A stretch of DNA of 64,000 bases from Methylobacillus rhizosphaerae (GTDB lineage: Bacteria; Pseudomonadota; Gammaproteobacteria; Burkholderiales; Methylophilaceae): assembly GCF_900187985.1 (NCBI RefSeq), contig NZ_FZOA01000007.1, forward strand, positions 1-64,000. The letters run 5' to 3'. A program made the translations under genes and the position numbers. The notes beneath the pieces are model-generated. The model had not been told where the DNA came from. It did no database searches and saw only the letters and a list, made by a program, of their open reading frames with translations. How positions within the stretch are numbered: the first letter of the stretch is position 1; the number at the start of each line of letters is the position of its first letter. Below, in pieces: positions 1-64,000 of the stretch.

Positions 1-277
1 CGGACAGCTTGGCAAAGTACGCGGCGGCCTTTTTTAGGATATCTCGCTCATCCGTGACGCGACGCAGCTCAGCCTGAAGGCGACGGATTTCTGCTTGCTG
101 ATTAGAGGAGTGCTGTCGTTCGTCTTTAGGGGTGCCGCATCGCTTGATCCAAGCATAAATGCTATGACTTGAAACGCCCAACCGCTCAGCGACCTCTGCC
201 ACAGAAAACTGACGCTCAGTGACTTGCTTGACGGCGGCCTGTTTGAATTCTTCGGTGTAACGTTGTTGCTTGCTCAT
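1..277 (-). CDS. IS3-family transposase OrfA (partial)
   Basis: This is the N-terminal 92 residues of an IS3-type OrfA. It begins MSKQQRYTEEFKQAAVKQV and contains a helix-turn-helix of the Tnp_1/HTH_29 type (VAEVAERLGVSSHSIYAWIK). A leucine-zipper-like coiled coil follows (EIRRLQAELRRVTDERDILKK). In this family OrfA binds the terminal repeats and OrfAB is made by frameshifting. The start is set by a GAGGAG ribosome site 6-7 nt upstream. The 3' part lies outside the window, so intactness is unknown. Confidence 0.85.
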   Translation of the reverse strand, partial: MSKQQRYTEEFKQAAVKQVTERQFSVAEVAERLGVSSHSIYAWIKRCGTPKDERQHSSNQQAEIRRLQAELRRVTDERDILKKAAAYFAKLS

Positions 278-340
278 GATGTCTCCTCAACTTGCATAGT
301 TTGAGGCTCTTGAGCTGTCTAGGAAAGTGGGGGCGATTCA
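1..340 (-). mobile_element. IS3-family insertion sequence, 5' end (truncated by window)
   Basis: The transposase OrfA reading frame starts at 277 on the minus strand and runs off the left edge. Upstream of it, on the minus strand, a terminal sequence starts at about 340 with TGAATCGCCCCCACTTTC. This TGAA-CGCCCC style is typical of IS3-family terminal inverted repeats. The rest of the element, including OrfB (integrase DDE domain) and the other end, lies outside the window. The exact family subgroup and the target duplication (perhaps GGG at 341) cannot be checked from here. Confidence 0.75.
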
Positions 341-505
341 GGGTGCCAAGATCGATGCTGCCCCCTCGCTTGTGTGCTTTCATGCATATTGATATCTCGT
401 AACGGGTATAGGTAGTATTTTTTGTGAAGTAGTAAATTATCCAGAGTGGCAGGTGCGACATCATGTCGCATTCTGCATTTCGTGCCGCTATCCTACAATC
501 CGCGG

Positions 506-2776
506 ATGCCGATTATTCGATTTTCTCGCATCTGTGTTGTGTTCACGGTGGCTTCCATGCCGCCGGTTGTTGCTATGGCGGATGATGGCGAGGTAGTGCT
601 GGCGCCGATTGAGATCAGCTCCGGGCGAGGTGGTGCGGTTGTGCAGGCGCCGTCGGTGACGGAGAGTTATTCTGCGGAGCAAATCCGGCACACCATCAAT
701 GCTGCTACTTCTGCGCAGACGTTGAAATATCTGCCTAGTTTGCAGGTGCGCGAGCGGTACATTGGTGACCGCAACGGTATTGTTGCCAGCCGCACAGCGG
801 GGACGTTATCCAGCGCGCAGACGCTGTTATATGCCGATGGCATCCTGCTTTCCAATCTGCTTGGTAATTCGTATGCTTTCCCGCCGCGCTGGGGGATGGT
901 GTCGCCAGAGGAAATCGAGCAGGTGGATGTTATGTATGGCCCTTTTTCGGCGCTGTACCCCGGCAATTCCATGGGGGGTGTGATGAACATTACTACCCGC
1001 ATGCCGGAGAAGTTTGAGGCGCATGCCAATCTACAGATGTTCCAGCAGCGTTTTGAGTTGTATGGCACGCAGCAGCGCAATGAGGGCAAGCATTTCAGTG
1101 CCTCGATTGGAAATAAGGTCAATGATCTATCGTTCTGGCTGGGAGCTGACCATCTTGATACTTACAGCCAGCCCATGCAGTTCGCGGTGGCGACCGCTAG
1201 TGCAGCTGGCAGCGGCGTTGCTGTGACCGGTGCTTATCGTGATTGCAGTGAAAAAGGCCAGCCGCGCCTGGTGTTTGGTGCTTACGGTATGGATCATTCG
1301 GTACAGGACAATGCAAAGCTGAAGCTGGCGTATGACATTACACCCGACATGAAGGCAAGGTATAACCTGGGAATCTGGCAGCTGGATTCAGAAACTGACG
1401 CCGAGAGTTATCTCCAGGATGCGGCCGGTAATCCTTTCTATAACGGCAATGTCAATATTGATGGCAATACCTATAACGTCCGCGGGTTGAACCCCACTGC
1501 GGCGCAAGCCGTTCACCTGATGCAGTCCCTGCAATTGGCATCGCACACCAATGGGACGTGGGATTGGCATGTTGGCTTGTCCGACTATCGTTATAACAAG
1601 GATATCAGCCGTGTCTCGACTGCCAGTAATCCTGACGTATCCAAAATGGGCACTATCCAGGATATGCGGGGCACAGGGTGGACGGCGCTGGATGCTGGAG
1701 CCATCTGGCGGCCAGGGACACATGAGGTGAGTTTCGGTTACCACGTCGATCATTACGCATTGCGTAGTGTGACGTTCAATACAACAGACTGGAAAAGCGG
1801 CAGCAAGTTGGGGCGCAACAGCGCATCACAGGGTGATACCCTGACCCAGGCGTTATACCTGCAGGATGCCTGGCGCTGGAACGACCAATGGAAGCTGACC
1901 ATGGGTGGTCGCTATGAATACTGGCGGGCTTATGACGGCCAGAATGCGGCGACATTGGGCGGAAGTTTGCAAAGCAGTGAGTATGCCGATAAAAGTGCGC
2001 AGCATTTTTCTCCCAAGCTTGCGATCAGTTTTGAGCCAGAACCAGCCTGGGGATTCACTGCTGCTTTCGGTAAGGCATATCGCTATCCGACGGTCAGCGA
2101 GCTGTTTCAGTCCATCACCAGCGGCAGTAATTTTGTGCAGGCTAACCCTGATCTGCAACCGGAACGGGTATTGTCCGGAGAGCTGACGGCGGAGCGGCGT
2201 TTTGCCAAGGGCTTTGTCCGCGCGACATTGTTTCACGAACATAAGCAGGATGCATTGATCTCACAAACCGTCACGGCGGGCGCGAGTGCTTGTGGTAGTG
2301 CCACCTGCAGTTTTATTCAGAATATTGATCTGGTGCGCACCCGCGGAGTGGAGCTGGCAACGCAGTGGCAGAATGTGCTGGTCAATGGCCTGGACTGGGG
2401 CGGTAGCCTGACGCTGACGGATGCGGAAATCCTCAGGAACAAGGCTAATCCCGAGACTGAAGGCAAGCATCCAGCGCGTATTCCTGCCGTAGTGGCCAAG
2501 GCCGTAGCTACTTATCACCAGAATGATGCCTTGAGTTACAGCCTGGCGATGCGCTACAGCGGCAGACAGTATGCTTACCTGGATAACAGTGACAGCAACC
2601 CGGATGTCTATGGCGGCGCCAGCCATTATTTCTTTATTGATGCCCGGCTTGCCTATCAGTTCGCTGATCGCTGGACTGCGACGCTGGGTGTGGACAACCT
2701 CAATAACTACAAAGCCTATGCGTATCACCCTTATCCGCAGCGCACAGCTTTTCTGCAGGTGAAATTCGATTATTGA
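506..2776 (+). CDS. TonB-dependent outer-membrane receptor
   Basis: This encodes a receptor of about 756 residues that would import a scarce ligand across the outer membrane using TonB energy. A signal peptide (MPIIRFSRICVVFTVASMPP..AMA) precedes a plug domain (about residues 30-150, with YADGILLSNLLGN and the VDVMYGPFSALYPGNSMGGVMNI stretch typical of plugs). A beta-barrel follows and ends in an aromatic residue (...VKFDY). An in-frame ATG 60 nt upstream would put extra residues ahead of the signal peptide, so 506 is preferred, although no strong ribosome site is visible. It heads an apparent operon with an Asp-box protein and a thioredoxin-like protein. The ligand cannot be read from sequence. 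Copper or another metal chelate is possible given the partners. Confidence 0.9.
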   Translation: MPIIRFSRICVVFTVASMPPVVAMADDGEVVLAPIEISSGRGGAVVQAPSVTESYSAEQIRHTINAATSAQTLKYLPSLQVRERYIGDRNGIVASRTAGTLSSAQTLLYADGILLSNLLGNSYAFPPRWGMVSPEEIEQVDVMYGPFSALYPGNSMGGVMNITTRMPEKFEAHANLQMFQQRFELYGTQQRNEGKHFSASIGNKVNDLSFWLGADHLDTYSQPMQFAVATASAAGSGVAVTGAYRDCSEKGQPRLVFGAYGMDHSVQDNAKLKLAYDITPDMKARYNLGIWQLDSETDAESYLQDAAGNPFYNGNVNIDGNTYNVRGLNPTAAQAVHLMQSLQLASHTNGTWDWHVGLSDYRYNKDISRVSTASNPDVSKMGTIQDMRGTGWTALDAGAIWRPGTHEVSFGYHVDHYALRSVTFNTTDWKSGSKLGRNSASQGDTLTQALYLQDAWRWNDQWKLTMGGRYEYWRAYDGQNAATLGGSLQSSEYADKSAQHFSPKLAISFEPEPAWGFTAAFGKAYRYPTVSELFQSITSGSNFVQANPDLQPERVLSGELTAERRFAKGFVRATLFHEHKQDALISQTVTAGASACGSATCSFIQNIDLVRTRGVELATQWQNVLVNGLDWGGSLTLTDAEILRNKANPETEGKHPARIPAVVAKAVATYHQNDALSYSLAMRYSGRQYAYLDNSDSNPDVYGGASHYFFIDARLAYQFADRWTATLGVDNLNNYKAYAYHPYPQRTAFLQVKFDY

Positions 2777-2790
2777 ACATGATACGTGAC

Positions 2791-4014
2791 ATGAAAAACA
2801 TATTGGTTTTCTTGCTCGCCTGCAGCTGGTGTGTGAGCGCTGCAGGCTGGTGCCACGACGGACATGAACATGGCAGCAACGCGGCTGTTTCCTCCATGGC
2901 GGTGTCCTTGGCTTTCGATCCGCATGGCCGCTTGTGGCAGGCCTCTGTGCAGGATGGATTCGTGACCGTGGCGTATTCCGATGATATGGGGCGCCATTTT
3001 TCCCTTCCGCAAAAGCTGAACCATGAAGCACAGAAAATCGGCGTGGATGGTGATGCCCGGCCCAAGATTGCCATGGCTCGCGACGGCCATATCTATGTCA
3101 CGTGGACGCAGGCACTGGCGACACCTTATACCGGGTATATCTGGTTTGCGCGCTCCACTGACGGTGGGAAAACATTCGGCCAGCCTGTCATCGTGCATCG
3201 CGACCGCGCGGAAATCACACATCGTTTTGATGCGCTTGCTGTAGCAGGCAAGGATGGACAAAGAATTTACGTGGCCTGGGTGGATAAACGCGACCTGCTG
3301 GCAGCTCAGGGCGGGAACAGGGAATATGAAGGCGCAGCGGTTTACTACGCAGTATCTGAAGATGGCGGGGCGAGTTTCCAGCCCGAGCACAAACTTGCTG
3401 ACAATAGTTGCGAATGCTGCCGTATTGCCCTGGCAGGGATGGAGAATGGGGAAGCGGTTGCATTATGGCGGCATGTGTTCAGCGGCAATATTCGTGACCA
3501 TGCCATGGCCAGGTTCGGCCCGGATTCAGAGGTGTCTGGACAGGATATTCACCGGGCAAGCTTTGGCAACTGGAAAGTGGAGGCGTGCCCACACCATGGT
3601 CCTGCGCTTGCGCAGGGTGGGGATTGGGGATGGCATATGGCCTGGTTTGATGGAGGCATGAATAACAAGGCCAAAAACCCTGGGCTGTATTACGCCCGCA
3701 TGGACGGCGAGGCATGGGTATCCTCACCTGCCATGCGTTTTGGTCATAGCGGGCAGCAGGCAGGGCATCCAGCACTGATGAGTGTCGGAGACCAGGTATG
3801 GCTTGTCTGGCGTGAATTGGATGATAGCGGCAGCGCCATCTGGCTCAAGACATCAGTGGATGCAGGCCGTACCTGGACAGATGCCCGGCAGGTGGTTCGG
3901 ACGGCAGCCAGGTCAGATTATCCCCAGCTGTTGCTGCGTGGCAGCCAGGTTTATCTGGGATGGAATACTGAAAGTGATGGAGTGTGGATGAAAAGGCTGG
4001 ATACAGATGAATAA
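2791..4014 (+). CDS. Secreted Asp-box (BNR/sialidase-fold) protein
   Basis: This exported protein of about 407 residues has a signal peptide (MKNILVFLLACSWCVSAAG) and a His-rich mature N-terminus (CHDGHEHG). It carries at least four Asp-box motifs of the S-x-D-x-G-x-x-F/W type (SDDMGRHFS, STDGGKTFG, SEDGGASFQ, SVDAGRTWT), which mark a beta-propeller of the sialidase/BNR kind. A Cys cluster (SCECCR) lies mid-protein. No sialidase catalytic set was recognised, so an enzymatic role should not be assumed. It sits 14 nt after the TonB receptor and overlaps the next gene by 8 nt, so the three are probably co-translated. Alternative starts exist at ATG 2779 and TTG 2773. Confidence 0.7.
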   Translation: MKNILVFLLACSWCVSAAGWCHDGHEHGSNAAVSSMAVSLAFDPHGRLWQASVQDGFVTVAYSDDMGRHFSLPQKLNHEAQKIGVDGDARPKIAMARDGHIYVTWTQALATPYTGYIWFARSTDGGKTFGQPVIVHRDRAEITHRFDALAVAGKDGQRIYVAWVDKRDLLAAQGGNREYEGAAVYYAVSEDGGASFQPEHKLADNSCECCRIALAGMENGEAVALWRHVFSGNIRDHAMARFGPDSEVSGQDIHRASFGNWKVEACPHHGPALAQGGDWGWHMAWFDGGMNNKAKNPGLYYARMDGEAWVSSPAMRFGHSGQQAGHPALMSVGDQVWLVWRELDDSGSAIWLKTSVDAGRTWTDARQVVRTAARSDYPQLLLRGSQVYLGWNTESDGVWMKRLDTDE

Positions 4015-4477
4015 AAAATGGATATGGGCGCTGCTTGTCTGCCTGGTATCGTTGCCGGTTTACGCCGACGGCTTCCAGGTTTTCCAGTCCGGCAGCCGGC
4101 AGGCGATTGAGCAGAGGCATGCGGGCAAAGCCATGATCATGGCTTTCTGGTCATTGGATTGTACCTATTGCGCAGATGACCTGGCGGCATTGGGAGAAGT
4201 CGTGCGGCAGCATCCCGCGGTCAGGTTCGTCATTGTCAATACTGATCAGGACCATGCAGCCGAAGCAGCAGTATTCCTCGACAGGCTCAAGTTGCCTGTG
4301 CATGAGCGCTGGCAATTCGGCCAGGTTGATGTCGAGCGCTTGAGATACAACATTGATCGTCACTGGTATGGCGAGCTACCCCGGACATATTTTTACAACC
4401 AGCGGCGCGAAGTGCAGATAGTGAGCGGAAAGCCGGATGCTGCCTGGCTCAAACGCTGGACCATGTCGCTGCAGTAA
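4007..4477 (+). CDS. Periplasmic thioredoxin-like (TlpA/DsbE-type) protein
   Basis: This 156-residue protein has an N-terminal signal peptide (MNKKWIWALLVCLVSLPVYA) and a thioredoxin fold with a CTYC redox motif after the strand MIMAFWSLD. A cis-Pro region follows (GELPRTYFYN). Proteins of this type reduce or exchange disulfides in the periplasm. Its start lies inside the end of the Asp-box gene (8-nt overlap), which implies coupling. It may maintain the cysteines of that protein or take part in metal handling. That role is inferred from context only. Confidence 0.75.
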   Translation: MNKKWIWALLVCLVSLPVYADGFQVFQSGSRQAIEQRHAGKAMIMAFWSLDCTYCADDLAALGEVVRQHPAVRFVIVNTDQDHAAEAAVFLDRLKLPVHERWQFGQVDVERLRYNIDRHWYGELPRTYFYNQRREVQIVSGKPDAAWLKRWTMSLQ

Positions 4478-4567
4478 CTGCAGAATTCATGGTCGACCCG
4501 GAGTCGGCAGATCATTGCAGGTGCTGTACTACCTGCTGAAGGTACTCAGCACAGTGATGCCCGTATG

Positions 4568-4984
4568 CTACCTGTTCACAACCAGGCAACTGGCCAGCAT
4601 ATCGTGCAGGGCCTGCTTCTTTTTTGTGAAGGCTGCCATGAGATAGCCGACCAGGAACAGGAGGGTCGAGAGGATTTTTGCGAAATGGCGGGCTGTCGCC
4701 CTACTGAAACTGATGCGATGGCCGTGCAGATCCGTGACTTTGATACCTAACGTCATTTTGCCGAGCGTACCCTGCAGAGGCGAGCTTTCCATGACGGTAA
4801 AGTACAGCCAGCCGATGATGATGCCGATCACATTACTCCATGTCTGGATGGTTTCAAGATTGCTATTGCTGTTCGTCACCATCAGGATACTAAAGGCAAT
4901 ACCTATGATGGCGCCTCCGATCACGGAGATGATGCAGTCGATGATAGCGGCTGCCGCTCTTTTCCAGAATCCTGCGTAATCCAT
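4568..4984 (-). CDS. RDD family membrane protein
   Basis: This 138-residue integral membrane protein has the RDD layout. An N-terminal YAGFWKRAAAAIID motif (the R and D of the name) precedes three hydrophobic helices. A central GTLGKMTLGIKVTD segment is typical of the family, as is the QALHDMLASCLVV ending. The start at 4984 is chosen because AAGGGGAG lies 5 nt upstream. RDD proteins are poorly defined, and some are linked to ion or solute transport. It stands alone on the minus strand, convergent with the preceding operon. Confidence 0.85.
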   Translation of the reverse strand: MDYAGFWKRAAAAIIDCIISVIGGAIIGIAFSILMVTNSNSNLETIQTWSNVIGIIIGWLYFTVMESSPLQGTLGKMTLGIKVTDLHGHRISFSRATARHFAKILSTLLFLVGYLMAAFTKKKQALHDMLASCLVVNR

Positions 4985-5097
4985 TGTCTCCCCTTGCAAT
5001 GCATATATGAGCTGGACAGCACCGTATGGCGGTATTGGCGTTGTGTGTGCTGGCCAATACTGTGGTGCAGGGAGAGTGTAAAGGATATCAGGACAAT

Positions 5098-5122
5098 AAA
5101 AAACCCAGCGTCGGGCTGGGTT
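5098..5122 (-). terminator. Rho-independent terminator after cysA
   Basis: On the minus strand an AACCCAGC/GCTGGGTT hairpin is followed by TTTTTT. It lies about 40 nt downstream of the cysA stop. A second GC-rich hairpin (GGGCCTGA/TCAGGCCC, 5135-5152) sits between the two. Confidence 0.8.
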
Positions 5123-5159
5123 GGAGGCATGACGGGGCCTGAAATCAGGCCCGCGCTGC

Positions 5160-6218
5160 TTATTGCAGGAATACCTGTACGCTTTTCGGTTTCAAATATA
5201 CCTGGCTGCCCTGGTCCAGCTTCAGCTCGCGGAAGCGTTCACGGGTAATTTCAGCTTCGATAATGTCGGCATTGTTCTCTGGTTGTAATTCCAGCCGGAC
5301 GAGCGGGCCGGCAGCATGAATGTAGCTGACAACTGCCTGCAATGCCTGATCGCCGTTTTTCTCGGTATATACGTCAATGTCGTGGGGGCGTACATATGCG
5401 AGCGCATCACTGTCCTGCACAGTGTGATGTGCGTTGAGGTTGAGTGCAATATCGCCGATATGTGCCTGCCCGGCATTGACCCGGCTGTGGAATTGATTGA
5501 CGTTGCCGAGGAATTTATAGACGAACGGCGAAGCCGGATTGTCATAGACTTCCTGTGGAGAGCCGATCTGCTCGATATGTCCCTGGTTCATGACCACAAT
5601 GCGGTCTGCCACTTCCAACGCTTCTTCCTGGTCGTGCGTCACGAACACGCTGGTGATATGCAGCTCATCGTGCAGGCGGCGTAACCAGCGGCGCAGGTCT
5701 TTACGCACCTTGGCATCCAGGGCGCCGAATGGTTCATCCAGCAGCAATACCTTGGGTTCCACTGCCAGGGCGCGAGCCAGTGCAATGCGCTGGCGCTGGC
5801 CACCGGAAAGCTGTGGTGGATAACGATCTGCCAGCCAGTCCAGTTGAACCAGTTCCAGCAGTTGATGCACCCTGCGGTGTATTTCTGCTTCGGTAGGACG
5901 TAGTTTTTTCGGCCGCACTCGCAAGCCAAATGCGACATTCTCGAATACCGTCATGTGGCGGAACAGGGCGTAATGCTGGAAGACAAAACCAACCTCGCGC
6001 TCACGCACATCACGATTGGTGGCTTCTACTCCATGAAAATGGATACTGCCGGAATCCGGGGATTCCAGCCCGGCAATGATGCGCAGCAGAGTGGTCTTGC
6101 CGCAACCGGAAGGTCCGAGCAAGGCAACCAGCTCACCGCTTGGTACATCCAGGCCGACGTTGTCGAGGGCGGTGAAGCTGCCAAATTCTTTTTTGATATT
6201 ACGGATTTCAATACTCAT
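5160..6218 (-). CDS. cysA: Sulfate/thiosulfate ABC transporter, ATP-binding protein CysA
   Basis: This 352-residue ATPase energises sulfate and thiosulfate import. Walker A (GPSGCGKTT), the ABC signature ([15 protein letters not shown]), Walker B ([14 protein letters not shown]) and the switch His ([16 protein letters not shown]) are all present. A C-terminal TOBE-like domain (about residues 240-352) is typical of CysA and MalK. A ribosome site (AAGGA) precedes the ATG. It is the last gene of the cysTWA group. Length and motifs match functional CysA. Confidence 0.95.
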
Positions 6219-6254
6219 GATGCCATCCTTGTGACAGGTATGCTTGGGGTGTGG

Positions 6255-7145
6255 TTACTCAGCAGTATTACTGCTGATTGCAACACGGTTACTTTGCCAT
6301 TCGATATAAGACTTCAGTGCCAGTGTGATCAATGCCAGGAAAGCCAGCAGTGACGCTACGGCAAATGCGGCTGCGTAGTTGTATTCGTTATAGAGAATTT
6401 CAACGTGCAGCGGCATGGTGTTGGTCAGGCCGCGGATATGTCCGGATACCACCGACACTGCACCAAACTCACCCATGGCGCGGGCATTGGTGAGAATCAC
6501 GCCATACAGCAGACCCCATTTGATATTGGGCAATGTGATATGCCAGAGAATCTGCCAGCCGGAGGCGCCCAGCACCAGCCCGGCCTCTTCCTCTTCCTTG
6601 CCCTGGGCTTGCATGAGGGGAATGAGCTCACGCGCAATGAACGGGAAAGTGACGAAAATGGTTGCCAGCACAATGCCCGGGATGGCAAAAATCACCTTGA
6701 GGTCATGGTCGATCAACCATTCACCAAACCAGCCTTGTAGGCCGAAAATCAGGACATAAATCAGGCCGGCAATGACGGGGGAGACGGCAAAAGGCAGGTC
6801 AATCAACGTGATCAGTACGCTTTTTCCCTTGAAATCGAACTTGGCGATGGCCCAGGCAGCCGCGACCCCGAATACCAGGTTGAGCGGCAGGGAAATGGCG
6901 GCAGCAATCAGTGTCAGCTTGATGGCGGACAGTGCATCAGGCTCTATCAGGGCGGCGATATAGGTTTCAAACCCCTTGCGTAATGCTTCCGTGAATACGG
7001 CAGCCAGCGGAACAAAAAGAAACAAGGTGAGGAACAGCAGGGCTACTGTAATCAGGCCCCAGCGTACCCAGGCTGGTTCGGAGGTAGCACGGCTGCGTGC
7101 CACCTTGGCATTGTATTTTGCGAGTTGAGAAATGGCGGCTGACAT
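6255..7145 (-). CDS. cysW: Sulfate ABC transporter permease CysW
   Basis: This 296-residue inner-membrane permease has about six transmembrane helices and the binding-protein-dependent transport motif near the C-terminal third ([19 protein letters not shown]). It pairs with CysT as the channel heterodimer. The start [12 protein letters not shown] was chosen because it has a nearby AGGAAC site and gives the family length. A longer in-frame extension upstream would overlap cysT. It is 36 nt upstream of cysA and 10 nt downstream of cysT. Confidence 0.93.
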
Positions 7146-7155
7146 GGTCTGGTTC

Positions 7156-7995
7156 CTATCTTGATGCGCTGTGACGATGACTGCTCCACCATTGCAGGCC
7201 GTTGATGGCAAACAATAGCAGGAAGGAAAGAATGAGCATCACGACGGCGACTGCAGTAGCGCCAGTGTAATCATACTGTTCCAGCTTGGTGATAATGATG
7301 AGCGGCGTAATCTCGGACACCATGGGCATGTTGCCCGCAATGAAAATGACGGAGCCATACTCGCCTACGGCGCGTGCGAACGCGAGGGCAAAGCCAGTCA
7401 ATAACGCAGGCCAGAGGGCAGGCAGGATCACGCGGCGGAACGTCTGCCAACGATTGGCGCCCAGGCTGGCTGCGGCCTCTTCGGTTTCTGCTTCCAGGTC
7501 TTCGAGCACCGGTTGTACGGTGCGGACGACGAATGGCAGGCCAATAAAGGTCAGGGCCACTACGACACCAAGTGGAGTAAATGCTACTTTCAGGCCATAA
7601 GGCTCAAGCAGGCTGCCGATCCAGCCGTTGGCCGAGTAAACCGCAGTCAGCGCAATGCCGGCAACCGCAGTTGGCAGTGCAAATGGCAAGTCAACCAGCG
7701 CATCGACCAGCTTCTTGCCAGGGAAGGTGTAGCGCGTCAGTACCCAGGCAGTCAGCAGGCCAAAGATGGCATTGATGATGGCAGCAAACAGTGATGCGCC
7801 AAATGTCAGCTTGTATGAGGCGATGACGCGGGGAGTGGTCACGGTATGCCAGAACTCGGCAAAACTCAGCTCGGTAGTCTTGAGGAATGCGGCTGATAAA
7901 GGAATCAATACAATCAGGCTGAGATAGAGCAGGGTATAGCCCAGTGACAGATTGAACCCGGGAAGCACGTTATGTGGTTTGTGTTTTTTTGCCAT
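7156..7995 (-). CDS. cysT: Sulfate ABC transporter permease CysT (CysU)
   Basis: This 279-residue permease starts [21 protein letters not shown] and has about six helices. The conserved EAA-type loop is visible ([23 protein letters not shown]) together with [16 protein letters not shown], which is characteristic of CysT. It forms the sulfate channel with CysW. It opens the cysTWA group, and an AT-rich palindrome lies 60-85 nt upstream (8057-8080). This suggests its own promoter in addition to any read-through from sbp and the EAL gene. Confidence 0.93.
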
Positions 7996-8056
7996 ATTGT
8001 TATTCAGACCATGTAACTGGGGCCAAGGAGAAGGAAATGTAACAGATGATCTACAT

Positions 8057-8080
8057 TATAAAAAATACTATGTTTTTATA
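8057..8080 (-). promoter_or_regulatory. AT-rich palindromic operator candidate upstream of cysT
   Basis: The arms TATAAAAA (8057-8064) and TTTTTATA (8073-8080) are separated by 8 nt. The same design occurs upstream of oscA (16811-16837) and of the porin gene (18683-18703), all next to sulfur genes on the minus strand. It could be a site for a sulfur-status LysR regulator of the CysB/Cbl/SsuR kind. This is inference: no regulator gene is in the window. Confidence 0.45.
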
Positions 8081-8119
8081 ATAAAATTCTTTTTTGTTAT
8101 TTAAGAGTGCTGTTGCATA

Positions 8120-8998
8120 TCAGGCGACACGCCTGCCCAGCTGCAGTGTGGGTTTCAATGCATCGCTGGGCTGGAGTTCACGTGCCGTCACTGGCCTGCC
8201 CAACAGGTAGCCTTGCAGCAATGTGCTGCCGGATTCGATGGCAATCTCCAGGCCGGCCTGGGACTCTATGCCGGTAATGACGGGCTGTGCACCGATGTCA
8301 TGTACGAGCTGGATCAGCTGGGGCAATATTTTCCGCATACGTGGATTGCGTTCTGCTTCCCTGATGATCTGGATGTCAAATTTCACGAATTCCGGTGCCA
8401 GTTTCCACAATCGTTCCAGGTGGGAGTGTTTGCTGCCGAAGTTACCTATTGCAATCCGGTAACCGCGCTCAGTGTAGTTTTCAATGGCATCTGCCAGCTG
8501 ATGCTCGTGCTCGACCACGTTTTCCTGTATCTCGATCACCACGCGGTTGGTGGGGACCGAATTCGAATGCAGGATGCGCTCAAACACCTTCCCATGTGCA
8601 TTGACGCTGATCAGCAGGTTGGGGTGTACATTCAGGAACAGGAGGCCGTTTTCCGCATAAATCTGGCGAAAATTCAGTACATGCAATGTACGGACCACCC
8701 GGTCAAACTTGACGAGTTTTCCCACTTGCTCGGCAAAGCTGAATGCGAACTCCGGGCTGATGGCCTGCTGGCCTCCCAAGGAGGGGCGGATAAAGGCTTC
8801 ATGTCCAAACAAGTCACCGGCCTCACTATCGTAAATCGGCTGGAAAGCGCTGTTTAACTGCAATCCCAGAAAAGTACTGTTGAATTCTCCTGACGATTGT
8901 TCTTCCAGGCCATATTCATCCAGGTCCAGGTATAAGGATTCGCGTAGTTGTGCTTTCAGGTTTTCGATAGCTGTTGATGTCGGAGTTTGTCTGGTCAT
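8120..8998 (-). CDS. Degenerate EAL-domain protein within the sulfate uptake cluster
   Basis: This 292-residue cytosolic protein has an EAL-type (c-di-GMP phosphodiesterase) fold spanning about residues 45-275. The signature ELL/EAL is EAF here (EAFIRP, E67). The N of the NVHP strand and the E of VVIEIQE remain. However, the metal-binding DDFGTG is replaced by GNFGSK, so the catalytic aspartates are missing, and the GIES and LQGYLLGRP motifs are retained. It is therefore more likely a c-di-GMP sensor or protein-interaction domain than an active phosphodiesterase. It begins 11 nt after sbp, so it is co-transcribed with a sulfate-binding protein and followed by cysTWA. That placement is unusual. 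Confidence 0.8.
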   Translation of the reverse strand: MTRQTPTSTAIENLKAQLRESLYLDLDEYGLEEQSSGEFNSTFLGLQLNSAFQPIYDSEAGDLFGHEAFIRPSLGGQQAISPEFAFSFAEQVGKLVKFDRVVRTLHVLNFRQIYAENGLLFLNVHPNLLISVNAHGKVFERILHSNSVPTNRVVIEIQENVVEHEHQLADAIENYTERGYRIAIGNFGSKHSHLERLWKLAPEFVKFDIQIIREAERNPRMRKILPQLIQLVHDIGAQPVITGIESQAGLEIAIESGSTLLQGYLLGRPVTARELQPSDALKPTLQLGRRVA

Positions 8999-9009
8999 GA
9001 GTCTGTGCT

Positions 9010-9999
9010 TTATTTGTTGCTGTAAATCTGGTCAAAAACGCCACCATCGGCAAAATGCGTTTTCTGTGCTTTCTGCCAGCCACCGAATATTTCATCGACA
9101 GTGAATAATGCCAGCGGCTTGAACTGTGCCTGGTTGGCAGCCAGGACTTCGGCTGAGCGTGGGCGTAGATAGTGGCGTGCGGCAATTTCCTGCCCTTCTT
9201 TCGAGTAGTGAAAGTCCAGGTAGGCTTGAGCCACTGTCCGGGTCTTGCGCTTGTCTACCACCTTGTCCACAAGTGCGACCGGGTTTTCTGCCAGGATGCT
9301 GGAAGAAGGGTAGACCACGTCGAAGTGATTATTGCCAAGCTCCTTGCTGATCAGGAACACTTCATTTTCAAATGTCAGCAGCACATCACCGATCCCGCGT
9401 TGTGCAAAAGTAGTGGTCGCTCCGCGACCTCCGGCATCCAGCACTGGCACATTTTTGAACAGGCGTGACACAAAATCACGTGCCTTGACTTCATCACCGC
9501 CTTGCTTGATGACATAGCCCCAGGCAGCGAGGTAACTATAGCGGCCATTACCGGATGTCTTGGGATTGGGGATGATGACGCCTACACCTGGCTTGGCCAG
9601 GTCATCCCAGTCCTTGATCTGCTTGGGATTGCCCTTGCGTACCAGGAACACGGTAGTCGAAGTTGTGGGAGAGCTGGCGTTAGGCAGTCGTTTCTGCCAA
9701 TCGGCTGGAATCAGCTTGCCGCGTTCGAACAGGATATCAATATCATTGCTCTGGTTCATGGAGATGATGTCAGCCTGCAGCCCATCTGCCACCGCCCGAG
9801 CCTGTTTGCTGGAGCCGCCATGGGATTGATTGACGGTGACGGATTCCCCAGTTTTTTGCTTCCAGTACTTGGTGAATGCGGGGTTGAATTCCTTGTAGAA
9901 TTCGCGTGTCACGTCATAGGAAACGTTGAGCAGGGTCGTATCGGCATGGGCGAGACCGGCGCTTAACAGTAGGCTGATTGCGATTATTTTTCTTAACAT
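9010..9999 (-). CDS. sbp: Periplasmic sulfate-binding protein (first copy)
   Basis: This exported binding protein of about 329 residues has a signal peptide (MLRKIIAISLLLSAGLAHA). The family landmarks LLNVSYDVTREFYKEFN, SHGGSSKQARAV, GNPKQIKDWDDL and NPKTSGNGRYSYLAAWG line the sulfate pocket in this family. It feeds sulfate to CysTWA. The ATG at 9999 is preferred because a GAGGCTTC ribosome site precedes it. It diverges from the serine acetyltransferase/encapsulin operon across a 360-nt AT-rich intergenic region. A paralogue of similar design lies at 15521. Confidence 0.93.
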   Translation of the reverse strand: MLRKIIAISLLLSAGLAHADTTLLNVSYDVTREFYKEFNPAFTKYWKQKTGESVTVNQSHGGSSKQARAVADGLQADIISMNQSNDIDILFERGKLIPADWQKRLPNASSPTTSTTVFLVRKGNPKQIKDWDDLAKPGVGVIIPNPKTSGNGRYSYLAAWGYVIKQGGDEVKARDFVSRLFKNVPVLDAGGRGATTTFAQRGIGDVLLTFENEVFLISKELGNNHFDVVYPSSSILAENPVALVDKVVDKRKTRTVAQAYLDFHYSKEGQEIAARHYLRPRSAEVLAANQAQFKPLALFTVDEIFGGWQKAQKTHFADGGVFDQIYSNK

Positions 10000-10296
10000 T
10001 GAAGCCTCATGAATGGGGAACGGGATGAGAGGCACTATAGATAGGTTTAAAAATAATGTAAAAGAATATAGTTGAATATATTTAACATTAAAAGTTATTT
10101 AATGAGGGATTCTATATTTTTATTAATTCTATATGTATAATCATTTCGAATAATGAATTGTCTTCCATTGCTGGGGATTTTGCTGCAACATTATTCACTA
10201 ATGCGCAGCGATTGGTGGAGATCACCACTTGATACCGCAAGATTGAGACAATCACACAATTTGGAATGAGTTAGCACACGCTGACCGGACAACCGG
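10000..10296. promoter_or_regulatory. Divergent intergenic region between sbp and the encapsulin operon
   Basis: This AT-rich region should hold promoters for both directions. It contains a perfect 7-bp inverted repeat, CATTAAA-N5-TTTAATG (10086-10104), and several TATAAT-like hexamers (for example around 10135-10142). No precise start site can be assigned by eye. From about 10200 the sequence is less AT-rich and leads into a strong terminator hairpin, as expected for a transcribed leader. Confidence 0.4.
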
Positions 10297-10333
10297 AAGC
10301 CAGTGAGTCCTGAGGGACTCACTGGCTTTTTTT
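10297..10333 (+). terminator. Intrinsic terminator in the leader of the serine acetyltransferase operon
   Basis: The perfect stem AGCCAGTGAGTCC / GGACTCACTGGCT with a 3-nt loop is followed by TTTTTTT. It lies only 28 nt before the start of the serine acetyltransferase gene and reads towards it. It therefore either ends a short upstream RNA (small RNA) or acts as an attenuator or riboswitch expression platform. A short CCGG-ACAA-CCGG hairpin directly precedes it. No known riboswitch class was recognised. Confidence 0.8.
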
Positions 10334-10360
10334 GTTTTTGGCTTCATGCAGGAATATTGG

Positions 10361-11317
10361 ATGAGTGTAAGTGAGCAGAATCAGGAGTCTGGTGACGATT
10401 TGGCTATCAGCCAGATCGTGAAACAGTTGCGCGATGTCAGGCAGGCGTCTCTAGAGCATCGCAACCGATTGAACAGGCCGCCCAAGCTGCCTGCGCGCAA
10501 GGCGTTATCCGAAGTGGTGGATGGGATAGGCGCTGCGCTGTTCCCCAACCGACTGGGTATGCCGGATTTGCGTGAAGAGGGCATAGATTACTTTGTCGGT
10601 CATACATTGGATGTAGCCCTGCGGGAGCTATTGGTGCAGGTCAGGCTGGAGTTGAGGCTGATAGATGATGCCGTGAATCATCAGCGTAGCCCGCATGAAC
10701 AGGCCATGCAGTTGGTGCGTGATTTCGCGTTGCAGTTACCGGCAGTGCGTCAGTTGCTGGATAGCGATATACGTGCCGCGTATGAGGGTGATCCTGCCGC
10801 TCGCAGTGTGGACGAGGTACTGGTGTGCTATCCCGGTATCAACGCGATCATTCATTACCGTATTGCCCATGTGTTGCATCAGCTGGGTGTGCCGTTGATT
10901 GCGCGCATGATCACTGAGATTGCCCATTCCGCCACTGGGATTGATATTCATCCCGGCGCGCAGATTGCCGAAGGATTTTTCATTGACCATGGAACCGGGG
11001 TCGTTATCGGTGAAACCAGCATTATCGGGCGCAATGTCCGGGTCTATCAGGCCGTGACTCTGGGAGCCAAGCGCTTTCCCGTTGATGCCGATGGCAGCCT
11101 GGTCAAGGGCAATGCACGTCATCCAGTGGTGGAGGATGACGTGGTCATCTACGCTGGCGCCACGATACTGGGGCGCATCACGATTGGCCGCGGTTCAGTG
11201 ATCGGCGGCAATGTCTGGCTCACTTACAGTGTGCCCGCCAACAGCAATATTACCCAGGCGCAGATGAGGGAAGGAGCGCCCACAGGCCAGCGTGCTGGCA
11301 CTGTGACTCATCAATGA
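10361..11317 (+). CDS. epsC: Serine O-acetyltransferase (EpsC/SrpH type)
   Basis: This 318-residue enzyme makes O-acetylserine from serine and acetyl-CoA, the carbon acceptor for cysteine synthesis. The C-terminal left-handed beta-helix shows the hexapeptide pattern (TGIDIHPGAQIAEGFFID, HGTGVVIGETSIIGRNVRVYQAVTLGA), including the catalytic His region. The long N-terminal helical part (about 150 residues) fits the EpsC/SrpH branch rather than short E. coli CysE. ATG 10361 has AGGA 7 nt upstream; an ATG at 10346 is less well placed. It is followed within 60 nt by the encapsulin and its desulfurase, giving one operon for cysteine formation and breakdown. Confidence 0.92.
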   Translation: MSVSEQNQESGDDLAISQIVKQLRDVRQASLEHRNRLNRPPKLPARKALSEVVDGIGAALFPNRLGMPDLREEGIDYFVGHTLDVALRELLVQVRLELRLIDDAVNHQRSPHEQAMQLVRDFALQLPAVRQLLDSDIRAAYEGDPAARSVDEVLVCYPGINAIIHYRIAHVLHQLGVPLIARMITEIAHSATGIDIHPGAQIAEGFFIDHGTGVVIGETSIIGRNVRVYQAVTLGAKRFPVDADGSLVKGNARHPVVEDDVVIYAGATILGRITIGRGSVIGGNVWLTYSVPANSNITQAQMREGAPTGQRAGTVTHQ

Positions 11318-11374
11318 AACTCATCAAATATCAACAATAGAAACCTGGATTGATTTTTCAAAGGAGAGTATTAA

Positions 11375-12292
11375 ATGACAGATATTCATCAGGGCCAAAC
11401 CGCATTGGGTGATGTCGCCGCCCGCACGCTGGCCAATGCTACCAAAACCGTGCCCATGCTGGGTGCCATCACGCCGCGCTGGCTGGTGCACCTGTTGCAA
11501 TGGGTTCCGGTCGAAGCCGGTATCTACCGCGTCAACAAGGTCAAGGACAATCACCATGTCGAGGTGGATTGCTCCAACAAGGACGAACGCGAACTGCCTG
11601 CCACTTTCGTGGATTACGAGGAGTGGGGTCGTGAATATGTGCTGAATGCCGTCAATACGGTAGTTGACGTGCATACCCGTATTTCTGATCTCTACAGCAG
11701 CCCGCACAACCAGATCCGTGAGCAATTGCGCCTGACCATCGAGACGGTGAAAGAGCGCCAGGAGAGTGAGCTGATCAATAACAAGGAATACGGTTTGCTA
11801 CATAACGTAGCAGAGGGCCAGAAGGTGAAATCTCGCACCGGTGCGCCAACACCTGATGATTTCGACGAACTGATTTCCCGTGTGTGGAAAGAGCCGGCAT
11901 TCTTCCTTGCACATCCTCAAGCCATTGCTGCCTTTGGCCGCGAGTGCACTCGCCGTGGCGTGCCGCCGCCGACTGTCAGCCTGTTCGGTTCCCAGTTCAT
12001 CACCTGGCGTGGCATCCCCCTTATCCCGTGCGACAAGCTGCGCGTGACCAAGGGCAAGACCAATATCCTGCTGTTGCGTACCGGTGAAAGCCGCCAGGGT
12101 GTGGTGGGCCTGTATCAGCCCAACCTGCCGGGCCAGCAGAGCATGGGTCTGTCCGTCCGCTTCATGGGCATCAATCACAAGGCAATTGCTTCCTACCTGG
12201 TTTCCCTTTATTGCTCGCTGGCGGTGCTGACCGAGGATGCGATTGCCGTGCTCGAGAATGTCGACGTAGGCAACTACTATGACTACAAGTAA
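11375..12292 (+). CDS. srpI: Family 2A encapsulin shell protein (SrpI-like)
   Basis: This 305-residue protein (MTDIHQGQTALGDVAARTLAN ...) resembles SrpI, the sulfur-regulated protein of cyanobacteria. SrpI is now known as a family 2A encapsulin: an HK97-fold protein that self-assembles into a hollow shell. Length, the RWLVHLLQWVPVEAGIYRVNKV N-terminal arm region and the RTGESRQGVVGLYQPNLPGQQSMGLSVRF stretch fit that group. A strong AAGGAGA ribosome site precedes the ATG. The next gene starts 14 nt before this stop and encodes the expected cargo. In the family the shell encloses cysteine desulfurase. No other cargo candidate is adjacent. Assignment is by recognition and context, not by a profile search. 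Confidence 0.88.
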   Translation: MTDIHQGQTALGDVAARTLANATKTVPMLGAITPRWLVHLLQWVPVEAGIYRVNKVKDNHHVEVDCSNKDERELPATFVDYEEWGREYVLNAVNTVVDVHTRISDLYSSPHNQIREQLRLTIETVKERQESELINNKEYGLLHNVAEGQKVKSRTGAPTPDDFDELISRVWKEPAFFLAHPQAIAAFGRECTRRGVPPPTVSLFGSQFITWRGIPLIPCDKLRVTKGKTNILLLRTGESRQGVVGLYQPNLPGQQSMGLSVRFMGINHKAIASYLVSLYCSLAVLTEDAIAVLENVDVGNYYDYK

Positions 12293-14138
12293 CTTCAACG
12301 ACCTGTCATCATTCGAGCCGGAAGCGATTCTTGCCGCAGTGCCGGGCGAGCACCCGCGCATGGCTGCAGCCATTGCGGTGGGGCGGGAAGCACAGGCAAG
12401 CGGGCATCTGGATATTGACGAGCTGACCCGCATTGCCAATGAACTCTATGCCGAAGGTTTTCCACACAGTGCGCAAGGGTTTCCCTCCACGGCATCGCTG
12501 ACGGATTCCGCTGCGCCGTATGCAGCAGGTAGCCCAGGGATAGGCGCACCTGTGCCGCCTGCGCCTTCCGTGGTATCGGCATTGCCTGCTGGCGCACCTG
12601 CGGCGGCCAATGTCATCCCTGGCATTGAACTTGCGCAGATTGATACTCCTAGCCTTGGCGTGTCGCCATCGCAACTGCCACCGGAGTTCAGCCAGGAGAG
12701 GTTGGATGCCATCGGGCCAGCGCCTGCTTTTCCCGGCCTGGATATCAGCAGCCTGCTGGGAGGTATAGAGATTCCCTATCCAGTGGACATGCAAGGGGTG
12801 CTGGCTTCGACTGCCAATATCCCGCATCACCCGGAACAATCGTCTGCCAGCAAGGCATCGCCATATTATTTTGTGGCGGACCGTCCGGGTGTGCCGGAAG
12901 TGGCTGGTTCTGCCCACCCGCCGTTTGACGTCAACCTGGTACGCAAGGATTTTCCCATCCTGCGCGAACTGGTGAACGGCAGGCCGTTGATCTGGCTGGA
13001 TAATGCTGCTACGACGCAGAAGCCGCAGGCCGTGATCGACAGGCTGAGTTATTTCTACCAGCATGAGAACTCCAATATCCACCGCGCTGCGCATGAACTT
13101 GCCGTTCGCGCTACGGACGCCTATGAAGGCGCGCGCGAAACTGTGCGCCGTTTTATCAACGCGCCAGCAGTGGAAAACATTGTGTTCGTGCGTGGCACGA
13201 CAGAAGCGATCAACCTGGTGGCCAAAACCTGGGGCAGGAAGCATCTGGGCGAGGGTGACGAGATCATTATCACCAATCTGGAGCACCATGCCAACATCGT
13301 ACCCTGGCAGCAGCTATGCCAGGAAACCGGGGCTAAGCTCAAGGTGGTGCCAGTGGACGACAGCGGGCAGGTGCTGCTGGATGAATACCAGAAATTGCTG
13401 ACTTCACGCACTAAATTGGTTTCATTCACCCAGGTGTCCAACGCCTTGGGCACGGTGACGCCAGCGAAGGAAATGATTGCCATGGCGCATGCTGTCGGGG
13501 CGAAAGTCCTGCTCGATGGTGCGCAGTCCGTATCGCATATGCGTACCGACGTGCAATGGCTGGATTGTGATTTCTTCGTGTTCTCGGGGCACAAAGTGTT
13601 TGGTCCGACTGGCATCGGTTCTCTATACGGAAAGCAGGATGTGCTGGATGAAATGCCAGCCTGGCAGGGTGGCGGCAACATGATCCAGGACGTGACTTTC
13701 GAGAAAACCGTGTATCACGGCGCGCCCGCCAAGTTTGAGGCAGGCACCGGCAATATCGCCGATGCCGTGGGCATGGGTGCAGCGCTGGAATATGTCGAGT
13801 GTCTGGGTATGGAGAACATTGCGCGCTACGAGCATGAGCTATTGGAATATGCCACAGCGGCGCTCAACAAGGTGCCGGGCTTGCACCTGATAGGCACCGC
13901 GCGGGAGAAAGCCAGCGTATTGTCGTTCAACCTCAATGGCTACAAGAGCGAGGAAGTCGGGGCCGCCCTGAACCAGGAAGGCATTGCTGTGCGCTCTGGC
14001 CACCATTGCGCCCAGCCTATCCTGCGGCGCTTCGGTGTGGAAACCACGGTCAGGCCGTCGCTGGCGTTCTATAACACCTATGCGGAGATTGATATTTTGC
14101 AAGGGGCGTTGCTAAAACTGGTATCAGCAAGGCGGTAA
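12279..14138 (+). CDS. Encapsulated type II cysteine desulfurase (family 2A encapsulin cargo)
   Basis: This 619-residue two-part protein has residues 1 to about 210 rich in Pro, Ala, Gly and Ser, with no fold visible. That matches the disordered cargo-loading segment of SrpI-linked desulfurases. Short ordered islands recur (for example LSSFEPEAILAAVPGEHPRM near the start). From about residue 212 (PFDVNLVRKDFPIL) runs a complete SufS-type aminotransferase-fold desulfurase. The PLP lysine is K439 (FSGHKVFGPTG) and the catalytic cysteine C577 (RSGHHCAQP). It removes sulfur from cysteine as a persulfide. The 14-nt overlap with srpI implies coupled translation. Ordinary SufS is about 410 residues, so the N-terminal 200 are the distinctive addition. 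Confidence 0.93.
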   Translation: MTTSNFNDLSSFEPEAILAAVPGEHPRMAAAIAVGREAQASGHLDIDELTRIANELYAEGFPHSAQGFPSTASLTDSAAPYAAGSPGIGAPVPPAPSVVSALPAGAPAAANVIPGIELAQIDTPSLGVSPSQLPPEFSQERLDAIGPAPAFPGLDISSLLGGIEIPYPVDMQGVLASTANIPHHPEQSSASKASPYYFVADRPGVPEVAGSAHPPFDVNLVRKDFPILRELVNGRPLIWLDNAATTQKPQAVIDRLSYFYQHENSNIHRAAHELAVRATDAYEGARETVRRFINAPAVENIVFVRGTTEAINLVAKTWGRKHLGEGDEIIITNLEHHANIVPWQQLCQETGAKLKVVPVDDSGQVLLDEYQKLLTSRTKLVSFTQVSNALGTVTPAKEMIAMAHAVGAKVLLDGAQSVSHMRTDVQWLDCDFFVFSGHKVFGPTGIGSLYGKQDVLDEMPAWQGGGNMIQDVTFEKTVYHGAPAKFEAGTGNIADAVGMGAALEYVECLGMENIARYEHELLEYATAALNKVPGLHLIGTAREKASVLSFNLNGYKSEEVGAALNQEGIAVRSGHHCAQPILRRFGVETTVRPSLAFYNTYAEIDILQGALLKLVSARR

Positions 14139-14159
14139 AGCTGCGGATTCCTGTGATTG

Positions 14160-14190
14160 CCCTCACATTCATTGGATGTGAGGGTTTTTT
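14160..14190 (+). terminator. Terminator of the encapsulin operon
   Basis: The perfect 9-bp stem CCCTCACAT / ATGTGAGGG with a 7-nt loop is followed by TTTTTT, 21 nt after the desulfurase stop. Confidence 0.9.
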
Positions 14191-14346
14191 ATTGTCCTGA
14201 GTCTGAGTATCGCATCCAAGGCTGCTTGCATCAGCCGCTTATTAGCATGTTGGCGCAGCATAATCAATTACCCTTTATGATTATTGAGGTCAGCCTCTTT
14301 TCTTATCATCATGCGGGATTCGAGACTTTTTGATAGGAGAATACTG

Positions 14347-14730
14347 ATGAACATCATCACTTACGGCAAGTTTGATACCAGGAATGTAACACCAATCACC
14401 AGCGATCTGGACGGCTGGCGTCCGGTTGAAGGCTCCCCCAGCATGAAAACCTGGATTGAATATGCCGCCGAAAATGGCAAGCTGCTATCTGGTTTCTGGG
14501 AGGCGCAGCCAGGCACTTATGAAGTGACATACAATGCCGATGAAGTGGTGCATATCTTCGAAGGCGAAGCTGTGCTGACCGAGAAGGGCGGAAAATCAGT
14601 GACCTACAAGGCTGGTGACAGTTTTGTGGTGAAGGCCGGGTTCAGTGGCACCTGGAAAACGATCAAAACCATCCGCAAGATTTTTACGATCGACCTGCCT
14701 GAAGGCGTGTCTGCCCCATTTGGCGGTTAA
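14347..14730 (+). CDS. Cupin domain protein (DUF861/EutQ-like)
   Basis: This 127-residue single-domain cupin has the beta-barrel motifs SGFWEAQPGTYEVTYNADEVVHIFEGEAVLTE and GDSFVVKAGFSGTWKT. This resembles the cupin_3 (DUF861) group. The usual metal His set is reduced, so catalysis is uncertain. TAGGAG precedes the ATG. It is flanked by terminators on both sides (14160-14190 and 14751-14779), so it is an independent transcript within the sulfur island. Substrate unknown. Confidence 0.82.
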   Translation: MNIITYGKFDTRNVTPITSDLDGWRPVEGSPSMKTWIEYAAENGKLLSGFWEAQPGTYEVTYNADEVVHIFEGEAVLTEKGGKSVTYKAGDSFVVKAGFSGTWKTIKTIRKIFTIDLPEGVSAPFGG

Positions 14731-14750
14731 TACTGCTTGAATCTGCCATA

Positions 14751-14779
14751 GCCCTGGTTGCAAAGACCAGGGCTTTTTT
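14751..14779 (+). terminator. Terminator after the cupin gene
   Basis: The stem GCCCTGGT / ACCAGGGC is followed by TTTTTT, 20 nt after the stop. Confidence 0.88.
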
Positions 14780-14792
14780 GTTGCGCTTTCAT

Positions 14793-14820
14793 AAAAAAAT
14801 GCCGGCGCGGGGCCGGCAAA
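14793..14820 (-). terminator. Terminator of the oscA-sbp-DUF2325-mop operon
   Basis: Read on the minus strand, the stem TTTGCCGGCC / GGCCGGCA-like is followed by TTTTTTT, about 40 nt after the mop stop. It is convergent with the cupin terminator. Confidence 0.8.
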
Positions 14821-14859
14821 GCGAGAGGAGATAGAGGTCAAAACAAGCAGTAGGCTGCT

Positions 14860-15075
14860 TTATATCTTGGCGAGAGAAACTTCAGTGGCCTTGATGAGCG
14901 CCAGCACTTCAGTACCTACCTGCAGGTTCAGTTCATTGACGGAGCGGGTGGTGATGACAGAAGTGACGATACCGACTGGTGTTTCTACGTCGATTTCCGA
15001 GACAACCGGGCCGAGGACAATTTCCTTGATACGGCCACGAAACTGGTTACGGACGTTGATGGCATGAATGGACAT
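14860..15075 (-). CDS. mop: Molybdenum-pterin/molybdate-binding protein (molbindin, TOBE domain)
   Basis: This 71-residue single TOBE/Mop domain has the typical N-terminal SARNQF-like motif (here INVRNQFRGRI) followed by VVSEIDVETPVGIVTSVIT and TEVLALIKATEVSLAK. Molbindins assemble as hexamers that store oxyanions such as molybdate. Here it is the last gene of an operon led by oscA and a sulfate-binding protein. It may buffer molybdate because sulfate transporters also take it up, or bind another oxyanion. That interpretation is inferred. Confidence 0.88.
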   Translation of the reverse strand: MSIHAINVRNQFRGRIKEIVLGPVVSEIDVETPVGIVTSVITTRSVNELNLQVGTEVLALIKATEVSLAKI

Positions 15076-15113
15076 GGTGAATACTCCTTATTGAGTTGCG
15101 CTGTGACTATGAT

Positions 15114-15449
15114 TTAGTGGAGAGCCTGGTGGAAGGTCACCCTACATTCATCCTCCGTGTCATGGGCTGGATGCAATTGTCTGAGCCGGGTGCGCAGCGC
15201 AGCTGGGCCGTTGGGGGTGTAGACGATCCTGACACCGCGCTTGGCTGCGCTCTGCTTGATCTTATGCGTGAAGGTATGGCTGATCCAATCGGTCACCAGC
15301 ACGATCAGCTCGGTATCGTGCGGAATGATTTTCTTGCCATCACCCACTTTACGCCCCGACCAGTGGTTGATATGGGTAATGCCGAAGTTGGATAGCTCCT
15401 GCTTGATACCATCGATCTGGTCGCCGCCGACAATTAACGCTGTACTCAT
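15114..15449 (-). CDS. DUF2325 domain protein
   Basis: This 111-residue soluble protein (MSTALIVGGDQIDGIKQEL ...) has a Rossmann-like start (ALIVGGD), a SGRK motif and an ELIVLVTDWISH strand. These match the DUF2325 family, whose function is unknown. GGAGA precedes the ATG. It lies between sbp and mop on the same strand, 38 nt from mop, so it is probably part of the sulfur-starvation operon. The upstream 71-nt gap contains a strong hairpin without a T-run. Confidence 0.78.
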   Translation of the reverse strand: MSTALIVGGDQIDGIKQELSNFGITHINHWSGRKVGDGKKIIPHDTELIVLVTDWISHTFTHKIKQSAAKRGVRIVYTPNGPAALRTRLRQLHPAHDTEDECRVTFHQALH

Positions 15450-15473
15450 GATCAGAGTCTCCTGTTGTTCGGG

Positions 15474-15498
15474 AAGGTGCCGGATTTTGTCCGGCACC
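15474..15498 (-). other. Intercistronic hairpin between sbp and DUF2325
   Basis: GGTGCCGGA / TCCGGCACC with a 5-nt loop lies between two co-directional genes. There is no U-tract in either direction, so it is more likely an RNA-stability or processing hairpin protecting the upstream sbp message than a terminator. Confidence 0.5.
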
Positions 15499-15520
15499 AC
15501 TCCTGGTTAATCAATGTGCT

Positions 15521-16531
15521 TTACTGCTGGTAAATCTGGTCGAATGTGCCGCCATCGGAAAAGTGGGTCTTCTGTGCCTTCTGCCAGCCGCCAAACTCTG
15601 CATCGATAGTGATCAGGTTCAGCTTGGGGAAGACCTTTTCATATTTCTTGGCTACTGATTCCAGGCGTGGACGATAGTAGTTCTTGGCTGCAATTTCCTG
15701 GCCTTCTTCACTGTATAAATGTTCAAGGTAGGCTTCAGCAATTTTCCGGGTGCCACGCTTGTCCACTACCTTGTCCACGACAGAAACAGATGGTTCGGCG
15801 AGGATGGAGAGGGAAGGCGCCACGATCTCGAACTTGTCCGGTCCTAGCTCTTTTTGTGCGAGGAAAGCTTCGTTTTCCCAGGCCAACAGCACATCGCCAA
15901 TGCCACGCTCGACAAAAGTGGTAGTTGAGCCGCGTGCACCGGAATCCAGCACTGGTACATTCTTGAGTATCTTGCCTACGAACTCGCGGGTCTTGGCTTC
16001 ATTATTACCAAATTTCTTCTGGGCATAAGCCCAGGCAGCCAGGTAATTCCAGCGTGCGCCGCCAGAAGTCTTGGGGTTGGGAGTGATGACTTTGATGCCG
16101 GACTTGGCCAGGTCGTCCCAATCCTTGATGTTCTTGGGGTTGCCCTTGCGCACCAGGAACACGATGGTGGAGGTGTAGGGGGAGCTGTTGTCCGGCAGGC
16201 GCTTGATCCAGTCTTTTGGGATCAGCTTGGCTTTTTCCTGCAATGCATCGACATCATAGGCCAGCGCCAGCGTCACGACATCGGCCTGCAAGCCATCGAT
16301 GACAGAGCGGGCCTGTTTGCCTGAACCGCCGTGGGAAGCTTTCACCGTGACTTTGTCGCCGGTTTTGTTCTTCCAGTATTTGGTAAAGACATCGTTGTAT
16401 TCCTGGTACAGTTCGCGTGTCGGGTCGTATGACACATTCAGCAAGGTTACATCTGCAGCCAGTGTGGACAGTGGTGTGATGAGTGCTGCAACGGCAATCA
16501 GGCCGGAGAAGCGTGGAAACAGGTTTTTCAT
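15521..16531 (-). CDS. sbp: Periplasmic sulfate-binding protein (second copy)
   Basis: This 336-residue paralogue of the product at 9010-9999 has its own signal peptide ([26 protein letters not shown]). It shares the pocket motifs [41 protein letters not shown] and [17 protein letters not shown]. It lies 21 nt after oscA in an operon with no permease, so it would have to share CysTWA. Having two binding proteins suggests different affinities or ligands (sulfate versus thiosulfate) or different expression conditions. Which is which cannot be told from sequence. Confidence 0.93.
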
Positions 16532-16552
16532 GCAGGATCCTTAGTGTGATTA

Positions 16553-16753
16553 TTAGTAATGAACAGCATTTTGTAGTGATGGTTTTGTTTTTGTAGCTTC
16601 ACTGGAAAACCGGACTTTTTCCCGGCGTTCAATCTGGGTGACGCGTCCATCGTGAACCGTGATTTCGATAGAGCCGAAACGCAACAGGTCAATGGATCTC
16701 AGGATTTCCTGGATAACTTCATCGCTTGCCTTTAGTTTGAGTTCTTGTGACAT
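16553..16753 (-). CDS. oscA: Sulfur-starvation response protein OscA (DUF2292/YezD-like)
   Basis: This 66-residue protein (MSQELKLKASDEVIQEILRS) has a KH-like pattern, IDLLRFGSIEITVHDGRVTQIERREKVRF. This is characteristic of the DUF2292 (YezD) family, which includes OscA of Pseudomonas. In that genus oscA precedes sbp and is needed for use of organosulfur compounds and for chromate tolerance. The same oscA-sbp order is present here. MSQEL is preferred over an upstream ATG at 16771 because AAAGGT is spaced correctly. It leads the operon oscA-sbp-DUF2325-mop. Confidence 0.8.
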   Translation of the reverse strand: MSQELKLKASDEVIQEILRSIDLLRFGSIEITVHDGRVTQIERREKVRFSSEATKTKPSLQNAVHY

Positions 16754-16791
16754 ACCTTTTGCCCTTGGCAATATTCAAATCAGATGGAGCT

Positions 16792-16837
16792 ACTTTAACA
16801 ATGTCTTTAAATATAAAAAAATAATTTGTTTTTATAT
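16792..16837 (-). promoter_or_regulatory. Operator/promoter candidate of oscA-sbp operon
   Basis: The box ACTTTAACAATG (16792-16803, plus-strand reading) is followed by a palindrome with 9-bp arms, ATATAAAAA (16811-16819) and TTTTTATAT (16829-16837). About 32 of 36 positions from 16792 match the region upstream of the porin gene (18662-18697). It is 40-85 nt before the oscA start, the right distance for a promoter/activator site. A LysR-type sulfur regulator is a reasonable guess but unproven. Confidence 0.55.
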
Positions 16838-16869
16838 TTTTATACAAAAAACGAATATTGAGTCGGGGC

Positions 16870-16902
16870 AAAAAAAACCGGGATAACGTGTAGTTATCCC
16901 GG
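16870..16902 (-). terminator. Terminator of the porin gene
   Basis: On the minus strand a perfect 10-bp stem CCGGGATAAC / GTTATCCCGG with a 5-nt loop is followed by eight T. It lies 34 nt after the porin stop and separates it from oscA. Confidence 0.92.
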
Positions 16903-16936
16903 TGATCTATAGGAGATATACGAGTTGGGAAAAGGG

Positions 16937-18487
16937 CTAGAACGCGCTGACTGTCAACTCCACGTAGAAAAAGTTGGAGGTGTCTTTGCGGTCGCCGATC
17001 CTGTTTTTTACAAAATCTCCACCCTTGAAATAGGCATATCCCACATTGGCGCCGACATGCTTGTTGACCGGGAAGCGAACGCGAAGGTCCCACTCTTCTC
17101 CCAGGTCACGACCACTATTTCCAGTGGCATCGGTGCTCACCGCGCTGGCACCCCAGCGGTCAGTTGCGCTGTCCAGCTTATACCAGCTATAGCCTGTATC
17201 AATATTCACGCCGGTGAACGGGCTGAATTCGGCACGAATCTTGGTGGCATTGATGTTTTCCATCTGGATGTAATCATTGCTTGACCATGGCCGCGCAAAC
17301 CCGAACAGGCGATCAAAACGTTCGCTGGTGCCGGAGCTTGATCCCTTGTCGCCACTTGCAACACCATAGTTAGCGCTGAAACGTGGTTTCCATGGGTGAT
17401 CAGCGGTATAGCCAACTTCAGCGACATAGGAATAGGCGCGATGGTCCTTGGCACCATCTTCGCCCCACTGGCGGTAGTAGCTGGCATCGTAATCAAAACC
17501 TGTCTTGCCGATGAGTCCATAACCGCGCAGACCGGCAGTGTGGATTTCACGGTCATTGGCATTGGTGACAGGTACGCCTGAGGAGTTATATTTTACTTTG
17601 TCGCCATCTTGCTTGAGGTAGAAATAAGAAGGGGACAGGGTGATGATGTCTGACCATTTGCGCCAATCGAATACGGCACCATAGAACCATTGCCCGTTAT
17701 CGCGCTGGTCAAGCTCTTCAGTAAAGCGAATCAGTGGTTGCAGGGCGAAAATATCGAATTCCCAATCATTTTTATGCTGACCAAAAGTGGCTCGCACACC
17801 CTGGAATGTGTTGGTGGTATTGCGCCATTCATTGCGGGCAATCAGGCGGCGATCAAGTTGCTCGAAGGCCATGCGACCAGCTTTGATACTGACAGGCCGT
17901 TCATTACCCAGATCATCCTTGCCCAGTCCATCCTTGAAAAACAGTTCCGCATAGGCCTGGATTGGCTCCGCCAGGTTCACATCACGGTTGTCACGCGCAA
18001 AGTGGCTGTGATTACGGCGGTCATCTTCCAACTCAAGCGTAAATCTCAAAGGATCAAATTTATTACGCACGGCAAGGTAGACGCGGGAGCGTAACAAAAA
18101 TGGCTCATCTGTGACATTGGTGCCGCGGCGGAAGTCATTTTCGCGGTTTTCATAGCGGAAACGATAGTCAGCGCCTACATCCAGCCAGTCGATGTCAGTA
18201 TATTCCTTGAGCCAGGTCTGGTTGATAGGCTTAACGAATCTTGGTGGTTCACTCTCACGTTGGGTGCCGTAAGCACGCGGAGCTACCCAGTAGCCTTTTT
18301 CAGCCTTCTTGGCTAACGCGGCTTCAGCGGCAAGTTCTGCCTTGCGCGCCTTGATACGTTCCTGCTGGTCATTTTCTTCTGCACTGAGTGTGGAGTTGGT
18401 CGTGATTTCCTCTGCATAGGCCAGCCCAGTACTCAGCACAATGCCACTCGCAATTAATAGTTGGATAATTCCAGTTTTCTTGGACAA
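16937..18487 (-). CDS. Outer-membrane porin, alginate-export (AlgE)-like fold, sulfur-regulated
   Basis: This exported protein of about 516 residues has a signal peptide ending LSTGLAYA and a charged Ala/Lys/Glu helix (about residues 30-60). A long beta-barrel rich in Tyr/Arg/Asp follows (VGADYRFRYENRENDFRR, LRFTLELEDDRRNHSHFARD, SIKAGRMAFEQLDRRLIARNEWRNTTNTFQGVRATF). It ends FFYVELTVSAF with C-terminal Phe. The pattern matches the alginate-export-domain porins that sit near organosulfur genes in other proteobacteria. TTG at 18487 is chosen because GGGAG lies 7 nt upstream; a longer TTG start at 18505 is possible. It probably admits sulfonates or sulfate esters, but this is inference from context. 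Confidence 0.82.
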   Translation of the reverse strand: MSKKTGIIQLLIASGIVLSTGLAYAEEITTNSTLSAEENDQQERIKARKAELAAEAALAKKAEKGYWVAPRAYGTQRESEPPRFVKPINQTWLKEYTDIDWLDVGADYRFRYENRENDFRRGTNVTDEPFLLRSRVYLAVRNKFDPLRFTLELEDDRRNHSHFARDNRDVNLAEPIQAYAELFFKDGLGKDDLGNERPVSIKAGRMAFEQLDRRLIARNEWRNTTNTFQGVRATFGQHKNDWEFDIFALQPLIRFTEELDQRDNGQWFYGAVFDWRKWSDIITLSPSYFYLKQDGDKVKYNSSGVPVTNANDREIHTAGLRGYGLIGKTGFDYDASYYRQWGEDGAKDHRAYSYVAEVGYTADHPWKPRFSANYGVASGDKGSSSGTSERFDRLFGFARPWSSNDYIQMENINATKIRAEFSPFTGVNIDTGYSWYKLDSATDRWGASAVSTDATGNSGRDLGEEWDLRVRFPVNKHVGANVGYAYFKGGDFVKNRIGDRKDTSNFFYVELTVSAF

Positions 18488-18661
18488 GATGATCTCCCTG
18501 ATCAAAGTATTGCTTCCAGTCGACTGGGTGCAATCCCTGTTTAAACGAATATTAATAGTAGCCGCTGCGGGTGCAGTAGGTTAAAACTGGCTCGTGAGGC
18601 CAGGTATATGCTGGCATCCATCCAGAATTACCAGATAGCCGGATGGATGTGAGATGTGTGC

Positions 18662-18703
18662 ACTTTAACAATGGCTTCAAATAATAAAAAATAATTTTTT
18701 ATT
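18662..18703 (-). promoter_or_regulatory. Operator/promoter candidate of the porin gene
   Basis: The same ACTTTAACAATG box as upstream of oscA is found here (18662-18673). It is followed by a palindrome with perfect 9-bp arms AATAAAAAA (18683-18691) and TTTTTTATT (18695-18703). It lies about 175-215 nt before the porin start, so the porin message would have a long leader. Confidence 0.5.
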
Positions 18704-18742
18704 CTAATAATATTCAAATTTAAAATATGGGGAAGGGGAAAA

Positions 18743-19288
18743 TCAACGTGAATGTTTCCACATTACATCCGGCGCATTAGCTATCCGGTTGAGATGACGC
18801 GCCATGACAAATAACAGGTCAGAGAGGCGATTGATATAAGGCAGTGAGGCAGGTGTGGTTTCTTGTTCGCGATGCAGTGTAATCAGCGTCCGTTCTGCCC
18901 GACGGCATACGGTGCGGGCCAAGTGGCACAATGCCGCGGCCCGGGTACCGCCTGGTAGAATAAATTCGCGTAATGGGCTGAGTTCTGCATTAAGAGTATC
19001 CAGCGTCTGCTCTAGGACGCTGACGCGATCAGGATTTAAAATTTGGTGGCCGGGAATGGCGATTTCGCCTCCCAGATCAAACAGATCGTGTTGTATGGCC
19101 AGCAGGGATGCTGATATTGAATCCGGGAGGGGTTCTGTAAGTAATACGCCCAATGCGGCATTGAGCTCATCCACGTTGCCCATGGCCTCTATGCGAATGC
19201 TGTCTTTGGGGGTGCGGCTGCCATCTCCCAGACCGGTGAGGCCATCGTCACCTGTGCGTGTGTATATTTTGCTGAGGCGGTTGCCCAT
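18743..19288 (-). CDS. cobO: Cob(I)alamin adenosyltransferase, PduO type
   Basis: This 181-residue enzyme transfers adenosyl from ATP to cob(I)alamin. The PduO-type signature is clear: N-terminal ATP loop IYTRTGDDGLTGLGDGSR, then GNVDELNAALG, FILPGGTRAAALCHLARTVCRRAER and the final YINRLSDLLFVMARHLNR. It is a single gene, divergent from murI. Gene naming for this type varies (cobA2, pduO, atr). The symbol here means function only. Confidence 0.93.
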   Translation of the reverse strand: MGNRLSKIYTRTGDDGLTGLGDGSRTPKDSIRIEAMGNVDELNAALGVLLTEPLPDSISASLLAIQHDLFDLGGEIAIPGHQILNPDRVSVLEQTLDTLNAELSPLREFILPGGTRAAALCHLARTVCRRAERTLITLHREQETTPASLPYINRLSDLLFVMARHLNRIANAPDVMWKHSR

Positions 19289-19408
19289 GGGATATCCTTT
19301 GTTTTTGTGAATACCCGTATTCTAATTTGAAATGCAGGGGGCTGGTTCACAGGGGCTGCCTTGGGTACACTGTGTCAGTTTTTATTTCATATCCTGATTG
19401 AGTTCAAT

Positions 19409-20227
19409 GTGTCGGATCATTCGTCTGAGAAACCTGCGCCAGTCATAGGAGTTTTTGATTCCGGCGTTGGGGGCCTGTCTGTATTACGGCATATCAGGGA
19501 ACAGCTTCCGGATGCAAATCTGCTGTATTTTGCAGATTCATTGCATGCGCCTTATGGATCAAAAACTTCGGCCTATATCATCGAACGGGCAAGAAAAATC
19601 ACTCATTTTCTTTTGGGGCAGGGGGCTCAGGCAATTGTTGTGGCCTGCAATACCGCCACTGCCGCTGCCATCAAAACGCTGAGACAGGAGTTTGCAGTGC
19701 CTGTCATCGGGATGGAGCCCGCGGTCAAGCCTGCAGTAGCAGCAACACGGAGTGGTATCGTGGGCGTGCTTGCGACCAGTGGAACGCTGCGCAGTGCGCA
19801 ATTCGCAGCCTTGCTGGAAAGTTATGGCCAGCATATCAAGGTGGAGACCCAGGCGTGTACCGGGCTGGTTGAGCGCATTGAGCAGGGAGACCTGGCTTCT
19901 GCGACGACGCGAGCGTTGGTGCAGCAATATGTTGCTCCGTTGATAGCATCGGGTGCTGATACTATTGTGCTGGGGTGCACGCATTATCCTTTTGTGGAAA
20001 CACTGATTGCCGAAATTGCCGGGCCGGAGGTGGTGCTGATTGATACAGGGGAGGCCGTGGCCCGGCAGTTGTGCCGACGCCTGCATGAGTTGACATTACC
20101 TGCTGAAAATCCTGCTCAGGGCACGGTCGTGTGCTGGACCAACAACGATACACCGGAAGGTGTGGTGTTCATCCGGCAATGCATAGGCGGGGAAGTCTCA
20201 GTGCAAAAAGCACCGATGGATGTATGA
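19409..20227 (+). CDS. murI: Glutamate racemase
   Basis: This 272-residue enzyme converts L- to D-glutamate for peptidoglycan. Both catalytic cysteine motifs are present (ACNTATAAA and LGCTHYPF), as is the N-terminal IGVFDSGVGGLSVLR. GTG 19409 is taken as start since it gives the family's usual N-terminus; an upstream TTG at 19361 would add 16 unusual residues. No strong ribosome site is visible for either. It is divergent from the adenosyltransferase and convergent with the zinc-finger gene. Confidence 0.93.
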   Translation: MSDHSSEKPAPVIGVFDSGVGGLSVLRHIREQLPDANLLYFADSLHAPYGSKTSAYIIERARKITHFLLGQGAQAIVVACNTATAAAIKTLRQEFAVPVIGMEPAVKPAVAATRSGIVGVLATSGTLRSAQFAALLESYGQHIKVETQACTGLVERIEQGDLASATTRALVQQYVAPLIASGADTIVLGCTHYPFVETLIAEIAGPEVVLIDTGEAVARQLCRRLHELTLPAENPAQGTVVCWTNNDTPEGVVFIRQCIGGEVSVQKAPMDV

Positions 20228-20236
20228 CGCTGGAAA

Positions 20237-20268
20237 CAATAAAGCCGGAACGAATCCGGCTTTATTGT
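20237..20268. terminator. Bidirectional terminator between murI and the zinc-finger gene
   Basis: The stem AATAAAGCCGGA / TCCGGCTTTATT has A- and T-rich flanks on both sides, placed between two convergent genes. Confidence 0.85.
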
Positions 20269-20460
20269 TTAGTGGTGGCTGATGGTTTCTCCAGCCTTCA
20301 GTTTGTATTTTGTCCCGCAATAAGGACATGCAGCATGGCCGCTGGCAGCGATATCAAGAAAGACGCGCGGATGTGAACACCACAATGCCACTGCATCGGT
20401 AGGGCAGTGCAGCGGCAGGTCTTTGGCGCTGATTTCGATTTCCTTGGTGTCCGTTGTCAT
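20269..20460 (-). CDS. Small zinc-finger (zf-CHCC/NDUFS6-like) protein
   Basis: This 63-residue protein carries the four-ligand pattern of the zf-CHCC family: HCPTDAVALWCSHPRVFLD and then GHAACPYCGTKYKLK (Cys, His, Cys, Cys). Relatives in mitochondria (NDUFS6) and proteobacteria bind one zinc. It lies 20 nt downstream of ilvE on the same strand and is likely in its operon. Role in the cell unknown. Confidence 0.85.
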   Translation of the reverse strand: MTTDTKEIEISAKDLPLHCPTDAVALWCSHPRVFLDIAASGHAACPYCGTKYKLKAGETISHH

Positions 20461-20479
20461 GGCGTCCTCTTGATTGTGT

Positions 20480-21400
20480 TTATACCAGGGTGAGCCAGTC
20501 GATATGCTCTGGAGAGCGGCCATGAACCACATCGAAATACTTGGCTTGCAGCTTTTCGGTGATTGGGCCGCGTGTGCCGGCGCCAATGGCACGATTATCC
20601 AGTTCGCGGATCGGTGTCACTTCGGCGGCAGTACCAGTGAAGAAGGCTTCGTCAGCAGAATACACTTCATCGCGGGTAATGCGTTTCTCGATAATCTGGT
20701 AGCCAAATTCTGTGGCTAACTGAACAACCGTATCACGTGTGATACCTTCCAGCGCGCTGGTCAGGTCTGGTGTATAGATCTTGTTATTGCGGATGATGAA
20801 AATGTTTTCACCGGAGCCTTCAGCGACAAAACCATCGACATCCAGCAATAACGCCTCATCGTAGCCATCCTGCGCAGCTTCCTGGTGTGCCAGGATGGAA
20901 TTCATGTAATTGCCGTTTGCCTTGGCTTTACACATGTGGATATTGACATGATGGCGAGCGAAAGAGGAGGTCTTGACGCGAATGCCGTGCTTGATGGCAT
21001 CATCACCCATATAGGCGCCCCATGACCATGCTGCGACAATGACATGCGTGGAGAGCGTCTTGGCGGAAATGCCCATGGCTTCAGCACCATAGAATGCCAT
21101 GGGACGCATATAGCCTGATTCGAGATTGTTTTCACGGATCGCAGCTTTTTGCGCTTCGAGTAATGTGGCCTTGTCGAATGGCATTCTCATGCCAAGGATA
21201 TGTGCCGAGCGGAACAGGCGGTCAGTGTGTTCCTGCAGGCGGAAAATTGCTGTGCCCTTGTCTGTTTTATAGGCGCGCACACCTTCAAATACGCCCATGC
21301 CGTAGTGCAGCGTGTGGGTCAGCACGTGGGTGGTGGCATCGCGCCAAGGCACCATTTTTCCGTCATACCAAATCAGACCATCGCGGTCGGCCATCGACAT
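20480..21400 (-). CDS. ilvE: Branched-chain amino acid aminotransferase
   Basis: This 306-residue PLP enzyme of fold type IV catalyses the last step of Val, Leu and Ile synthesis. Landmarks are GLIWYDGKMVPWRDATTHVLTHTLHYGMGVFEGVRAY, the PLP lysine region KANGNYMNSILAHQEA and SGENIFIIRNNKIYTPDL. The start MSMADRDG was chosen because GGAG lies 11 nt upstream and the length matches the family; the frame is open 90 nt further upstream. Confidence 0.95.
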   Translation of the reverse strand: MSMADRDGLIWYDGKMVPWRDATTHVLTHTLHYGMGVFEGVRAYKTDKGTAIFRLQEHTDRLFRSAHILGMRMPFDKATLLEAQKAAIRENNLESGYMRPMAFYGAEAMGISAKTLSTHVIVAAWSWGAYMGDDAIKHGIRVKTSSFARHHVNIHMCKAKANGNYMNSILAHQEAAQDGYDEALLLDVDGFVAEGSGENIFIIRNNKIYTPDLTSALEGITRDTVVQLATEFGYQIIEKRITRDEVYSADEAFFTGTAAEVTPIRELDNRAIGAGTRGPITEKLQAKYFDVVHGRSPEHIDWLTLV

Positions 21401-21564
21401 CTTTGTTTCTCCGTTACCAATTGCTGTCAAAACCTTCATTGTACGCGCAAGCTCTTGTATTTGAATAGCTGGTTTTCTGAAATTGTTCATGCTGGAAAGA
21501 TGAACGCGTCAGGATTTTCTGGCAGCAATCCTTGGTGTGGATAAGTTGAGTGTTTTGCTGGGAT

Positions 21565-21628
21565 ATTAACCACTTTTAAATTATGGTTAATGGATGTAGA
21601 ATAAAACCATAATTATTTTATGGTTAAT
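21565..21628 (+). promoter_or_regulatory. Cluster of AACCAT/ATGGTT inverted half-sites upstream of the OmpW-like gene
   Basis: Within 64 nt there are ATTAACCA (21565-21572), TTATGGTTAAT (21581-21591), AACCATAA (21605-21612) and TTATGGTTAAT (21618-21628). They form two inverted pairs just before the start codon. This looks like a repeated operator. The regulator is unknown. Confidence 0.45.
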
Positions 21629-21640
21629 AAGGTGGATCTG

Positions 21641-22282
21641 ATGGAACTCAAGCAGTTTGTTGTGTTGGGAAGTATGTTATTGGCTCCTCTCACTGTCATG
21701 GCTGAGGCCGGGGATTGGGTAGTGCGTGCGCGTGCTGTGAACGTCAGTCCTGATGAAAAGAGCCGGTTGGGACATTATGTTGGTGCTGCTGGGGCTAGGC
21801 TGCAGGTAAACGATCAGGTGATTCCTGAGCTGGATATTTCTTATTATCTGACTCGGAATATTGCACTGGAGCTGATTCTGGCATTGGGCACGCGTCATGA
21901 TGTCAGCATCAAGGGAGCAGGCGGGGTGGCGAGTGAGTCGCTTGGTTCTGTCAACCTGCTGCCACCAACGCTGACGGCACAATGGCATTTTCGCCCCGGG
22001 CGGATTGTTGATCCTTATCTTGGCGCCGGGCTGAATTACACCCGCTTTATGGATAATGGACTGTATTCGAAGCAAGTGGGCGAGATCCGTGTCGAGCGCA
22101 ATAGCTGGGGGCCGGTGTTGCAGGCGGGGTTTGATATCAATATGAAGGATGGGTGGCTATTGAATGCTGATATCAAGTATCTGTGGGTGGATACAGATGT
22201 CAGGCTTAAGGGTGGAGCGAAGATCGACCGCCTTGATATTAACCCGTGGGTGATTGGTTTCGGCTTCGGCAAGCGCTTCTAA
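21641..22282 (+). CDS. OmpW-family outer-membrane protein
   Basis: This small eight-stranded barrel protein of about 213 residues has a signal peptide (MELKQFVVLGSMLLAPLTVMAEA). OmpW landmarks are GDWVVRARAVNVSPDEKS, LTAQWHFRP, DPYLGAGLNYTRF, WLLNADIKYLWVDTDVRL and C-terminal Phe (GFGFGKRF). AAGGTGG precedes the ATG at 21641. OmpW proteins pass small hydrophobic molecules. It is a stand-alone gene upstream of the cbb3 operon. Confidence 0.92.
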   Translation: MELKQFVVLGSMLLAPLTVMAEAGDWVVRARAVNVSPDEKSRLGHYVGAAGARLQVNDQVIPELDISYYLTRNIALELILALGTRHDVSIKGAGGVASESLGSVNLLPPTLTAQWHFRPGRIVDPYLGAGLNYTRFMDNGLYSKQVGEIRVERNSWGPVLQAGFDINMKDGWLLNADIKYLWVDTDVRLKGGAKIDRLDINPWVIGFGFGKRF

Positions 22283-22539
22283 GTCATATTTCCCAGACAT
22301 TTTCCCGATGATGGTCATTCTGTGGTTTTTTCCATGAAAACTGGTTGATCCAGCCTGTGGGAGGGTATGTGATTGATCAGGAAGGGAATCTAGAAGTGTG
22401 GTGGATGCGGTGAAGGGTGCTGCTGTCACGGGGGCGTGATATTACCCAATTTTTTTAGGGTTTTTCTTGTCCAAGAGCTTGGATAGGGAATATAATTTTG
22501 CGATTTGTTACAGCTAGATTTTTGTGTAAGGAGATAGTA

Positions 22540-23997
22540 ATGGCAACGGCAAGCGTCTCGACTGCTGGTGTTGGTACTAGCGAACAATATAATTACGATA
22601 TTATTCGCAAGTTCACCATCATGACCTTGATCTGGGGAGCGATTGGTATGTTCGTTGGCGTTTATATCGCCTCTGAACTGGCTTTTCCGTTTCTGAATTT
22701 TGACACCCCATACATTACATTTGGCCGCTTGCGTCCAGTGCATACCAGTGGTGTCATTTTTGGATTCGGTGGTAGTGCGCTCTTTGCCACTTCTTACTAT
22801 GTTGTGCAGCGCACCTGTCAAACGCGATTGTTTGGCGGAGACGGGCTGGCCAATTTTACTTTCTGGGGTTGGCAGGCTGCGATTGCGCTTTCCGCGCTGG
22901 GTTACATGTTCGGTTATACCCAAGCGCGCGAATATGCGGAAATGGTATGGCCTATTGACCTGCTGGTATTGCTGGTGTGGGTCTCCTATCTGGCTATTTA
23001 CGTAGGCACTTTGCTCAACCGTAAACAGCCGCATATCTATGTTGCCAACTGGTTCTACCTTGCATTCATCCTGGCAACCGCTTTGCTGCATATCTTCAAT
23101 AACCTGCAGGTGCCTGTGAAGCTCTTCTCCCTGGAGTCCTACAGCTTGTTCTCCGGTACCCAGGATGCCATGACACAATGGTGGTATGGTCATAATGCTG
23201 TGGGTTTCTTCCTGACTGCGGCTTTCCTGGGCATGATGTATTACTTCGTTCCCAAGCAGGCTGGCCGTCCGGTGTATTCCTATCGCTTGTCCATTCTGCA
23301 CTTCTGGGCTTTGATATTCCTTTATATGTGGGCTGGTGCACACCATTTGCACTGGACTGCGTTGCCTGACTGGACTGGCACACTGGCTGCCACATTCTCC
23401 ATCATGCTGTTGCTGCCGTCTTGGGGCGGTATGATCAACGGTATCATGACGTTGTCCGGCGCATGGGACAAGTTGCGTACTGATCCTGTGATCCGTTTCC
23501 TGATTGTGGCCCTGTCTTTCTATGGCATGTCTACTTTCGAAGGCCCGATGATGTCCTTGAAGGATGTCAATGCCTTGTCCCACTACACTGACTGGACAGT
23601 CGGCCACGTTCACTCCGGTGCGCTGGGCTGGGTCGCCATGATTACCTTCGGTAGCCTGTACCATATGGTGCCGCGTCTCTGGAATACCCCGATGTACAGC
23701 GTGCGCCTGGTGAACGTGCATTTCTGGCTGGCAACCATTGGTGTGCTGCTTTACATCACTGCCATGTGGATTTCCGGCATCATGCAGGGCTTGATGTGGC
23801 GCGCATTCGATGACTTTGGCAACTTGCAATACTCCTTTGTTGAGTCTGTTGCTGCAGCACATCCGTTCTATGTCATGCGGGCTGTAGGCGGAATTTTCTT
23901 CCTGACCGGCATGATCCTCATGTGCTACAACATGTACAAGACCATCCGTCAGGGTAGTACCGCTGCACATGCGGACCTTAATGTGGCAGCAGCCTAA
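22540..23997 (+). CDS. ccoN: cbb3-type cytochrome c oxidase subunit I
   Basis: This 485-residue catalytic subunit of the high-affinity terminal oxidase has twelve helices. The heme/CuB histidines are visible in [52 protein letters not shown] and [10 protein letters not shown]-type segments. A strong AAGGAGA site precedes the ATG; the frame extends a little upstream. It begins ccoNOQP. It reduces oxygen under microaerobic conditions and pumps protons. Confidence 0.97.
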
Positions 23998-24032
23998 GCG
24001 GCTGATGTATAGACGAGTTACTGGAGTTATTC

Positions 24033-24767
24033 ATGAAGCATGACAATATTGAGCGCAACCTGGGCATATTGCTGGTATTCACCATGCTGGCAATCAGTGT
24101 CGGTGGTATGGTTGAGATCATTCCGCTGTTCTTCATCAAGGAAACCGTGGAAAAAGTAGATGGCGTACGTCCTTACACGCCATTGGAACAGCGGGGACGG
24201 GATATCTATATTCGCGAAGGTTGCTACCTGTGCCATTCACAGATGATTCGTCCTTTCCGTGATGAAGCATTGCGCTATGGCCATTACTCACTGGCGGCTG
24301 AGTCCAAGTATGACCATCCATTCCAATGGGGCTCTAAGCGTACCGGTCCTGACCTGGCGCGTGTCGGAGGAAAATATTCCAATGACTGGCATACCCAGCA
24401 TTTGACCGCTCCGCGTTCCTTGGTGCCTCAGTCCGTGATGCCTAACTATCCTTGGTTGGCGAAGAATGAACTGAAGTATGACGATATACAGGATCGCATG
24501 AAGGCGTTGCGCCGCACTGGTGTTCCATACTCCAACAGCCAAGCTGAGTATCAGCGTAACGTTGAAGAGTTTGGCGCGGATGTTGCCAAGACGCTGCATA
24601 TTCCTGATGCAGAGAAAAACCTGGTTGCCCAGGCTCAGCTGGGTAATTACGATACTGACCCGAGCAACATCACTGAAATGGATGCATTGGTGGCCTACTT
24701 GCAGGTACTGGGCACCATGGTTGATTTCAAGAAATATGATGACGATTATTTCGTCAAATTCCGTTAA
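24033..24767 (+). CDS. ccoO: cbb3-type cytochrome c oxidase subunit II (mono-heme c)
   Basis: This 244-residue subunit has an N-terminal membrane anchor (NLGILLVFTMLAISVGGMVEIIPLFF). A single heme c site (GCYLCHSQMIRPF) and the distal Met region (VPQSVMPNYPWL) follow. It passes electrons from CcoP to CcoN. It lies 35 nt after ccoN. Confidence 0.97.
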   Translation: MKHDNIERNLGILLVFTMLAISVGGMVEIIPLFFIKETVEKVDGVRPYTPLEQRGRDIYIREGCYLCHSQMIRPFRDEALRYGHYSLAAESKYDHPFQWGSKRTGPDLARVGGKYSNDWHTQHLTAPRSLVPQSVMPNYPWLAKNELKYDDIQDRMKALRRTGVPYSNSQAEYQRNVEEFGADVAKTLHIPDAEKNLVAQAQLGNYDTDPSNITEMDALVAYLQVLGTMVDFKKYDDDYFVKFR

Positions 24768-24776
24768 GAGGTAAAG

Positions 24777-24947
24777 ATGATGGAATGGATGCTTTGGTTC
24801 ACGCGTTTTGAAAATACTAAACCGTTGTCACTGGTCATTTTTTTTCTCGTGTTCTGTGGTGTCCTGTTCTATCTTTTCGGAAGCAAAACACGCAGCGAGA
24901 CTCTGGAAAGTCACAAGAACATCCCGCTGCAAGATGACGAGATCTAG
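24777..24947 (+). CDS. ccoQ: cbb3 oxidase small subunit CcoQ
   Basis: This 56-residue single-helix protein (MMEWMLWFTRFENTKPLSLV ...) has a helix from about residue 17 to 35 (PLSLVIFFLVFCGVLFYLFG) and a charged tail. Its position between ccoO (9 nt) and ccoP (13 nt) with AGAGGTAAAG upstream is diagnostic for CcoQ. CcoQ stabilises the CcoP-CcoNO contact. Confidence 0.9.
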   Translation: MMEWMLWFTRFENTKPLSLVIFFLVFCGVLFYLFGSKTRSETLESHKNIPLQDDEI

Positions 24948-24960
24948 TTAGGAAAGCATT

Positions 24961-25902
24961 ATGAGTCAGGATAAGGCTACGACGACAGCACCGAAAACCA
25001 TGGGCCATAGCTGGGATGGCATTGAGGAATATAACAATCCCTTGCCTACATGGTGGATTTGGGGCTTTTACATTACATTTATTTTTACGGTAGTTTACTG
25101 GCTGCTGTATCCCGCATGGCCTATTGGGGGTAATTACACTAAAGGCCTGACCGGGCTGCATACCATTACCTATACGGCAAAAACTGTCGATGGCAAGGAA
25201 GTGGAGAAAACCACGCACTGGAACATGCGTTCCAAGTTCCTGCACGAAATGAATGAGATGGAAGCTATCCAGAAGCAATGGTTTGACAAGGTGGCCTCCA
25301 TGTCTTACGACGATGTTGCCAAGGATGCAGAACTCATGCAATTCGTGAACTCTGCTGGTAAGACACTATTTTCTGATAACTGTGCACCTTGCCATCAGGC
25401 TGGTGGACAAGGCAAAATCGGGTTTGCTCCGAATCTGACGGATGATCACTGGCAGTTTGGCGGTACTTACGATGAAATCCATCAAACGATTGAGCATGGG
25501 CGTCGTGGTTTCATGCCGGCATTCAAGGAAGTGCTGGAGGATCAGCAGATCACACAGCTGGCGAACTATGTATTGAGCCTGTCAGGCGAACCACATGATG
25601 CCAGTTTGGCAACAGTGGGTGCGCAGCTCTTCAAGAGTGAGGAGGCCGGATGTTACTATTGCCATGGCGCAGATGCCAAGGGTAATACACAGATGGGTTC
25701 TGCCAACCTGACCGACAAGATCTGGCTCTGGGCGGATGTTGATGGTAAGGCCGGACAGGAGGCCAAATTGGCAGAAGTGAAACGTGTCATTACTTCTGGG
25801 CTGGATCGTGGTGTGATGCCGACTTGGGGTGGCCGTTTGAAGCCAGAACAAATCAAGTTGTTGACGGTCTATGTACATGATAGCCTTGGCGGCGGTCGGT
25901 AA
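24961..25902 (+). CDS. ccoP: cbb3-type cytochrome c oxidase subunit III (di-heme c)
   Basis: This 313-residue subunit has an N-terminal helix (WWIWGFYITFIFTVVYWLLYP) and two cytochrome c domains with heme sites CAPCH and CYYCH. Each has a downstream Met ligand (RRGFMPAF, RGVMPTWGG). It accepts electrons from soluble cytochrome c or the bc1 complex. It is the last structural gene, followed by a terminator. Confidence 0.97.
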   Translation: MSQDKATTTAPKTMGHSWDGIEEYNNPLPTWWIWGFYITFIFTVVYWLLYPAWPIGGNYTKGLTGLHTITYTAKTVDGKEVEKTTHWNMRSKFLHEMNEMEAIQKQWFDKVASMSYDDVAKDAELMQFVNSAGKTLFSDNCAPCHQAGGQGKIGFAPNLTDDHWQFGGTYDEIHQTIEHGRRGFMPAFKEVLEDQQITQLANYVLSLSGEPHDASLATVGAQLFKSEEAGCYYCHGADAKGNTQMGSANLTDKIWLWADVDGKAGQEAKLAEVKRVITSGLDRGVMPTWGGRLKPEQIKLLTVYVHDSLGGGR

Positions 25903-25917
25903 GTCCTCCTGGCGTTG

Positions 25918-25949
25918 AATAAAGGCTCACGCTATGTGGGCCTTTATTT
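25918..25949 (+). terminator. Terminator after ccoNOQP
   Basis: The stem AATAAAGGC / GCCTTTATT with inner partial pairing lies 16 nt after the ccoP stop. It separates structural from assembly genes. Confidence 0.75.
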
Positions 25950-25995
25950 CTAGTGCAGTTGCATCTCTTTTTCTGAAGGTGGTGATGTCAGCGTG

Positions 25996-27432
25996 ATGGA
26001 AGCAAGCAGTTCTACCAATGGTGTCAAGAAATCTCCGCTTCTGAACCGACACATTCCTATTGTTACGCGATCGGTAAAAGGCAAGTTCCGTACATTCAAA
26101 ACGGCGGTCATGCTGATTGCCTATTCTGTGTATTTCTTGTTGCCGTGGATGCCATGGGATCGGCACAATGGCGCGAGCCAGGCGCTTTTGTTCGACCTAG
26201 AGTCCCGTCGTTTCTTCATTTTCAATCTGGTTGTTTATCCGCAGGATATTTTCTGGCTGGCGATGTTATTGTTCATTGCCGCTGCCTTGCTGTTTTTTAC
26301 CACTGGCCTGATAGGTCGTGCCTGGTGTGGCTATTTCTGCTTCCAGACATTGTGGACAGATTTGTTCATCATGATAGAACGCATGGTGCAAGGGGAGCGC
26401 CCGGCGCGGTTGCGCTTGTTGAAACAACCCTGGAACACAGAAAAAATCCTCAAGATGGGCGCATCGCATGGCCTCATGATTCTGGTCTCCTTCTGGACCG
26501 GGGTAACATTTGCCTGTTATTTCACCTATGCGCCGGATTTCCTGCCCAAATTATTTGCGGGTACTGCTGCAGAGGCTGGATATATTACTGTAGTGGTCTT
26601 GACGATCACGACGTATGTGGCTGCAGGCCTGTCGCGCGAGCATATCTGTACGCTGGCGTGCCCCTATGCGCGTTTCCAGAGCGTTATGTATGAGCCGGAT
26701 ACACTGGCGGTCGCGTACGATGTGCGGCGCGGTGAAGGTACGGCTGGGCGGAAAGTGCCAAGTAAGGGCTTACGTACCCGGGAAGAGCGTCAGGCAGCAG
26801 GACACGGGGATTGTATTGATTGCGGTTTTTGTGTGCAGGTCTGCCCGACGGGCATTGATATCCGGGATGGCTTGCAATATCAATGTATCTCTTGCGGACT
26901 GTGCATTGATGCCTGCAATAACATCATGGATTCAATCGGCTCTCCGCGTGGCCTGATCAGATATGACTCGGAACAGAATATTGCCAGTCCGACACCTCAC
27001 AAACCTCATCTGGACTGGAAGCGTCCCAAGGTGTTAGGGTATGCCGCTGCCTTGTTGATTGCCAGCCTGATACTGGGATATAACATCGGTTCGCGTAATG
27101 ATACAGATGCCAATGTGCAGCAGATACGCCAGCCTTTGTTTATTGTGTTGTCCGATGGCAGTGTGCGTAACCGTTATCAGGTCAATATTGCCAACCGGAC
27201 AGATGATGACCAGCGCTATGAACTCAAGGTACAGGGTATTCCTGCCAAGTCGCTTGATATTGGCAATATTCCGGAAATCCGTGTGCGTGCAGGCAAGACC
27301 TTGAGCCTGAATGTCAAAGTTGATCTTCCTGCGGATATGGCGCGCAATACCAAGGAGTTCTTCTTTGTCATCATTCCTACGATCGCCGATGCTGAGCCTG
27401 TGGTGATCAAGACACACTTTAATGGCCAATGA
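25996..27432 (+). CDS. ccoG: cbb3 oxidase accessory protein CcoG (4Fe-4S, copper reductase)
   Basis: This membrane ferredoxin-like protein of about 478 residues has five or six helices. Two Cys-rich clusters are visible (CIDCGFCVQVCPTGIDI and CISCGLCIDACNNIMD), as are a GRAWCGYFCFQTLWTDL motif and a C-terminal Ig-like domain. CcoG reduces Cu(II) to Cu(I) for CuB insertion. Start ATG 25996; a GTG immediately precedes it in frame. It leads ccoG-ccoH-ccoI with gaps of 3 nt each. Confidence 0.95.
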   Translation: MEASSSTNGVKKSPLLNRHIPIVTRSVKGKFRTFKTAVMLIAYSVYFLLPWMPWDRHNGASQALLFDLESRRFFIFNLVVYPQDIFWLAMLLFIAAALLFFTTGLIGRAWCGYFCFQTLWTDLFIMIERMVQGERPARLRLLKQPWNTEKILKMGASHGLMILVSFWTGVTFACYFTYAPDFLPKLFAGTAAEAGYITVVVLTITTYVAAGLSREHICTLACPYARFQSVMYEPDTLAVAYDVRRGEGTAGRKVPSKGLRTREERQAAGHGDCIDCGFCVQVCPTGIDIRDGLQYQCISCGLCIDACNNIMDSIGSPRGLIRYDSEQNIASPTPHKPHLDWKRPKVLGYAAALLIASLILGYNIGSRNDTDANVQQIRQPLFIVLSDGSVRNRYQVNIANRTDDDQRYELKVQGIPAKSLDIGNIPEIRVRAGKTLSLNVKVDLPADMARNTKEFFFVIIPTIADAEPVVIKTHFNGQ

Positions 27433-27435
27433 TTC

Positions 27436-28233
27436 ATGCTTAATTTGATTCCCGCACTGAGTATTGCTGAAACCTTGTTTGGTGGCTTGGTGTTTGCCAT
27501 CGGACTTTATTTCCTGTTGCGCCTGCTGCGTGTTCCCAACTTCTGGGCGGCGATATTGAGTGCGGTAGTCCCGTTCGTGCTGTATATCGTGTATAGCACC
27601 CAGCATTGGGGTGGGGGAGATGTGCTGGCAATTCATTTTGCACTATTTCTTGCCAATGCAGGCTTGCTCGGGGTATTTGGCAGCATGCGGCAGAAACAGC
27701 AGGCCATGCATTGGGCCCCCAAGATCATTATCGGGTTCTTTATTTTCCTGGCCATATCCAATGCAATTCTGTTGTCCATTGCCGGTCGTGGTTTGCCCCA
27801 GGGACTGACTTCCATTTTCCTGCCTAGTCCTGAAAACCAGCGGGTGCATACTGCTTTCCCTGGCGTAATGCCCCATGACCGCAATAAAAGCTATCAGCCT
27901 CATCTTGAATTGATTGAGCAGCAGCAGGCATTGGGCTGGCGTATTCAGTGGCAGGGGCTGGAGGAACTGGAGCCAGCGCAACCCGGGCAGGTGCTTGTGG
28001 AAATCACGGATGAAAGTGGGGCAGAGATATCCCAGGCTGAGGTGACACTCAATTTCTGGCGCATGGCCAATAGTCGTGATGACAAGATTTACCCCATGGT
28101 TGAGCAGGCAGCTGGTCAATATAGTGTAGAAGTCAATTTGCCGGACTCAGGCCGCTGGGTGGCCGAAATATTGGTAAAAAAGGATGACAAGCGCTACCGC
28201 AAGCAGGAGTCACTGTTTATCGGGAGTGAATAA
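27436..28233 (+). CDS. ccoH: FixH/CcoH-like protein with a four-helix N-terminal extension
   Basis: This 265-residue protein has a C-terminal FixH-like domain (about residues 145-265: HLELIEQQQALGWRIQWQG ... QVLVEITDESGAEISQAEVTLNFWR ... GQYSVEVNLPDSGRWVAEILV). An N-terminal membrane part of about four helices precedes it (LFGGLVFAIGLYFLLRLLR, FWAAILSAVVPFVLYIVYS, AIHFALFLANAGLLGVFG, IIIGFFIFLAISNAILLSI). Typical FixH has one helix and about 150 residues. Position between ccoG and ccoI supports a cbb3 assembly role. Confidence 0.82.
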   Translation: MLNLIPALSIAETLFGGLVFAIGLYFLLRLLRVPNFWAAILSAVVPFVLYIVYSTQHWGGGDVLAIHFALFLANAGLLGVFGSMRQKQQAMHWAPKIIIGFFIFLAISNAILLSIAGRGLPQGLTSIFLPSPENQRVHTAFPGVMPHDRNKSYQPHLELIEQQQALGWRIQWQGLEELEPAQPGQVLVEITDESGAEISQAEVTLNFWRMANSRDDKIYPMVEQAAGQYSVEVNLPDSGRWVAEILVKKDDKRYRKQESLFIGSE

Positions 28234-28236
28234 GCG

Positions 28237-30645
28237 GTGACTGCAGATGTGACCTGCTACCATTGCGGCCTGCCTGTTCCGGATAATACGGATTTTCAGG
28301 TGGCTGTGCTGGGGCAGCGCCGCCGCATGTGTTGCCATGGATGCCAGGCGGTAGCCGAGTCCATTGTCCAGAACGGCCTGGAGGGCTATTACGAGCATCG
28401 CACCGAACTTCCTCAGACGGCAGAGGAACTGGTGCCGGACGAGCTACGGCAACTGGAACTGTATGATCATCCGGAAGTGCAGAAAAGTTTTGTGCACGAT
28501 GAATCGGGTGAGTTGCTGGAAGCTTCGCTGATTCTCGAGGATATTACCTGTGCTGCCTGTATCTGGTTGAACGAGCGGCACCTGCAACAATTGGATGGCG
28601 TGGTCATGGCATCCATCAACTATTCCTCTCATCGCGCTCGCGTTCGCTGGGATGATAAAAAAATCCGGCTGAGCCAGATATTGGCAGAAATTCGCAAGCT
28701 GGGATATCACGCACATCCGTTCAGTGCGCAGCAGCAGCAAGAGGTAAGGGAGCATCAGCGTCGGCAGGATTTCCGCAGGCTGGCTATTGCCGGCTTATCT
28801 GCAGGGCAAGTCATGATGGTCGCCGTCGCATTTTATGCCGGACCGGCACAGGGGCTGGAGCCTGCGACTGCTCAATTGCTGCGTTGGTTCAGCTTGATCA
28901 TGACCATGCCTGCCATGCTGTATTCCGCCTGGCCTTTCTATCAGGCTGCCTGGCGCAGCATACGGCGCGGTCATGTTGGCATGGATGTACCGATCAGCCT
29001 GGGATTGATCACGGGTTTCATCGGCAGTGTGTGGGTGACCCTGCATGGGGACGGTATTGTCTATTACGACACTTTGACCATGTTGATTTTCTTCTTGCTG
29101 GCCACACGATACCTGGAGCGCCATGCCCGAGAGAAGTCTATTGAAGCGGCAGAAAACCTGCACCGCCTGATTCCCCCCATGGCTACCCGCCTGGATGAAA
29201 ACCAGCAGCCGCAGATAGTGCCCTTACATGATTTGCAAGTGGGAGATACATTACTGGTCAAGCCCGGTGAAACCATCGCTGGTGATGGCACAGTGCTGCA
29301 AGGGATTAGCCAGGTGGATGAGTCGCTGCTGACTGGCGAGAGCCGACCAGTGCCCAAATCGCTCGGAGATCATGTTTATGCCGGGAGTATCAATTATGAA
29401 AGCCCCTTGCAAGTGCAAGTGGGTGGAGTTGGCGAGCAGACAGTCATCGCGGGCATCGCGCGCCTGCTGGACAGGGCTCAGGCAGAAAAGCCACGTCTGG
29501 CCAGGGTGGCAGATATTGTGGCGGTCTATTTCACCACCATTCTCCTGGTTGCAGTAGTCGTTATTGGCCTGGTCTGGTGGTGGATTGCCCCGGAACGTTG
29601 CTTTGAAATCATTCTGGCTGTGTTGGTAGTGAGTTGTCCGTGTGCACTTTCACTGGCTGCACCGGCAGCATTTGCTGCTGCAGGCTCTCATCTTGTGGGG
29701 CGCGGCGTACTGTTGACACGCGGCCACGCCTTGGAGTCGTTGGCCCAAGTCAGGCATATCGTCTTTGATAAAACCGGTACCCTGACCATGGGGCGTCCAC
29801 GTATTACAGCCGTCCTGCCTTATGGTGATGCCCAACGTGAGGACGTATTGCGTCTTGCGGCCAGCCTAGAGCAAAGCTCTGAACATCCACTGGCCCGCAG
29901 TTTTACGGAGATGGTCAATACAGCCCAGCGCTTGCCTGTCCTGGATGCAGGAAACCAGCCAGGCAAAGGGATCAGCGGGGAGATTAACGGAGAGCGATAT
30001 TACATTGGCAATGCCGCGCTGAATACCAATGTCACTTATCCTGAGCCACCCGTACTGCCACCAGGTTCCAGCCTGGTCTGGTTGAGTAATCCACGCCGGG
30101 TATTGGCGGCTTTTGTTCTGGCTGACGCCATGCGCCCAGGAGTGGGCCAGCTGATGGCAAGCCTGAAGGAACGGCAGATCATGGTATCTATCCTGAGTGG
30201 AGACCGCGCATCCAGTGTGCAGCATTTTGCCGATGTTGCCGGCATTACATCCTGGAAGTCAGACTTGACCCCGGAAGGTAAATTGGCTGCATTACGGGAG
30301 ATGCAGCAGCAGGGAAATGTGGTGGCCATGGTAGGGGATGGGATAAACGATGCTCCTGTGCTGGCCGGAGCACAAGTATCATTTGCGATGGGAAACGGCA
30401 CGCAAATGGCCCGCGCTTCCGGAGACATCATCCTGCTGGGAGAAAACCTGCAGGAAATCGACCATGCCATCGCGACAGGCCGTTTCACCGTTAGTGTTGT
30501 GCGTCAAAACTTCACTTGGGCGCTGATTTATAACGCAGTAGCACTGCCGTTTGCTGCCGCTGGCCTGATCGCCCCTTGGATGGCCGCCATCGGCATGTCG
30601 GTCAGCTCCTTGATTGTGATTCTCAATTCTTTGCGTTTGCGCTAA
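28237..30645 (+). CDS. ccoI: Copper-translocating P1B-type ATPase CcoI
   Basis: This 802-residue ATPase exports Cu(I) to the periplasm for CcoN. It has an N-terminal Cys-rich domain (TCYHCGLP, MCCHGCQAV) and one HMA metal domain with CAAC (DITCAACIWLNE). The CPC ion site (SCPCALSLAAP), the phosphorylation loop DKTGTLTMG, HP locus SSEHPLARSF and MVGDGINDAPVLA follow. The start is GTG, 3 nt after the previous stop. The small gene ccoS that usually follows is not evident in the next 190 nt. Confidence 0.95.
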   Translation: MTADVTCYHCGLPVPDNTDFQVAVLGQRRRMCCHGCQAVAESIVQNGLEGYYEHRTELPQTAEELVPDELRQLELYDHPEVQKSFVHDESGELLEASLILEDITCAACIWLNERHLQQLDGVVMASINYSSHRARVRWDDKKIRLSQILAEIRKLGYHAHPFSAQQQQEVREHQRRQDFRRLAIAGLSAGQVMMVAVAFYAGPAQGLEPATAQLLRWFSLIMTMPAMLYSAWPFYQAAWRSIRRGHVGMDVPISLGLITGFIGSVWVTLHGDGIVYYDTLTMLIFFLLATRYLERHAREKSIEAAENLHRLIPPMATRLDENQQPQIVPLHDLQVGDTLLVKPGETIAGDGTVLQGISQVDESLLTGESRPVPKSLGDHVYAGSINYESPLQVQVGGVGEQTVIAGIARLLDRAQAEKPRLARVADIVAVYFTTILLVAVVVIGLVWWWIAPERCFEIILAVLVVSCPCALSLAAPAAFAAAGSHLVGRGVLLTRGHALESLAQVRHIVFDKTGTLTMGRPRITAVLPYGDAQREDVLRLAASLEQSSEHPLARSFTEMVNTAQRLPVLDAGNQPGKGISGEINGERYYIGNAALNTNVTYPEPPVLPPGSSLVWLSNPRRVLAAFVLADAMRPGVGQLMASLKERQIMVSILSGDRASSVQHFADVAGITSWKSDLTPEGKLAALREMQQQGNVVAMVGDGINDAPVLAGAQVSFAMGNGTQMARASGDIILLGENLQEIDHAIATGRFTVSVVRQNFTWALIYNAVALPFAAAGLIAPWMAAIGMSVSSLIVILNSLRLR

Positions 30646-30839
30646 AGCAAAACGTGTCTTGGTGATGAAGTGTCAACAGAAAACGATCACATTCCCTGGT
30701 AATAGAAAGAATGATTCTTGTTGGTATTTTTCTTCATAAAATCATTAAAAATCAATAATTTATAAAAAATTTTCCTGTTGTTTTCTTGTGAATTTGAGTA
30801 TCATGCTAACCATTGAATACATACTTCGGTGGAGGTGCT

Positions 30840-31325
30840 ATGAAAGGCGACAAGAAAATCATTGATATTTTGAATGAACTGCTGGCAGGAGAGCTGACTG
30901 CGGTTGATCAATATCTGATTCATGGTGAGATGTATGCGGATTTTGGCTTGAACCAATTGGCGCAGAAAAGTCTGCACGAGTCAGACCATGAGCGCCAGCA
31001 TGCGCGTGCAATCATCCAGCGTATTCTTTTTCTCGAAGGCAAGCCGAACCTGGAAAAACGTCATCCCCTGAATGTTGGCAAGACGGTGCCTGAAATGCTT
31101 AAGTCAGATCTGGCGCTCGAATATCAGGTGGTAGGTGATCTGAAAGCGGCGATGGCGCAATGTGAAAAATCCGGTGATTATGTATCGCGCGATATGTTGC
31201 TGGTGCAACTGGATGACACGGAAATGGATCATGCTTACTGGATTGAACAGCAGTTACGTCTGATTGATATGGTGGGCCTGGAAAATTACCTGCAAAGCCA
31301 GATGAAATCTGGTGCGGCAGTTTGA
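30840..31325 (+). CDS. bfr: Bacterioferritin subunit with ferroxidase centre but no heme methionine
   Basis: This 161-residue four-helix subunit ([25 protein letters not shown]), by hand alignment to E. coli Bfr, keeps the di-iron ligands (E18; E51 and H54 in ERQH; E94 in LALEYQ; E127 and H130 in EMDH). The heme-ligand Met52 is replaced by Arg (HERQHARA). It should therefore oxidise iron but not bind the inter-subunit heme. GGAGGT precedes the ATG. It is followed 13 nt later by a second subunit with the opposite pattern. Confidence 0.93.
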
Positions 31326-31338
31326 GAAGGAGAGGATC

Positions 31339-31818
31339 ATGAAGGGTGATAAAAGGATTATCGAAACACTGAACAAGGTGTTGAAGAATGAGCTGACTTC
31401 GATCAACCAGTATTTCCTGCATGCACGCATGTTCCGTAACTGGGGATTGGAAAAACTCAACGACTATCAATATAAACAGTCGATCCGGGTGATGAAGGAG
31501 GCGGATGAGTTGATTGAGCGCATCCTGTTTCTTGAGGGGCTGCCCAACCTGCAGAATCTTGGCAAGCTGCTGATCGGTGAGAATGTAGTGGAATGCCTGC
31601 AAGGCGATCTCAAGTATGAAAGGGAGATACATCGCCCACTGTTGGTTGAAGCCGTTGCATTATGTGAGGAGTTACAGGATTACGTCAGCCGTGACCTGTT
31701 GCAGGAATTGCTTGAAAAAAGTGAGGCTGCGATTGACTGGCTGGAAACCCAACATAGCCTGATCGCGGATGTTACATTGCCTAACTACCTGCAAGCGCAT
31801 ATGGAAGCTGCAGACTAA
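31339..31818 (+). CDS. bfr: Bacterioferritin subunit with heme methionine but degenerate ferroxidase site
   Basis: This 159-residue subunit ([25 protein letters not shown]) keeps the heme-ligand Met52 ([14 protein letters not shown]). Several di-iron ligands are lost in a hand alignment to E. coli Bfr: position 51 is Val, 54 is Glu, 127 is Ser and 130 is Ala (KSEAAIDW). With its neighbour it would form a mixed 24-mer in which each subunit supplies one function, as described for other two-gene bacterioferritins. Confidence 0.92.
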
Positions 31819-31838
31819 GTATTTGTAGTATTAAAGGA

Positions 31839-31866
31839 AAACCGCAGCTTTGCTGCGGTTTTTTTA
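31839..31866 (+). terminator. Terminator of the bacterioferritin operon
   Basis: AACCGCAGC / GCTGCGGTT with a short loop is followed by TTTTTT, 20 nt after the second bfr stop. Confidence 0.92.
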
Positions 31867-31885
31867 TGCACGCACGCTACGTCTA

Positions 31886-31926
31886 TTGACAACAAGAGAA
31901 GTTAAAATAATAATAGTTATCGTTTG
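31886..31926 (+). promoter_or_regulatory. Promoter and possible Fur box of bfd
   Basis: A TTGACA -35 (31886-31891) with an AATAAT-like -10 17 nt downstream (31909-31914) overlaps an AATAATAATAGTTATCGTT stretch. That stretch resembles the Fur consensus of GATAAT repeats. Iron-starvation control of bfd is expected from other bacteria. Confidence 0.5.
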
Positions 31927-31998
31927 TTTTTTATTCTCCGTCGCTCAAGTATCAGCTTGAACTGTGCTTGCAATAGTGGAAGTGTTGGGTTTCTTGAT

Positions 31999-32196
31999 AT
32001 GTATGTTTGTGTTTGTCGTGCCGTAACTGATCGCCAGATTGCCCAGGCAGCGCGAGCAGGAGCAAGTAGTCTCAAGGATTTGAGGCGGGAACTGGGCGTT
32101 GGGGCTGAATGCGGTCAGTGCGCCAGTTGCGCACGCCAGTGCTTGCGTGAAGTACATCAGGAAAACACTGGTGTCATGCCGATCAGTTTTGCCTGA
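31999..32196 (+). CDS. bfd: Bacterioferritin-associated ferredoxin
   Basis: This 65-residue [2Fe-2S] protein has the Bfd cysteine pattern: MYVCVCRAVTD at the start and ECGQCASCARQC at the end of the BFD fold. Bfd reduces the iron core of bacterioferritin so iron can be released. Its position directly after two bfr genes agrees. No strong ribosome site precedes ATG 31999. It has its own promoter after the bfr terminator. Confidence 0.92.
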   Translation: MYVCVCRAVTDRQIAQAARAGASSLKDLRRELGVGAECGQCASCARQCLREVHQENTGVMPISFA

Positions 32197-32268
32197 GGTC
32201 AATAAAAATCCCCGGTGAGCATCAGCTCAGCCAGGGATTTGTCAGTTATTTCATTTCTCTTTTTACAT

Positions 32269-33483
32269 TTACAGTAAGTGATCCAGCAGGTCCGGGCCAA
32301 ATACTTCGCGATGGATGCGTTCTGCAGGCACACCGGCTTGCAGTAATTGTTCTCTTTGCGATTGCATGAAGCCTTGCGGACCACACATGTAGATATCTGC
32401 GTTTTCCAATATGTCTGGCCAGAGTAGCTTGATCTCCATCAGGCCCTGGTGTGTCTCACCCAGGTTATGGAGTGCGCCTTCTGTCAGAGCCTCATAGAAG
32501 AACATGGTCTTCAGGTGCGGCATGCGGCTGATGGCTTCCTGCAGGTCCAGGCGATGGCTCTGCCATGATGGGTAGCGTGCAGCGTGGGCCAGGTACACCG
32601 GACGCTGGGGTGCGAGGTCACGAACGGAGTTGAGCATGGCGATGATAGGGGTGATGCCGACGCCAGCGGAAAGCAATACCAATGGAGTGTCGCTGGCAAT
32701 GGGGTCCAGGGCGAAATCACCGAATGCCGGGGTGACTTGCAGGATATCATCCACATCAATATCGTCATGTAGCCAATTGGAGAGACGTCCGCGTGGTTTG
32801 TCACCATCTTCGATCTCACGCTTGACGGAAATGCGCCACCATGGAGCTGCGACAGAATCAGAAAGGCTGTATTGTCGTATCTGGCGGTTGCGGCCTCCAT
32901 TGAACTGCATGTCCACGCTGATATATTGACCAGGTAGAAAATCGCCGGGTTTACCGCCATTGGGGTGTTGCAGATAGAAAGAAGTAATGTATTCAGATTC
33001 TTTCACTTTGCGTACGACCTTGAGTGGGATCAATGCGCCGGGCGTGGTCGGCGTAGTGGAATACAGATTCTTTTCTTCTTCAATCAAGGTATCAGCCAGC
33101 AACCAGTAAGCTTCACCCCAGGCATTCAACAATTCTTCGCTGGCAGCATCTCCAAGCACCTCTTTGATCGCGCCCAGCAGATGTTCTCCAACGATAGGGT
33201 AATGTTCCGGCTTGATGCCGACAGCAGCATGTTTGTGCACGATACGCTTGACTACCGGCCCCAGGGCGGCAGCATTGTCGATATTGGCGGCATAGGCAAA
33301 TACGGCAGATGCCAGGGATTGCTGTTGCGAGCCATTGGCCTGGTTGCCCATGTTGAACAGATTGGTGAGGTGGGGATGCTTGGTCAGCATGTTGTTATAG
33401 AAAGCGCTGGTAATGGCCAGGCCATGCTCGCGCAATACTGGAACACTGGCATCGATATAAGGGCGGGCGGCTGCGGAAAGCAT
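32269..33483 (-). CDS. hmp: Flavohemoglobin, nitric oxide dioxygenase
   Basis: This protein of about 404 residues converts NO and O2 to nitrate. It has a globin domain (residues 1 to about 140, MLSAAARPYIDASVPVLREHG; proximal His in KHAAVGIKPEHY). A ferredoxin-reductase-like FAD domain follows (RQIRQYSLSD) and then an NAD domain (LLSAGVGITPIIAML, YMCGPQGFM). The ATG at 33483 gives the usual N-terminus. Adjacent nsrR on the same strand is the likely NO-sensing repressor. Confidence 0.95.
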   Translation of the reverse strand: MLSAAARPYIDASVPVLREHGLAITSAFYNNMLTKHPHLTNLFNMGNQANGSQQQSLASAVFAYAANIDNAAALGPVVKRIVHKHAAVGIKPEHYPIVGEHLLGAIKEVLGDAASEELLNAWGEAYWLLADTLIEEEKNLYSTTPTTPGALIPLKVVRKVKESEYITSFYLQHPNGGKPGDFLPGQYISVDMQFNGGRNRQIRQYSLSDSVAAPWWRISVKREIEDGDKPRGRLSNWLHDDIDVDDILQVTPAFGDFALDPIASDTPLVLLSAGVGITPIIAMLNSVRDLAPQRPVYLAHAARYPSWQSHRLDLQEAISRMPHLKTMFFYEALTEGALHNLGETHQGLMEIKLLWPDILENADIYMCGPQGFMQSQREQLLQAGVPAERIHREVFGPDLLDHLL

Positions 33484-33556
33484 ATTAACTCCTTTGTTGT
33501 ATATAAAATGAAACAATTATTGCAAGCACATATGAGGCAAATGATTAGCGGGAAAA

Positions 33557-34006
33557 TTAATGGGCCTCTGCTAGGTGATTGCGTTGCAGCTTGATGATGA
33601 CATTGGCTGTGGGGTTGCGAATGACATCTTGCAGGCTGTATGAATCCATGAATTCATAGAAATTATTCAAACCCTGATCTAGGGCGTGGCGTAACCCGCA
33701 CAGACCTGCCAGCGGGCAGACAGGATCCTGGCAGTTGACTAGGGAGGTGCTGCCTTCCAATACCCGAATAATATGACCAAGGCGTAGGGATGCAGGATCG
33801 ATGCCTAGACGCAACCCGCCGTTGGGGCCACGAGTGGTCTGGATCCAGCCGGTTTTGTTCAGGAAGGTGACAACCTTGATCAGATGATTGCGTGGAATAT
33901 TGAATTGCGTGGCAATTTCACTGATGGTGATAGGCTGCGTGCGTTCGTATTGAGAGACGTACATCAATACGCGCAGGCCGAGATCAGTAAACTTGGTGAG
34001 TTGCAT
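33557..34006 (-). CDS. nsrR: NO-sensing Rrf2-family repressor NsrR
   Basis: This 149-residue winged-helix regulator (MQLTKFTDLGLRVLMYV) has the Rrf2 recognition helix region and the three-cysteine [2Fe-2S]/[4Fe-4S] motif CQDPVCPLAGLC of NsrR. NO damages the cluster and releases repression of hmp. Its place directly upstream of hmp, 73 nt away on the same strand, supports this. A palindrome in its promoter region may mark autoregulation. Confidence 0.92.
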   Translation of the reverse strand: MQLTKFTDLGLRVLMYVSQYERTQPITISEIATQFNIPRNHLIKVVTFLNKTGWIQTTRGPNGGLRLGIDPASLRLGHIIRVLEGSTSLVNCQDPVCPLAGLCGLRHALDQGLNNFYEFMDSYSLQDVIRNPTANVIIKLQRNHLAEAH

Positions 34007-34034
34007 GCTGACCAGTATAGTATTGTTTACTTAT

Positions 34035-34054
34035 GGATGCAACAATAGGCATCC
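34035..34054. promoter_or_regulatory. Palindrome upstream of nsrR (possible NsrR site)
   Basis: GGATGC and GCATCC are separated by 8 nt, about 30-50 nt before the nsrR start. The half-site GATGC resembles the known NsrR inverted repeat (AGATGC...GCATCT), but the spacer is one base shorter than the usual 9. Suggestive only. Confidence 0.4.
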
Positions 34055-34074
34055 GCCACTGAATGGCGATCAGG

Positions 34075-34785
34075 TCAGCCGATCAGATAGAGCTGTTGTG
34101 AGCAGGCCTTCAGGTCTCGCTCAGCTTGACGATATTCAGGATAAATACTCGCGACAACGGCCCAGAATTTTGCTGAGTGGTTCATTTCGCGTAAATGGGC
34201 GAGTTCGTGGGCAATGACGTAATTAACCAGGGAAGGGTCGGCCTGGATCAGGCGCCAGTTGAGTCGGACCTCACGTCTGGAGTTGCAGCTTCCCCAACGG
34301 GTCCTGGCATTGGAAAGAAACAGGCTGGGGGTTGGCTCTCCCAGCCTGGCTGCCAGGATAGGTAGCCGCCTGATAAAATCCAGCCTGGCCTCTTTCTTGA
34401 ACCATTGAATGACTTTGTGCGCAATCAGCCCATGGTCGTGGGGGTCTGTCGTGGCGATTCTCAATTCGCGACCAGCGAGTTCGGGGCTGCTGTTGCGCGT
34501 TGCCTGGATGATTCTCAAGGTTAATGGCTGGCCCAGAAGGTGTAGTGTAGCGCCATCATGCCATTGAAATTCGGGGATGCTGGCTGATTGCCTGGCCTGG
34601 AGCTTGGTGCTGATCCAGCGTGCCTTGCTGAGCAACAGTGTTTCCAGCTCAGACTGGCGGATGCGCAAGGGAGCATGCACGACCAGGCCATTTGCCGTAA
34701 TTTTCATGCCTATCGTACGTCTGGCACGACGCTCCAGATGATAAGGTATCTGCTCACCATTGGGCAGTGCCAGCATGTATTGCAT
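34075..34785 (-). CDS. YgjP-like metallopeptidase domain protein (DUF45)
   Basis: This 236-residue protein has a zincin motif HELAHLREMNHS near the C-terminus and the WGSCNSRREVRLNWRL segment characteristic of the DUF45/YgjP (SprT-like) family. An N-terminal beta-rich part precedes it. The physiological substrate is not known. The start overlaps the plsC stop by 1 nt, and with gmhB, glyS and glyQ it forms a long minus-strand run. Confidence 0.85.
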   Translation of the reverse strand: MQYMLALPNGEQIPYHLERRARRTIGMKITANGLVVHAPLRIRQSELETLLLSKARWISTKLQARQSASIPEFQWHDGATLHLLGQPLTLRIIQATRNSSPELAGRELRIATTDPHDHGLIAHKVIQWFKKEARLDFIRRLPILAARLGEPTPSLFLSNARTRWGSCNSRREVRLNWRLIQADPSLVNYVIAHELAHLREMNHSAKFWAVVASIYPEYRQAERDLKACSQQLYLIG

Positions 34786-35495
34786 TATTTGCGATCCAGC
34801 AGCCGCATTTCCTGTTCTATCCAGGCTTCAACGCGTTGGTTGAGTGCATCCGCCTTGATGCCTTGCGTGTCAATCGGTCGGCCAATACTCAATGTAATGG
34901 TGCCGGGACGTTTGAGAAAGGAATTCTTGCCCCAGTATTCCCCTGCATTGTGGGCAACTGGTACGACAGTGGATTTGCTATGAGTGGCCAGCCATGCACC
35001 GCCTATGTGATATTTGCCTGTAGTGCCAGGTGGCACGCGGGTGCCCTCGGGGAAAATGACGACAAAGAAACCCTGCGCAAGCCGTTCTTTTCCTTTTGAT
35101 ACCAATTGCTTGAGCGCTTCGCGCCCGGCAGCCCGGTTGATTGCGATGGGGGAGGTGAGAGCCAGACCCCAACCGAAGAATGGAATCCATAGCAGCTCAC
35201 GTTTCAGCACCCAGACCTGAGGGGGGAATATTTGCTGTAGCGCCAGTGTTTCCCAGGCAGATTGGTGTTTGCACAGGATGACGCTGGGGTGATCGGGAAT
35301 ATTTTCACGTCCAATGACGCGGTAGCTCAGGCCGCAAGTGACTTTCAGCCACCAGAGCATGCTTCTGGCCCAGCCGGAAATCAAGATGTAGCGTGTCCTG
35401 CGCGATAGCGGAAATGTGAAAAGGGACAGTGTGGTAAAAACAGGCGTGAAAATCCACATGCCCAGCATGTAGAGAAATGAGCGGATATAAATCAT
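34785..35495 (-). CDS. plsC: 1-acyl-sn-glycerol-3-phosphate acyltransferase
   Basis: This 236-residue membrane acyltransferase makes phosphatidic acid. An N-terminal hydrophobic helix precedes the acyltransferase motifs: block I KHQSAWET (H-x4-E in place of the common H-x4-D), block II region NRAAGREALKQL, and block III VIFPEGTRVPPG. It lies 6 nt after gmhB. The Glu variant is common in Gram-negative relatives. Confidence 0.92.
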   Translation of the reverse strand: MIYIRSFLYMLGMWIFTPVFTTLSLFTFPLSRRTRYILISGWARSMLWWLKVTCGLSYRVIGRENIPDHPSVILCKHQSAWETLALQQIFPPQVWVLKRELLWIPFFGWGLALTSPIAINRAAGREALKQLVSKGKERLAQGFFVVIFPEGTRVPPGTTGKYHIGGAWLATHSKSTVVPVAHNAGEYWGKNSFLKRPGTITLSIGRPIDTQGIKADALNQRVEAWIEQEMRLLDRK

Positions 35496-35501
35496 CTAGG
35501 C

Positions 35502-36044
35502 CTAACTCAGTTCAGTAATGATACGGTGTGCGGCATCGGCAAGATTACGGCACACCCAGGTGTTTTCGGGCAGGTTGCCAGCTGCCAGCGTTTTTTCTCC
35601 CTTGCCGCTAAGTACCAGGATGGTTTGGGCTCCAAAGGCTGCACTGGCTTGCAAGTCGCGCAGGGAATCGCCCACGCTGGGTACCCCTTTCAGGTCCATG
35701 CCGAAACGCTTGCTGATCTCTTCTATCATGCCGGATTTTGGCTTGCGGCAATTACAGTTCGCATCTGCGGCATGCGGGCAATAGAACAACGCGTCTATAC
35801 GCCCTCCAACCTGTGCCAATGCCTTGTGCATTTTGTCATGGATGGCATTCAGGGTTGCCATGTCAAACAAGCCGCGGCCAATCCCGGACTGATTGGTTGC
35901 CAAGACTACACGATAACCGCTCTGGTTGAGCAGGGCGATCGCTTCCAGGCTGCCTTCGATAGGCTTCCATTCATCCGGGCTTTTGATGAACTGCGCACTA
36001 TCGTGGTTGATCACGCCGTCACGATCAAGAATGACAAGCTTCAT
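35502..36044 (-). CDS. gmhB: D-glycero-beta-D-manno-heptose 1,7-bisphosphate 7-phosphatase
   Basis: This 180-residue HAD phosphatase of LPS heptose synthesis has the nucleophile motif ILDRDGVINHD. It also has T-N-Q-S-G (LATNQSGIGRG), the zinc cysteines (CPHAADANCNCRKP) and the VGDSLRDLQA motif. It sits 33 nt downstream of glyS. Confidence 0.93.
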   Translation of the reverse strand: MKLVILDRDGVINHDSAQFIKSPDEWKPIEGSLEAIALLNQSGYRVVLATNQSGIGRGLFDMATLNAIHDKMHKALAQVGGRIDALFYCPHAADANCNCRKPKSGMIEEISKRFGMDLKGVPSVGDSLRDLQASAAFGAQTILVLSGKGEKTLAAGNLPENTWVCRNLADAAHRIITELS

Positions 36045-36077
36045 GGTAGTTTCCGGTCTGGCTGCACGAGATGGCTA

Positions 36078-38180
36078 TTATGCCGCGAGCCTGGACAAAT
36101 CGGCTACCTGATTCATGGCTTGGTGCAGTGTTGCCAGCAATGAGAGCCGGTTGGCCTTCAGGGCGGGGTCATCGGCGTTTACCATGACACCATCAAAGAA
36201 TGCATCGACTGGTACCTTGAGGGCAGCCAGTGTCTTGAGTGAGCCAGTATAGTCGCCAGCAACGAATGCTTGTTGCGCCTGCGGCTGCACTTGTGCCAGT
36301 GCTTGTGCCAGTGCCTTTTCGGCATCTTCCTGCAACAGGGCGGGATTGATATGTTGCTCAATCGTGCTTTCGGATTTCTTGAGGATATTGCCTACACGTT
36401 TATTAGCGGCAGCCAGGCTGGGAGCTTCGTTCAAGGCTGCAAATGCATGGACAGCAGCCAGGCGTTGCTGGATGTCAGCAATCAATTGCGGCTTTAATGC
36501 CAATACGGAATCGACTTCCTGAGCGCTGTAGCCTTGATCGCGCAAATTGCCAGCCAGGCGGTCGAATATGAATTCTTCCAGCGCCTGCAGGACGGCTGCA
36601 TGGTCGAATGCATGATGGAACACTGACAATGCCTGTTGCAGTAGGGTATCCAGCTCGAGGTTGATGCCGCCGTCAGTCAGGATGCGCAAGATGCCGATGG
36701 CATGGCGGCGCAGGGCAAACGGGTCTTTCTCGCCGGTGGGCTTTTCGCCAATACTGAACATGCCGACCAATGTTTCCAGCTTGTCGGCCAATGCCACGAC
36801 CAGACCCACGCGGTTACGTGGCAGTTCGTCGCCCGCAAAGCGCGGACGATAATGGTCTTCGATAGCGTAGGCGATGTCGTCGCTCAAGCCTTCATGTTGG
36901 GCATAGTAGCGCCCCATGATGCCTTGCAGTTCAGGGAACTCTCCCACCATGTCTGTCACAAGGTCGGCCTTGGCCAATTGAGCAGCCTGTGAGGCTTGCG
37001 CGGCCAATGCCTGATCTCCCAGTGCCGTGGCAACCAGATTGGCAATGGCGCTGACACGCGCAATGCGCTCACCCTGGGAACCCAGTTTATTGTGGTATAC
37101 GACTTTGGCAAGTCCAGGAATACGGGATTCCAGAGTTTTCTTGCGATCCTGTTCAAAGAAGAATTTTGCATCTGACAGGCGCGGGCGCACGACGCGCTCA
37201 TTACCCCCAATGACCGCGCTGGGGTTAGCTGGTGTGATATTGGAAACGATGAGGAATTTATTGGTCAGCTTGCCTTGCGCATCCAGCAGCGGGAAATATT
37301 TCTGGTTGGCTTTCATGGTCAGGATCAGACATTCCTGCGGTACGGCCAGGAATTCTTCTTCAAACTGGCCAACCAGTACATTTGGACGCTCGACCAATGC
37401 GGTCACTTCATCCAGCAGAGCCTCGTCCTCGATCGGGCGCAGATCAAGTTTCGCGGCGGCTCTTTCCAGCTGACGAGCAATTTCAGCCTTGCGTTCATTG
37501 AAGCCAGGAATCACAGCGCCATCTTCTTGCAATTGCAATGCATAGCTATCGGCATCACGTAACACAATAGGGTTCTGCGCGGCCTCAAAACGATGGCCCA
37601 GTGTCTGGTTGGATGCAGACAGACCCAGAGTATTGATCGGGATGACTTCATTGCCATGCAGGGCAACCAAGCCATGGGCAGGGCGTACGAAATTGACGTT
37701 GCTCCAGCCATCCTGCAATTGATAGGTCATGACCTTGGGGATGGGCAGCTTGGCGATGGCTTCGTCCAGCGCTTTTTGCAGACCGTTTGTCAGGGTTGCT
37801 CCGGCAACAGTAAGGTCGAGAAACAGGACATCGGTCTTGCCATCATGTTCGCGCTTGAGTTGGTTTACCACACTGACATCCGCGCCCAGTGCTGCCAGCT
37901 TTTTCTGTAATGCAGGAGTGGCATTGCCGTCGGCATCCAGGCCAACGCTGACCGGCATGAGTTTTTGTGCCACGGCCTTGTCAACGGCTTTTGCTGCTAC
38001 TTGCGTGATATGAGCGGCGAGGCGGCGCGGCGAGGCGTAAGCCGTCACGACGGAATCTGCTGCAATGAGGCCTTGAGCCTTCAAGGTGTCGAATAAGGTG
38101 GTGGAAAATGCCTGTCCCAGTTTGTGCAATGCCTTGGGTGGCAGTTCTTCGACGAATAATTCTACGAGTAGGTTGCTCAT
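36078..38180 (-). CDS. glyS: Glycyl-tRNA synthetase beta subunit
   Basis: This 700-residue subunit begins [18 protein letters not shown] and contains a central HD-like region and a C-terminal anticodon-binding domain. Length and motifs match bacterial GlyS, which recognises tRNA-Gly. Its start overlaps the glyQ stop by 4 nt (ATGA), implying coupled translation for the alpha2beta2 enzyme. Confidence 0.97.
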
Positions 38181-39115
38181 GCTGCTGCTTTCTTTGCCAG
38201 TTCTGCCAATACTTCATCTGCCCAGGCCTTGGGCGCCATCGGGAAGCCGAGGCGTGCGCGGCTGTCGAGATAGCTCGCAGCCACAGCGCGCGCCATGTTG
38301 CGAATGCGGCCGATATAGGCGGCACGCTCGGTGACGGAAATAGCGCCACGTGCATCGAGCAGGTTAAAAGTGTGTGCAGCTTTCAGCACTTGCTCATAGG
38401 CAGGCAGCGCCAGTTTGTGTTCTATGAGTTCTTGCGCTTTTTTCTCGTGGGCGTTGAAAGCAATAAAGAGAAAATCGGCATCGCTATGCTCGAAGTTGTA
38501 GGTGGATTGCTCGACCTCATTCTGGTGGAATACGTCGCCGTATTTGAGGTCAGGCGCGCCGTTGATGCCCTTGGAGTAGACCAGGCCATAGACGTTTTCT
38601 ACGCCTTGCAGATACATCGCCAGGCGTTCCAGGCCATAGGTGATTTCGCCCGTGATGGGACGGCAGTTGATGCCGCCGACCTGCTGGAAATAGGTGAACT
38701 GTGTCACTTCCATGCCATTGAGCCAGACCTCCCAGCCCAGGCCCCAGGCGCCCAGGGTCGGGTTTTCCCAGTCATCCTCGACGAAGCGGATATCGTTCTG
38801 CTTCAGGTCGAAGCCCAGTGCTTCAAGTGAACCCAGGTAAAGTTCAAGAATATTGTCCGGGGCAGGTTTGAGCACGACCTGGAATTGATAGTAATGTTGC
38901 AGGCGGTTGGGATTTTCGCCATAACGGCCATCCTTGGGGCGGCGGCTGGGCTGTACGTAGGCAGCTTTCCATGGCTCAGGGCCGATGGCGCGCAGGAAGG
39001 TGGCTGTGTGGGAAGTGCCCGCACCTACTTCCATATCATAAGGCTGCAGTAAGGCGCAGCCTTGTTTATCCCAGTATTGCTGCAGGGTCAGGATGATCTG
39101 TTGAAAAGTCAGCAT
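38177..39115 (-). CDS. glyQ: Glycyl-tRNA synthetase alpha subunit
   Basis: This 312-residue catalytic subunit has class II motifs: [36 protein letters not shown] and [23 protein letters not shown]. It also has [21 protein letters not shown]. It charges tRNA-Gly with GlyS. Confidence 0.97.
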
Positions 39116-39216
39116 GTCGATTAACTATCTGTCTGGATTGGGTTTATCAGTCTGATAATACTCACTGCATCACAGTGATTCATTGTGCAGACGGTAGCGT
39201 GCAAAAGGGCTTGATT

Positions 39217-40695
39217 TTACTTCTTTTTACGACGCCACAAAAGGCCAAGTGACGTAAAGAGTGCAATCAGGATCGGCCAATTGCCCCAGCGTACATAAGG
39301 GGTGGTACCTTGATAGGCTTGTGCTTCTCCTTCAAGAATCGTTGTCTCGAAGTGAGGGGCATGGGCTGCCAGGGTGCCATCGGGGCGTATGATGGCGGTG
39401 GCGCCGGTATTGGTGGCGCGTAACATCATGCGGGCTGTTTCCATGGAGCGAGCCTGTGCAATCTGCAGGTGTTGGTAGGCGGCAATTGAGTCACCGTACC
39501 AGGCATCATTGCTGGTGTTGACCAGTATGCCGGCCTCAGGCAATTGCAGGATGATTTCTTCGCCAAATACATCTTCATAGCAGATATTGATGGCTACTGC
39601 CTGGCCTGCAATCTGCATCGGACGTTGCTGGAATCCGCCACGTGAGATATCTGTCAGCGGGATGTTCAGCCAGTTTTCATATACCCAGCCAAACACTTGT
39701 TTCAGCGGGATGAATTCTCCAAACGGCACCAGGTGGGTTTTACGATAGGCTTGTTCTGGTGAGCTGCCCATGCTGAGCATGCTGTTGTAATAATGACCAT
39801 CTTCCTCTTCCACTGTGCCGATCAGGATATCGCCACCATTGCTGCGCGCATGGTCTGCCAGCTGCTTCAGGTAGTCTGCCGGCATCTGGCTGACAACAAG
39901 TGGAAAGGCGGTTTCGGGCAGGATGATGAGTTTTGCCTGGGTGCCCAGTGTCATGTCCAGGTAACGCTGCAAGGTCTCGCGCAAGGTCTGCGTTTCCCAC
40001 TTCAGGTCCTGAGTGAGGTTGCCTTGCAATAACGCGACAGAAGTGGGGGCTCCTGCCGGCATACTCCAGGGAGCGAGTTTGAGCAGGCCACCTGTCGCCC
40101 AGAGTATTGCCAGCAACAGGAGGCTATTGCGTCGGGGAACAGGGTGCCTCCAATACACAACAATGGCTGCAATGATGCTGGCGCTGAGGATGGTGCCAAG
40201 TGAAACGCCGTGTATGCCCAATACAGGCGCAAAACCGGCAAGCGGACTGCCAGGGATTTGTGAGTATCCTGATAATAGCCATGGAAAACCAGTGAATATC
40301 CAGCCGCGCACCCATTCGCTCAACACCCACAAGACCGGAATACTGAGCCAGAGGTGACCGGTTTTACGGGCTGCCCAGCCTGTAGTGGCAGGAAACAGGG
40401 CCAGGAACGCGCTCAAAAGAAAAGTGGCTATGACCGCCATGGCCGCCGGCATGTCGCCAAAGTCATGTAGGCTGATATATATCCAGTAAATACCAGCGCC
40501 GAACAAGCCCAGGCCAAAGCAGAAGCCTATCCACCATGCCTGCCTTGGCGTATCGGATAAGTGCCAGAGGTAAACCAGCCCGGCAAGCCCGAGGATGGTG
40601 GCTGGATACCAGTAGAAAGGAGCAAACCCAGTGACGCTGAATGCGCCGGCAAGTAGCGCGATGAGATGGAGCAGGCCTGGACGTGACAGTTTCAA
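39217..40695 (-). CDS. lnt: Apolipoprotein N-acyltransferase
   Basis: This protein of about 492 residues has five to six N-terminal helices followed by a nitrilase-fold domain. The E-K-C triad is visible (ILPETAFPLV, YRKTHLVPFGEF, ICYEDVFGEE), and a final helix precedes the basic tail LLWRRKKK. It adds the third acyl chain to lipoproteins. TTG 40695 is preferred since AGAGGA lies 5 nt upstream; a TTG at 40731 would add 12 residues and lacks a clear ribosome site. Confidence 0.93.
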   Translation of the reverse strand: MKLSRPGLLHLIALLAGAFSVTGFAPFYWYPATILGLAGLVYLWHLSDTPRQAWWIGFCFGLGLFGAGIYWIYISLHDFGDMPAAMAVIATFLLSAFLALFPATTGWAARKTGHLWLSIPVLWVLSEWVRGWIFTGFPWLLSGYSQIPGSPLAGFAPVLGIHGVSLGTILSASIIAAIVVYWRHPVPRRNSLLLLAILWATGGLLKLAPWSMPAGAPTSVALLQGNLTQDLKWETQTLRETLQRYLDMTLGTQAKLIILPETAFPLVVSQMPADYLKQLADHARSNGGDILIGTVEEEDGHYYNSMLSMGSSPEQAYRKTHLVPFGEFIPLKQVFGWVYENWLNIPLTDISRGGFQQRPMQIAGQAVAINICYEDVFGEEIILQLPEAGILVNTSNDAWYGDSIAAYQHLQIAQARSMETARMMLRATNTGATAIIRPDGTLAAHAPHFETTILEGEAQAYQGTTPYVRWGNWPILIALFTSLGLLWRRKKK

Positions 40696-40818
40696 AGTAT
40701 CCTCTGGAGATTTAAAGTGGACGGAGAACAAGTCTTTATTGCATTATAACGGCTGGAAATGCTATCAAGCATGCGCTAGGCATGTACTATTCAAACAACT
40801 TATTTGATGGGAGATAAA

Positions 40819-41238
40819 ATGTTCAAGGAATTCAAGGCCTTTGCGATGCGCGGCAACGTGGTTGACATGGCTGTGGGTATTATCATCGGCGCTGCTTTTG
40901 GCTCTATCGTGAAATCGCTGGTGGACGATGTGATCATGCCACCGATTGGCCTTTTGCTGGGCAATGTGGATTTCAGTAACTTGTTCTTTGTGCTCAAGGA
41001 TGGAGCAGAAGTAGCATCTCCTTATGCATCTGTCGCAGCAGCCCAGGCTGCTGGGGCAGTTACGCTGAACTATGGTGTATTCATCAACGCGATAGTGAGC
41101 TTCCTGATTGTGGCATTTGCGGTGTTCCTGCTGATTCGCGCCATCAACAAATTGAAGGCGGAAGAGCCTGCAGCGCCGGAAGTGACGCCAGAGGATATTG
41201 TGCTGTTGCGTGAAATCCGTGATTCCCTGAAAAAATAA
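40819..41238 (+). CDS. mscL: Large-conductance mechanosensitive channel
   Basis: This 139-residue channel protein ([20 protein letters not shown]) has the conserved N-terminal amphipathic helix and pore helix TM1 ([25 protein letters not shown]). A periplasmic loop, TM2 ([23 protein letters not shown]) and a cytoplasmic charged helix follow. GGGAG precedes ATG 40819; an in-frame ATG at 40807 is less well placed. Confidence 0.97.
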
Positions 41239-41261
41239 AGCCGGGACTAACCACCAATAAA

Positions 41262-41291
41262 AAAGCGATGCCATCATGCATCGCTTTTTTA
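41262..41291. terminator. Bidirectional terminator between mscL and corC
   Basis: AAAAAGCGATGC / GCATCGCTTTTT with a short loop lies between two convergent genes. Confidence 0.9.
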
Positions 41292-41313
41292 TGCTGCACT
41301 TCAGAGGGAGATA

Positions 41314-42177
41314 TTAGGTGTTTCCATCTGTTTCCTGCGGTGTAGGAAGTAGTTCGATCAGCAAGGAGTGAACGCGGCGGCTGTCGGCGCGCAATACCGT
41401 GACATTGAGATTGTCGAAACTGACTTCCTCTCCACGTTTGGGCATGTGCTGAAACTTACTGACGACCAGGCCGCCTATCGTGGAAAACTCTTCATCACTG
41501 AGGGTGGTGCCCAGGATTTCATTGAAATCGCTGATCTCGGTCAGCGCTTTCACCCGGTAGCGACCATGCGCATCCTGAATGATATTGTCTTCGTTTTCAT
41601 CTTCGTCGAATTCATCTTCAATATCGCCCACGATCTGCTCCAGCACATCTTCAATCGTGACCATGCCGGCAACACCGCCGTATTCATCCACCACAATGGC
41701 GATATGGTTGCGGTTGCTGCGAAACTCCTTGAGTAACACATTGAGGCGTTTGGATTCCGGGATGAAGACAGCTGGGCGCAACATTTCTCGTACGTCAAAT
41801 GCATTGCCGCTGTAAAAACGCAATAAGTCCTTGGCCAGCAGGATGCCGATGACGTCGTCCTTGTTTTCATCAATCACGGGAAAGCGTGAGTGTGCGGCTT
41901 CAATGACAAACGGAATGAAGATTTCGGGAGGGTCGGTAATGTCGATGACATCCATCTGTGAGCGCGGAATCATGATATCGCGCACTTGCATTTCGGAAAC
42001 CTGCAGCACGCCTTCTATCATCGACAGTGCATCGGCATCCAGAAGGCTGTTTTCGTAGGCAGTATGAAGTTGCCCGATGAGTTGCTCGCGATCTTCAGGT
42101 TCGCGTAGCAGGAAGTTGGTCAGGCGTTCCAGCCAGTGGGGTTTATCGGTAGTGCTGCGTTTGTCAGGTTCTGCCAT
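41314..42177 (-). CDS. corC: CorC/HlyC-family protein with CBS pair
   Basis: This 287-residue cytosolic protein has two CBS domains (MIPRSQMDVIDI ... IVVDEYGGVAGMVTIEDVLEQIVG) and an acidic linker (EDEFDEDENEDN). A CorC_HlyC transporter-associated domain follows. It is linked to magnesium and cobalt handling in enteric bacteria. It follows ybeY and phoH, the conserved ybeZ-ybeY-ybeX order, so it equals YbeX. Confidence 0.93.
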   Translation of the reverse strand: MAEPDKRSTTDKPHWLERLTNFLLREPEDREQLIGQLHTAYENSLLDADALSMIEGVLQVSEMQVRDIMIPRSQMDVIDITDPPEIFIPFVIEAAHSRFPVIDENKDDVIGILLAKDLLRFYSGNAFDVREMLRPAVFIPESKRLNVLLKEFRSNRNHIAIVVDEYGGVAGMVTIEDVLEQIVGDIEDEFDEDENEDNIIQDAHGRYRVKALTEISDFNEILGTTLSDEEFSTIGGLVVSKFQHMPKRGEEVSFDNLNVTVLRADSRRVHSLLIELLPTPQETDGNT

Positions 42178-42185
42178 GGTGGAGG

Positions 42186-42635
42186 TTAAGGCCTCTGTTT
42201 TTCTGATAAATAAGGGTCTGCATAGCCCAGCTGGATCATGGTGGTGGATTCTATCGACTCCATCAATTCAGCCTGGGCTTCTTCTTCGTGATCATAACCG
42301 TGCATGTGCAGTATGCCATGTACGGTGAGATGTGCGTAATGGGCTTCCAGGCTGATACCCTGCTCCAGGGCTTCTTTTTCCACCACGGGAGCGCAGAGGA
42401 TGATGTCGCCGATCAGCCAGGGTTCTTCTGTCAGGGGAAACGTCAGGACATTGGTGGCGTAATCCTTGCCGCGATAATCGCGGTTGAGCATCAAACCTTC
42501 CTCCGCATCGACAATGCGCAATGTCACTTCAGTATCGACACGCAGTGCGGCACGCGCCCATTTGCGGAATTGCTTTTCGGTGGGGATATGGCTGCTTTCA
42601 CTGGCATATTGCACTGTCATGGCAAGCTTGGGCAT
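42186..42635 (-). CDS. ybeY: Endoribonuclease YbeY
   Basis: This 149-residue metal-dependent ribonuclease in 16S rRNA maturation has the zinc motif HGILHMHGYDH near the C-terminus and RDYRGKDYATNVLTFPL upstream. It lies 8 nt before corC and 2 nt after phoH. Confidence 0.95.
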   Translation of the reverse strand: MPKLAMTVQYASESSHIPTEKQFRKWARAALRVDTEVTLRIVDAEEGLMLNRDYRGKDYATNVLTFPLTEEPWLIGDIILCAPVVEKEALEQGISLEAHYAHLTVHGILHMHGYDHEEEAQAELMESIESTTMIQLGYADPYLSEKQRP

Positions 42636-42637
42636 GG

Positions 42638-43618
42638 TTATTCCTTGCTGGCCTTGTGCTTGTCTGCGTCGGGTTGTGCATGGCGGTCACTGTCATAACG
42701 CTCGTAGGCATTGATGATTTTCTGCACCAGCGGATGGCGCACAACGTCTTCTGACAGGAATTGCGTGAAAGCAATGCCACGTACATCCTTGAGTACTTTC
42801 TGTGCCTCCACCAACCCGCTTTTCTGGCCGCGGGCAAGGTCGATCTGCGTCACATCACCCGTGATGACTGCCTTGGTGCCAAAGCCAATCCGGGTCAGGA
42901 ACATCTTCATTTGTTCCGGTGTTGTATTTTGTGCTTCATCCAGAATGATAAAGCTCTGGTTGAGCGTGCGGCCTCGCATATACGCCAGGGGTGCAACCTC
43001 AATGGCACCCCGCTCGAACATTTTGTTCACGGCATCGTAACCGGCCAAGTCATACAAGGCATCGTAAAGCGGACGCAGGTAGGGGTCGACTTTCTGCGAT
43101 AAATCACCAGGCAGGAAGCCTAGGCGCTCTCCTGCCTCGACTGCCGGACGTACCAGTACAATGCGTTTGACGCGATCCCGGGTCATGGCATCAATAGCAC
43201 TGGCGACTGCCAGGTAGGTTTTGCCTGTGCCTGCCGGGCCGATGCCGAACGTGATGTCATAATCCTGGATCTGTTGCAGATAGCTGACCTGGCGCGGTGT
43301 GCGACCATGCAGATCCTGACGCCTGGTCATCAGGGTAGGCATATCTGGGTTGACTTGCTCTGGGGATAACCGATCCAGCTCTACTAGGCCCAGCTGTATT
43401 TCTTCCAGGCTGACCGGTTTGCTGGCGCGGGCATAATAGTTTTCTATCAGCTGGGCTGCCAGCCGGACATTGGCCTGGCTGCCGGCAACACGGAAATGAG
43501 CGCTACGGCGCGAAATGCTGACATCCAGTGCATCTTCAATTTGTTTCAGGTTTTCATCCAGCGCGCCACATAGATTGGCAAGTCGTAGGTTGTCTTCCGG
43601 TTGTAGGGTGAACTCCAC
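42638..43618 (-). CDS. ybeZ: PhoH-like ATPase (YbeZ)
   Basis: This 326-residue protein has an N-terminal KH-like segment and a PhoH P-loop domain (GPAGTGKTYLAVASAI, ILDEAQNTTPEQMKMFLTRIG). YbeZ works with YbeY. The last residues (YDSDRHAQPDADKHKASKE) are a charged tail. It lies 8 nt downstream of miaB. Confidence 0.94.
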   Translation of the reverse strand: MEFTLQPEDNLRLANLCGALDENLKQIEDALDVSISRRSAHFRVAGSQANVRLAAQLIENYYARASKPVSLEEIQLGLVELDRLSPEQVNPDMPTLMTRRQDLHGRTPRQVSYLQQIQDYDITFGIGPAGTGKTYLAVASAIDAMTRDRVKRIVLVRPAVEAGERLGFLPGDLSQKVDPYLRPLYDALYDLAGYDAVNKMFERGAIEVAPLAYMRGRTLNQSFIILDEAQNTTPEQMKMFLTRIGFGTKAVITGDVTQIDLARGQKSGLVEAQKVLKDVRGIAFTQFLSEDVVRHPLVQKIINAYERYDSDRHAQPDADKHKASKE

Positions 43619-43626
43619 GTATGATC

Positions 43627-44955
43627 CTATATGAGTTCGCCGCGCAAGGTATGCGAGGCAGCCTCGGTAATCCTTACGTTGACGAACTGGTTAATCAGTT
43701 TTGCATCGCCGGGAAAATTGACGACACGGTTGTTATCTGTGCGTCCGGCAAGTTCGCTGCTGCTTTTGGCGGAGACACTTTCAACCAGCACACGTTGCAC
43801 GCTGCCCACCATGGACTGGCTGATGGCTTTGCCCTGGGCTTCATTCAAGGCCTGCAGGCGCAATAGTCTGGCCTGTTTTTCCTCAGCGCTGCAATCATCT
43901 GGCAGATAAGAGGCTGGTGTGCCGGGGCGTGGACTGTAGGTGAAGCTGAAGCTGAAATCGAAACCAACATCACGCATCAACTTCATGGTGGCCTCGAAAT
44001 CCTGCTCGGTTTCACCGGGAAAACCGATGATGAAATCAGAAGTAATGCAGATATCCGGCCTTGCGGCGCGTAGCTTGCGGATAATGGATTTGTATTGCAG
44101 CACGGTGTAGTTGCGCTTCATTCCCATGAGTACGCGGTCCGAGCCTGCCTGCACTGGCAAGTGCAAGTGTGAAACCAGCTTGGGAATGCGGGCGTAACAG
44201 TCAATCAGCGCTGGTGTCATTTCGTTGGGATGTGAAGTGGTGTAGCGGATGCGCTCTATTTCCGGGATTTCAGCCAGGTACTCAATCAGCATGGCCAGGT
44301 CGGCAGTCTCGCCTTCAGCGTTCTCACTACGGTAACCATTGACATTCTGTCCCAACAGGGTGATTTCCTTGACACCTTGTTCGGTAAGCTGAATGGCCTC
44401 GGTCAGAATGTCGTCAAACGGACGGGAGACTTCATCACCGCGCGTATACGGCACCACGCAAAAGGTACAGTATTTACTGCAACCTTCCATAATGGACAAA
44501 AATGCGGCGGCGCCTTCGACGCGTGGTGGCGGCAAGTGGTCGAATTTCTCCACTTCGGGGAAGCTGATATCCACCTGCGAAATTCCGGTCTGGCGCTTGG
44601 ACTGGATCATTTCCGGCAGGCGATGCAGGGTTTGCGGGCCAAACACGACATCCACATAGGGTGCGCGGGCCACGATGCTCTCGCCTTCCTGGCTGGCGAC
44701 ACATCCGCCCACACCAATGACCAGATCGGGATTTTTTTCCTTCAGTGGGCCGAAGCGCCCCAGATGGCTGAATACTTTTTCCTGTGCCTTCTCCCGCACC
44801 GAGCAGGTATTCAGCAGGATGACGTCTGCCTCTTCCGGGTTTTCCGTGGTCTGCATGCCTTCAGCGGCATGCAGCATATCCAGCATGCGGGACGAGTCAT
44901 ACTCGTTCATCTGGCAACCAAAGGTTTTGATAAAGACTTTTTTGGGTGAACTCAT
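43627..44955 (-). CDS. miaB: tRNA-2-methylthio-N6-dimethylallyladenosine synthase MiaB
   Basis: This 442-residue radical-SAM methylthiotransferase has the N-terminal UPF0004 cluster ([30 protein letters not shown]) and the radical-SAM cluster [17 protein letters not shown]-terminal TRAM domain follows. It modifies A37 of tRNAs reading U-codons. It heads miaB-ybeZ-ybeY-corC, a conserved proteobacterial order. Confidence 0.97.
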
Positions 44956-45091
44956 ACAGCTTGGCAGATGGCGACTGAAGCACCAGAGAAATGAAGAGTG
45001 AACGTTACAGGCTGCAAAATAGCGTAGAAAAAACAGTAGGGTAAGGTTTCATTTTAGCCCAGCTACTGCGGAAAGCCAATCGCGGAGTAAA

Positions 45092-46495
45092 ATGTCGCCC
45101 ATGGAAACATTGCCAATCTTCATGAAAATACGTCATCGCCCCTGCCTGGTCATAGGTGGCGGTGATGTCGCCAGTCGCAAAGTCAGCCTGTTACAGCGTG
45201 CGGGTGCCAGCATTACAGTAGTGGCGCCTGAGCTGCATCCAGCATTGAGAAAATTGAGTGACGAGGGTGCCATTCATCACCAGGCAATGCATTTTGAGCC
45301 TGAATGCCTGGATGAAGCTGCATTGGTGATTGCTGCAACTGATGACGAGCAAGTGAACCGGGATGTATCGATAGCAGCCCAGGCAAGGAATATCCCGGTC
45401 AATGTGGTGGATGCCCCGGAATTATGTACGTTTATCATGCCTTCCATCGTGGATCGTTCTCCTTTGCTGATTGCAATATCCAGCGGCGGGGCTGCACCTG
45501 TGCTGGCGCGTATGCTGCGTACGCGTATCGAAACCATGATTCCATCCACCTATGGCCGGCTGGCGGCATTTGCTGCCGGGTTCCGGGATGAGGTGAAACT
45601 TCGTTTCAGTAATGGGCAGCAGCGCAGGATTTTCTGGGAAGAAGTATTTCAGGGTGCTATAGGTGAGCAAGTATTGTCGGGGCAGGAGGCGGCTGCCAGT
45701 CGCGCGATGCGGCAAGTGCTGGATGGCAACGGTGAGTTGAACTACGGTGAGGTCTACCTGGTTGGTGGTGGGCCTGGAGACCCTGATCTCCTTACATTCC
45801 GCGCCTTGCGCCTCATGCAGCAGGCTGATGTCTGTGTCTATGACAAACTGGTGAGCCGGGAGGTGATGGAGCTGGTACGGCGCGATGCTGAGTTGATCTA
45901 TGTCGGAAAATCACGTGACCAGCATACACTGCCACAGGAAGATATCAATCAGCTGCTGGTGCGGTTGGCAAAAGAAGGCAAGCGTGTCTTGCGCCTCAAG
46001 GGAGGCGACCCTTTTATCTTCGGGCGCGGCGGTGAAGAAATCGAGACACTGATGGACAACGATATTCCATTCCAGGTTGTGCCGGGCATTACGGCGGCAA
46101 ACGGGGTTTCCAGCTATGCCGGGATTCCCCTGACACACCGTGATTATGCCCAGTCATGCCTGTTCACCACGGGGCATCTAAAGGATGGTACAGTCAATCT
46201 GGACTGGCCGGCCCTGGTGCGACCCAAGCAGACAGTCGTGATCTACATGGGGCTGGTAGGCTTGCCGGAGATCTGCCGCCAGATGATAGCGCATGGCGCT
46301 CCGGAAACATTGCCTATTGCCATCGTGCAGCAAGGCACAACACAGAGGCAGCGCGTCGTGGACGGTACGTTGGCGACATTGCCAGGACTGGTTGCAACCG
46401 CGGAATTACGGGCACCTTGCCTGATTATTGTCGGCGAGGTTGTACGTTTACGCGAAAAGCTTGCTTGGTTTGCGCCGTCACCTGAGGTTGTATAG
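45092..46495 (+). CDS. cysG: Siroheme synthase CysG (trifunctional)
   Basis: This 467-residue fusion has an N-terminal precorrin-2 dehydrogenase/ferrochelatase ([21 protein letters not shown]) and a C-terminal uroporphyrinogen-III methyltransferase ([36 protein letters not shown]). It makes siroheme for sulfite and nitrite reductase, so it ties to the sulfur genes elsewhere in the window. GGAG precedes ATG 45092; METLP at 45101 is an alternative. Its 3' end overlaps the histidine kinase gene on the other strand by 71 nt. Confidence 0.96.
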
Positions 46496-47789
46496 GCAAG
46501 GTCAGTCGGGCTTCGAGGCCGCCTTGCGGGCGATTGAGCAAGGTCAGCTGGCCTTTATGCAATTTGGCGATGCGGTCTGAAATCGCCAGGCCCAGGCCAC
46601 TACCGCTTTTGTTGCCACGTGCAGTATCCAGCCGCTCAAATGGACGCAATAGACGCTCCATTTGTGCTGCAGGAATGCCAGGCCCATTGTCCAGTACGCT
46701 GACGATGATATTGCCCGCCGTGATGCGGGTACTGACGGTGACTTCATTGCTGCCATAGGCAAAGGCATTGTCAATGAGATTGGTGAGTAAGCGCTGCATC
46801 GCCAGGGGGCGCAATGGAATCAGGTGGGTCGGCGCCAGCGAGACTGCCAGTTTACGCCCGGCCCGGATATGGCGGTCAGCAATGGAGGTCAGCAAGGTGT
46901 TCAGGTCCATCATCTGGGTTGGTTCACCTTCAATGCCGCGTACGAAATCCAGGAACTGGTGAATAATGCTATCCATATCGCCAATATCCTGGATCATGCC
47001 AGTCTTCAGGCTGGCACATTCATTATCCGGCAGCATTTCCACAGAAAGGCGCAGGCGCGCCAACGGGGTACGCAAGTCATGGGAAATACCTGCCAATAAC
47101 AGGGTTCTTTCGTTATCCAGCCGCACAAGCGCTTCCGTCATTTCATTGAACGTACGGCTGACTTCGCGTAATTCGTGCGCCCCTTCTTCCGGCAAGGGAG
47201 GAGGGTATTCGCCACTACTGAGTCGTCCTGCAGCCTTGACCAGCAAGCGCAGTGGCTGATGGATGTTGGAGGCGATCAGGTAAGCGCCCAGCAGGGAGAG
47301 CATGATGACCAGCGCTCCCCACCCCAGCCATTGCCAGGGAAACGGGCGATCGACCTGGATGCGGGGAATGACGACCCAGTAGTCATCCTGTCCCAGGCTG
47401 AAACTGACCCACAGGCCGGGAATGCCGAAGTGATTGAGTACGACCAGAGTATCCTTGCCCAATCGCTCGCGGATTTTTTCTGCAACCATGCGGATCAGGT
47501 AATCACGGGGTAGCGGCTCGATTTCTTCCAGCATGTCGGCGGCGTAGATACGCACACCCTCGCGGCCGGACAGCTCAGACAGTAGCGCGAGGCGGCGGTT
47601 TTCATGGGCAGCGAGTAACGATGCCCGGGTATAGTTGACGACGGTAATAGCCTGTAAAGCGGCTGCCATGGCACGAGGCTCACTCTCGAAATAATCAAAG
47701 AGCTTGAGAGCAGCAAATTGCCCCACTGCAAGCAGTAGGGCAATCAGCAGCATGACACGCGCCAGTAAGGTACGGGGAAGTAGACTCAC
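46425..47789 (-). CDS. envZ: EnvZ-like sensor histidine kinase
   Basis: This 454-residue kinase has an N-terminal helix, a periplasmic domain of about 130 residues, a second helix ([20 protein letters not shown]) and a HAMP domain. The phosphorylation His lies in [16 protein letters not shown], and ATPase boxes N (LIDNAFAYG), G1 (DNGPGIP) and G2 (GSGLGLAI) follow. It is paired with the OmpR-like regulator upstream (12 nt). The signal is unknown, and osmolarity should not be assumed. Confidence 0.9.
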
Positions 47790-47801
47790 GATGTCCGGCT
47801 G

Positions 47802-48530
47802 TTAGCTTTTCTGGGTTTCGCCGTCTGGTACGAAGACATAGCCAAATCCCCACATGGTTTGCAAATAACGCGGGTGAGAAGGATCAGGTTCAATCAGACG
47901 GCGCAGGCGGGAGACCTGTACGTCTATACTGCGGTCAAACACATCCAGCTCACGTCCTCTTGCAAGCTGCATCAGCCTGTCGCGCGACAAGGGTTGTCGC
48001 GGGTGATCAACAAATACTTTGAGTAATGCAAACTCGCCACTGGTAATGGTAACCGGCTCGCCATTCTTGGTCAGTGTGCGTGTGGATGGGTCAAAAAGGA
48101 AATCACCAAAGCTGATGTTCTCGGCTTCCGCTACTGGTGTGCCAGGTGGCAGGCGGCTGTGACGGCGCATGACGGCGTTGATACGAGCCAGCAATTCACG
48201 AGGGTTGAATGGCTTGGGCAGATAGTCATCTGCCCCCATTTCCAGGCCGATGATGCGATCAATCTCATCTCCACGTGCTGTCAGCATAACAACGGGAATT
48301 GTGTTGCCGTTTGCACGCAGGCGGCGGCAGATGGCAAGCCCGTCTTCACCGGGTAGCATCAGGTCCAGCACCAGGATATCGATATGCTCATGAGCTAGTA
48401 CCTGATCCATCTCTCCGGCATCGGAAACAGCCTTGACGGTAAAGCCTTGTTCACCAAGATAGCGTTGCAACAACTCGCGCATGCGCAGGTCATCGTCAAC
48501 CATGAGTATTTTTTTTGAAGAGGTTTGCAT
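47802..48530 (-). CDS. ompR: OmpR-like response regulator
   Basis: This 242-residue regulator has a receiver domain with phosphoacceptor Asp (ILVLDLMLPGEDGL), conserved Thr/Lys (VVMLTARG, YLPKPFNPRELLARI) and a winged-helix DNA-binding domain (SGEFALLKVFVDHPRQPLSRDRL, DVQVSRLRRLIEPD). It is the partner of the downstream kinase. Confidence 0.93.
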   Translation of the reverse strand: MQTSSKKILMVDDDLRMRELLQRYLGEQGFTVKAVSDAGEMDQVLAHEHIDILVLDLMLPGEDGLAICRRLRANGNTIPVVMLTARGDEIDRIIGLEMGADDYLPKPFNPRELLARINAVMRRHSRLPPGTPVAEAENISFGDFLFDPSTRTLTKNGEPVTITSGEFALLKVFVDHPRQPLSRDRLMQLARGRELDVFDRSIDVQVSRLRRLIEPDPSHPRYLQTMWGFGYVFVPDGETQKS

Positions 48531-48869
48531 AATGGTATTTTCTGCGGAAATGGTAGGTGATGAAAAGTATTATTTACTTAGCGGCATTCCATTGTGTGTG
48601 GGTTGTGGTTGTCACAGCCCCTGAAAAATCCAGGCGTGCCATTCTGCATCAATCGTTTGTTACAAATTTTTACATTGAGAAGTCGATGTGAAACACTCAG
48701 TTTACATCAATGGGGGATGATGTCGCCTCATTCAAGGCCTGTTCAGTAGCAAAATTGAGCAATATTTGAACTGAGAGTATGCAGTTATTTGCTGGAACAG
48801 AAACAAGTAGGCAAGCTTATAAGCAAAGGCGAGTGAATCTATGATCTTGCAAGTGTACGGTTTAGCTTT
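48531..48869. other. Intergenic region between ompR and the EF-hand gene
   Basis: This 339-nt divergent region presumably holds promoters for both genes. I see no clear hairpin, operator repeat or small reading frame in it. Confidence 0.4.
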
Positions 48870-49439
48870 ATGTTGATGGTAACGAAAAGTTTTGTTTTCC
48901 CTCACCAGTTGTTGTTGACAGCACTGCTACTGGGGTGTGTTAACGTGGCCTATGCTGCAGGTGTCCGCAATGCCAGTGATGAGGTGGTGGAAGATGACAT
49001 GCAGGAATTACCTACATCTCACATCCTCCAGCGGCTTGATGCAAAGATTTCGAATGAAGATCGCCAGCGACTGCGCCGGGACCTGGACGAATACGCTCGC
49101 AGCGGTGCTGCTGCCCATGCTCAGATTGAGGAGCGCCGACAGTTGATGCGGCAACGCTTGCTTGCGCGTTTTCAAGAAGCAGATAAAGACGGAAATGGTG
49201 TGATTTCCCGTGAAGAGGCAACAGAAATGCTGCCGCAGGTGGCACGGCATTTTATGCAGTTTGACCTGAATGATGACGGCATGATCACCATGAGTGAGCT
49301 GGAAACAATGCAGATGCGTATTGCCGAGCGCCAGCACAAAAATCTTGATAAGAAAGAAAAAGAGTTGCAGGAAGTGGCCGAACCTACTCCTGCACGCGTT
49401 AAGGATATGAGTGCGCTTGCTACCAAGCGCGCGCTATGA
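48870..49439 (+). CDS. Exported EF-hand protein
   Basis: This protein of up to 189 residues has a hydrophobic signal segment (LLLTALLLGCVNVAYAAG) and a helical charged middle. Two canonical EF-hand loops follow (DKDGNGVISREE and DLNDDGMITMSE), with a Lys/Glu-rich tail. It should bind Ca2+ or another hard metal in the periplasm. ATG 48870 or 48876 could start it. No partner gene is adjacent. Confidence 0.82.
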   Translation: MLMVTKSFVFPHQLLLTALLLGCVNVAYAAGVRNASDEVVEDDMQELPTSHILQRLDAKISNEDRQRLRRDLDEYARSGAAAHAQIEERRQLMRQRLLARFQEADKDGNGVISREEATEMLPQVARHFMQFDLNDDGMITMSELETMQMRIAERQHKNLDKKEKELQEVAEPTPARVKDMSALATKRAL

Positions 49440-49652
49440 CTGAATTCCTATAATAAACTTCCTTGTGAAACCTTGAAGCACTGCCTTGCCGGGACAGTGC
49501 TTTTCTTTTGTCTGGCGTTAGCGACAAATTGACTCGGGAAATGTCAGTGTAGATATATTAATTCACTGATATATATGTGAATTTTAACCTGGCCTGGTTT
49601 TTGCATGATATTTACTTATGCAATACTTGTTGTCGTATTTAAGGAAAATGAA

Positions 49653-49865
49653 ATGAATAAATCAATTGTTGGCATCTTGCTTGTGGTGATGTTGAGTGGC
49701 TGTTCTGGATTAAGTACACGCCAGAAAAACGCAGCAACAGGTGCTGCTATTGGCGGCGTAGCAGGCGCAGTGCTGACCGGCGGCAGTTCTTTTGGCACAG
49801 TTGGTGGTGCTGCTATTGGCGGTGTGATCGGTCATGGTGTGGATTCGGTAAGCAAGCGCAAATAG
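49653..49865 (+). CDS. Small glycine-zipper lipoprotein (OsmB-like)
   Basis: This 70-residue lipoprotein has a signal peptide with lipobox LSGC (MNKSIVGILLVVMLSGC). A Gly/Ala-zipper membrane hairpin follows (ATGAAIGGVAGAVLTGG ... VGGAAIGGVIGHGV). It resembles OsmB and other osmotically inducible lipoproteins. AAGGAAAAT precedes ATG 49653; the frame is open upstream. Confidence 0.85.
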   Translation: MNKSIVGILLVVMLSGCSGLSTRQKNAATGAAIGGVAGAVLTGGSSFGTVGGAAIGGVIGHGVDSVSKRK

Positions 49866-49993
49866 ACTAAACACAGATGGATGTCTCTATTTTGAGACAT
49901 CCTGAGGTCATCAAGTACCACTGCAACGTCATTCCACGTGCAGTGGTATTTTTTTGTTACTCTATCCAGCAATAAGCAAGACGGGAAAAACCG

Positions 49994-51112
49994 ATGGAAG
50001 TGACAATTGCGCAAAGCGTGCGTGATCTGGATAGCACACAATGGAATGCTTTGTCGGCCGGGTCTCCATTGCTCAGTCATGCATTTCTCGGAGCTCTGGA
50101 ACAGAGTGGCTCAGTGGGAGAGGGAACGGGTTGGCAGCCTATGCCTCTGCTATGCCGCCAGCATGGCAAATTGGTAGGTGCTGTGCCGTTGTACTTGAAA
50201 CACCATTCATATGGTGAATACGTATTCGACTGGTCCTGGGCGGAGGCTTATGGTCAGCATGGGCTGGAGTATTATCCCAAGCTGGTGGCGGCAGTGCCAT
50301 TTACACCTATTACGGGTGCCAGATTGTTGTCACAGGATGCAGCTGTGCGGAAGCACATGGCAGAAGCATTGCGTGATGTCATGCTGCAATTGCAGTTGTC
50401 CTCTGTTCATATCCTGTTTCCCGATCCTGAGAGTGCAGAGGCATTGAATGCGCCCGGATGGTCAAGGCGTCAGGGCGTACAGTTCCGCTGGCAGAACCCG
50501 GGTTTTGCCAGTTTTGATGAGTTTCTTCTGACCCTGACGCATGACAAGCGCAAGAAAATCAGGCAAGAGCGCCGTAAAGTTGCGGCATCAGGAGTGATAT
50601 GCCGAAGATTGCGTGGCCATGAGATTACGGAGCGAGAATGGAATTTTTTCTATAAATGCTATCTCAATACCTATCTTGAGCATCATTCCAAGCCTTACCT
50701 GACCCAGGCGTTTTTTCACGAGCTTGGAAAATGCCTGCCGGATAATGTCATGCTGGTGCTGGCTGAATATGAGGGGCGCTATATTGGCGCTGCCTTGAAC
50801 CTTTATGACCAGCACAGTTTGTATGGGCGGTATTGGGGTGCTCTGGTTTATGTTCCCAACCTGCATTTCGAGTTGTGCTATTACCAGGCACAGGAGTTCT
50901 GCATAGAAACCGGCATCCGGTTTTTCGAGGGGGGTGCGCAGGGGGAGCACAAACTGGCACGCGGCTTCATGCCTAGGGAAACCTGCTCATTTCATCAGAT
51001 GGCACATCCGGAGTTTGCAGCAGCAGTCAGTCAGTTTACCACTCGTGAGCAAACTGGCATTGCGCACTATCAGCAGGAACTGGATGAGCGACAACCTTAC
51101 CGCAAGGCCTGA
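49994..51112 (+). CDS. GNAT/FemAB-like protein (DUF482)
   Basis: This 372-residue soluble protein has landmarks AEAYGQHGLEYYPKLVAAVPFTPITGARLL, KRKKIRQERRKV and YWGALVYVPNLHFELCYYQAQEFCIETGI plus FEGGAQGEHKLARGFMP. This is the DUF482/peptidogalycan group of the GNAT superfamily. Acyl or aminoacyl transfer is presumed; the substrate is unknown. It is convergent with the antiporter gene, with a 6-nt gap. Confidence 0.88.
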   Translation: MEVTIAQSVRDLDSTQWNALSAGSPLLSHAFLGALEQSGSVGEGTGWQPMPLLCRQHGKLVGAVPLYLKHHSYGEYVFDWSWAEAYGQHGLEYYPKLVAAVPFTPITGARLLSQDAAVRKHMAEALRDVMLQLQLSSVHILFPDPESAEALNAPGWSRRQGVQFRWQNPGFASFDEFLLTLTHDKRKKIRQERRKVAASGVICRRLRGHEITEREWNFFYKCYLNTYLEHHSKPYLTQAFFHELGKCLPDNVMLVLAEYEGRYIGAALNLYDQHSLYGRYWGALVYVPNLHFELCYYQAQEFCIETGIRFFEGGAQGEHKLARGFMPRETCSFHQMAHPEFAAAVSQFTTREQTGIAHYQQELDERQPYRKA

Positions 51113-51118
51113 CGCAGG

Positions 51119-52786
51119 CTACCATTCCACGCCTGCGCGTACCCAGTTCGCCATACCCTTGGCAATTTCCCGCTCACCCATGATGGTGTAGGATGCGCCC
51201 TGTTTTTCCAGGTGCGCAGTCTGCGCATCCGAGTGCGCGCGGGCCACTATTTCGATCTGCGGGTTGATTTTGCGTGCATGCTCAATGATGTGGCCAGCTT
51301 CAAGTGCATCAGGGATTGCGACCAGCAACCAGCGGGCGGATTTGAGATTGGCGGCTTCCAGCATGCCGGGAGCAGCAGCATTGCCACATAATGCGGGCAT
51401 GCCTTGCTCACGCAGGGACTGCACCACTTCCGGCTGGTCTTCCAGCACAATGAATGGCTGATCCTGCTGGCGCAGCGAAGCTCCCACCAGTTTGCCTACA
51501 CGGCCATATCCAATCAGCACGGCATGGGCATGGAGGTAAGGGTAGGAAATCAGGCGCGTGCCGCTTTCACCCTTGAACTGTTTTTTCTCCTCACGTTGCA
51601 GCAACCAGGGTTTCAGGCGGTCGAGCCCGACAAAAAGCAAAGGATTGAGCAGGATGGAGAGAATGGCCCCGCTGAGGATGAGGTCGCGCCCTGTATCGGA
51701 CAATAATCCGAGTGAAATGCCAAGTGAGGCCAGGATGAATGAAAATTCGCCTATCTGTGCCAGGCTGGCTGAAATGGTCAGGGCCGTGCCCAACGGGTGC
51801 CTGAAGGCAAGCACGATAGCAAATGCTGCCAGTGATTTGCCGATAATGATGATGAACAATGTGGCAATGATCAGCCATGGTTCCCGTAGCAGGATGGAAG
51901 GGTCGAATAACATGCCGACCGATACGAAAAACAATACGGCGAATGCATCGCGTAATGGCAGGGACTCTTCCGCCGCCCGGTGGCTGAGTTCGGACTCGCT
52001 CAGGATCATGCCGGCAAAGAACGCACCCAGGGCAAACGATACGCCAAAAATATAAGTGGCACCCAGGGCAAAGCCAAGGGCAATGGCAAGTACGGCAAGA
52101 CGAAACAGCTCGCGTGAGCCAGTCGCGGCAGTGCGTGCAAGCAGCCAGGGAATGATGCGCCTTCCAACCAGCAGCATGACAGCAACAAAGGCAATGACCT
52201 TGCCAACAGTAATGGCCATGGTGGTCAGTAATGTGTGGCCATTCAGGTCAGCGCCACTGCCGCCCAATATACTGCTCAAGGCGGGCACCATCACCAGCGT
52301 GAGCACCATGGCGATATCCTCGACAATCAGCCAGCCGATGGCAATCTGGCCGCGCTTGGTTTCCAGAATGCGTCGCTCCTGCAGGGCGGTGAGCAATACC
52401 ACGGTACTGGCTGTCGACAGGGCCAGGCCAAAAATCAATCCTTCGCCCAGAGGCCAGCCAATGGCTAGCGCCAGTGTCAGGCCGAATAATGTGGCGATGG
52501 CGATCTGTACAATTGCGCCGGGGATGGCAATGGATTTAACCGCAAGCAAGTCACGCAGGGAGAAATGCAGCCCAACTCCGAACATGAGCAGGATCACGCC
52601 GATTTCTGCAAGCTCATGAGCAAGGTTGGCATCGGCAACGAAACCCGGGGTGTAAGGGCCTACAATAACGCCGGCAATCAGATAGCCTACCAGTGGTGGC
52701 ATGCGCAGGCGATTGGCCAGCATGCCAAAAATAAACGCCAATACCAACCCTCCAACTATGGTGGCAATTAACGGCGTATGCTCCAT
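51119..52786 (-). CDS. ybaL: YbaL/Kef-type monovalent cation:proton antiporter
   Basis: This 555-residue CPA2 antiporter has twelve or more helices in the N-terminal 390 residues. An RCK/TrkA-N nucleotide-binding domain follows (AVLIGYGRVGKLVGASLRQQDQPFIVLED). Length and the MEHTPLIATIVGGLVLAFIFGMLANRL start fit YbaL (558 in E. coli). It exchanges K+ or Na+ for protons. Confidence 0.93.
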   Translation of the reverse strand: MEHTPLIATIVGGLVLAFIFGMLANRLRMPPLVGYLIAGVIVGPYTPGFVADANLAHELAEIGVILLMFGVGLHFSLRDLLAVKSIAIPGAIVQIAIATLFGLTLALAIGWPLGEGLIFGLALSTASTVVLLTALQERRILETKRGQIAIGWLIVEDIAMVLTLVMVPALSSILGGSGADLNGHTLLTTMAITVGKVIAFVAVMLLVGRRIIPWLLARTAATGSRELFRLAVLAIALGFALGATYIFGVSFALGAFFAGMILSESELSHRAAEESLPLRDAFAVLFFVSVGMLFDPSILLREPWLIIATLFIIIIGKSLAAFAIVLAFRHPLGTALTISASLAQIGEFSFILASLGISLGLLSDTGRDLILSGAILSILLNPLLFVGLDRLKPWLLQREEKKQFKGESGTRLISYPYLHAHAVLIGYGRVGKLVGASLRQQDQPFIVLEDQPEVVQSLREQGMPALCGNAAAPGMLEAANLKSARWLLVAIPDALEAGHIIEHARKINPQIEIVARAHSDAQTAHLEKQGASYTIMGEREIAKGMANWVRAGVEW

Positions 52787-53038
52787 CCAGATAACCTTTC
52801 CAACTTGCGAGATATTATTTGATCATGACTTGGCTGAACGGTGCAGCAAGTAGTGTGACTGGAAATTAACCCAATCGTATGAGCTTACGCAACTCCTAAT
52901 ATGAGCTGCGTCAGGTACACCAGAGCATTGGGGCAAGTTTATTATTGTATTGCAACGTCTGATGCAGCAAGCCGCAAGAGGGCCCAACCCCGTGCCCTGA
53001 TGATGAGCTGTGAGGTTTATCCCTCGTGAGCAACAGAA

Positions 53039-53305
53039 TCAGGGGTCTTGCCTATATTTCAGGATGAATTCGTTCTCCATGAACTCGCAGGCCTCAGCCA
53101 CATATTTCAGTTCAGTCGGGGAAAGCGGTGAGTTCGCGTGCCGCTGCCAGCAATCCTTGATTGCAGCACGATCACTGCCTTGTTCCTGGCTGTCAGGGGC
53201 GGAAGAATTGCCCAGTATGTAATACAGCAAGGCAGCAGCCATCAATGCAAAGATAAATAGCCAGAGCCAGGAGCGAGTGCTCCATTGTTGATTTCGGCTA
53301 GCCAC
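53039..53305 (-). CDS. Hypothetical single-helix membrane protein
   Basis: This 88-residue protein has one transmembrane helix (residues about 12-31, SWLWLFIFALMAAALLYYIL) and a soluble tail with two Cys (DCWQRH ... EACEFMENEF). The start codon is GTG with GGAGA upstream. No family recognised. Coding quality looks real, but it is the only support. Confidence 0.55.
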   Translation of the reverse strand: MASRNQQWSTRSWLWLFIFALMAAALLYYILGNSSAPDSQEQGSDRAAIKDCWQRHANSPLSPTELKYVAEACEFMENEFILKYRQDP

Positions 53306-53474
53306 TATAAGAGTCTCCTGTTTTCATGGTAAGTTCGGACTGACTGATATTATGCATGGATTATGGCTAGACAGATGATTCAAATTTTCCTGGGAATTTG
53401 ACGTAACCAGTGATTATCAGCACCATGACCATATTGAACTAATTCTGAGTTTAATCTCATATTAAGGAGAATAT

Positions 53475-53987
53475 ATGAAGCAGGTATTAATATTATCGTT
53501 ATTACTATCGAGCAATTTTGCGCTGGCCGATATTGCAGTGCCTGTTTATCTGGTTGATGAAGCCGGGACTGGCGAAAGCGTTGGGCAGATATTAGTGACT
53601 GAAAGCAAATATGGTGTTGTATTGACACCCGCGCTCAAAGGGCTTTCCCCTGGGCTGCATGGATTCCATGTCCACCAGAATCCCAGCTGTGATACCAATG
53701 AGCAAGGTGGAAAACGTGTTCCTGCAGGAGCAGCCGGGGGCCACCTGGACCCTGCAAACGCCAACAAACATGGGACGCCATGGGGTGATGGCCATATTGG
53801 CGACTTGCCTCCGTTATTTGTGGATGCCAATGGCGTAGCGAACCAGCCTGTGCTGGCACCCCGGCTCAAATTGCAGGATATGAGCGGTCATGCCCTCATG
53901 ATTCATGCAGGCGGCGATAATCATTCTGATCATCCTGAAAAACTGGGCGGTGGTGCCGGACGTATTGCCTGCGGAGTCATCCAGTAA
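53475..53987 (+). CDS. sodC: Periplasmic Cu,Zn superoxide dismutase
   Basis: This 170-residue enzyme has a signal peptide (MKQVLILSLLLSSNFALA) and the metal ligands HGFHVHQNPSC, GGHLDPANANKHG, HIGDLPPLFVDANG and LMIHAGGDNHSDHP. It has the C-terminal GGGAGRIACGVI disulfide region. It removes superoxide in the periplasm. AAGGAGA precedes the ATG. Confidence 0.97.
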   Translation: MKQVLILSLLLSSNFALADIAVPVYLVDEAGTGESVGQILVTESKYGVVLTPALKGLSPGLHGFHVHQNPSCDTNEQGGKRVPAGAAGGHLDPANANKHGTPWGDGHIGDLPPLFVDANGVANQPVLAPRLKLQDMSGHALMIHAGGDNHSDHPEKLGGGAGRIACGVIQ

Positions 53988-54014
53988 GCGTTATATACCT
54001 GAAATAGTATTGAT

Positions 54015-55592
54015 ATGAGCATGTCCTGGCGTGGTGCTGCAGGCTGGTGGCAGAAATGGATGCTGCTTATCTTCATCCTGCCCCTGTTTGCGTGTGGATT
54101 GCCACAAGTCCGGGACAGCGATAAACCATCCTCTGTTGCGCTCCAACCAGAGGAGGTAGTCAGCACCACGCTGGGCAAAACGTTGCAGCCTCTCGGGAAA
54201 GCACATCCGGGAGAATCGGGCATCATGCCTTTGCTGGATGCCTACAGCGCGTTTGCTGCGCGCATGATGTTGGCCAAATCTGCCCAGAAAACCCTGGATG
54301 TTCAATACTACATCTGGCGTGATGACAATACCGGCACACTATTGCTTGATGCCTTGCACAAAGCAGCTGAGCGGGGTGTCCGGGTACGCCTGCTACTGGA
54401 TGACAATGGTATATCCGGCAGCGAAATGGATGCCCGGCTTGCAGCACTGGATAGCCACCCGCTTATAGAAGTACGCCTGTTCAATCCTTTTCCCTTTCGC
54501 ACATTCAAGACACTGGGCTACCTGACAGATTTTTCGCGTTTAAACCGGCGCATGCATAACAAGACATTCATTGCCGATAACCTGGTCACCATCATTGGCG
54601 GCCGGAATATCGGGGATGAATATTTTGGCGCAACAGACAGCGTATTGTTTGCTGATCTGGACGTCATGGCAATTGGCAGCGTCGTGGATGATACCTCACA
54701 GGATTTTGATCGCTATTGGGCCAGCGTCTCTGCATATCCGGTCAGTATATTGGTCCCCAAGGCACCACAAGACAAACTTGCAATGCTGGCCCAGGCGGCG
54801 AAAAAAGCAGAACAAACCATGGCAGGAGAGGGCTACCTGAAGGCACTGAGTGGTAGCCAGTTCATCCGGGATTTTCTTGACGGACAACATGAATTTGACT
54901 GGGCAAAAGTCGAACTGATGAGCGACAGCCCCGACAAAGTGACAGGGGATGTAGAAAAAAGCGAACTGATGATCACCGATCTTGCCCGGATCCTGCGTCA
55001 TCCCCATTCAGATATCAATCTCGTTTCCCCTTATTTTGTCCCGACACAGCGAGGAGCCGACTTTTTCACCGCCATGGCAGATCGAGGCGTCAAAATACGC
55101 ATCCTGACCAATGCGCTGGAATCTACCGATGTTGCTGCAGTGCATGCAGGATATGCCAAATGGCGCAAACCATTATTACAGGCAGGAATCCAGCTGTATG
55201 AAATGCGCAGACAGGGAAACGGGAATAAAGTATCAGACCACCTGGGCGCATTTGGCAGCTCAGGCTCCAGTTTGCATGCCAAGACATTTACCGTGGATGA
55301 TCGATATGTATTTATCGGATCATTCAACTTTGATCCACGCTCAGCCAGGCTGAATACAGAACTGGGATTTGTCATTGACAGCCCTGTACTGGCAAAACGC
55401 GCAGTCAAAGTACTGGATGACGAAATCCCGCGCAGTGCCTACGAAGTCAGGCTCAATGAAAATAACAGCATATATTGGATATCACAGCAGGACGGTATCG
55501 AACAACACTATGATATTGAGCCAGGCACCAGCCTGGTACAGCGGATATTAGTCAGATTTCTCTCCATCCTGCCCATCGACTGGATGCTCTGA
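54015..55592 (+). CDS. Phospholipase D/cardiolipin synthase-like protein
   Basis: This 525-residue protein carries two HKD active sites (MHNKTFIADN ... GGRNIGDEYFG and SSLHAKTFTVDDRYVFIGSFNFDPRS). Its N-terminal exported segment ends near a Cys (LFACGLPQ), a possible lipobox. It belongs to the PLD family, of the kind annotated as cardiolipin synthase C. It lies 28 nt after sodC and may be co-transcribed. Confidence 0.92.
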   Translation: MSMSWRGAAGWWQKWMLLIFILPLFACGLPQVRDSDKPSSVALQPEEVVSTTLGKTLQPLGKAHPGESGIMPLLDAYSAFAARMMLAKSAQKTLDVQYYIWRDDNTGTLLLDALHKAAERGVRVRLLLDDNGISGSEMDARLAALDSHPLIEVRLFNPFPFRTFKTLGYLTDFSRLNRRMHNKTFIADNLVTIIGGRNIGDEYFGATDSVLFADLDVMAIGSVVDDTSQDFDRYWASVSAYPVSILVPKAPQDKLAMLAQAAKKAEQTMAGEGYLKALSGSQFIRDFLDGQHEFDWAKVELMSDSPDKVTGDVEKSELMITDLARILRHPHSDINLVSPYFVPTQRGADFFTAMADRGVKIRILTNALESTDVAAVHAGYAKWRKPLLQAGIQLYEMRRQGNGNKVSDHLGAFGSSGSSLHAKTFTVDDRYVFIGSFNFDPRSARLNTELGFVIDSPVLAKRAVKVLDDEIPRSAYEVRLNENNSIYWISQQDGIEQHYDIEPGTSLVQRILVRFLSILPIDWML

Positions 55593-55616
55593 CCTGCTGA
55601 ATCTGGAAACTGGAAA

Positions 55617-55643
55617 TAAGAAAAGGCGGGATGATCCCGCCTT
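55617..55643 (-). terminator. Terminator of the small coiled-coil gene
   Basis: AAGGCGGGAT / ATCCCGCCTT lies between two convergent genes. On the minus strand it is followed by TTCTT, and it probably serves both directions. Confidence 0.75.
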
Positions 55644-55660
55644 GGAAAGAACGCTGCTTA

Positions 55661-55897
55661 TCAGGCTTTCTTTGTCAGGGTAAGGCCCGTACGCTTCGCT
55701 TTCAACAACACTTCGAACACATCTACTGCAGCGACCTTGTTGGTTTTCACAACTGCGTCAAATGCAGCAATCAGCTCCGGCATCCCATCACTTTGACGGT
55801 TCAGCTGAGCTGGCTTTTGTTCCAGTGCTTGTAATTGCTCTGTCAGAGCAGAAATTTTCTGTTGAAGTTTTTCTCTCTTAGTATCAATGGCTGCCAT
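55661..55897 (-). CDS. Small coiled-coil protein, unknown
   Basis: This 78-residue protein has an N-terminal heptad helix (KREKLQQKISALTEQLQALEQ) and a short helical C-terminus (VAAVDVFEVLLKAKRTGLTLTKKA). It loosely recalls the oligomerisation helix of H-NS-like proteins but lacks their DNA-binding motif. I do not assign a function. It is well supported as a gene by its own terminator. Confidence 0.6.
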   Translation of the reverse strand: MAAIDTKREKLQQKISALTEQLQALEQKPAQLNRQSDGMPELIAAFDAVVKTNKVAAVDVFEVLLKAKRTGLTLTKKA

Positions 55898-56033
55898 TTT
55901 TTGATCCTGTTGTTGAAATGAAAATTGTCGATAAATGTATTACTGAAATGAAATTTCTATAATTGGGATGATTATATAGAATTTAATCAGTGAAATAAAT
56001 TTAATTATCAATATTCACCTATTCACCTATTCA

Positions 56034-56304
56034 GCAAAAAAGCAGAAACCCTGCATATATCAATATCAATCTAATCCGGAGGATTGATAAAACATAAAGT
56101 AACGTAATAAAAAGCCCTCTACCCTGAGACAATCGCATAGACCCCAACCCGAAAGCCGAGAATGTAGCAAAGCCGCCAGGCAGACCTGTAGCAGGAGCAT
56201 CCTGCACAGAGCGGGAAATATTCATCGCTCTGCAAGGCCGGAATCCTACTGATGATCAGGCACTTAACAACATTGACAACAAATGTATCGAGTGGAAATT
56301 TCAA
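56034..56304 (-). pseudogene. crcB: Decayed crcB (fluoride channel) remnant
   Basis: Two minus-strand fragments in different frames match CrcB. FPLDTFVVNVVKCLIIS corresponds to the conserved PLGTLxxNLxGxFxxG segment. TGLPGGFATFSAFGLG...LSQGRGLFITLLYVL corresponds to GFCGGLTTFSTFSxE...LLQEGR. The middle (about 45 residues) is missing and the frame shifts between them, so no functional protein results. It borders the repeat array. Confidence 0.65.
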
Positions 56305-56399
56305 ATCTATTGCAGAGTAATATCAGGCCTGACAGCGTGAAGCTGTGCGACTGAACTCATCGTCCAGCAATCATGGCGGCAATATGAAGATAGACCACT

Positions 56400-56482
56400 A
56401 AAATAATAGACAGAGTAATATCCTATTCATGGGAGCAATGGTGATACATTCTCATAATCATTCTTTATTATTCCTATTAACT
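56400..56482 (+). repeat. Array repeat R0 (degenerate copy)
   Basis: It begins AAATAATAGACAG, then jumps to CATGGGAGCAATGGTGATACATT and ends TTATTCCTATTAAC. It matches both ends of the roughly 120-bp repeat but lacks the centre. It lies 36 nt upstream of the ankyrin lipoprotein gene, so the first array gene is also bounded by repeats on both sides. Confidence 0.6.
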
Positions 56483-56518
56483 GCATGCTAACTTCTCTCT
56501 ATTCCAGAAATAACCATC

Positions 56519-57229
56519 ATGAATAAATATAAAAAACTAACAATATTATCTGGAATCTGCTTGCTGATTCTCTCCCTGTTGTCGTGTGCGGGTAACTTGC
56601 CCCTCGCCGGGAGATCAATACAAGAAGCATTCAATCATGATGAAGGCGTAGTCAAGCTATTGAAAGCAGTGGACAGACATGACACCAAGGAAGCCAAGCG
56701 ATTGGTGGACAGTGGAGTGAATGTGAATACTCTCGGCAAGGATGGTGCCACGCCATTGATCTGGATGTTGGTTCGAAAAAATCTCCCGGCTATGAAATTG
56801 TTACTTGAGTTGGGTGCAGACCCCAACCAGTATGAACCTAATGGAGTAGGGACACCTGTCTGGCTTTCTGCCGCTGGTGGCCGCAAGGAAGCATTGCAAC
56901 TGCTGCTGGATCATGGTGGTGATCCAAATCTGGCGTATGGCACCAACAGTCCTCTGATGATGGCAATTAATAATCTTCATATGGATTGTGCAGAATTGCT
57001 ATTGCAACGTGGTGCGGATATTAATTATTCAAATGGGCCACTGTCTGCATTTAGTGCTGCAGTGTTCAATGTGCAGTTTGATTATGCACTTTGGGTATTA
57101 AATCACGGATATACCCATGATTTGGCAATGGCGAAGAAAATGGCCCTCGCAAAGAGTCCTCGCGCTGGACAAGAAGAGTTAAAAGTTAAGGCACTAGAAA
57201 TAATTGATCGTCTGATGCGTAATCAATAA
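56519..57229 (+). CDS. Ankyrin-repeat lipoprotein
   Basis: This 236-residue protein has a lipoprotein signal (lipobox LLSC at about residue 23) and about four ankyrin repeats (GATPLIWMLVRKNLPAMKLLLELGADPN, GTPVWLSAAGGRKEALQLLLDHGGDPN, NSPLMMAINNLHMDCAELLLQRGADIN). Ankyrin lipoproteins of this kind are often immunity or adaptor proteins near toxins, but none is seen here. Its stop lies 2 nt before repeat R1. Confidence 0.85.
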   Translation: MNKYKKLTILSGICLLILSLLSCAGNLPLAGRSIQEAFNHDEGVVKLLKAVDRHDTKEAKRLVDSGVNVNTLGKDGATPLIWMLVRKNLPAMKLLLELGADPNQYEPNGVGTPVWLSAAGGRKEALQLLLDHGGDPNLAYGTNSPLMMAINNLHMDCAELLLQRGADINYSNGPLSAFSAAVFNVQFDYALWVLNHGYTHDLAMAKKMALAKSPRAGQEELKVKALEIIDRLMRNQ

Positions 57230-57231
57230 CA

Positions 57232-57352
57232 GAATAATAGGGGGCAGGACACAATGATGCACTGTATCCATATTAGCAAGAGACATATACACGTGACGCA
57301 TGGGAGCACTGATGATGCATTGTCATAAACGTGGTCTGATTCCTATTGTTAA
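57232..57352 (+). repeat. Array repeat R1
   Basis: This copy of about 121 bp starts 2 nt after the ankyrin gene stop: GAATAATAGGGGGCAGGACAC ... CGTGGTCTGATTCCTATTGTTAA. The ends are inverted repeats of each other (AATAATAGG / CCTATTgTT), and the core ATATACACGTGACGCATGGGAGC is shared with R2 and R3. Confidence 0.85.
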
Positions 57353-57380
57353 TGTTGGAAATAATTTCCCGGAGAATTAA

Positions 57381-57650
57381 ATGTTAAAACATTTAGTTGG
57401 ATTGTTTTTTGTAATGTGGTTTATTGGCTTATGTGTTTTTCTAGTCATAATTACTTTTGCAGAGCTTTACTACCCAATTCACTCTTGGATTTTTGCCGAT
57501 CAATGGAGATGGGATTCTGCTGAAAGGGCCATAAGGTTTTATCAGGCGTGCATACCCGCAAGCCTGATAATTGCTGTCTTATATACTGTTAAAGAATATG
57601 TGGATATTAAAATTAGAGCTAAGAATCCAGAATCAAAATGGTTGAAATAG
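57381..57650 (+). CDS. Small two-helix membrane protein A of the array
   Basis: This 89-residue protein has two hydrophobic helices (LVGLFFVMWFIGLCVFLVII; FYQACIPASLIIAVLYTV) and a basic tail. GGAG precedes the ATG. The segment RFYQACIPASLIIAVLY resembles RWFLACIPAGFFCGVGF of the gene at 58174, so the two are distant paralogues. It is AT-rich compared with neighbours. No family recognised. Confidence 0.7.
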   Translation: MLKHLVGLFFVMWFIGLCVFLVIITFAELYYPIHSWIFADQWRWDSAERAIRFYQACIPASLIIAVLYTVKEYVDIKIRAKNPESKWLK

Positions 57651-57654
57651 AGTA

Positions 57655-57776
57655 AATAATAGGGGAGAAATCACAATGATGAACTATATCCATATTGGCA
57701 AGAGACGTATACGCGTGACGCATGGGAGCGCTGATGATGCATTACCATAATTGTGGCCTGTAACCAACCTATTATT
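57655..57776 (+). repeat. Array repeat R2
   Basis: It starts 4 nt after the stop of the preceding gene and ends AACCTATTATT. It shares the core CAAGAGACGTATACGCGTGA and GCATGGGAGCGCTGATGATGC with the other copies. The left arm has decayed near GGGGAGAAATCAC. Confidence 0.85.
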
Positions 57777-57800
57777 ACCTATAGGGACGGAGTTGGAGCA

Positions 57801-58034
57801 ATGAGCTATACGAAGGAAATTTTTAGCCACGAGCTCGAAGTTTTTCTCGTCGGCGATGAACTCGATCATTCGCGGATCGCGGAATGGGCATACGCCACAA
57901 AGTTGAAACACGTTCGCGGAATTGACCGCGACGTTGATCAGTGGCTGGAGGAACTAGGCGCGATGGATATGGGTGAAGAGTTCAAACTTAGCCTTGCTGA
58001 ATTACAGAGGTTGGTTGCGATCGCAAGACAGTAG
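57801..58034 (+). CDS. Small soluble protein of the array, unknown
   Basis: This 77-residue acidic protein begins MSYTKEIFSHELEVFLVGDE. It is predominantly helical with no membrane segment, and it ends LAELQRLVAIARQ. GGAG precedes the ATG; the frame is open upstream. Size and charge recall immunity proteins, but no family is recognised. Flanked by R2 and R3. Confidence 0.65.
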   Translation: MSYTKEIFSHELEVFLVGDELDHSRIAEWAYATKLKHVRGIDRDVDQWLEELGAMDMGEEFKLSLAELQRLVAIARQ

Positions 58035-58040
58035 CCTTGC

Positions 58041-58162
58041 GAATAATAGGGGGGCAGGCCACAATGATGCACTGTATCCATATTGACAAGAGACATATAC
58101 GCGTGACGCATGGGAGCATTGATGGTGTATTGTCATAAACGTGGCCTGTCTCCTATTATTAA
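58041..58162 (+). repeat. Array repeat R3 (best-preserved inverted ends)
   Basis: The left end AATAATAGGGGGGCAGGCCAC and the right end GTGGCCTGTCTCCTATTATT are inverted repeats of about 20 nt with two mismatches. Further partial pairing runs inward, so a single strand would fold into a long imperfect hairpin. It starts 6 nt after the stop of the preceding gene. Confidence 0.88.
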
Positions 58163-58173
58163 AAACTTTTTAA

Positions 58174-58416
58174 ATGATTAAAGATTTATCCACTTGTTTC
58201 TTAACCCGCTGGATATTTTGGACTGTATTCTTAGTCTTTATTATCCTTTTTTGTATTTTTATTTATGAACCTTTAATTATAAGATGGTTAAGCGGTGTTT
58301 GGGTAACAGATGGTTTTGAGGGGTATTGCCGGTGGTTTCTTGCCTGTATTCCAGCGGGATTCTTCTGTGGCGTTGGCTTTACTTTTGAAGATTGGTGGAG
58401 AACCTACAGGAAATAA
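58174..58416 (+). CDS. Small two-helix membrane protein B of the array
   Basis: This 80-residue protein has two helices (IFWTVFLVFIILFCIFIY; FLACIPAGFFCGVGFTF) and the same ACIPA motif as the gene at 57381. No ribosome site is seen before the ATG, and the leader is AT-rich. Its stop lies 3 nt before R4. Confidence 0.65.
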   Translation: MIKDLSTCFLTRWIFWTVFLVFIILFCIFIYEPLIIRWLSGVWVTDGFEGYCRWFLACIPAGFFCGVGFTFEDWWRTYRK

Positions 58417-58419
58417 AAA

Positions 58420-58500
58420 GTAGGGGGCAGACCCAATGCACTATATCTATATTGGCAAGAGGCATACGTGAACGCGGAGCGCTGATAAGGGGGAGCTAGC
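58420..58500 (+). repeat. Array repeat R4 (truncated)
   Basis: It starts AGTAGGGGGCAGACCCAATGCAC and includes ATATTGGCAAGAGGCATACGTG. The right arm is lost after GCGCTGATAAGG. It ends the array about 20 nt before a terminator and 90 nt before the tRNA gene. Confidence 0.75.
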
Positions 58501-58518
58501 TATATCTGGATTGACCAA

Positions 58519-58555
58519 ATAAAAAAGCCCGCGATCTTTAGGATCAACGGGCCTT
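58519..58555 (-). terminator. Terminator of tRNA-Met
   Basis: On the minus strand a GCCCGTTGATCC / GATCGCGGGC stem is followed by TTTTTT, downstream of the tRNA-Met gene. Confidence 0.82.
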
Positions 58556-58587
58556 GTTGGCTTGGATTGAATAGCTGTGAAGCTGTA

Positions 58588-58664
58588 TGGTGGTGATGGG
58601 GGGACTTGAACCCTCGACCCCAGGATTATGAATCCTGTGCTCTAACCAGCTGAGCTACATCACC
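58588..58664 (-). tRNA. tRNA-Met (anticodon CAT)
   Basis: This 77-nt cloverleaf begins GGTGATGTAGCTCAGCTGG and carries the anticodon loop TTCATAA with an encoded CCA end. The acceptor stem GGTGATG/CATCACC pairs fully. With a CAT anticodon it could be elongator Met or lysidine-modified Ile. Overall sequence favours elongator Met. The repeat array ends next to it, so it could have served as a landmark for integration. Confidence 0.88.
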
Positions 58665-58747
58665 AGAACCCAATGGATTCAACCAAGCCCGCTATTCTAT
58701 TTTCTTGTGCGTAGAATGTCAAAGATTTCTTGAGGGTTTTAGAGGAT

Positions 58748-58780
58748 AAAAAAGCCAGGGAGTAACATTCCCTGGCTTTT
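58748..58780 (-). terminator. Terminator of ychF
   Basis: AAAGCCAGGGA / TCCCTGGCTTT on the minus strand is followed by TTTT, 25 nt after the ychF stop. Confidence 0.88.
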
Positions 58781-58805
58781 GCATGATGATGCTGTTTGTT
58801 GTTGT

Positions 58806-59891
58806 TTAGACGTTGAAGCGGAAATGCATGACATCGCCATCCTGTACGATGTAATCCTTGCCTTCCAGACGCATTTTCCCGGCTTCCTGAGCGCCTTTTT
58901 CTCCTTTGTGCTGTACGTATTCAGCATAGGCGATGACTTCTGCGCGGATGAAGCCGCGTTCGAAGTCGGTGTGGATGACGCCAGCGGCTTGTGGGGCGGT
59001 GGCGCCTTTGCGCACGGTCCAGGCGCGAACTTCCTTGACGCCTGCGGTGAAGTAGGTCTGCAGGCCTAGCAGGTCGTAGGCTGCGCGGATGACGCGATCG
59101 AGGCCTGGTTCTTCCAGTCCCAGTTCCGACAGGAACATGGCTTTGTCTTCGTCTTCCAGATCGGCAATTTCACTTTCGATCTTGGCGCAGATGGCGACCA
59201 CGGGCGCATTTTCCTGCTGCCCCAGGGCGATGACTTTTTCCAGTAAGGGGTTGTTGTCAAAACCGCCTTCATCGACATTGGCCAGGTACATGACCGGTTT
59301 GATGGTGATGAGGCAGAGGGGTTTGATCAGTTTGATCTGGTCTTCATCCAGGCCCAGTGTGCGTACGGGGCTGCCTTGATCCAGGTGTTTCTGAACTTTT
59401 TCCAGAACGGCGCAGAGTGCAATGGCTTCTTTGTCGCCGGATTTGGCTTTCTTGCTTTCACGCTGCAGGGTTTTTTCCACGGTTTCCATGTCGGCCAAGG
59501 CCAGCTCGGTGTTGATGGTTTCAACGTCTGCCAGTGGGTCAACCTTGCCGGCTACGTGGACGATGTTGCCATCATCAAAGCAGCGCACTACGTGGGCAAT
59601 GGCATCGGTTTCACGGATATTGGCGAGGAATTTGTTGCCCAGGCCTTCGCCCTTGGATGCGCCGGCTACCAGTCCGGCGATATCGACGAATTCGACGATG
59701 GCAGGCTGGATTTTCTGCGGATTGACGATGTCAATCAGCGGTTTGAGGCGTTGATCCGGGACTTCGACAATGCCGACATTGGGTTCTATGGTGCAGAACG
59801 GGTAATTGGCAGCTTCGATGCCGGCGCGGGTAATCGCGTTGAAGAGGGTGGATTTTCCTACGTTGGGTAGGCCAACAATTCCGCATTTCAT
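58806..59891 (-). CDS. ychF: Redox-regulated ATPase YchF
   Basis: This 361-residue Obg-family P-loop protein has Walker [16 protein letters not shown], switch region [12 protein letters not shown]3 [20 protein letters not shown] and a C-terminal TGS domain ([28 protein letters not shown]). It prefers ATP over GTP. It lies downstream of pth in a conserved order. Confidence 0.97.
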
Positions 59892-59918
59892 GGTGATTTG
59901 CCTGTTCCTAAAGTTAAA

Positions 59919-60497
59919 TTATCTGGTCTTGGTGTGCAGTTTGAGCATGGCTTCCTCGAACTTGCCTTCGAGCAGTTGTGGCAATACGAGTGTACTGTCG
60001 TCCATCGCGTATTCTATCTGCTGCATTTCATCGCGTAAGGGAGGGCGCAGTACATAGTTGACAACCGCATTGCGGTCGCCGGGGTGGCCTACGCCCAGAC
60101 GCAGGCGCCAGAAGTCATTGGTGCCGAGTTGGGCGGCGATATCCTTGAGGCCGTTGTGACCACCATGACCGCCTCCTTTTTTCAGGCGGGCTGTGCCGGG
60201 TGGCAGGTCTAGTTCGTCATGGATGACCAGGATGGCTTCTGCAGGAATTTTGTAAAAACGCGCCAGTGCGGCGACTGAGCGGCCGCTGGCGTTCATGAAT
60301 GTGGTAGGTTTGAGCAGCCAGGTATCAGTTTGACCATTCAGGCGTCCGCTCAAGCCAAAGAATTTCGCTTCCAGGCTGGTTTTGCTGGAGGTTTGTGCGC
60401 AGACCTGGTCTATCCACCAGAAACCCGCGTTGTGGCGTGTGTCTTCGTATTGTGGGCCGGGGTTGCCCAGACCGACAAAAAGCCTAATTCCGTTCAT
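59919..60497 (-). CDS. pth: Peptidyl-tRNA hydrolase
   Basis: This 192-residue enzyme recycles peptidyl-tRNA. Motifs are [22 protein letters not shown] (catalytic His), [13 protein letters not shown] and [11 protein letters not shown] with [12 protein letters not shown]. It lies between rplY and ychF on the same strand. Confidence 0.97.
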
Positions 60498-60569
60498 GAA
60501 GTTGACTCTTTAAAATGAATACGCGCGCCCTGGTTGCCCAGGACGCGCGTTTAAGCATGTATGCCGGAA

Positions 60570-61202
60570 TTATTCGGCAGCAGCTTCACCTTCTGCTTCG
60601 CCTTCAGCAGCATCGGCATCACTTGCTGCACCGCCACGTGGCTTGGAAACTGATGCAACTGCAGCATCGTTTTCATGAGCCAGTTGTACGAATTCTACGC
60701 CCTTAGGCAGTTTGATTTCGGACAGGTGAACGGATTGACCAGCTTCCAGATTGCCCAGATCCACTTCGATGAATTCTGGCAGATCCTTAGGCAGGCAGCT
60801 TACGTCTGCTTCGGTCAGGATGTGGCTGACGATACCGCCACCCAGCTTCACGCCAGGAGCAACATCAGCATTGATGAAGTGCAAAGGCACCTTTACGTGA
60901 ATCTTTTCACTGGCGCTTACACGTTGGAAATCAATGTGCTGGATAGTGTTGCGAACTGGATGCAGCTGGTAGTCACGCAGCAATACTTGTTCTTTCTTGC
61001 CATCCACTTCCAGTGTCAGGATGGAAGCATGGAATGCCTCATGACGGAACTCCATGAAGAGGTCCTTGTGGTTGAAGTCCAGGCTGACTGCTTCCTTGTC
61101 ACCACCATATACAACACCAGGAACGTTACCAGCGCGACGGAGACGGCGGCTCGCACCCGTACCTTTGCCTTCGCGTGTGGTTGCTTTAATTACAATTGCC
61201 AT
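60570..61202 (-). CDS. rplY: 50S ribosomal protein L25/general stress protein Ctc
   Basis: This 210-residue long form of L25 has an N-terminal 5S rRNA-binding domain (about 1-95) plus a C-terminal CTC-type TL5 beta domain. It ends in an acidic Ala/Glu tail (AAEGEAEGEAAAE). The RREGKGTGASRRLRRAG-like start is typical. It lies between prs and pth. Confidence 0.96.
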   Translation of the reverse strand: MAIVIKATTREGKGTGASRRLRRAGNVPGVVYGGDKEAVSLDFNHKDLFMEFRHEAFHASILTLEVDGKKEQVLLRDYQLHPVRNTIQHIDFQRVSASEKIHVKVPLHFINADVAPGVKLGGGIVSHILTEADVSCLPKDLPEFIEVDLGNLEAGQSVHLSEIKLPKGVEFVQLAHENDAAVASVSKPRGGAASDADAAEGEAEGEAAAE

Positions 61203-61266
61203 TTTACTACTCCTAAAAAAGGCCTTCCGGCCTCGGGTTTGCCTGTTATCCGCGACCAGATAACAG

Positions 61267-61293
61267 AAAAGGTGGCTGTTTTCACAGCCACCG
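61267..61293 (-). terminator. Terminator between prs and rplY
   Basis: GGTGGCTGT / ACAGCCACC is followed by TTTT on the minus strand. A second hairpin AGGCC-GGAA-GGCCT with TTTTTT (61214-61231) lies closer to rplY. Together they may reduce read-through from prs. Confidence 0.75.
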
Positions 61294-61308
61294 GAACCAT
61301 GCTCCTGT

Positions 61309-62259
61309 TTATTCTACAAACAGGGAGCTGACTGAATCTTCATTGCTGATGCGGCGTATGGTTTCCGCAAACAGTTCTCCTGCACTGACCACCCGGATTT
61401 TCGGGGATTGTTGTGCGTTCGGACGCAATGGAATCGTGTTGGTGACAACCATTTCATCCAGTTCTGAGTTGGTGATGCGTGAGACAGCTTCACCGGACAG
61501 GACCGGGTGTGTGCAGTAGGCTACCACTTTCTTTGCACCTTGTTGTTTCAGCGCAATCGCGGCTTCACACAATGTATTGGCTGTATCCACCATGTCGTCC
61601 ATCAATACACAAGTACGTCCAGACACATCACCAATGATGTTCATGACCTTGGCCACATTGGGCTTGGGACGACGTTTGTCGATAATGGCCAGGTCTACAT
61701 TCAGATGCTTGGCTGCTGCACGGGCACGTACCACACCACCAACATCCGGAGATACTACTACAAGATCTTCGTACTTCTGCTGCACCAGATCATTGAGCAG
61801 GATAGGGGTGGCGTAGATATTGTCTACAGGAATATCGAAGAACCCCTGAATCTGGTCAGAGTGCAGATCCATCGTCAGCAAGCGGTTGACGCCGACGGTT
61901 GTCAGCATGTTGGCGATTACCTTGGCGGTAATTGCAACACGTGCAGAGCGGGGGCGTCTATCCTGGCGCGCATAGCCGAAGTAGGGAATGGCTGCCGTGA
62001 TACGTGCAGCGGAGGAGCGCCTCAGCGCATCCACCATGACCATGACTTCCATCAGATGATCATTGGTCGGCATACAGGTTGATTGCAGGATGAATACATC
62101 CTTGCCGCGGACATTGTCCAGCAGCTCGACCATCACCTCGCCATCGCTGAAACGATCAACTGTGGCTTGTCCCAGTTCTATTCCCAGGTGGTTTACCACT
62201 TCTTCGGCAAGCGTACGGTTGGCGTTGCCGGTAAATACCATCATGTCGCCCTTGGCCAC
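61309..62259 (-). CDS. prs: Ribose-phosphate pyrophosphokinase
   Basis: This 316-residue enzyme makes PRPP. Motifs are [50 protein letters not shown] and the PRPP loop [16 protein letters not shown] 62259 is chosen because AAGGAT lies 7 nt upstream and it gives the family length. The frame stays open to 62304. Confidence 0.96.
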
Positions 62260-62302
62260 AGTTGGAATCCTTATGTGTTGAGATAAATCGCGTGCAAAAA
62301 AC

Positions 62303-62334
62303 AAAAGCGTGTAATTTTTAAGTTACACGCTTTT
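62303..62334 (-). terminator. Terminator after tRNA-Gln
   Basis: The perfect 12-bp stem AAAAGCGTGTAA / TTACACGCTTTT with an 8-nt AT loop lies between tRNA-Gln and prs on the minus strand and is followed by a T-rich stretch. Confidence 0.85.
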
Positions 62335-62338
62335 ATTC

Positions 62339-62415
62339 TGGCTGGGGAGGAAGGATTCGAACCTTCGCATGCCGGAATCAAAATCCGGTGCCTTAACCAG
62401 CTTGGCGACTCCCCA
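62339..62415 (-). tRNA. tRNA-Gln (anticodon TTG)
   Basis: This 77-nt cloverleaf begins TGGGGAGTCGCCAAGC and carries the anticodon loop TTTTGAT with encoded GCCA. The acceptor stem TGGGGAG/CTCCCCA is complete. Its place between ispE and prs is a classic proteobacterial arrangement. Confidence 0.95.
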
Positions 62416-62433
62416 ATTGACCGTTGCTTTCTG

Positions 62434-63303
62434 TCAGTCAGCTAAAGTGTACAATGGATGTCGATTCAATCCATGTGCACAGAATCCACTCACTTCACAA
62501 TCTGCATATTGCTGCAGTTCGCGTGTTTGCTTGACTCTGGCAAGTACAGCTTCTGCTTGCTCCTGATTCTCGAATTCTGCGAATACCGATGCACCAGATC
62601 CACTCATGCGAGCCTTGGAAAACTGCGACAACCAAATCAGGGTTTTCGCCACTTCCGGATACTGCTGTCTCACTACGGTTTCGAGGTCGTTTTGAACCAT
62701 GCCCGTCAGAAAGGTCGCCATTGTGGTGGGTTTCGTGTCCCTTGTCAATTCCTTTGATGAAAAAATTTCTGCTGTGGAAATGTGCACTCTGGGGGTGATG
62801 ACCAGATAGCAAGTGTGAGGGAGTTGAATTGGTTGAAGTTTTTCACCAATTCCCTCCACCCAGGCGTTCTGGCCGAAAATAAAAAAAGGGACATCTGCGC
62901 CCAGTTGCAGCCCCAGCGCGATGAGTTCTTCGCGTTTCAGTCCCAGTTGCCAGAGGTGGTTGAGCGCAAGCAGCACAGTGGCGGCGTCTGAACTTCCGCC
63001 ACCCAGGCCTCCTCCCATCGGGGTGTGTTTGGAAACGTGAATATCGGCACCCATCTTGCTGTTTGTATGTTGCTGCAGCAATGTTGCGGCACGGATACAT
63101 AGATCATCAATTTCCGCGACGCCGGGTATGGGCTCTGTGCGGCAGATGGCGCCATCATGACGAGGGCGAATATGGACGGTGTCGCCAAAATCCAGCAGGC
63201 GGAATACGCTTTGCATTAAATGATAGCCGTCAGGGCGACGGCCAGTGATGTGCAGGAACAGATTGATTTTTGCTGGTGCAGGGAATGGCTGGAAGTCGTG
63301 CAT
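62434..63303 (-). CDS. ispE: 4-diphosphocytidyl-2-C-methyl-D-erythritol kinase
   Basis: This GHMP kinase of the MEP isoprenoid pathway (about 289 residues) has motifs [19 protein letters not shown], the ATP loop [17 protein letters not shown] and [18 protein letters not shown] 63303 lies 8 nt after the lolB stop; an upstream ATG at 63327 overlaps lolB by 16 nt and is also possible. Confidence 0.95.
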
Positions 63304-63311
63304 GGTGGCGT

Positions 63312-63920
63312 TTACTGTATCTGCCATTGCTGTACTATCAATTTGAGTGTCAGTTTGCTGGCGTTGCGCAGGGTAATTCTTGTAGGCAGTTGATGATTAT
63401 CGGTGAGAACGTATTGGCCATATTCAATATGCCAGCCATCTTGCTCCAGGCTGGTGATGCGGCCAGCTTCATCCCATTGCACCGTGTCTACTGCATGTTT
63501 GTCAGGGCGGCCGAGTACCCAGTCTGATAATCCGCTCATCGGCAGGCGCCAACCCAGGTTTTGTTCCGTCAGGGTTTCTGCATCTGTTGCTTCATAGCGT
63601 TTGTTGTCGCTTGTCACAAGGTTGACCCCGTGCGGAGTGCGGGTGATGGAGGCAACCTGGCTGCCCAGGGGAGAGAACAGGGCAATCTGGTCCTGTGCTG
63701 CGGAGTGCTGCCATTGCGTGGAGCCTGAGAACCCACGCGTGTCAGTCTGTACGCCGATGCGTCCCTTGAGGTGGAATTGCTGGATGGTTGCCAGGTCCGC
63801 CAGGTGCTGCTGATGAATTTCCGGTGTACTGGGCTGGATGGCGGGAGGAACGCTGGCACAGCCAGCCAGTATCAACATGATCCCGGCCAGTGACCAGTGC
63901 CTGCAGACTGTAGACCACAT
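63312..63920 (-). CDS. lolB: Outer-membrane lipoprotein LolB
   Basis: This 202-residue lipoprotein inserts other lipoproteins in the outer membrane. It has a signal peptide with lipobox LAGC ([14 protein letters not shown]) and the LolB beta-barrel cup ([40 protein letters not shown]). It starts 1 nt inside the preceding gene's stop. Confidence 0.93.
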
Positions 63921-64000
63921 CAGCGCTTGAATTTCTTGCTGGTGCTGAGCAGCACTTCATTTTCCGGGAAGGCAGTCAGTGCGGAATCCCAGGTTTTAAC
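63920..64000 (-). CDS. C-terminus of a probable TPR protein (partial)
   Basis: The last 26 residues of a gene enter from the right edge: KTWDSALTAFPENEVLLSTSKKFKR. The W-x2-A-L-x3-P pattern fits the end of a tetratricopeptide protein, which commonly precedes lolB in betaproteobacteria. The stop TGA shares a base with the lolB ATG. Confidence 0.6.
   Translation of the reverse strand, partial: VKTWDSALTAFPENEVLLSTSKKFKR

Follow-up and report, generated by a model that had tools for sequence, protein, structure and literature searches.

In PA3825, according to the excerpted text of PMC5301497, the first metal is held by Glu39, Asn98, residue 130 and Asp160, and the second, when it is magnesium, by Asp161 and Asp183. 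When the second metal is calcium, Asp161 is joined by contacts from Asp160 and Glu217 that replace Asp183 (PMC5301497, same excerpt). Hydrolysis by an EAL domain with a single metal has also been proposed in the past (excerpts of PMC3527489 and PMC5301497). Other EAL domains are known for binding: those of FimX and LapD are known c-di-GMP receptors, and YkuI of Bacillus subtilis, which was crystallised with c-di-GMP and calcium (PDB 2w27), is cited in an excerpt of PMC3527489 as having one metal. Furthermore, the degenerate EAL protein BluF antagonises a repressor without phosphodiesterase activity (excerpt of PMC3509220), and BvgR of Bordetella is an EAL-domain regulator that lacks the catalytic set and for which the available part of PMC11537037 describes no DNA-binding domain.

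As for sulfur, an excerpt of PMC9431422 indicates that CysB could be partly required for the c-di-GMP effect on alginate transcription. The available part of PMC10411656 merely cites a sulfate-starvation study, the term “EAL” is absent from the main text of PMC8399692, and the word sulfate is absent from the main text of the BvgR paper. We found no description of an EAL subfamily linked to the sulfate-binding protein Sbp, or of a link between EAL proteins and sulfate acquisition, in searches of the open-access literature (subscription journals lay mostly outside the scope of the search). Here we analyse an EAL gene that lies directly downstream of sbp in a 64,000-nucleotide stretch of Methylobacillus rhizosphaerae (the window), and that a sequence-only reading had described as catalytically degenerate and co-expressed with sbp.

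The EAL gene and its sulfate transport locus

The gene occupies the second place in the minus-strand order sbp - EAL - cysT - cysW - cysA (Table 1), and its coordinates, strand, length and position between sbp and cysTWA are all as the sequence-only reading gave them. PF00563 is the sole Pfam domain found on the protein and scores 142.7 bits against a curated cut-off of 31.3, which makes it a member of the EAL family; the closest named relatives are from four Methylobacillus species (91-85% identity). The cysW ORF as listed overlaps cysT, so the true cysW start is probably further downstream.

Table 1. Features of the sbp-EAL-cysTWA locus in window coordinates
Feature	Position	Strand	Evidence or remark
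sbp, encoding the periplasmic sulfate-binding protein; partner gene upstream of EAL	9010..10035	-	TIGR00971, E 1.9e-138
Degenerate stand-alone EAL-domain gene	8120..8998	-	292 aa, ATG start
EAL domain, residues 47-269	8192..8860	-	PF00563, E 1.6e-41
EAF motif, residues 67-69, catalytic Glu67 retained	8792..8800	-	E67 in 66/66 readable family rows
GNFGSK, residues 185-190, replaces DDFGTG of active enzymes (D185G, D186N)	8429..8446	-	
TGIE, residues 242-245, replaces EGVE (E242T)	8264..8275	-	
Conserved AT-rich block in the EAL-cysT gap	8036..8085	-	nine-sequence Methylophilaceae alignment, 20 invariant columns
cysT, sulfate permease	7156..7995	-	TIGR02139, E 3.5e-130
cysW, sulfate permease	6255..7211 (ORF as listed)	-	TIGR02140, E 6.6e-125
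cysA, sulfate transporter ATPase	5160..6218	-	TIGR00968; PF17850 CysA C-terminal domain

Only 11 nt separate the sbp stop from the EAL start, which suggests that the two genes share one transcript, whereas 124 nt separate the EAL gene from cysT. The longer gap holds the conserved AT-rich block, with the consensus TATATCATTATAAAAACATATTATTTTT and, further on, CTGTTACATT in nine Methylophilaceae, so that cysTWA probably has its own promoter; the block is probably that separate promoter or a candidate site for a CysB-type regulator. A scan for consensus promoters and terminators gave numbers similar to those of shuffled sequences (2 promoters vs 3.2; 3 terminators vs 2.3). We rejected a single transcript of all five genes, because the block before cysT, together with 11 places in other genomes where CysT does not lie within 600 bp downstream, favours an sbp-EAL unit. 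The proposed co-expression with sbp is thus consistent with the confirmed spacing and would probably not extend to cysTWA from the same promoter.

Divergent from sbp, positions 10346-14138 carry a cysE-like gene, a family 2A encapsulin shell gene and a gene for the cysteine desulfurase cargo of the shell, a block that is also found near sbp in L115, from another family. The same neighbourhood contains a second sulfate-binding protein gene (15521-16531), followed by a DUF2325 gene (15114-15500).

The genome itself (G000; 99.99% complete) is 2.37 Mb long and encodes four EAL and four GGDEF domains; five congeneric genomes measure 3.0-3.2 Mb and have at least 22 GGDEF domains each. Three of its four GGDEF proteins have a readable GGDEF motif, and c-di-GMP synthesis is probable in this organism, which makes a receptor role of the EAL protein possible there.

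Association of the EAL gene with sbp across genomes

We sampled 150 Methylophilaceae genomes and took as orthologues all matches of at least 280 bits (the next match scored 171), which gave 68 places in 67 genomes; named loci outside this sample, such as L066 and L068, were excluded from the counts. In 64 of the 68 places a same-strand Sbp gene is found no more than 600 bp upstream, and in 57 a CysT gene no more than 600 bp downstream. Of the four places that lack a near Sbp, G026 is at a contig edge and G031b is a second copy; the other two are G004 and G005. The 11 places without a near CysT include one contig end and one second copy, and in nine of the 11 CysT is farther off or outside the stretch, with Sbp still beside the EAL gene. 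Lying 11 nt after sbp and on its strand, the window gene is a member of this Sbp-linked subfamily.

The orthologue also follows the transporter from genome to genome: 66 of the 82 family genomes that encode CysT have it, against 1 of the 68 that do not (Fisher test, p = 8e-26, uncorrected for relatedness). Among genomes with at least five GGDEF matches, the corresponding counts are 60 of 72 and 1 of 20.

Beyond the Methylophilaceae, Sbp was found upstream within about 1.4 kb in all ten genomes of family f5 that gave a match. Genes found there between sbp and the EAL gene encode a 1-Cys peroxiredoxin (L112:9266-9901 and L120:7213-7851) or, in L114, a porin; in the four loci tested (L112, L114, L115, L120) the EAL gene is followed by one for a PF06821 serine hydrolase. 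The peroxiredoxin is one that we take to resemble the sulfate-starvation protein LsfA. In two f5 genomes a PAS-GGDEF-EAL gene lies upstream of sbp (L113:2260-5079 and L120:3062-5686), so that a second c-di-GMP protein flanks sbp there; this order is presumably similar to that of Pseudomonas aeruginosa PA0285-PA0283. In Gallionella, Sideroxydans and relatives (L070, L072, L122-L125), and also in L127, the EAL gene directly adjoins Sbp. The L127 locus carries a tandem pair of sulfate-binding protein genes (L127:6010-8106) directly upstream of an EAL gene that is intact at all eight catalytic positions considered below.

The link does not extend to every relative. Among stand-alone relatives of the order, five (L117, L118, L126, L129, L130) show no Sbp in their 16 kb, and for a sixth, L128, the distance to Sbp is about 4.6 kb. 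In the nearest longer EAL group (group X), Sbp was found in the flanks up to 1.5 kb at none of 21 loci. A class-wide sample of 369 genomes, the window genome included, gave matches at 1e-30 in 14, and the other 13 are all in ORFs of at least 431 aa.

Collectively, the adjacency in Methylophilaceae, its recurrence in f5 and the phyletic pattern led us to reject a chance association of sbp and the EAL gene. Conservation next to sbp had been proposed as a check by the sequence-only reading, and it is borne out here, with the nearest other EAL group as the negative counterpart. Judged from these genomes, the position beside sbp is a conserved and specific feature of the subfamily, tying an EAL protein to sulfate acquisition in at least three bacterial families (f1, f5 and f25). 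A functional tie to the encapsulin was rejected: the shell gene was matched in 18 of 32 named loci, some of them short, and L063, L150 and L152 keep the Sbp-EAL pair without a shell match in 14.8-17 kb, so the gene follows Sbp and not the shell.

Catalytic residues, ancestry and selection

Among eight catalytic positions, the window protein retains E67, N123, E156, K206 and E245 and is altered at three (D185G, D186N and E242T), and so does not carry all the metal-binding and catalytic residues of an active c-di-GMP phosphodiesterase. Two canonical EAL domains encoded elsewhere in this genome and 18 relatives of 419-540 aa are intact at all eight. The sequence-only reading had noted the replacement of DDFGTG by GNFGSK, and this is a true loss. 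It had also counted EAF as degeneracy, which we ruled out as a sign of inactivity: the catalytic Glu is retained, and among 67 readable family sequences the third position of the motif is L in 54 and F in nine. Loss of catalysis remains likely; a third loss, E242T in TGIE, had been overlooked.

The losses at D186 and E242 are shared by most of the family. In the 68 Methylophilaceae rows of the residue table (of which G144 is unreadable and G036 lacks the loop), D186 is missing from 62 of the 66 rows readable there and E242 from 61 of 67; of the 66 rows readable at the two positions, 59 have lost both. Other positions are largely kept: E67 (66/66), N123 (59/67), E156 (61/67), D185 (62/66), K206, Q262 and Q53 (each 67/67), R71 (60/67) and D208 (66/67). 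The window copy and G010, its nearest relative, have lost D185 too. The entire DDFG loop is absent from Methylophilus aquaticus (L067), and L068 retains DDFG, its reading breaking off further on.

We placed the PA3825 metal sites on the family by the order of the motifs and an almost constant offset (25-28) rather than by alignment, which assigns D186, D208 and E242 to the second site and E67, N123, E156 and D185 to the first. Since D186 and E242 match second-site residues, most Methylophilaceae copies are predicted to lack the second metal site, with the first-metal and most ligand-contact residues remaining.

All eight positions are intact in three of the 68 Methylophilaceae rows (G008, G041 and G018) and, outside the family, in 14 of 17 rows with Sbp near upstream (the exceptions being L124, L121 and L086). 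One genome (G504) has two Sbp-adjacent EAL genes, L123 and L124, one intact at all eight positions and the other with D186N and E242Q. The sequence-only reading had named, as its counter-case, homologues with full catalytic residues in random neighbourhoods; only the first half of this case applies, since intact homologues do exist but most of those found in the subfamily also stand near sbp.

The tree comprises 108 rows, with G144 excluded; group X is represented in it and in the residue table by 18 of its 21 loci (L102, L106 and L109 excluded). The 67 Methylophilaceae rows group in a single clade (100/98), next to which stand four Gallionellaceae-type rows (99/90). Their intact rows fall in the first-branching groups, G008/G041 first (the fork is weak, 88/47) and then the G018 group, which also contains G011 and two G031 copies. 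With intact rows in these groups and in most of the Sbp-near rows outside the family, catalysis is most simply ancestral. It would have been lost within Methylophilaceae more than once, because the G018 group mixes an intact row with G011, which lacks D186 only, and G031b, which lacks E242 only. The Sbp-linked L127 branches deeper than the Sbp-less clade L117/L118/L126/L130, the deeper forks being weak, and because of this placement the Sbp link would either have been lost in that clade or have been gained twice. The 18 group X proteins are 419-540 aa long; two that were tested have a C-terminal extension of about 165 aa, one of them with a sub-threshold trace of YkuI_C (E 0.049), which offers only a suggestion of descent from a YkuI-like sensor protein.

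Pairwise dN/dS was estimated on 14 hand-picked pairs, 13 of them computable (G133/G138 was saturated), and lies between 0.018 and 0.044 in ten of the 13. The pairs with dS below 0.5 gave 0.044 (G002/G025), 0.038 (G047/G017), 0.042 (G083/G106), 0.042 (G027/G089) and 0.032 (G098/G074). Window/G010 gave 0.037 at a dS of 1.87, and the high-dS pairs gave 0.018 (G058/G093, dS saturated), 0.029 (G050/G022), 0.029 (G030/G043) and 0.028 (G066/G109). Higher values were obtained for G041/G008 (0.109), G011/G031a (0.135) and G031a/G031b (0.139). Further comparisons of the window copy gave 0.038 with M. caricis, 0.068 with Methylovorus MM2 and 0.146 with Methylovorus mays (M. gramineus was not computable), and an Sbp value for window/L041 (0.908) was excluded as a fault of alignment or ORF picking. 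In an alignment of 31 sequences 49 columns are invariant. On these estimates the gene is under strong purifying selection and has been retained after its predicted catalytic decay.

The gene is nevertheless dispensable, because it carries a single-base frameshift in a complete congeneric genome (G053, 2,971,517 bp; a sequencing error is possible), is reduced to a remnant in G095, has an in-frame stop in G144 and is absent from 16 of the 82 genomes with CysT, some of which are incomplete MAGs.

G058 is a 1.6 Mb MAG (97% complete, 200 contigs) with the full sbp-EAL-cysTWA operon. No GGDEF domain was matched in this MAG even at E 1, a search in which a cyclase could be missed at 97% completeness, and its one EAL domain is the sbp-linked orthologue. 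This copy has changed further: it carries N123S, E156Q, D186N and E242T, and R71 is replaced by Lys. In G093, a relative of G058, two GGDEF domains are present. Persistence of the gene in G058 argues against c-di-GMP being required everywhere, as far as this MAG represents its genome. The family covers all stages of a conversion: fully equipped copies, copies that have lost the second metal site, and a copy in which first-site and substrate residues have gone too, in a genome with no detected GGDEF domain. It is therefore a natural series in which to ask how an EAL domain is used after c-di-GMP cutting stops.

Proposed role and comparison with described EAL proteins

We propose that the product of the window gene is an EAL-fold regulator without hydrolytic activity, co-produced with Sbp and part of an Sbp-linked EAL subfamily within its order, a reading drawn from sequence comparison to which we give an even chance. 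Under this hypothesis, an ancestral sulfate-linked phosphodiesterase would have become a non-hydrolytic regulator. Sulfate shortage would induce sbp and the EAL protein with it, and the protein, no longer cutting c-di-GMP, would act by binding a partner, with c-di-GMP as a possible ligand where it exists. The most likely output would be local control of sulfur starvation, through a CysB-type LysR regulator or the transporter, and not the global c-di-GMP pool. More tentatively, and with some doubt, we suggest a two-step history for the former phosphodiesterase: after the second metal site was lost, some lineages would also have stopped depending on c-di-GMP, leaving a protein that serves the sulfur response purely as an adaptor, even in a genome with no GGDEF match. 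Residual activity may be possible where the first metal site is whole, since single-metal hydrolysis has been proposed. The subfamily would then point to a switch linking sulfur supply to cell control in methanol-eating bacteria and some of their relatives.

The structural model is compatible in outline with the domain assignment: AlphaFold, run with 31 sequences, gave a mean pLDDT of 81.5 and a pTM of 0.80, with low confidence for helix 8-22 and both ends, and the best 50 Foldseek matches listed are all EAL proteins (TM 0.64-0.72 by query). Residues such as H125, H135 and Y180 are conserved in the Sbp-linked families and not in the outgroup, and E140, H144 and T150 are conserved with the Gallionellaceae-type rows alone; a partner surface in this region is a guess.

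The strongest alternative, which we consider less likely, is that the protein is a c-di-GMP receptor in the manner of FimX, LapD or YkuI, with no metal or one, through which sulfate uptake or the sulfur response would be adjusted to the level of c-di-GMP. The first-metal positions and the ligand-contact positions Q53, R71, K206, D208 and Q262 are mostly kept, YkuI offers a precedent for c-di-GMP binding with one metal, and the window genome has GGDEF domains, most with a readable motif. However, the window copy has additionally lost D185, and in G058 the orthologue persists with R71, N123 and E156 changed and no GGDEF found.

It is improbable that the gene is a functionless, decaying relic carried in the sulfate operon. 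The frameshift, remnant and in-frame stop, and the absences from CysT-bearing genomes, are what such a relic would leave, but the five unsaturated pairs have dN/dS of 0.032-0.044, the invariant columns run through all 31 sequences and the gene has been kept next to Sbp through rearrangements. Least of all do we expect the protein to have remained an active phosphodiesterase that responds to sulfate starvation by lowering c-di-GMP to promote motility, a natural circuit for the intact copies found in most Sbp-linked rows outside Methylophilaceae and in three within, but one at odds with the loss of D185, D186 and E242 from the window copy and of the second-site pair from most of its family.

Taken together, the regulator that we favour resembles several described EAL proteins without matching any of them. 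YkuI (PDB 2bas/2w27) is the best PDB match of the single sequence (E 4.4e-17), and the family profile ranks a stand-alone EAL protein of Vibrio cholerae (6ifq) above it. Like the window protein, YkuI has Asn at the second position of the DD pair (DN), but it keeps Glu at the place of E242, where the window protein has Thr. It also joins its EAL domain to a C-terminal domain; the window protein, with 292 aa, an EAL domain only and no YkuI_C domain, is not a member of the YkuI family. FimX and LapD are matched by sequence and appear among the best 50 Foldseek matches listed, but their EAL domains are parts of multi-domain proteins, whereas the window protein is a stand-alone EAL domain. FimX keeps four of ten catalytic residues (excerpt of PMC3527489) and the window protein five of the eight checked. 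BvgR lacks 12 of 13 key residues including the Glu of EAL (available part of PMC11537037), a residue that the window protein keeps. The best NCBIfam match is RimA (NF052265), a named regulatory phosphodiesterase, whose equivalog family the window protein does not join, its 93.5 bits standing against a cut-off of 430. The degenerate EAL domain of BluF acts in a BLUF-EAL protein, a make-up that differs from that of the window protein. YdiV is, we assume, a degenerate EAL adaptor of the same type as BluF.
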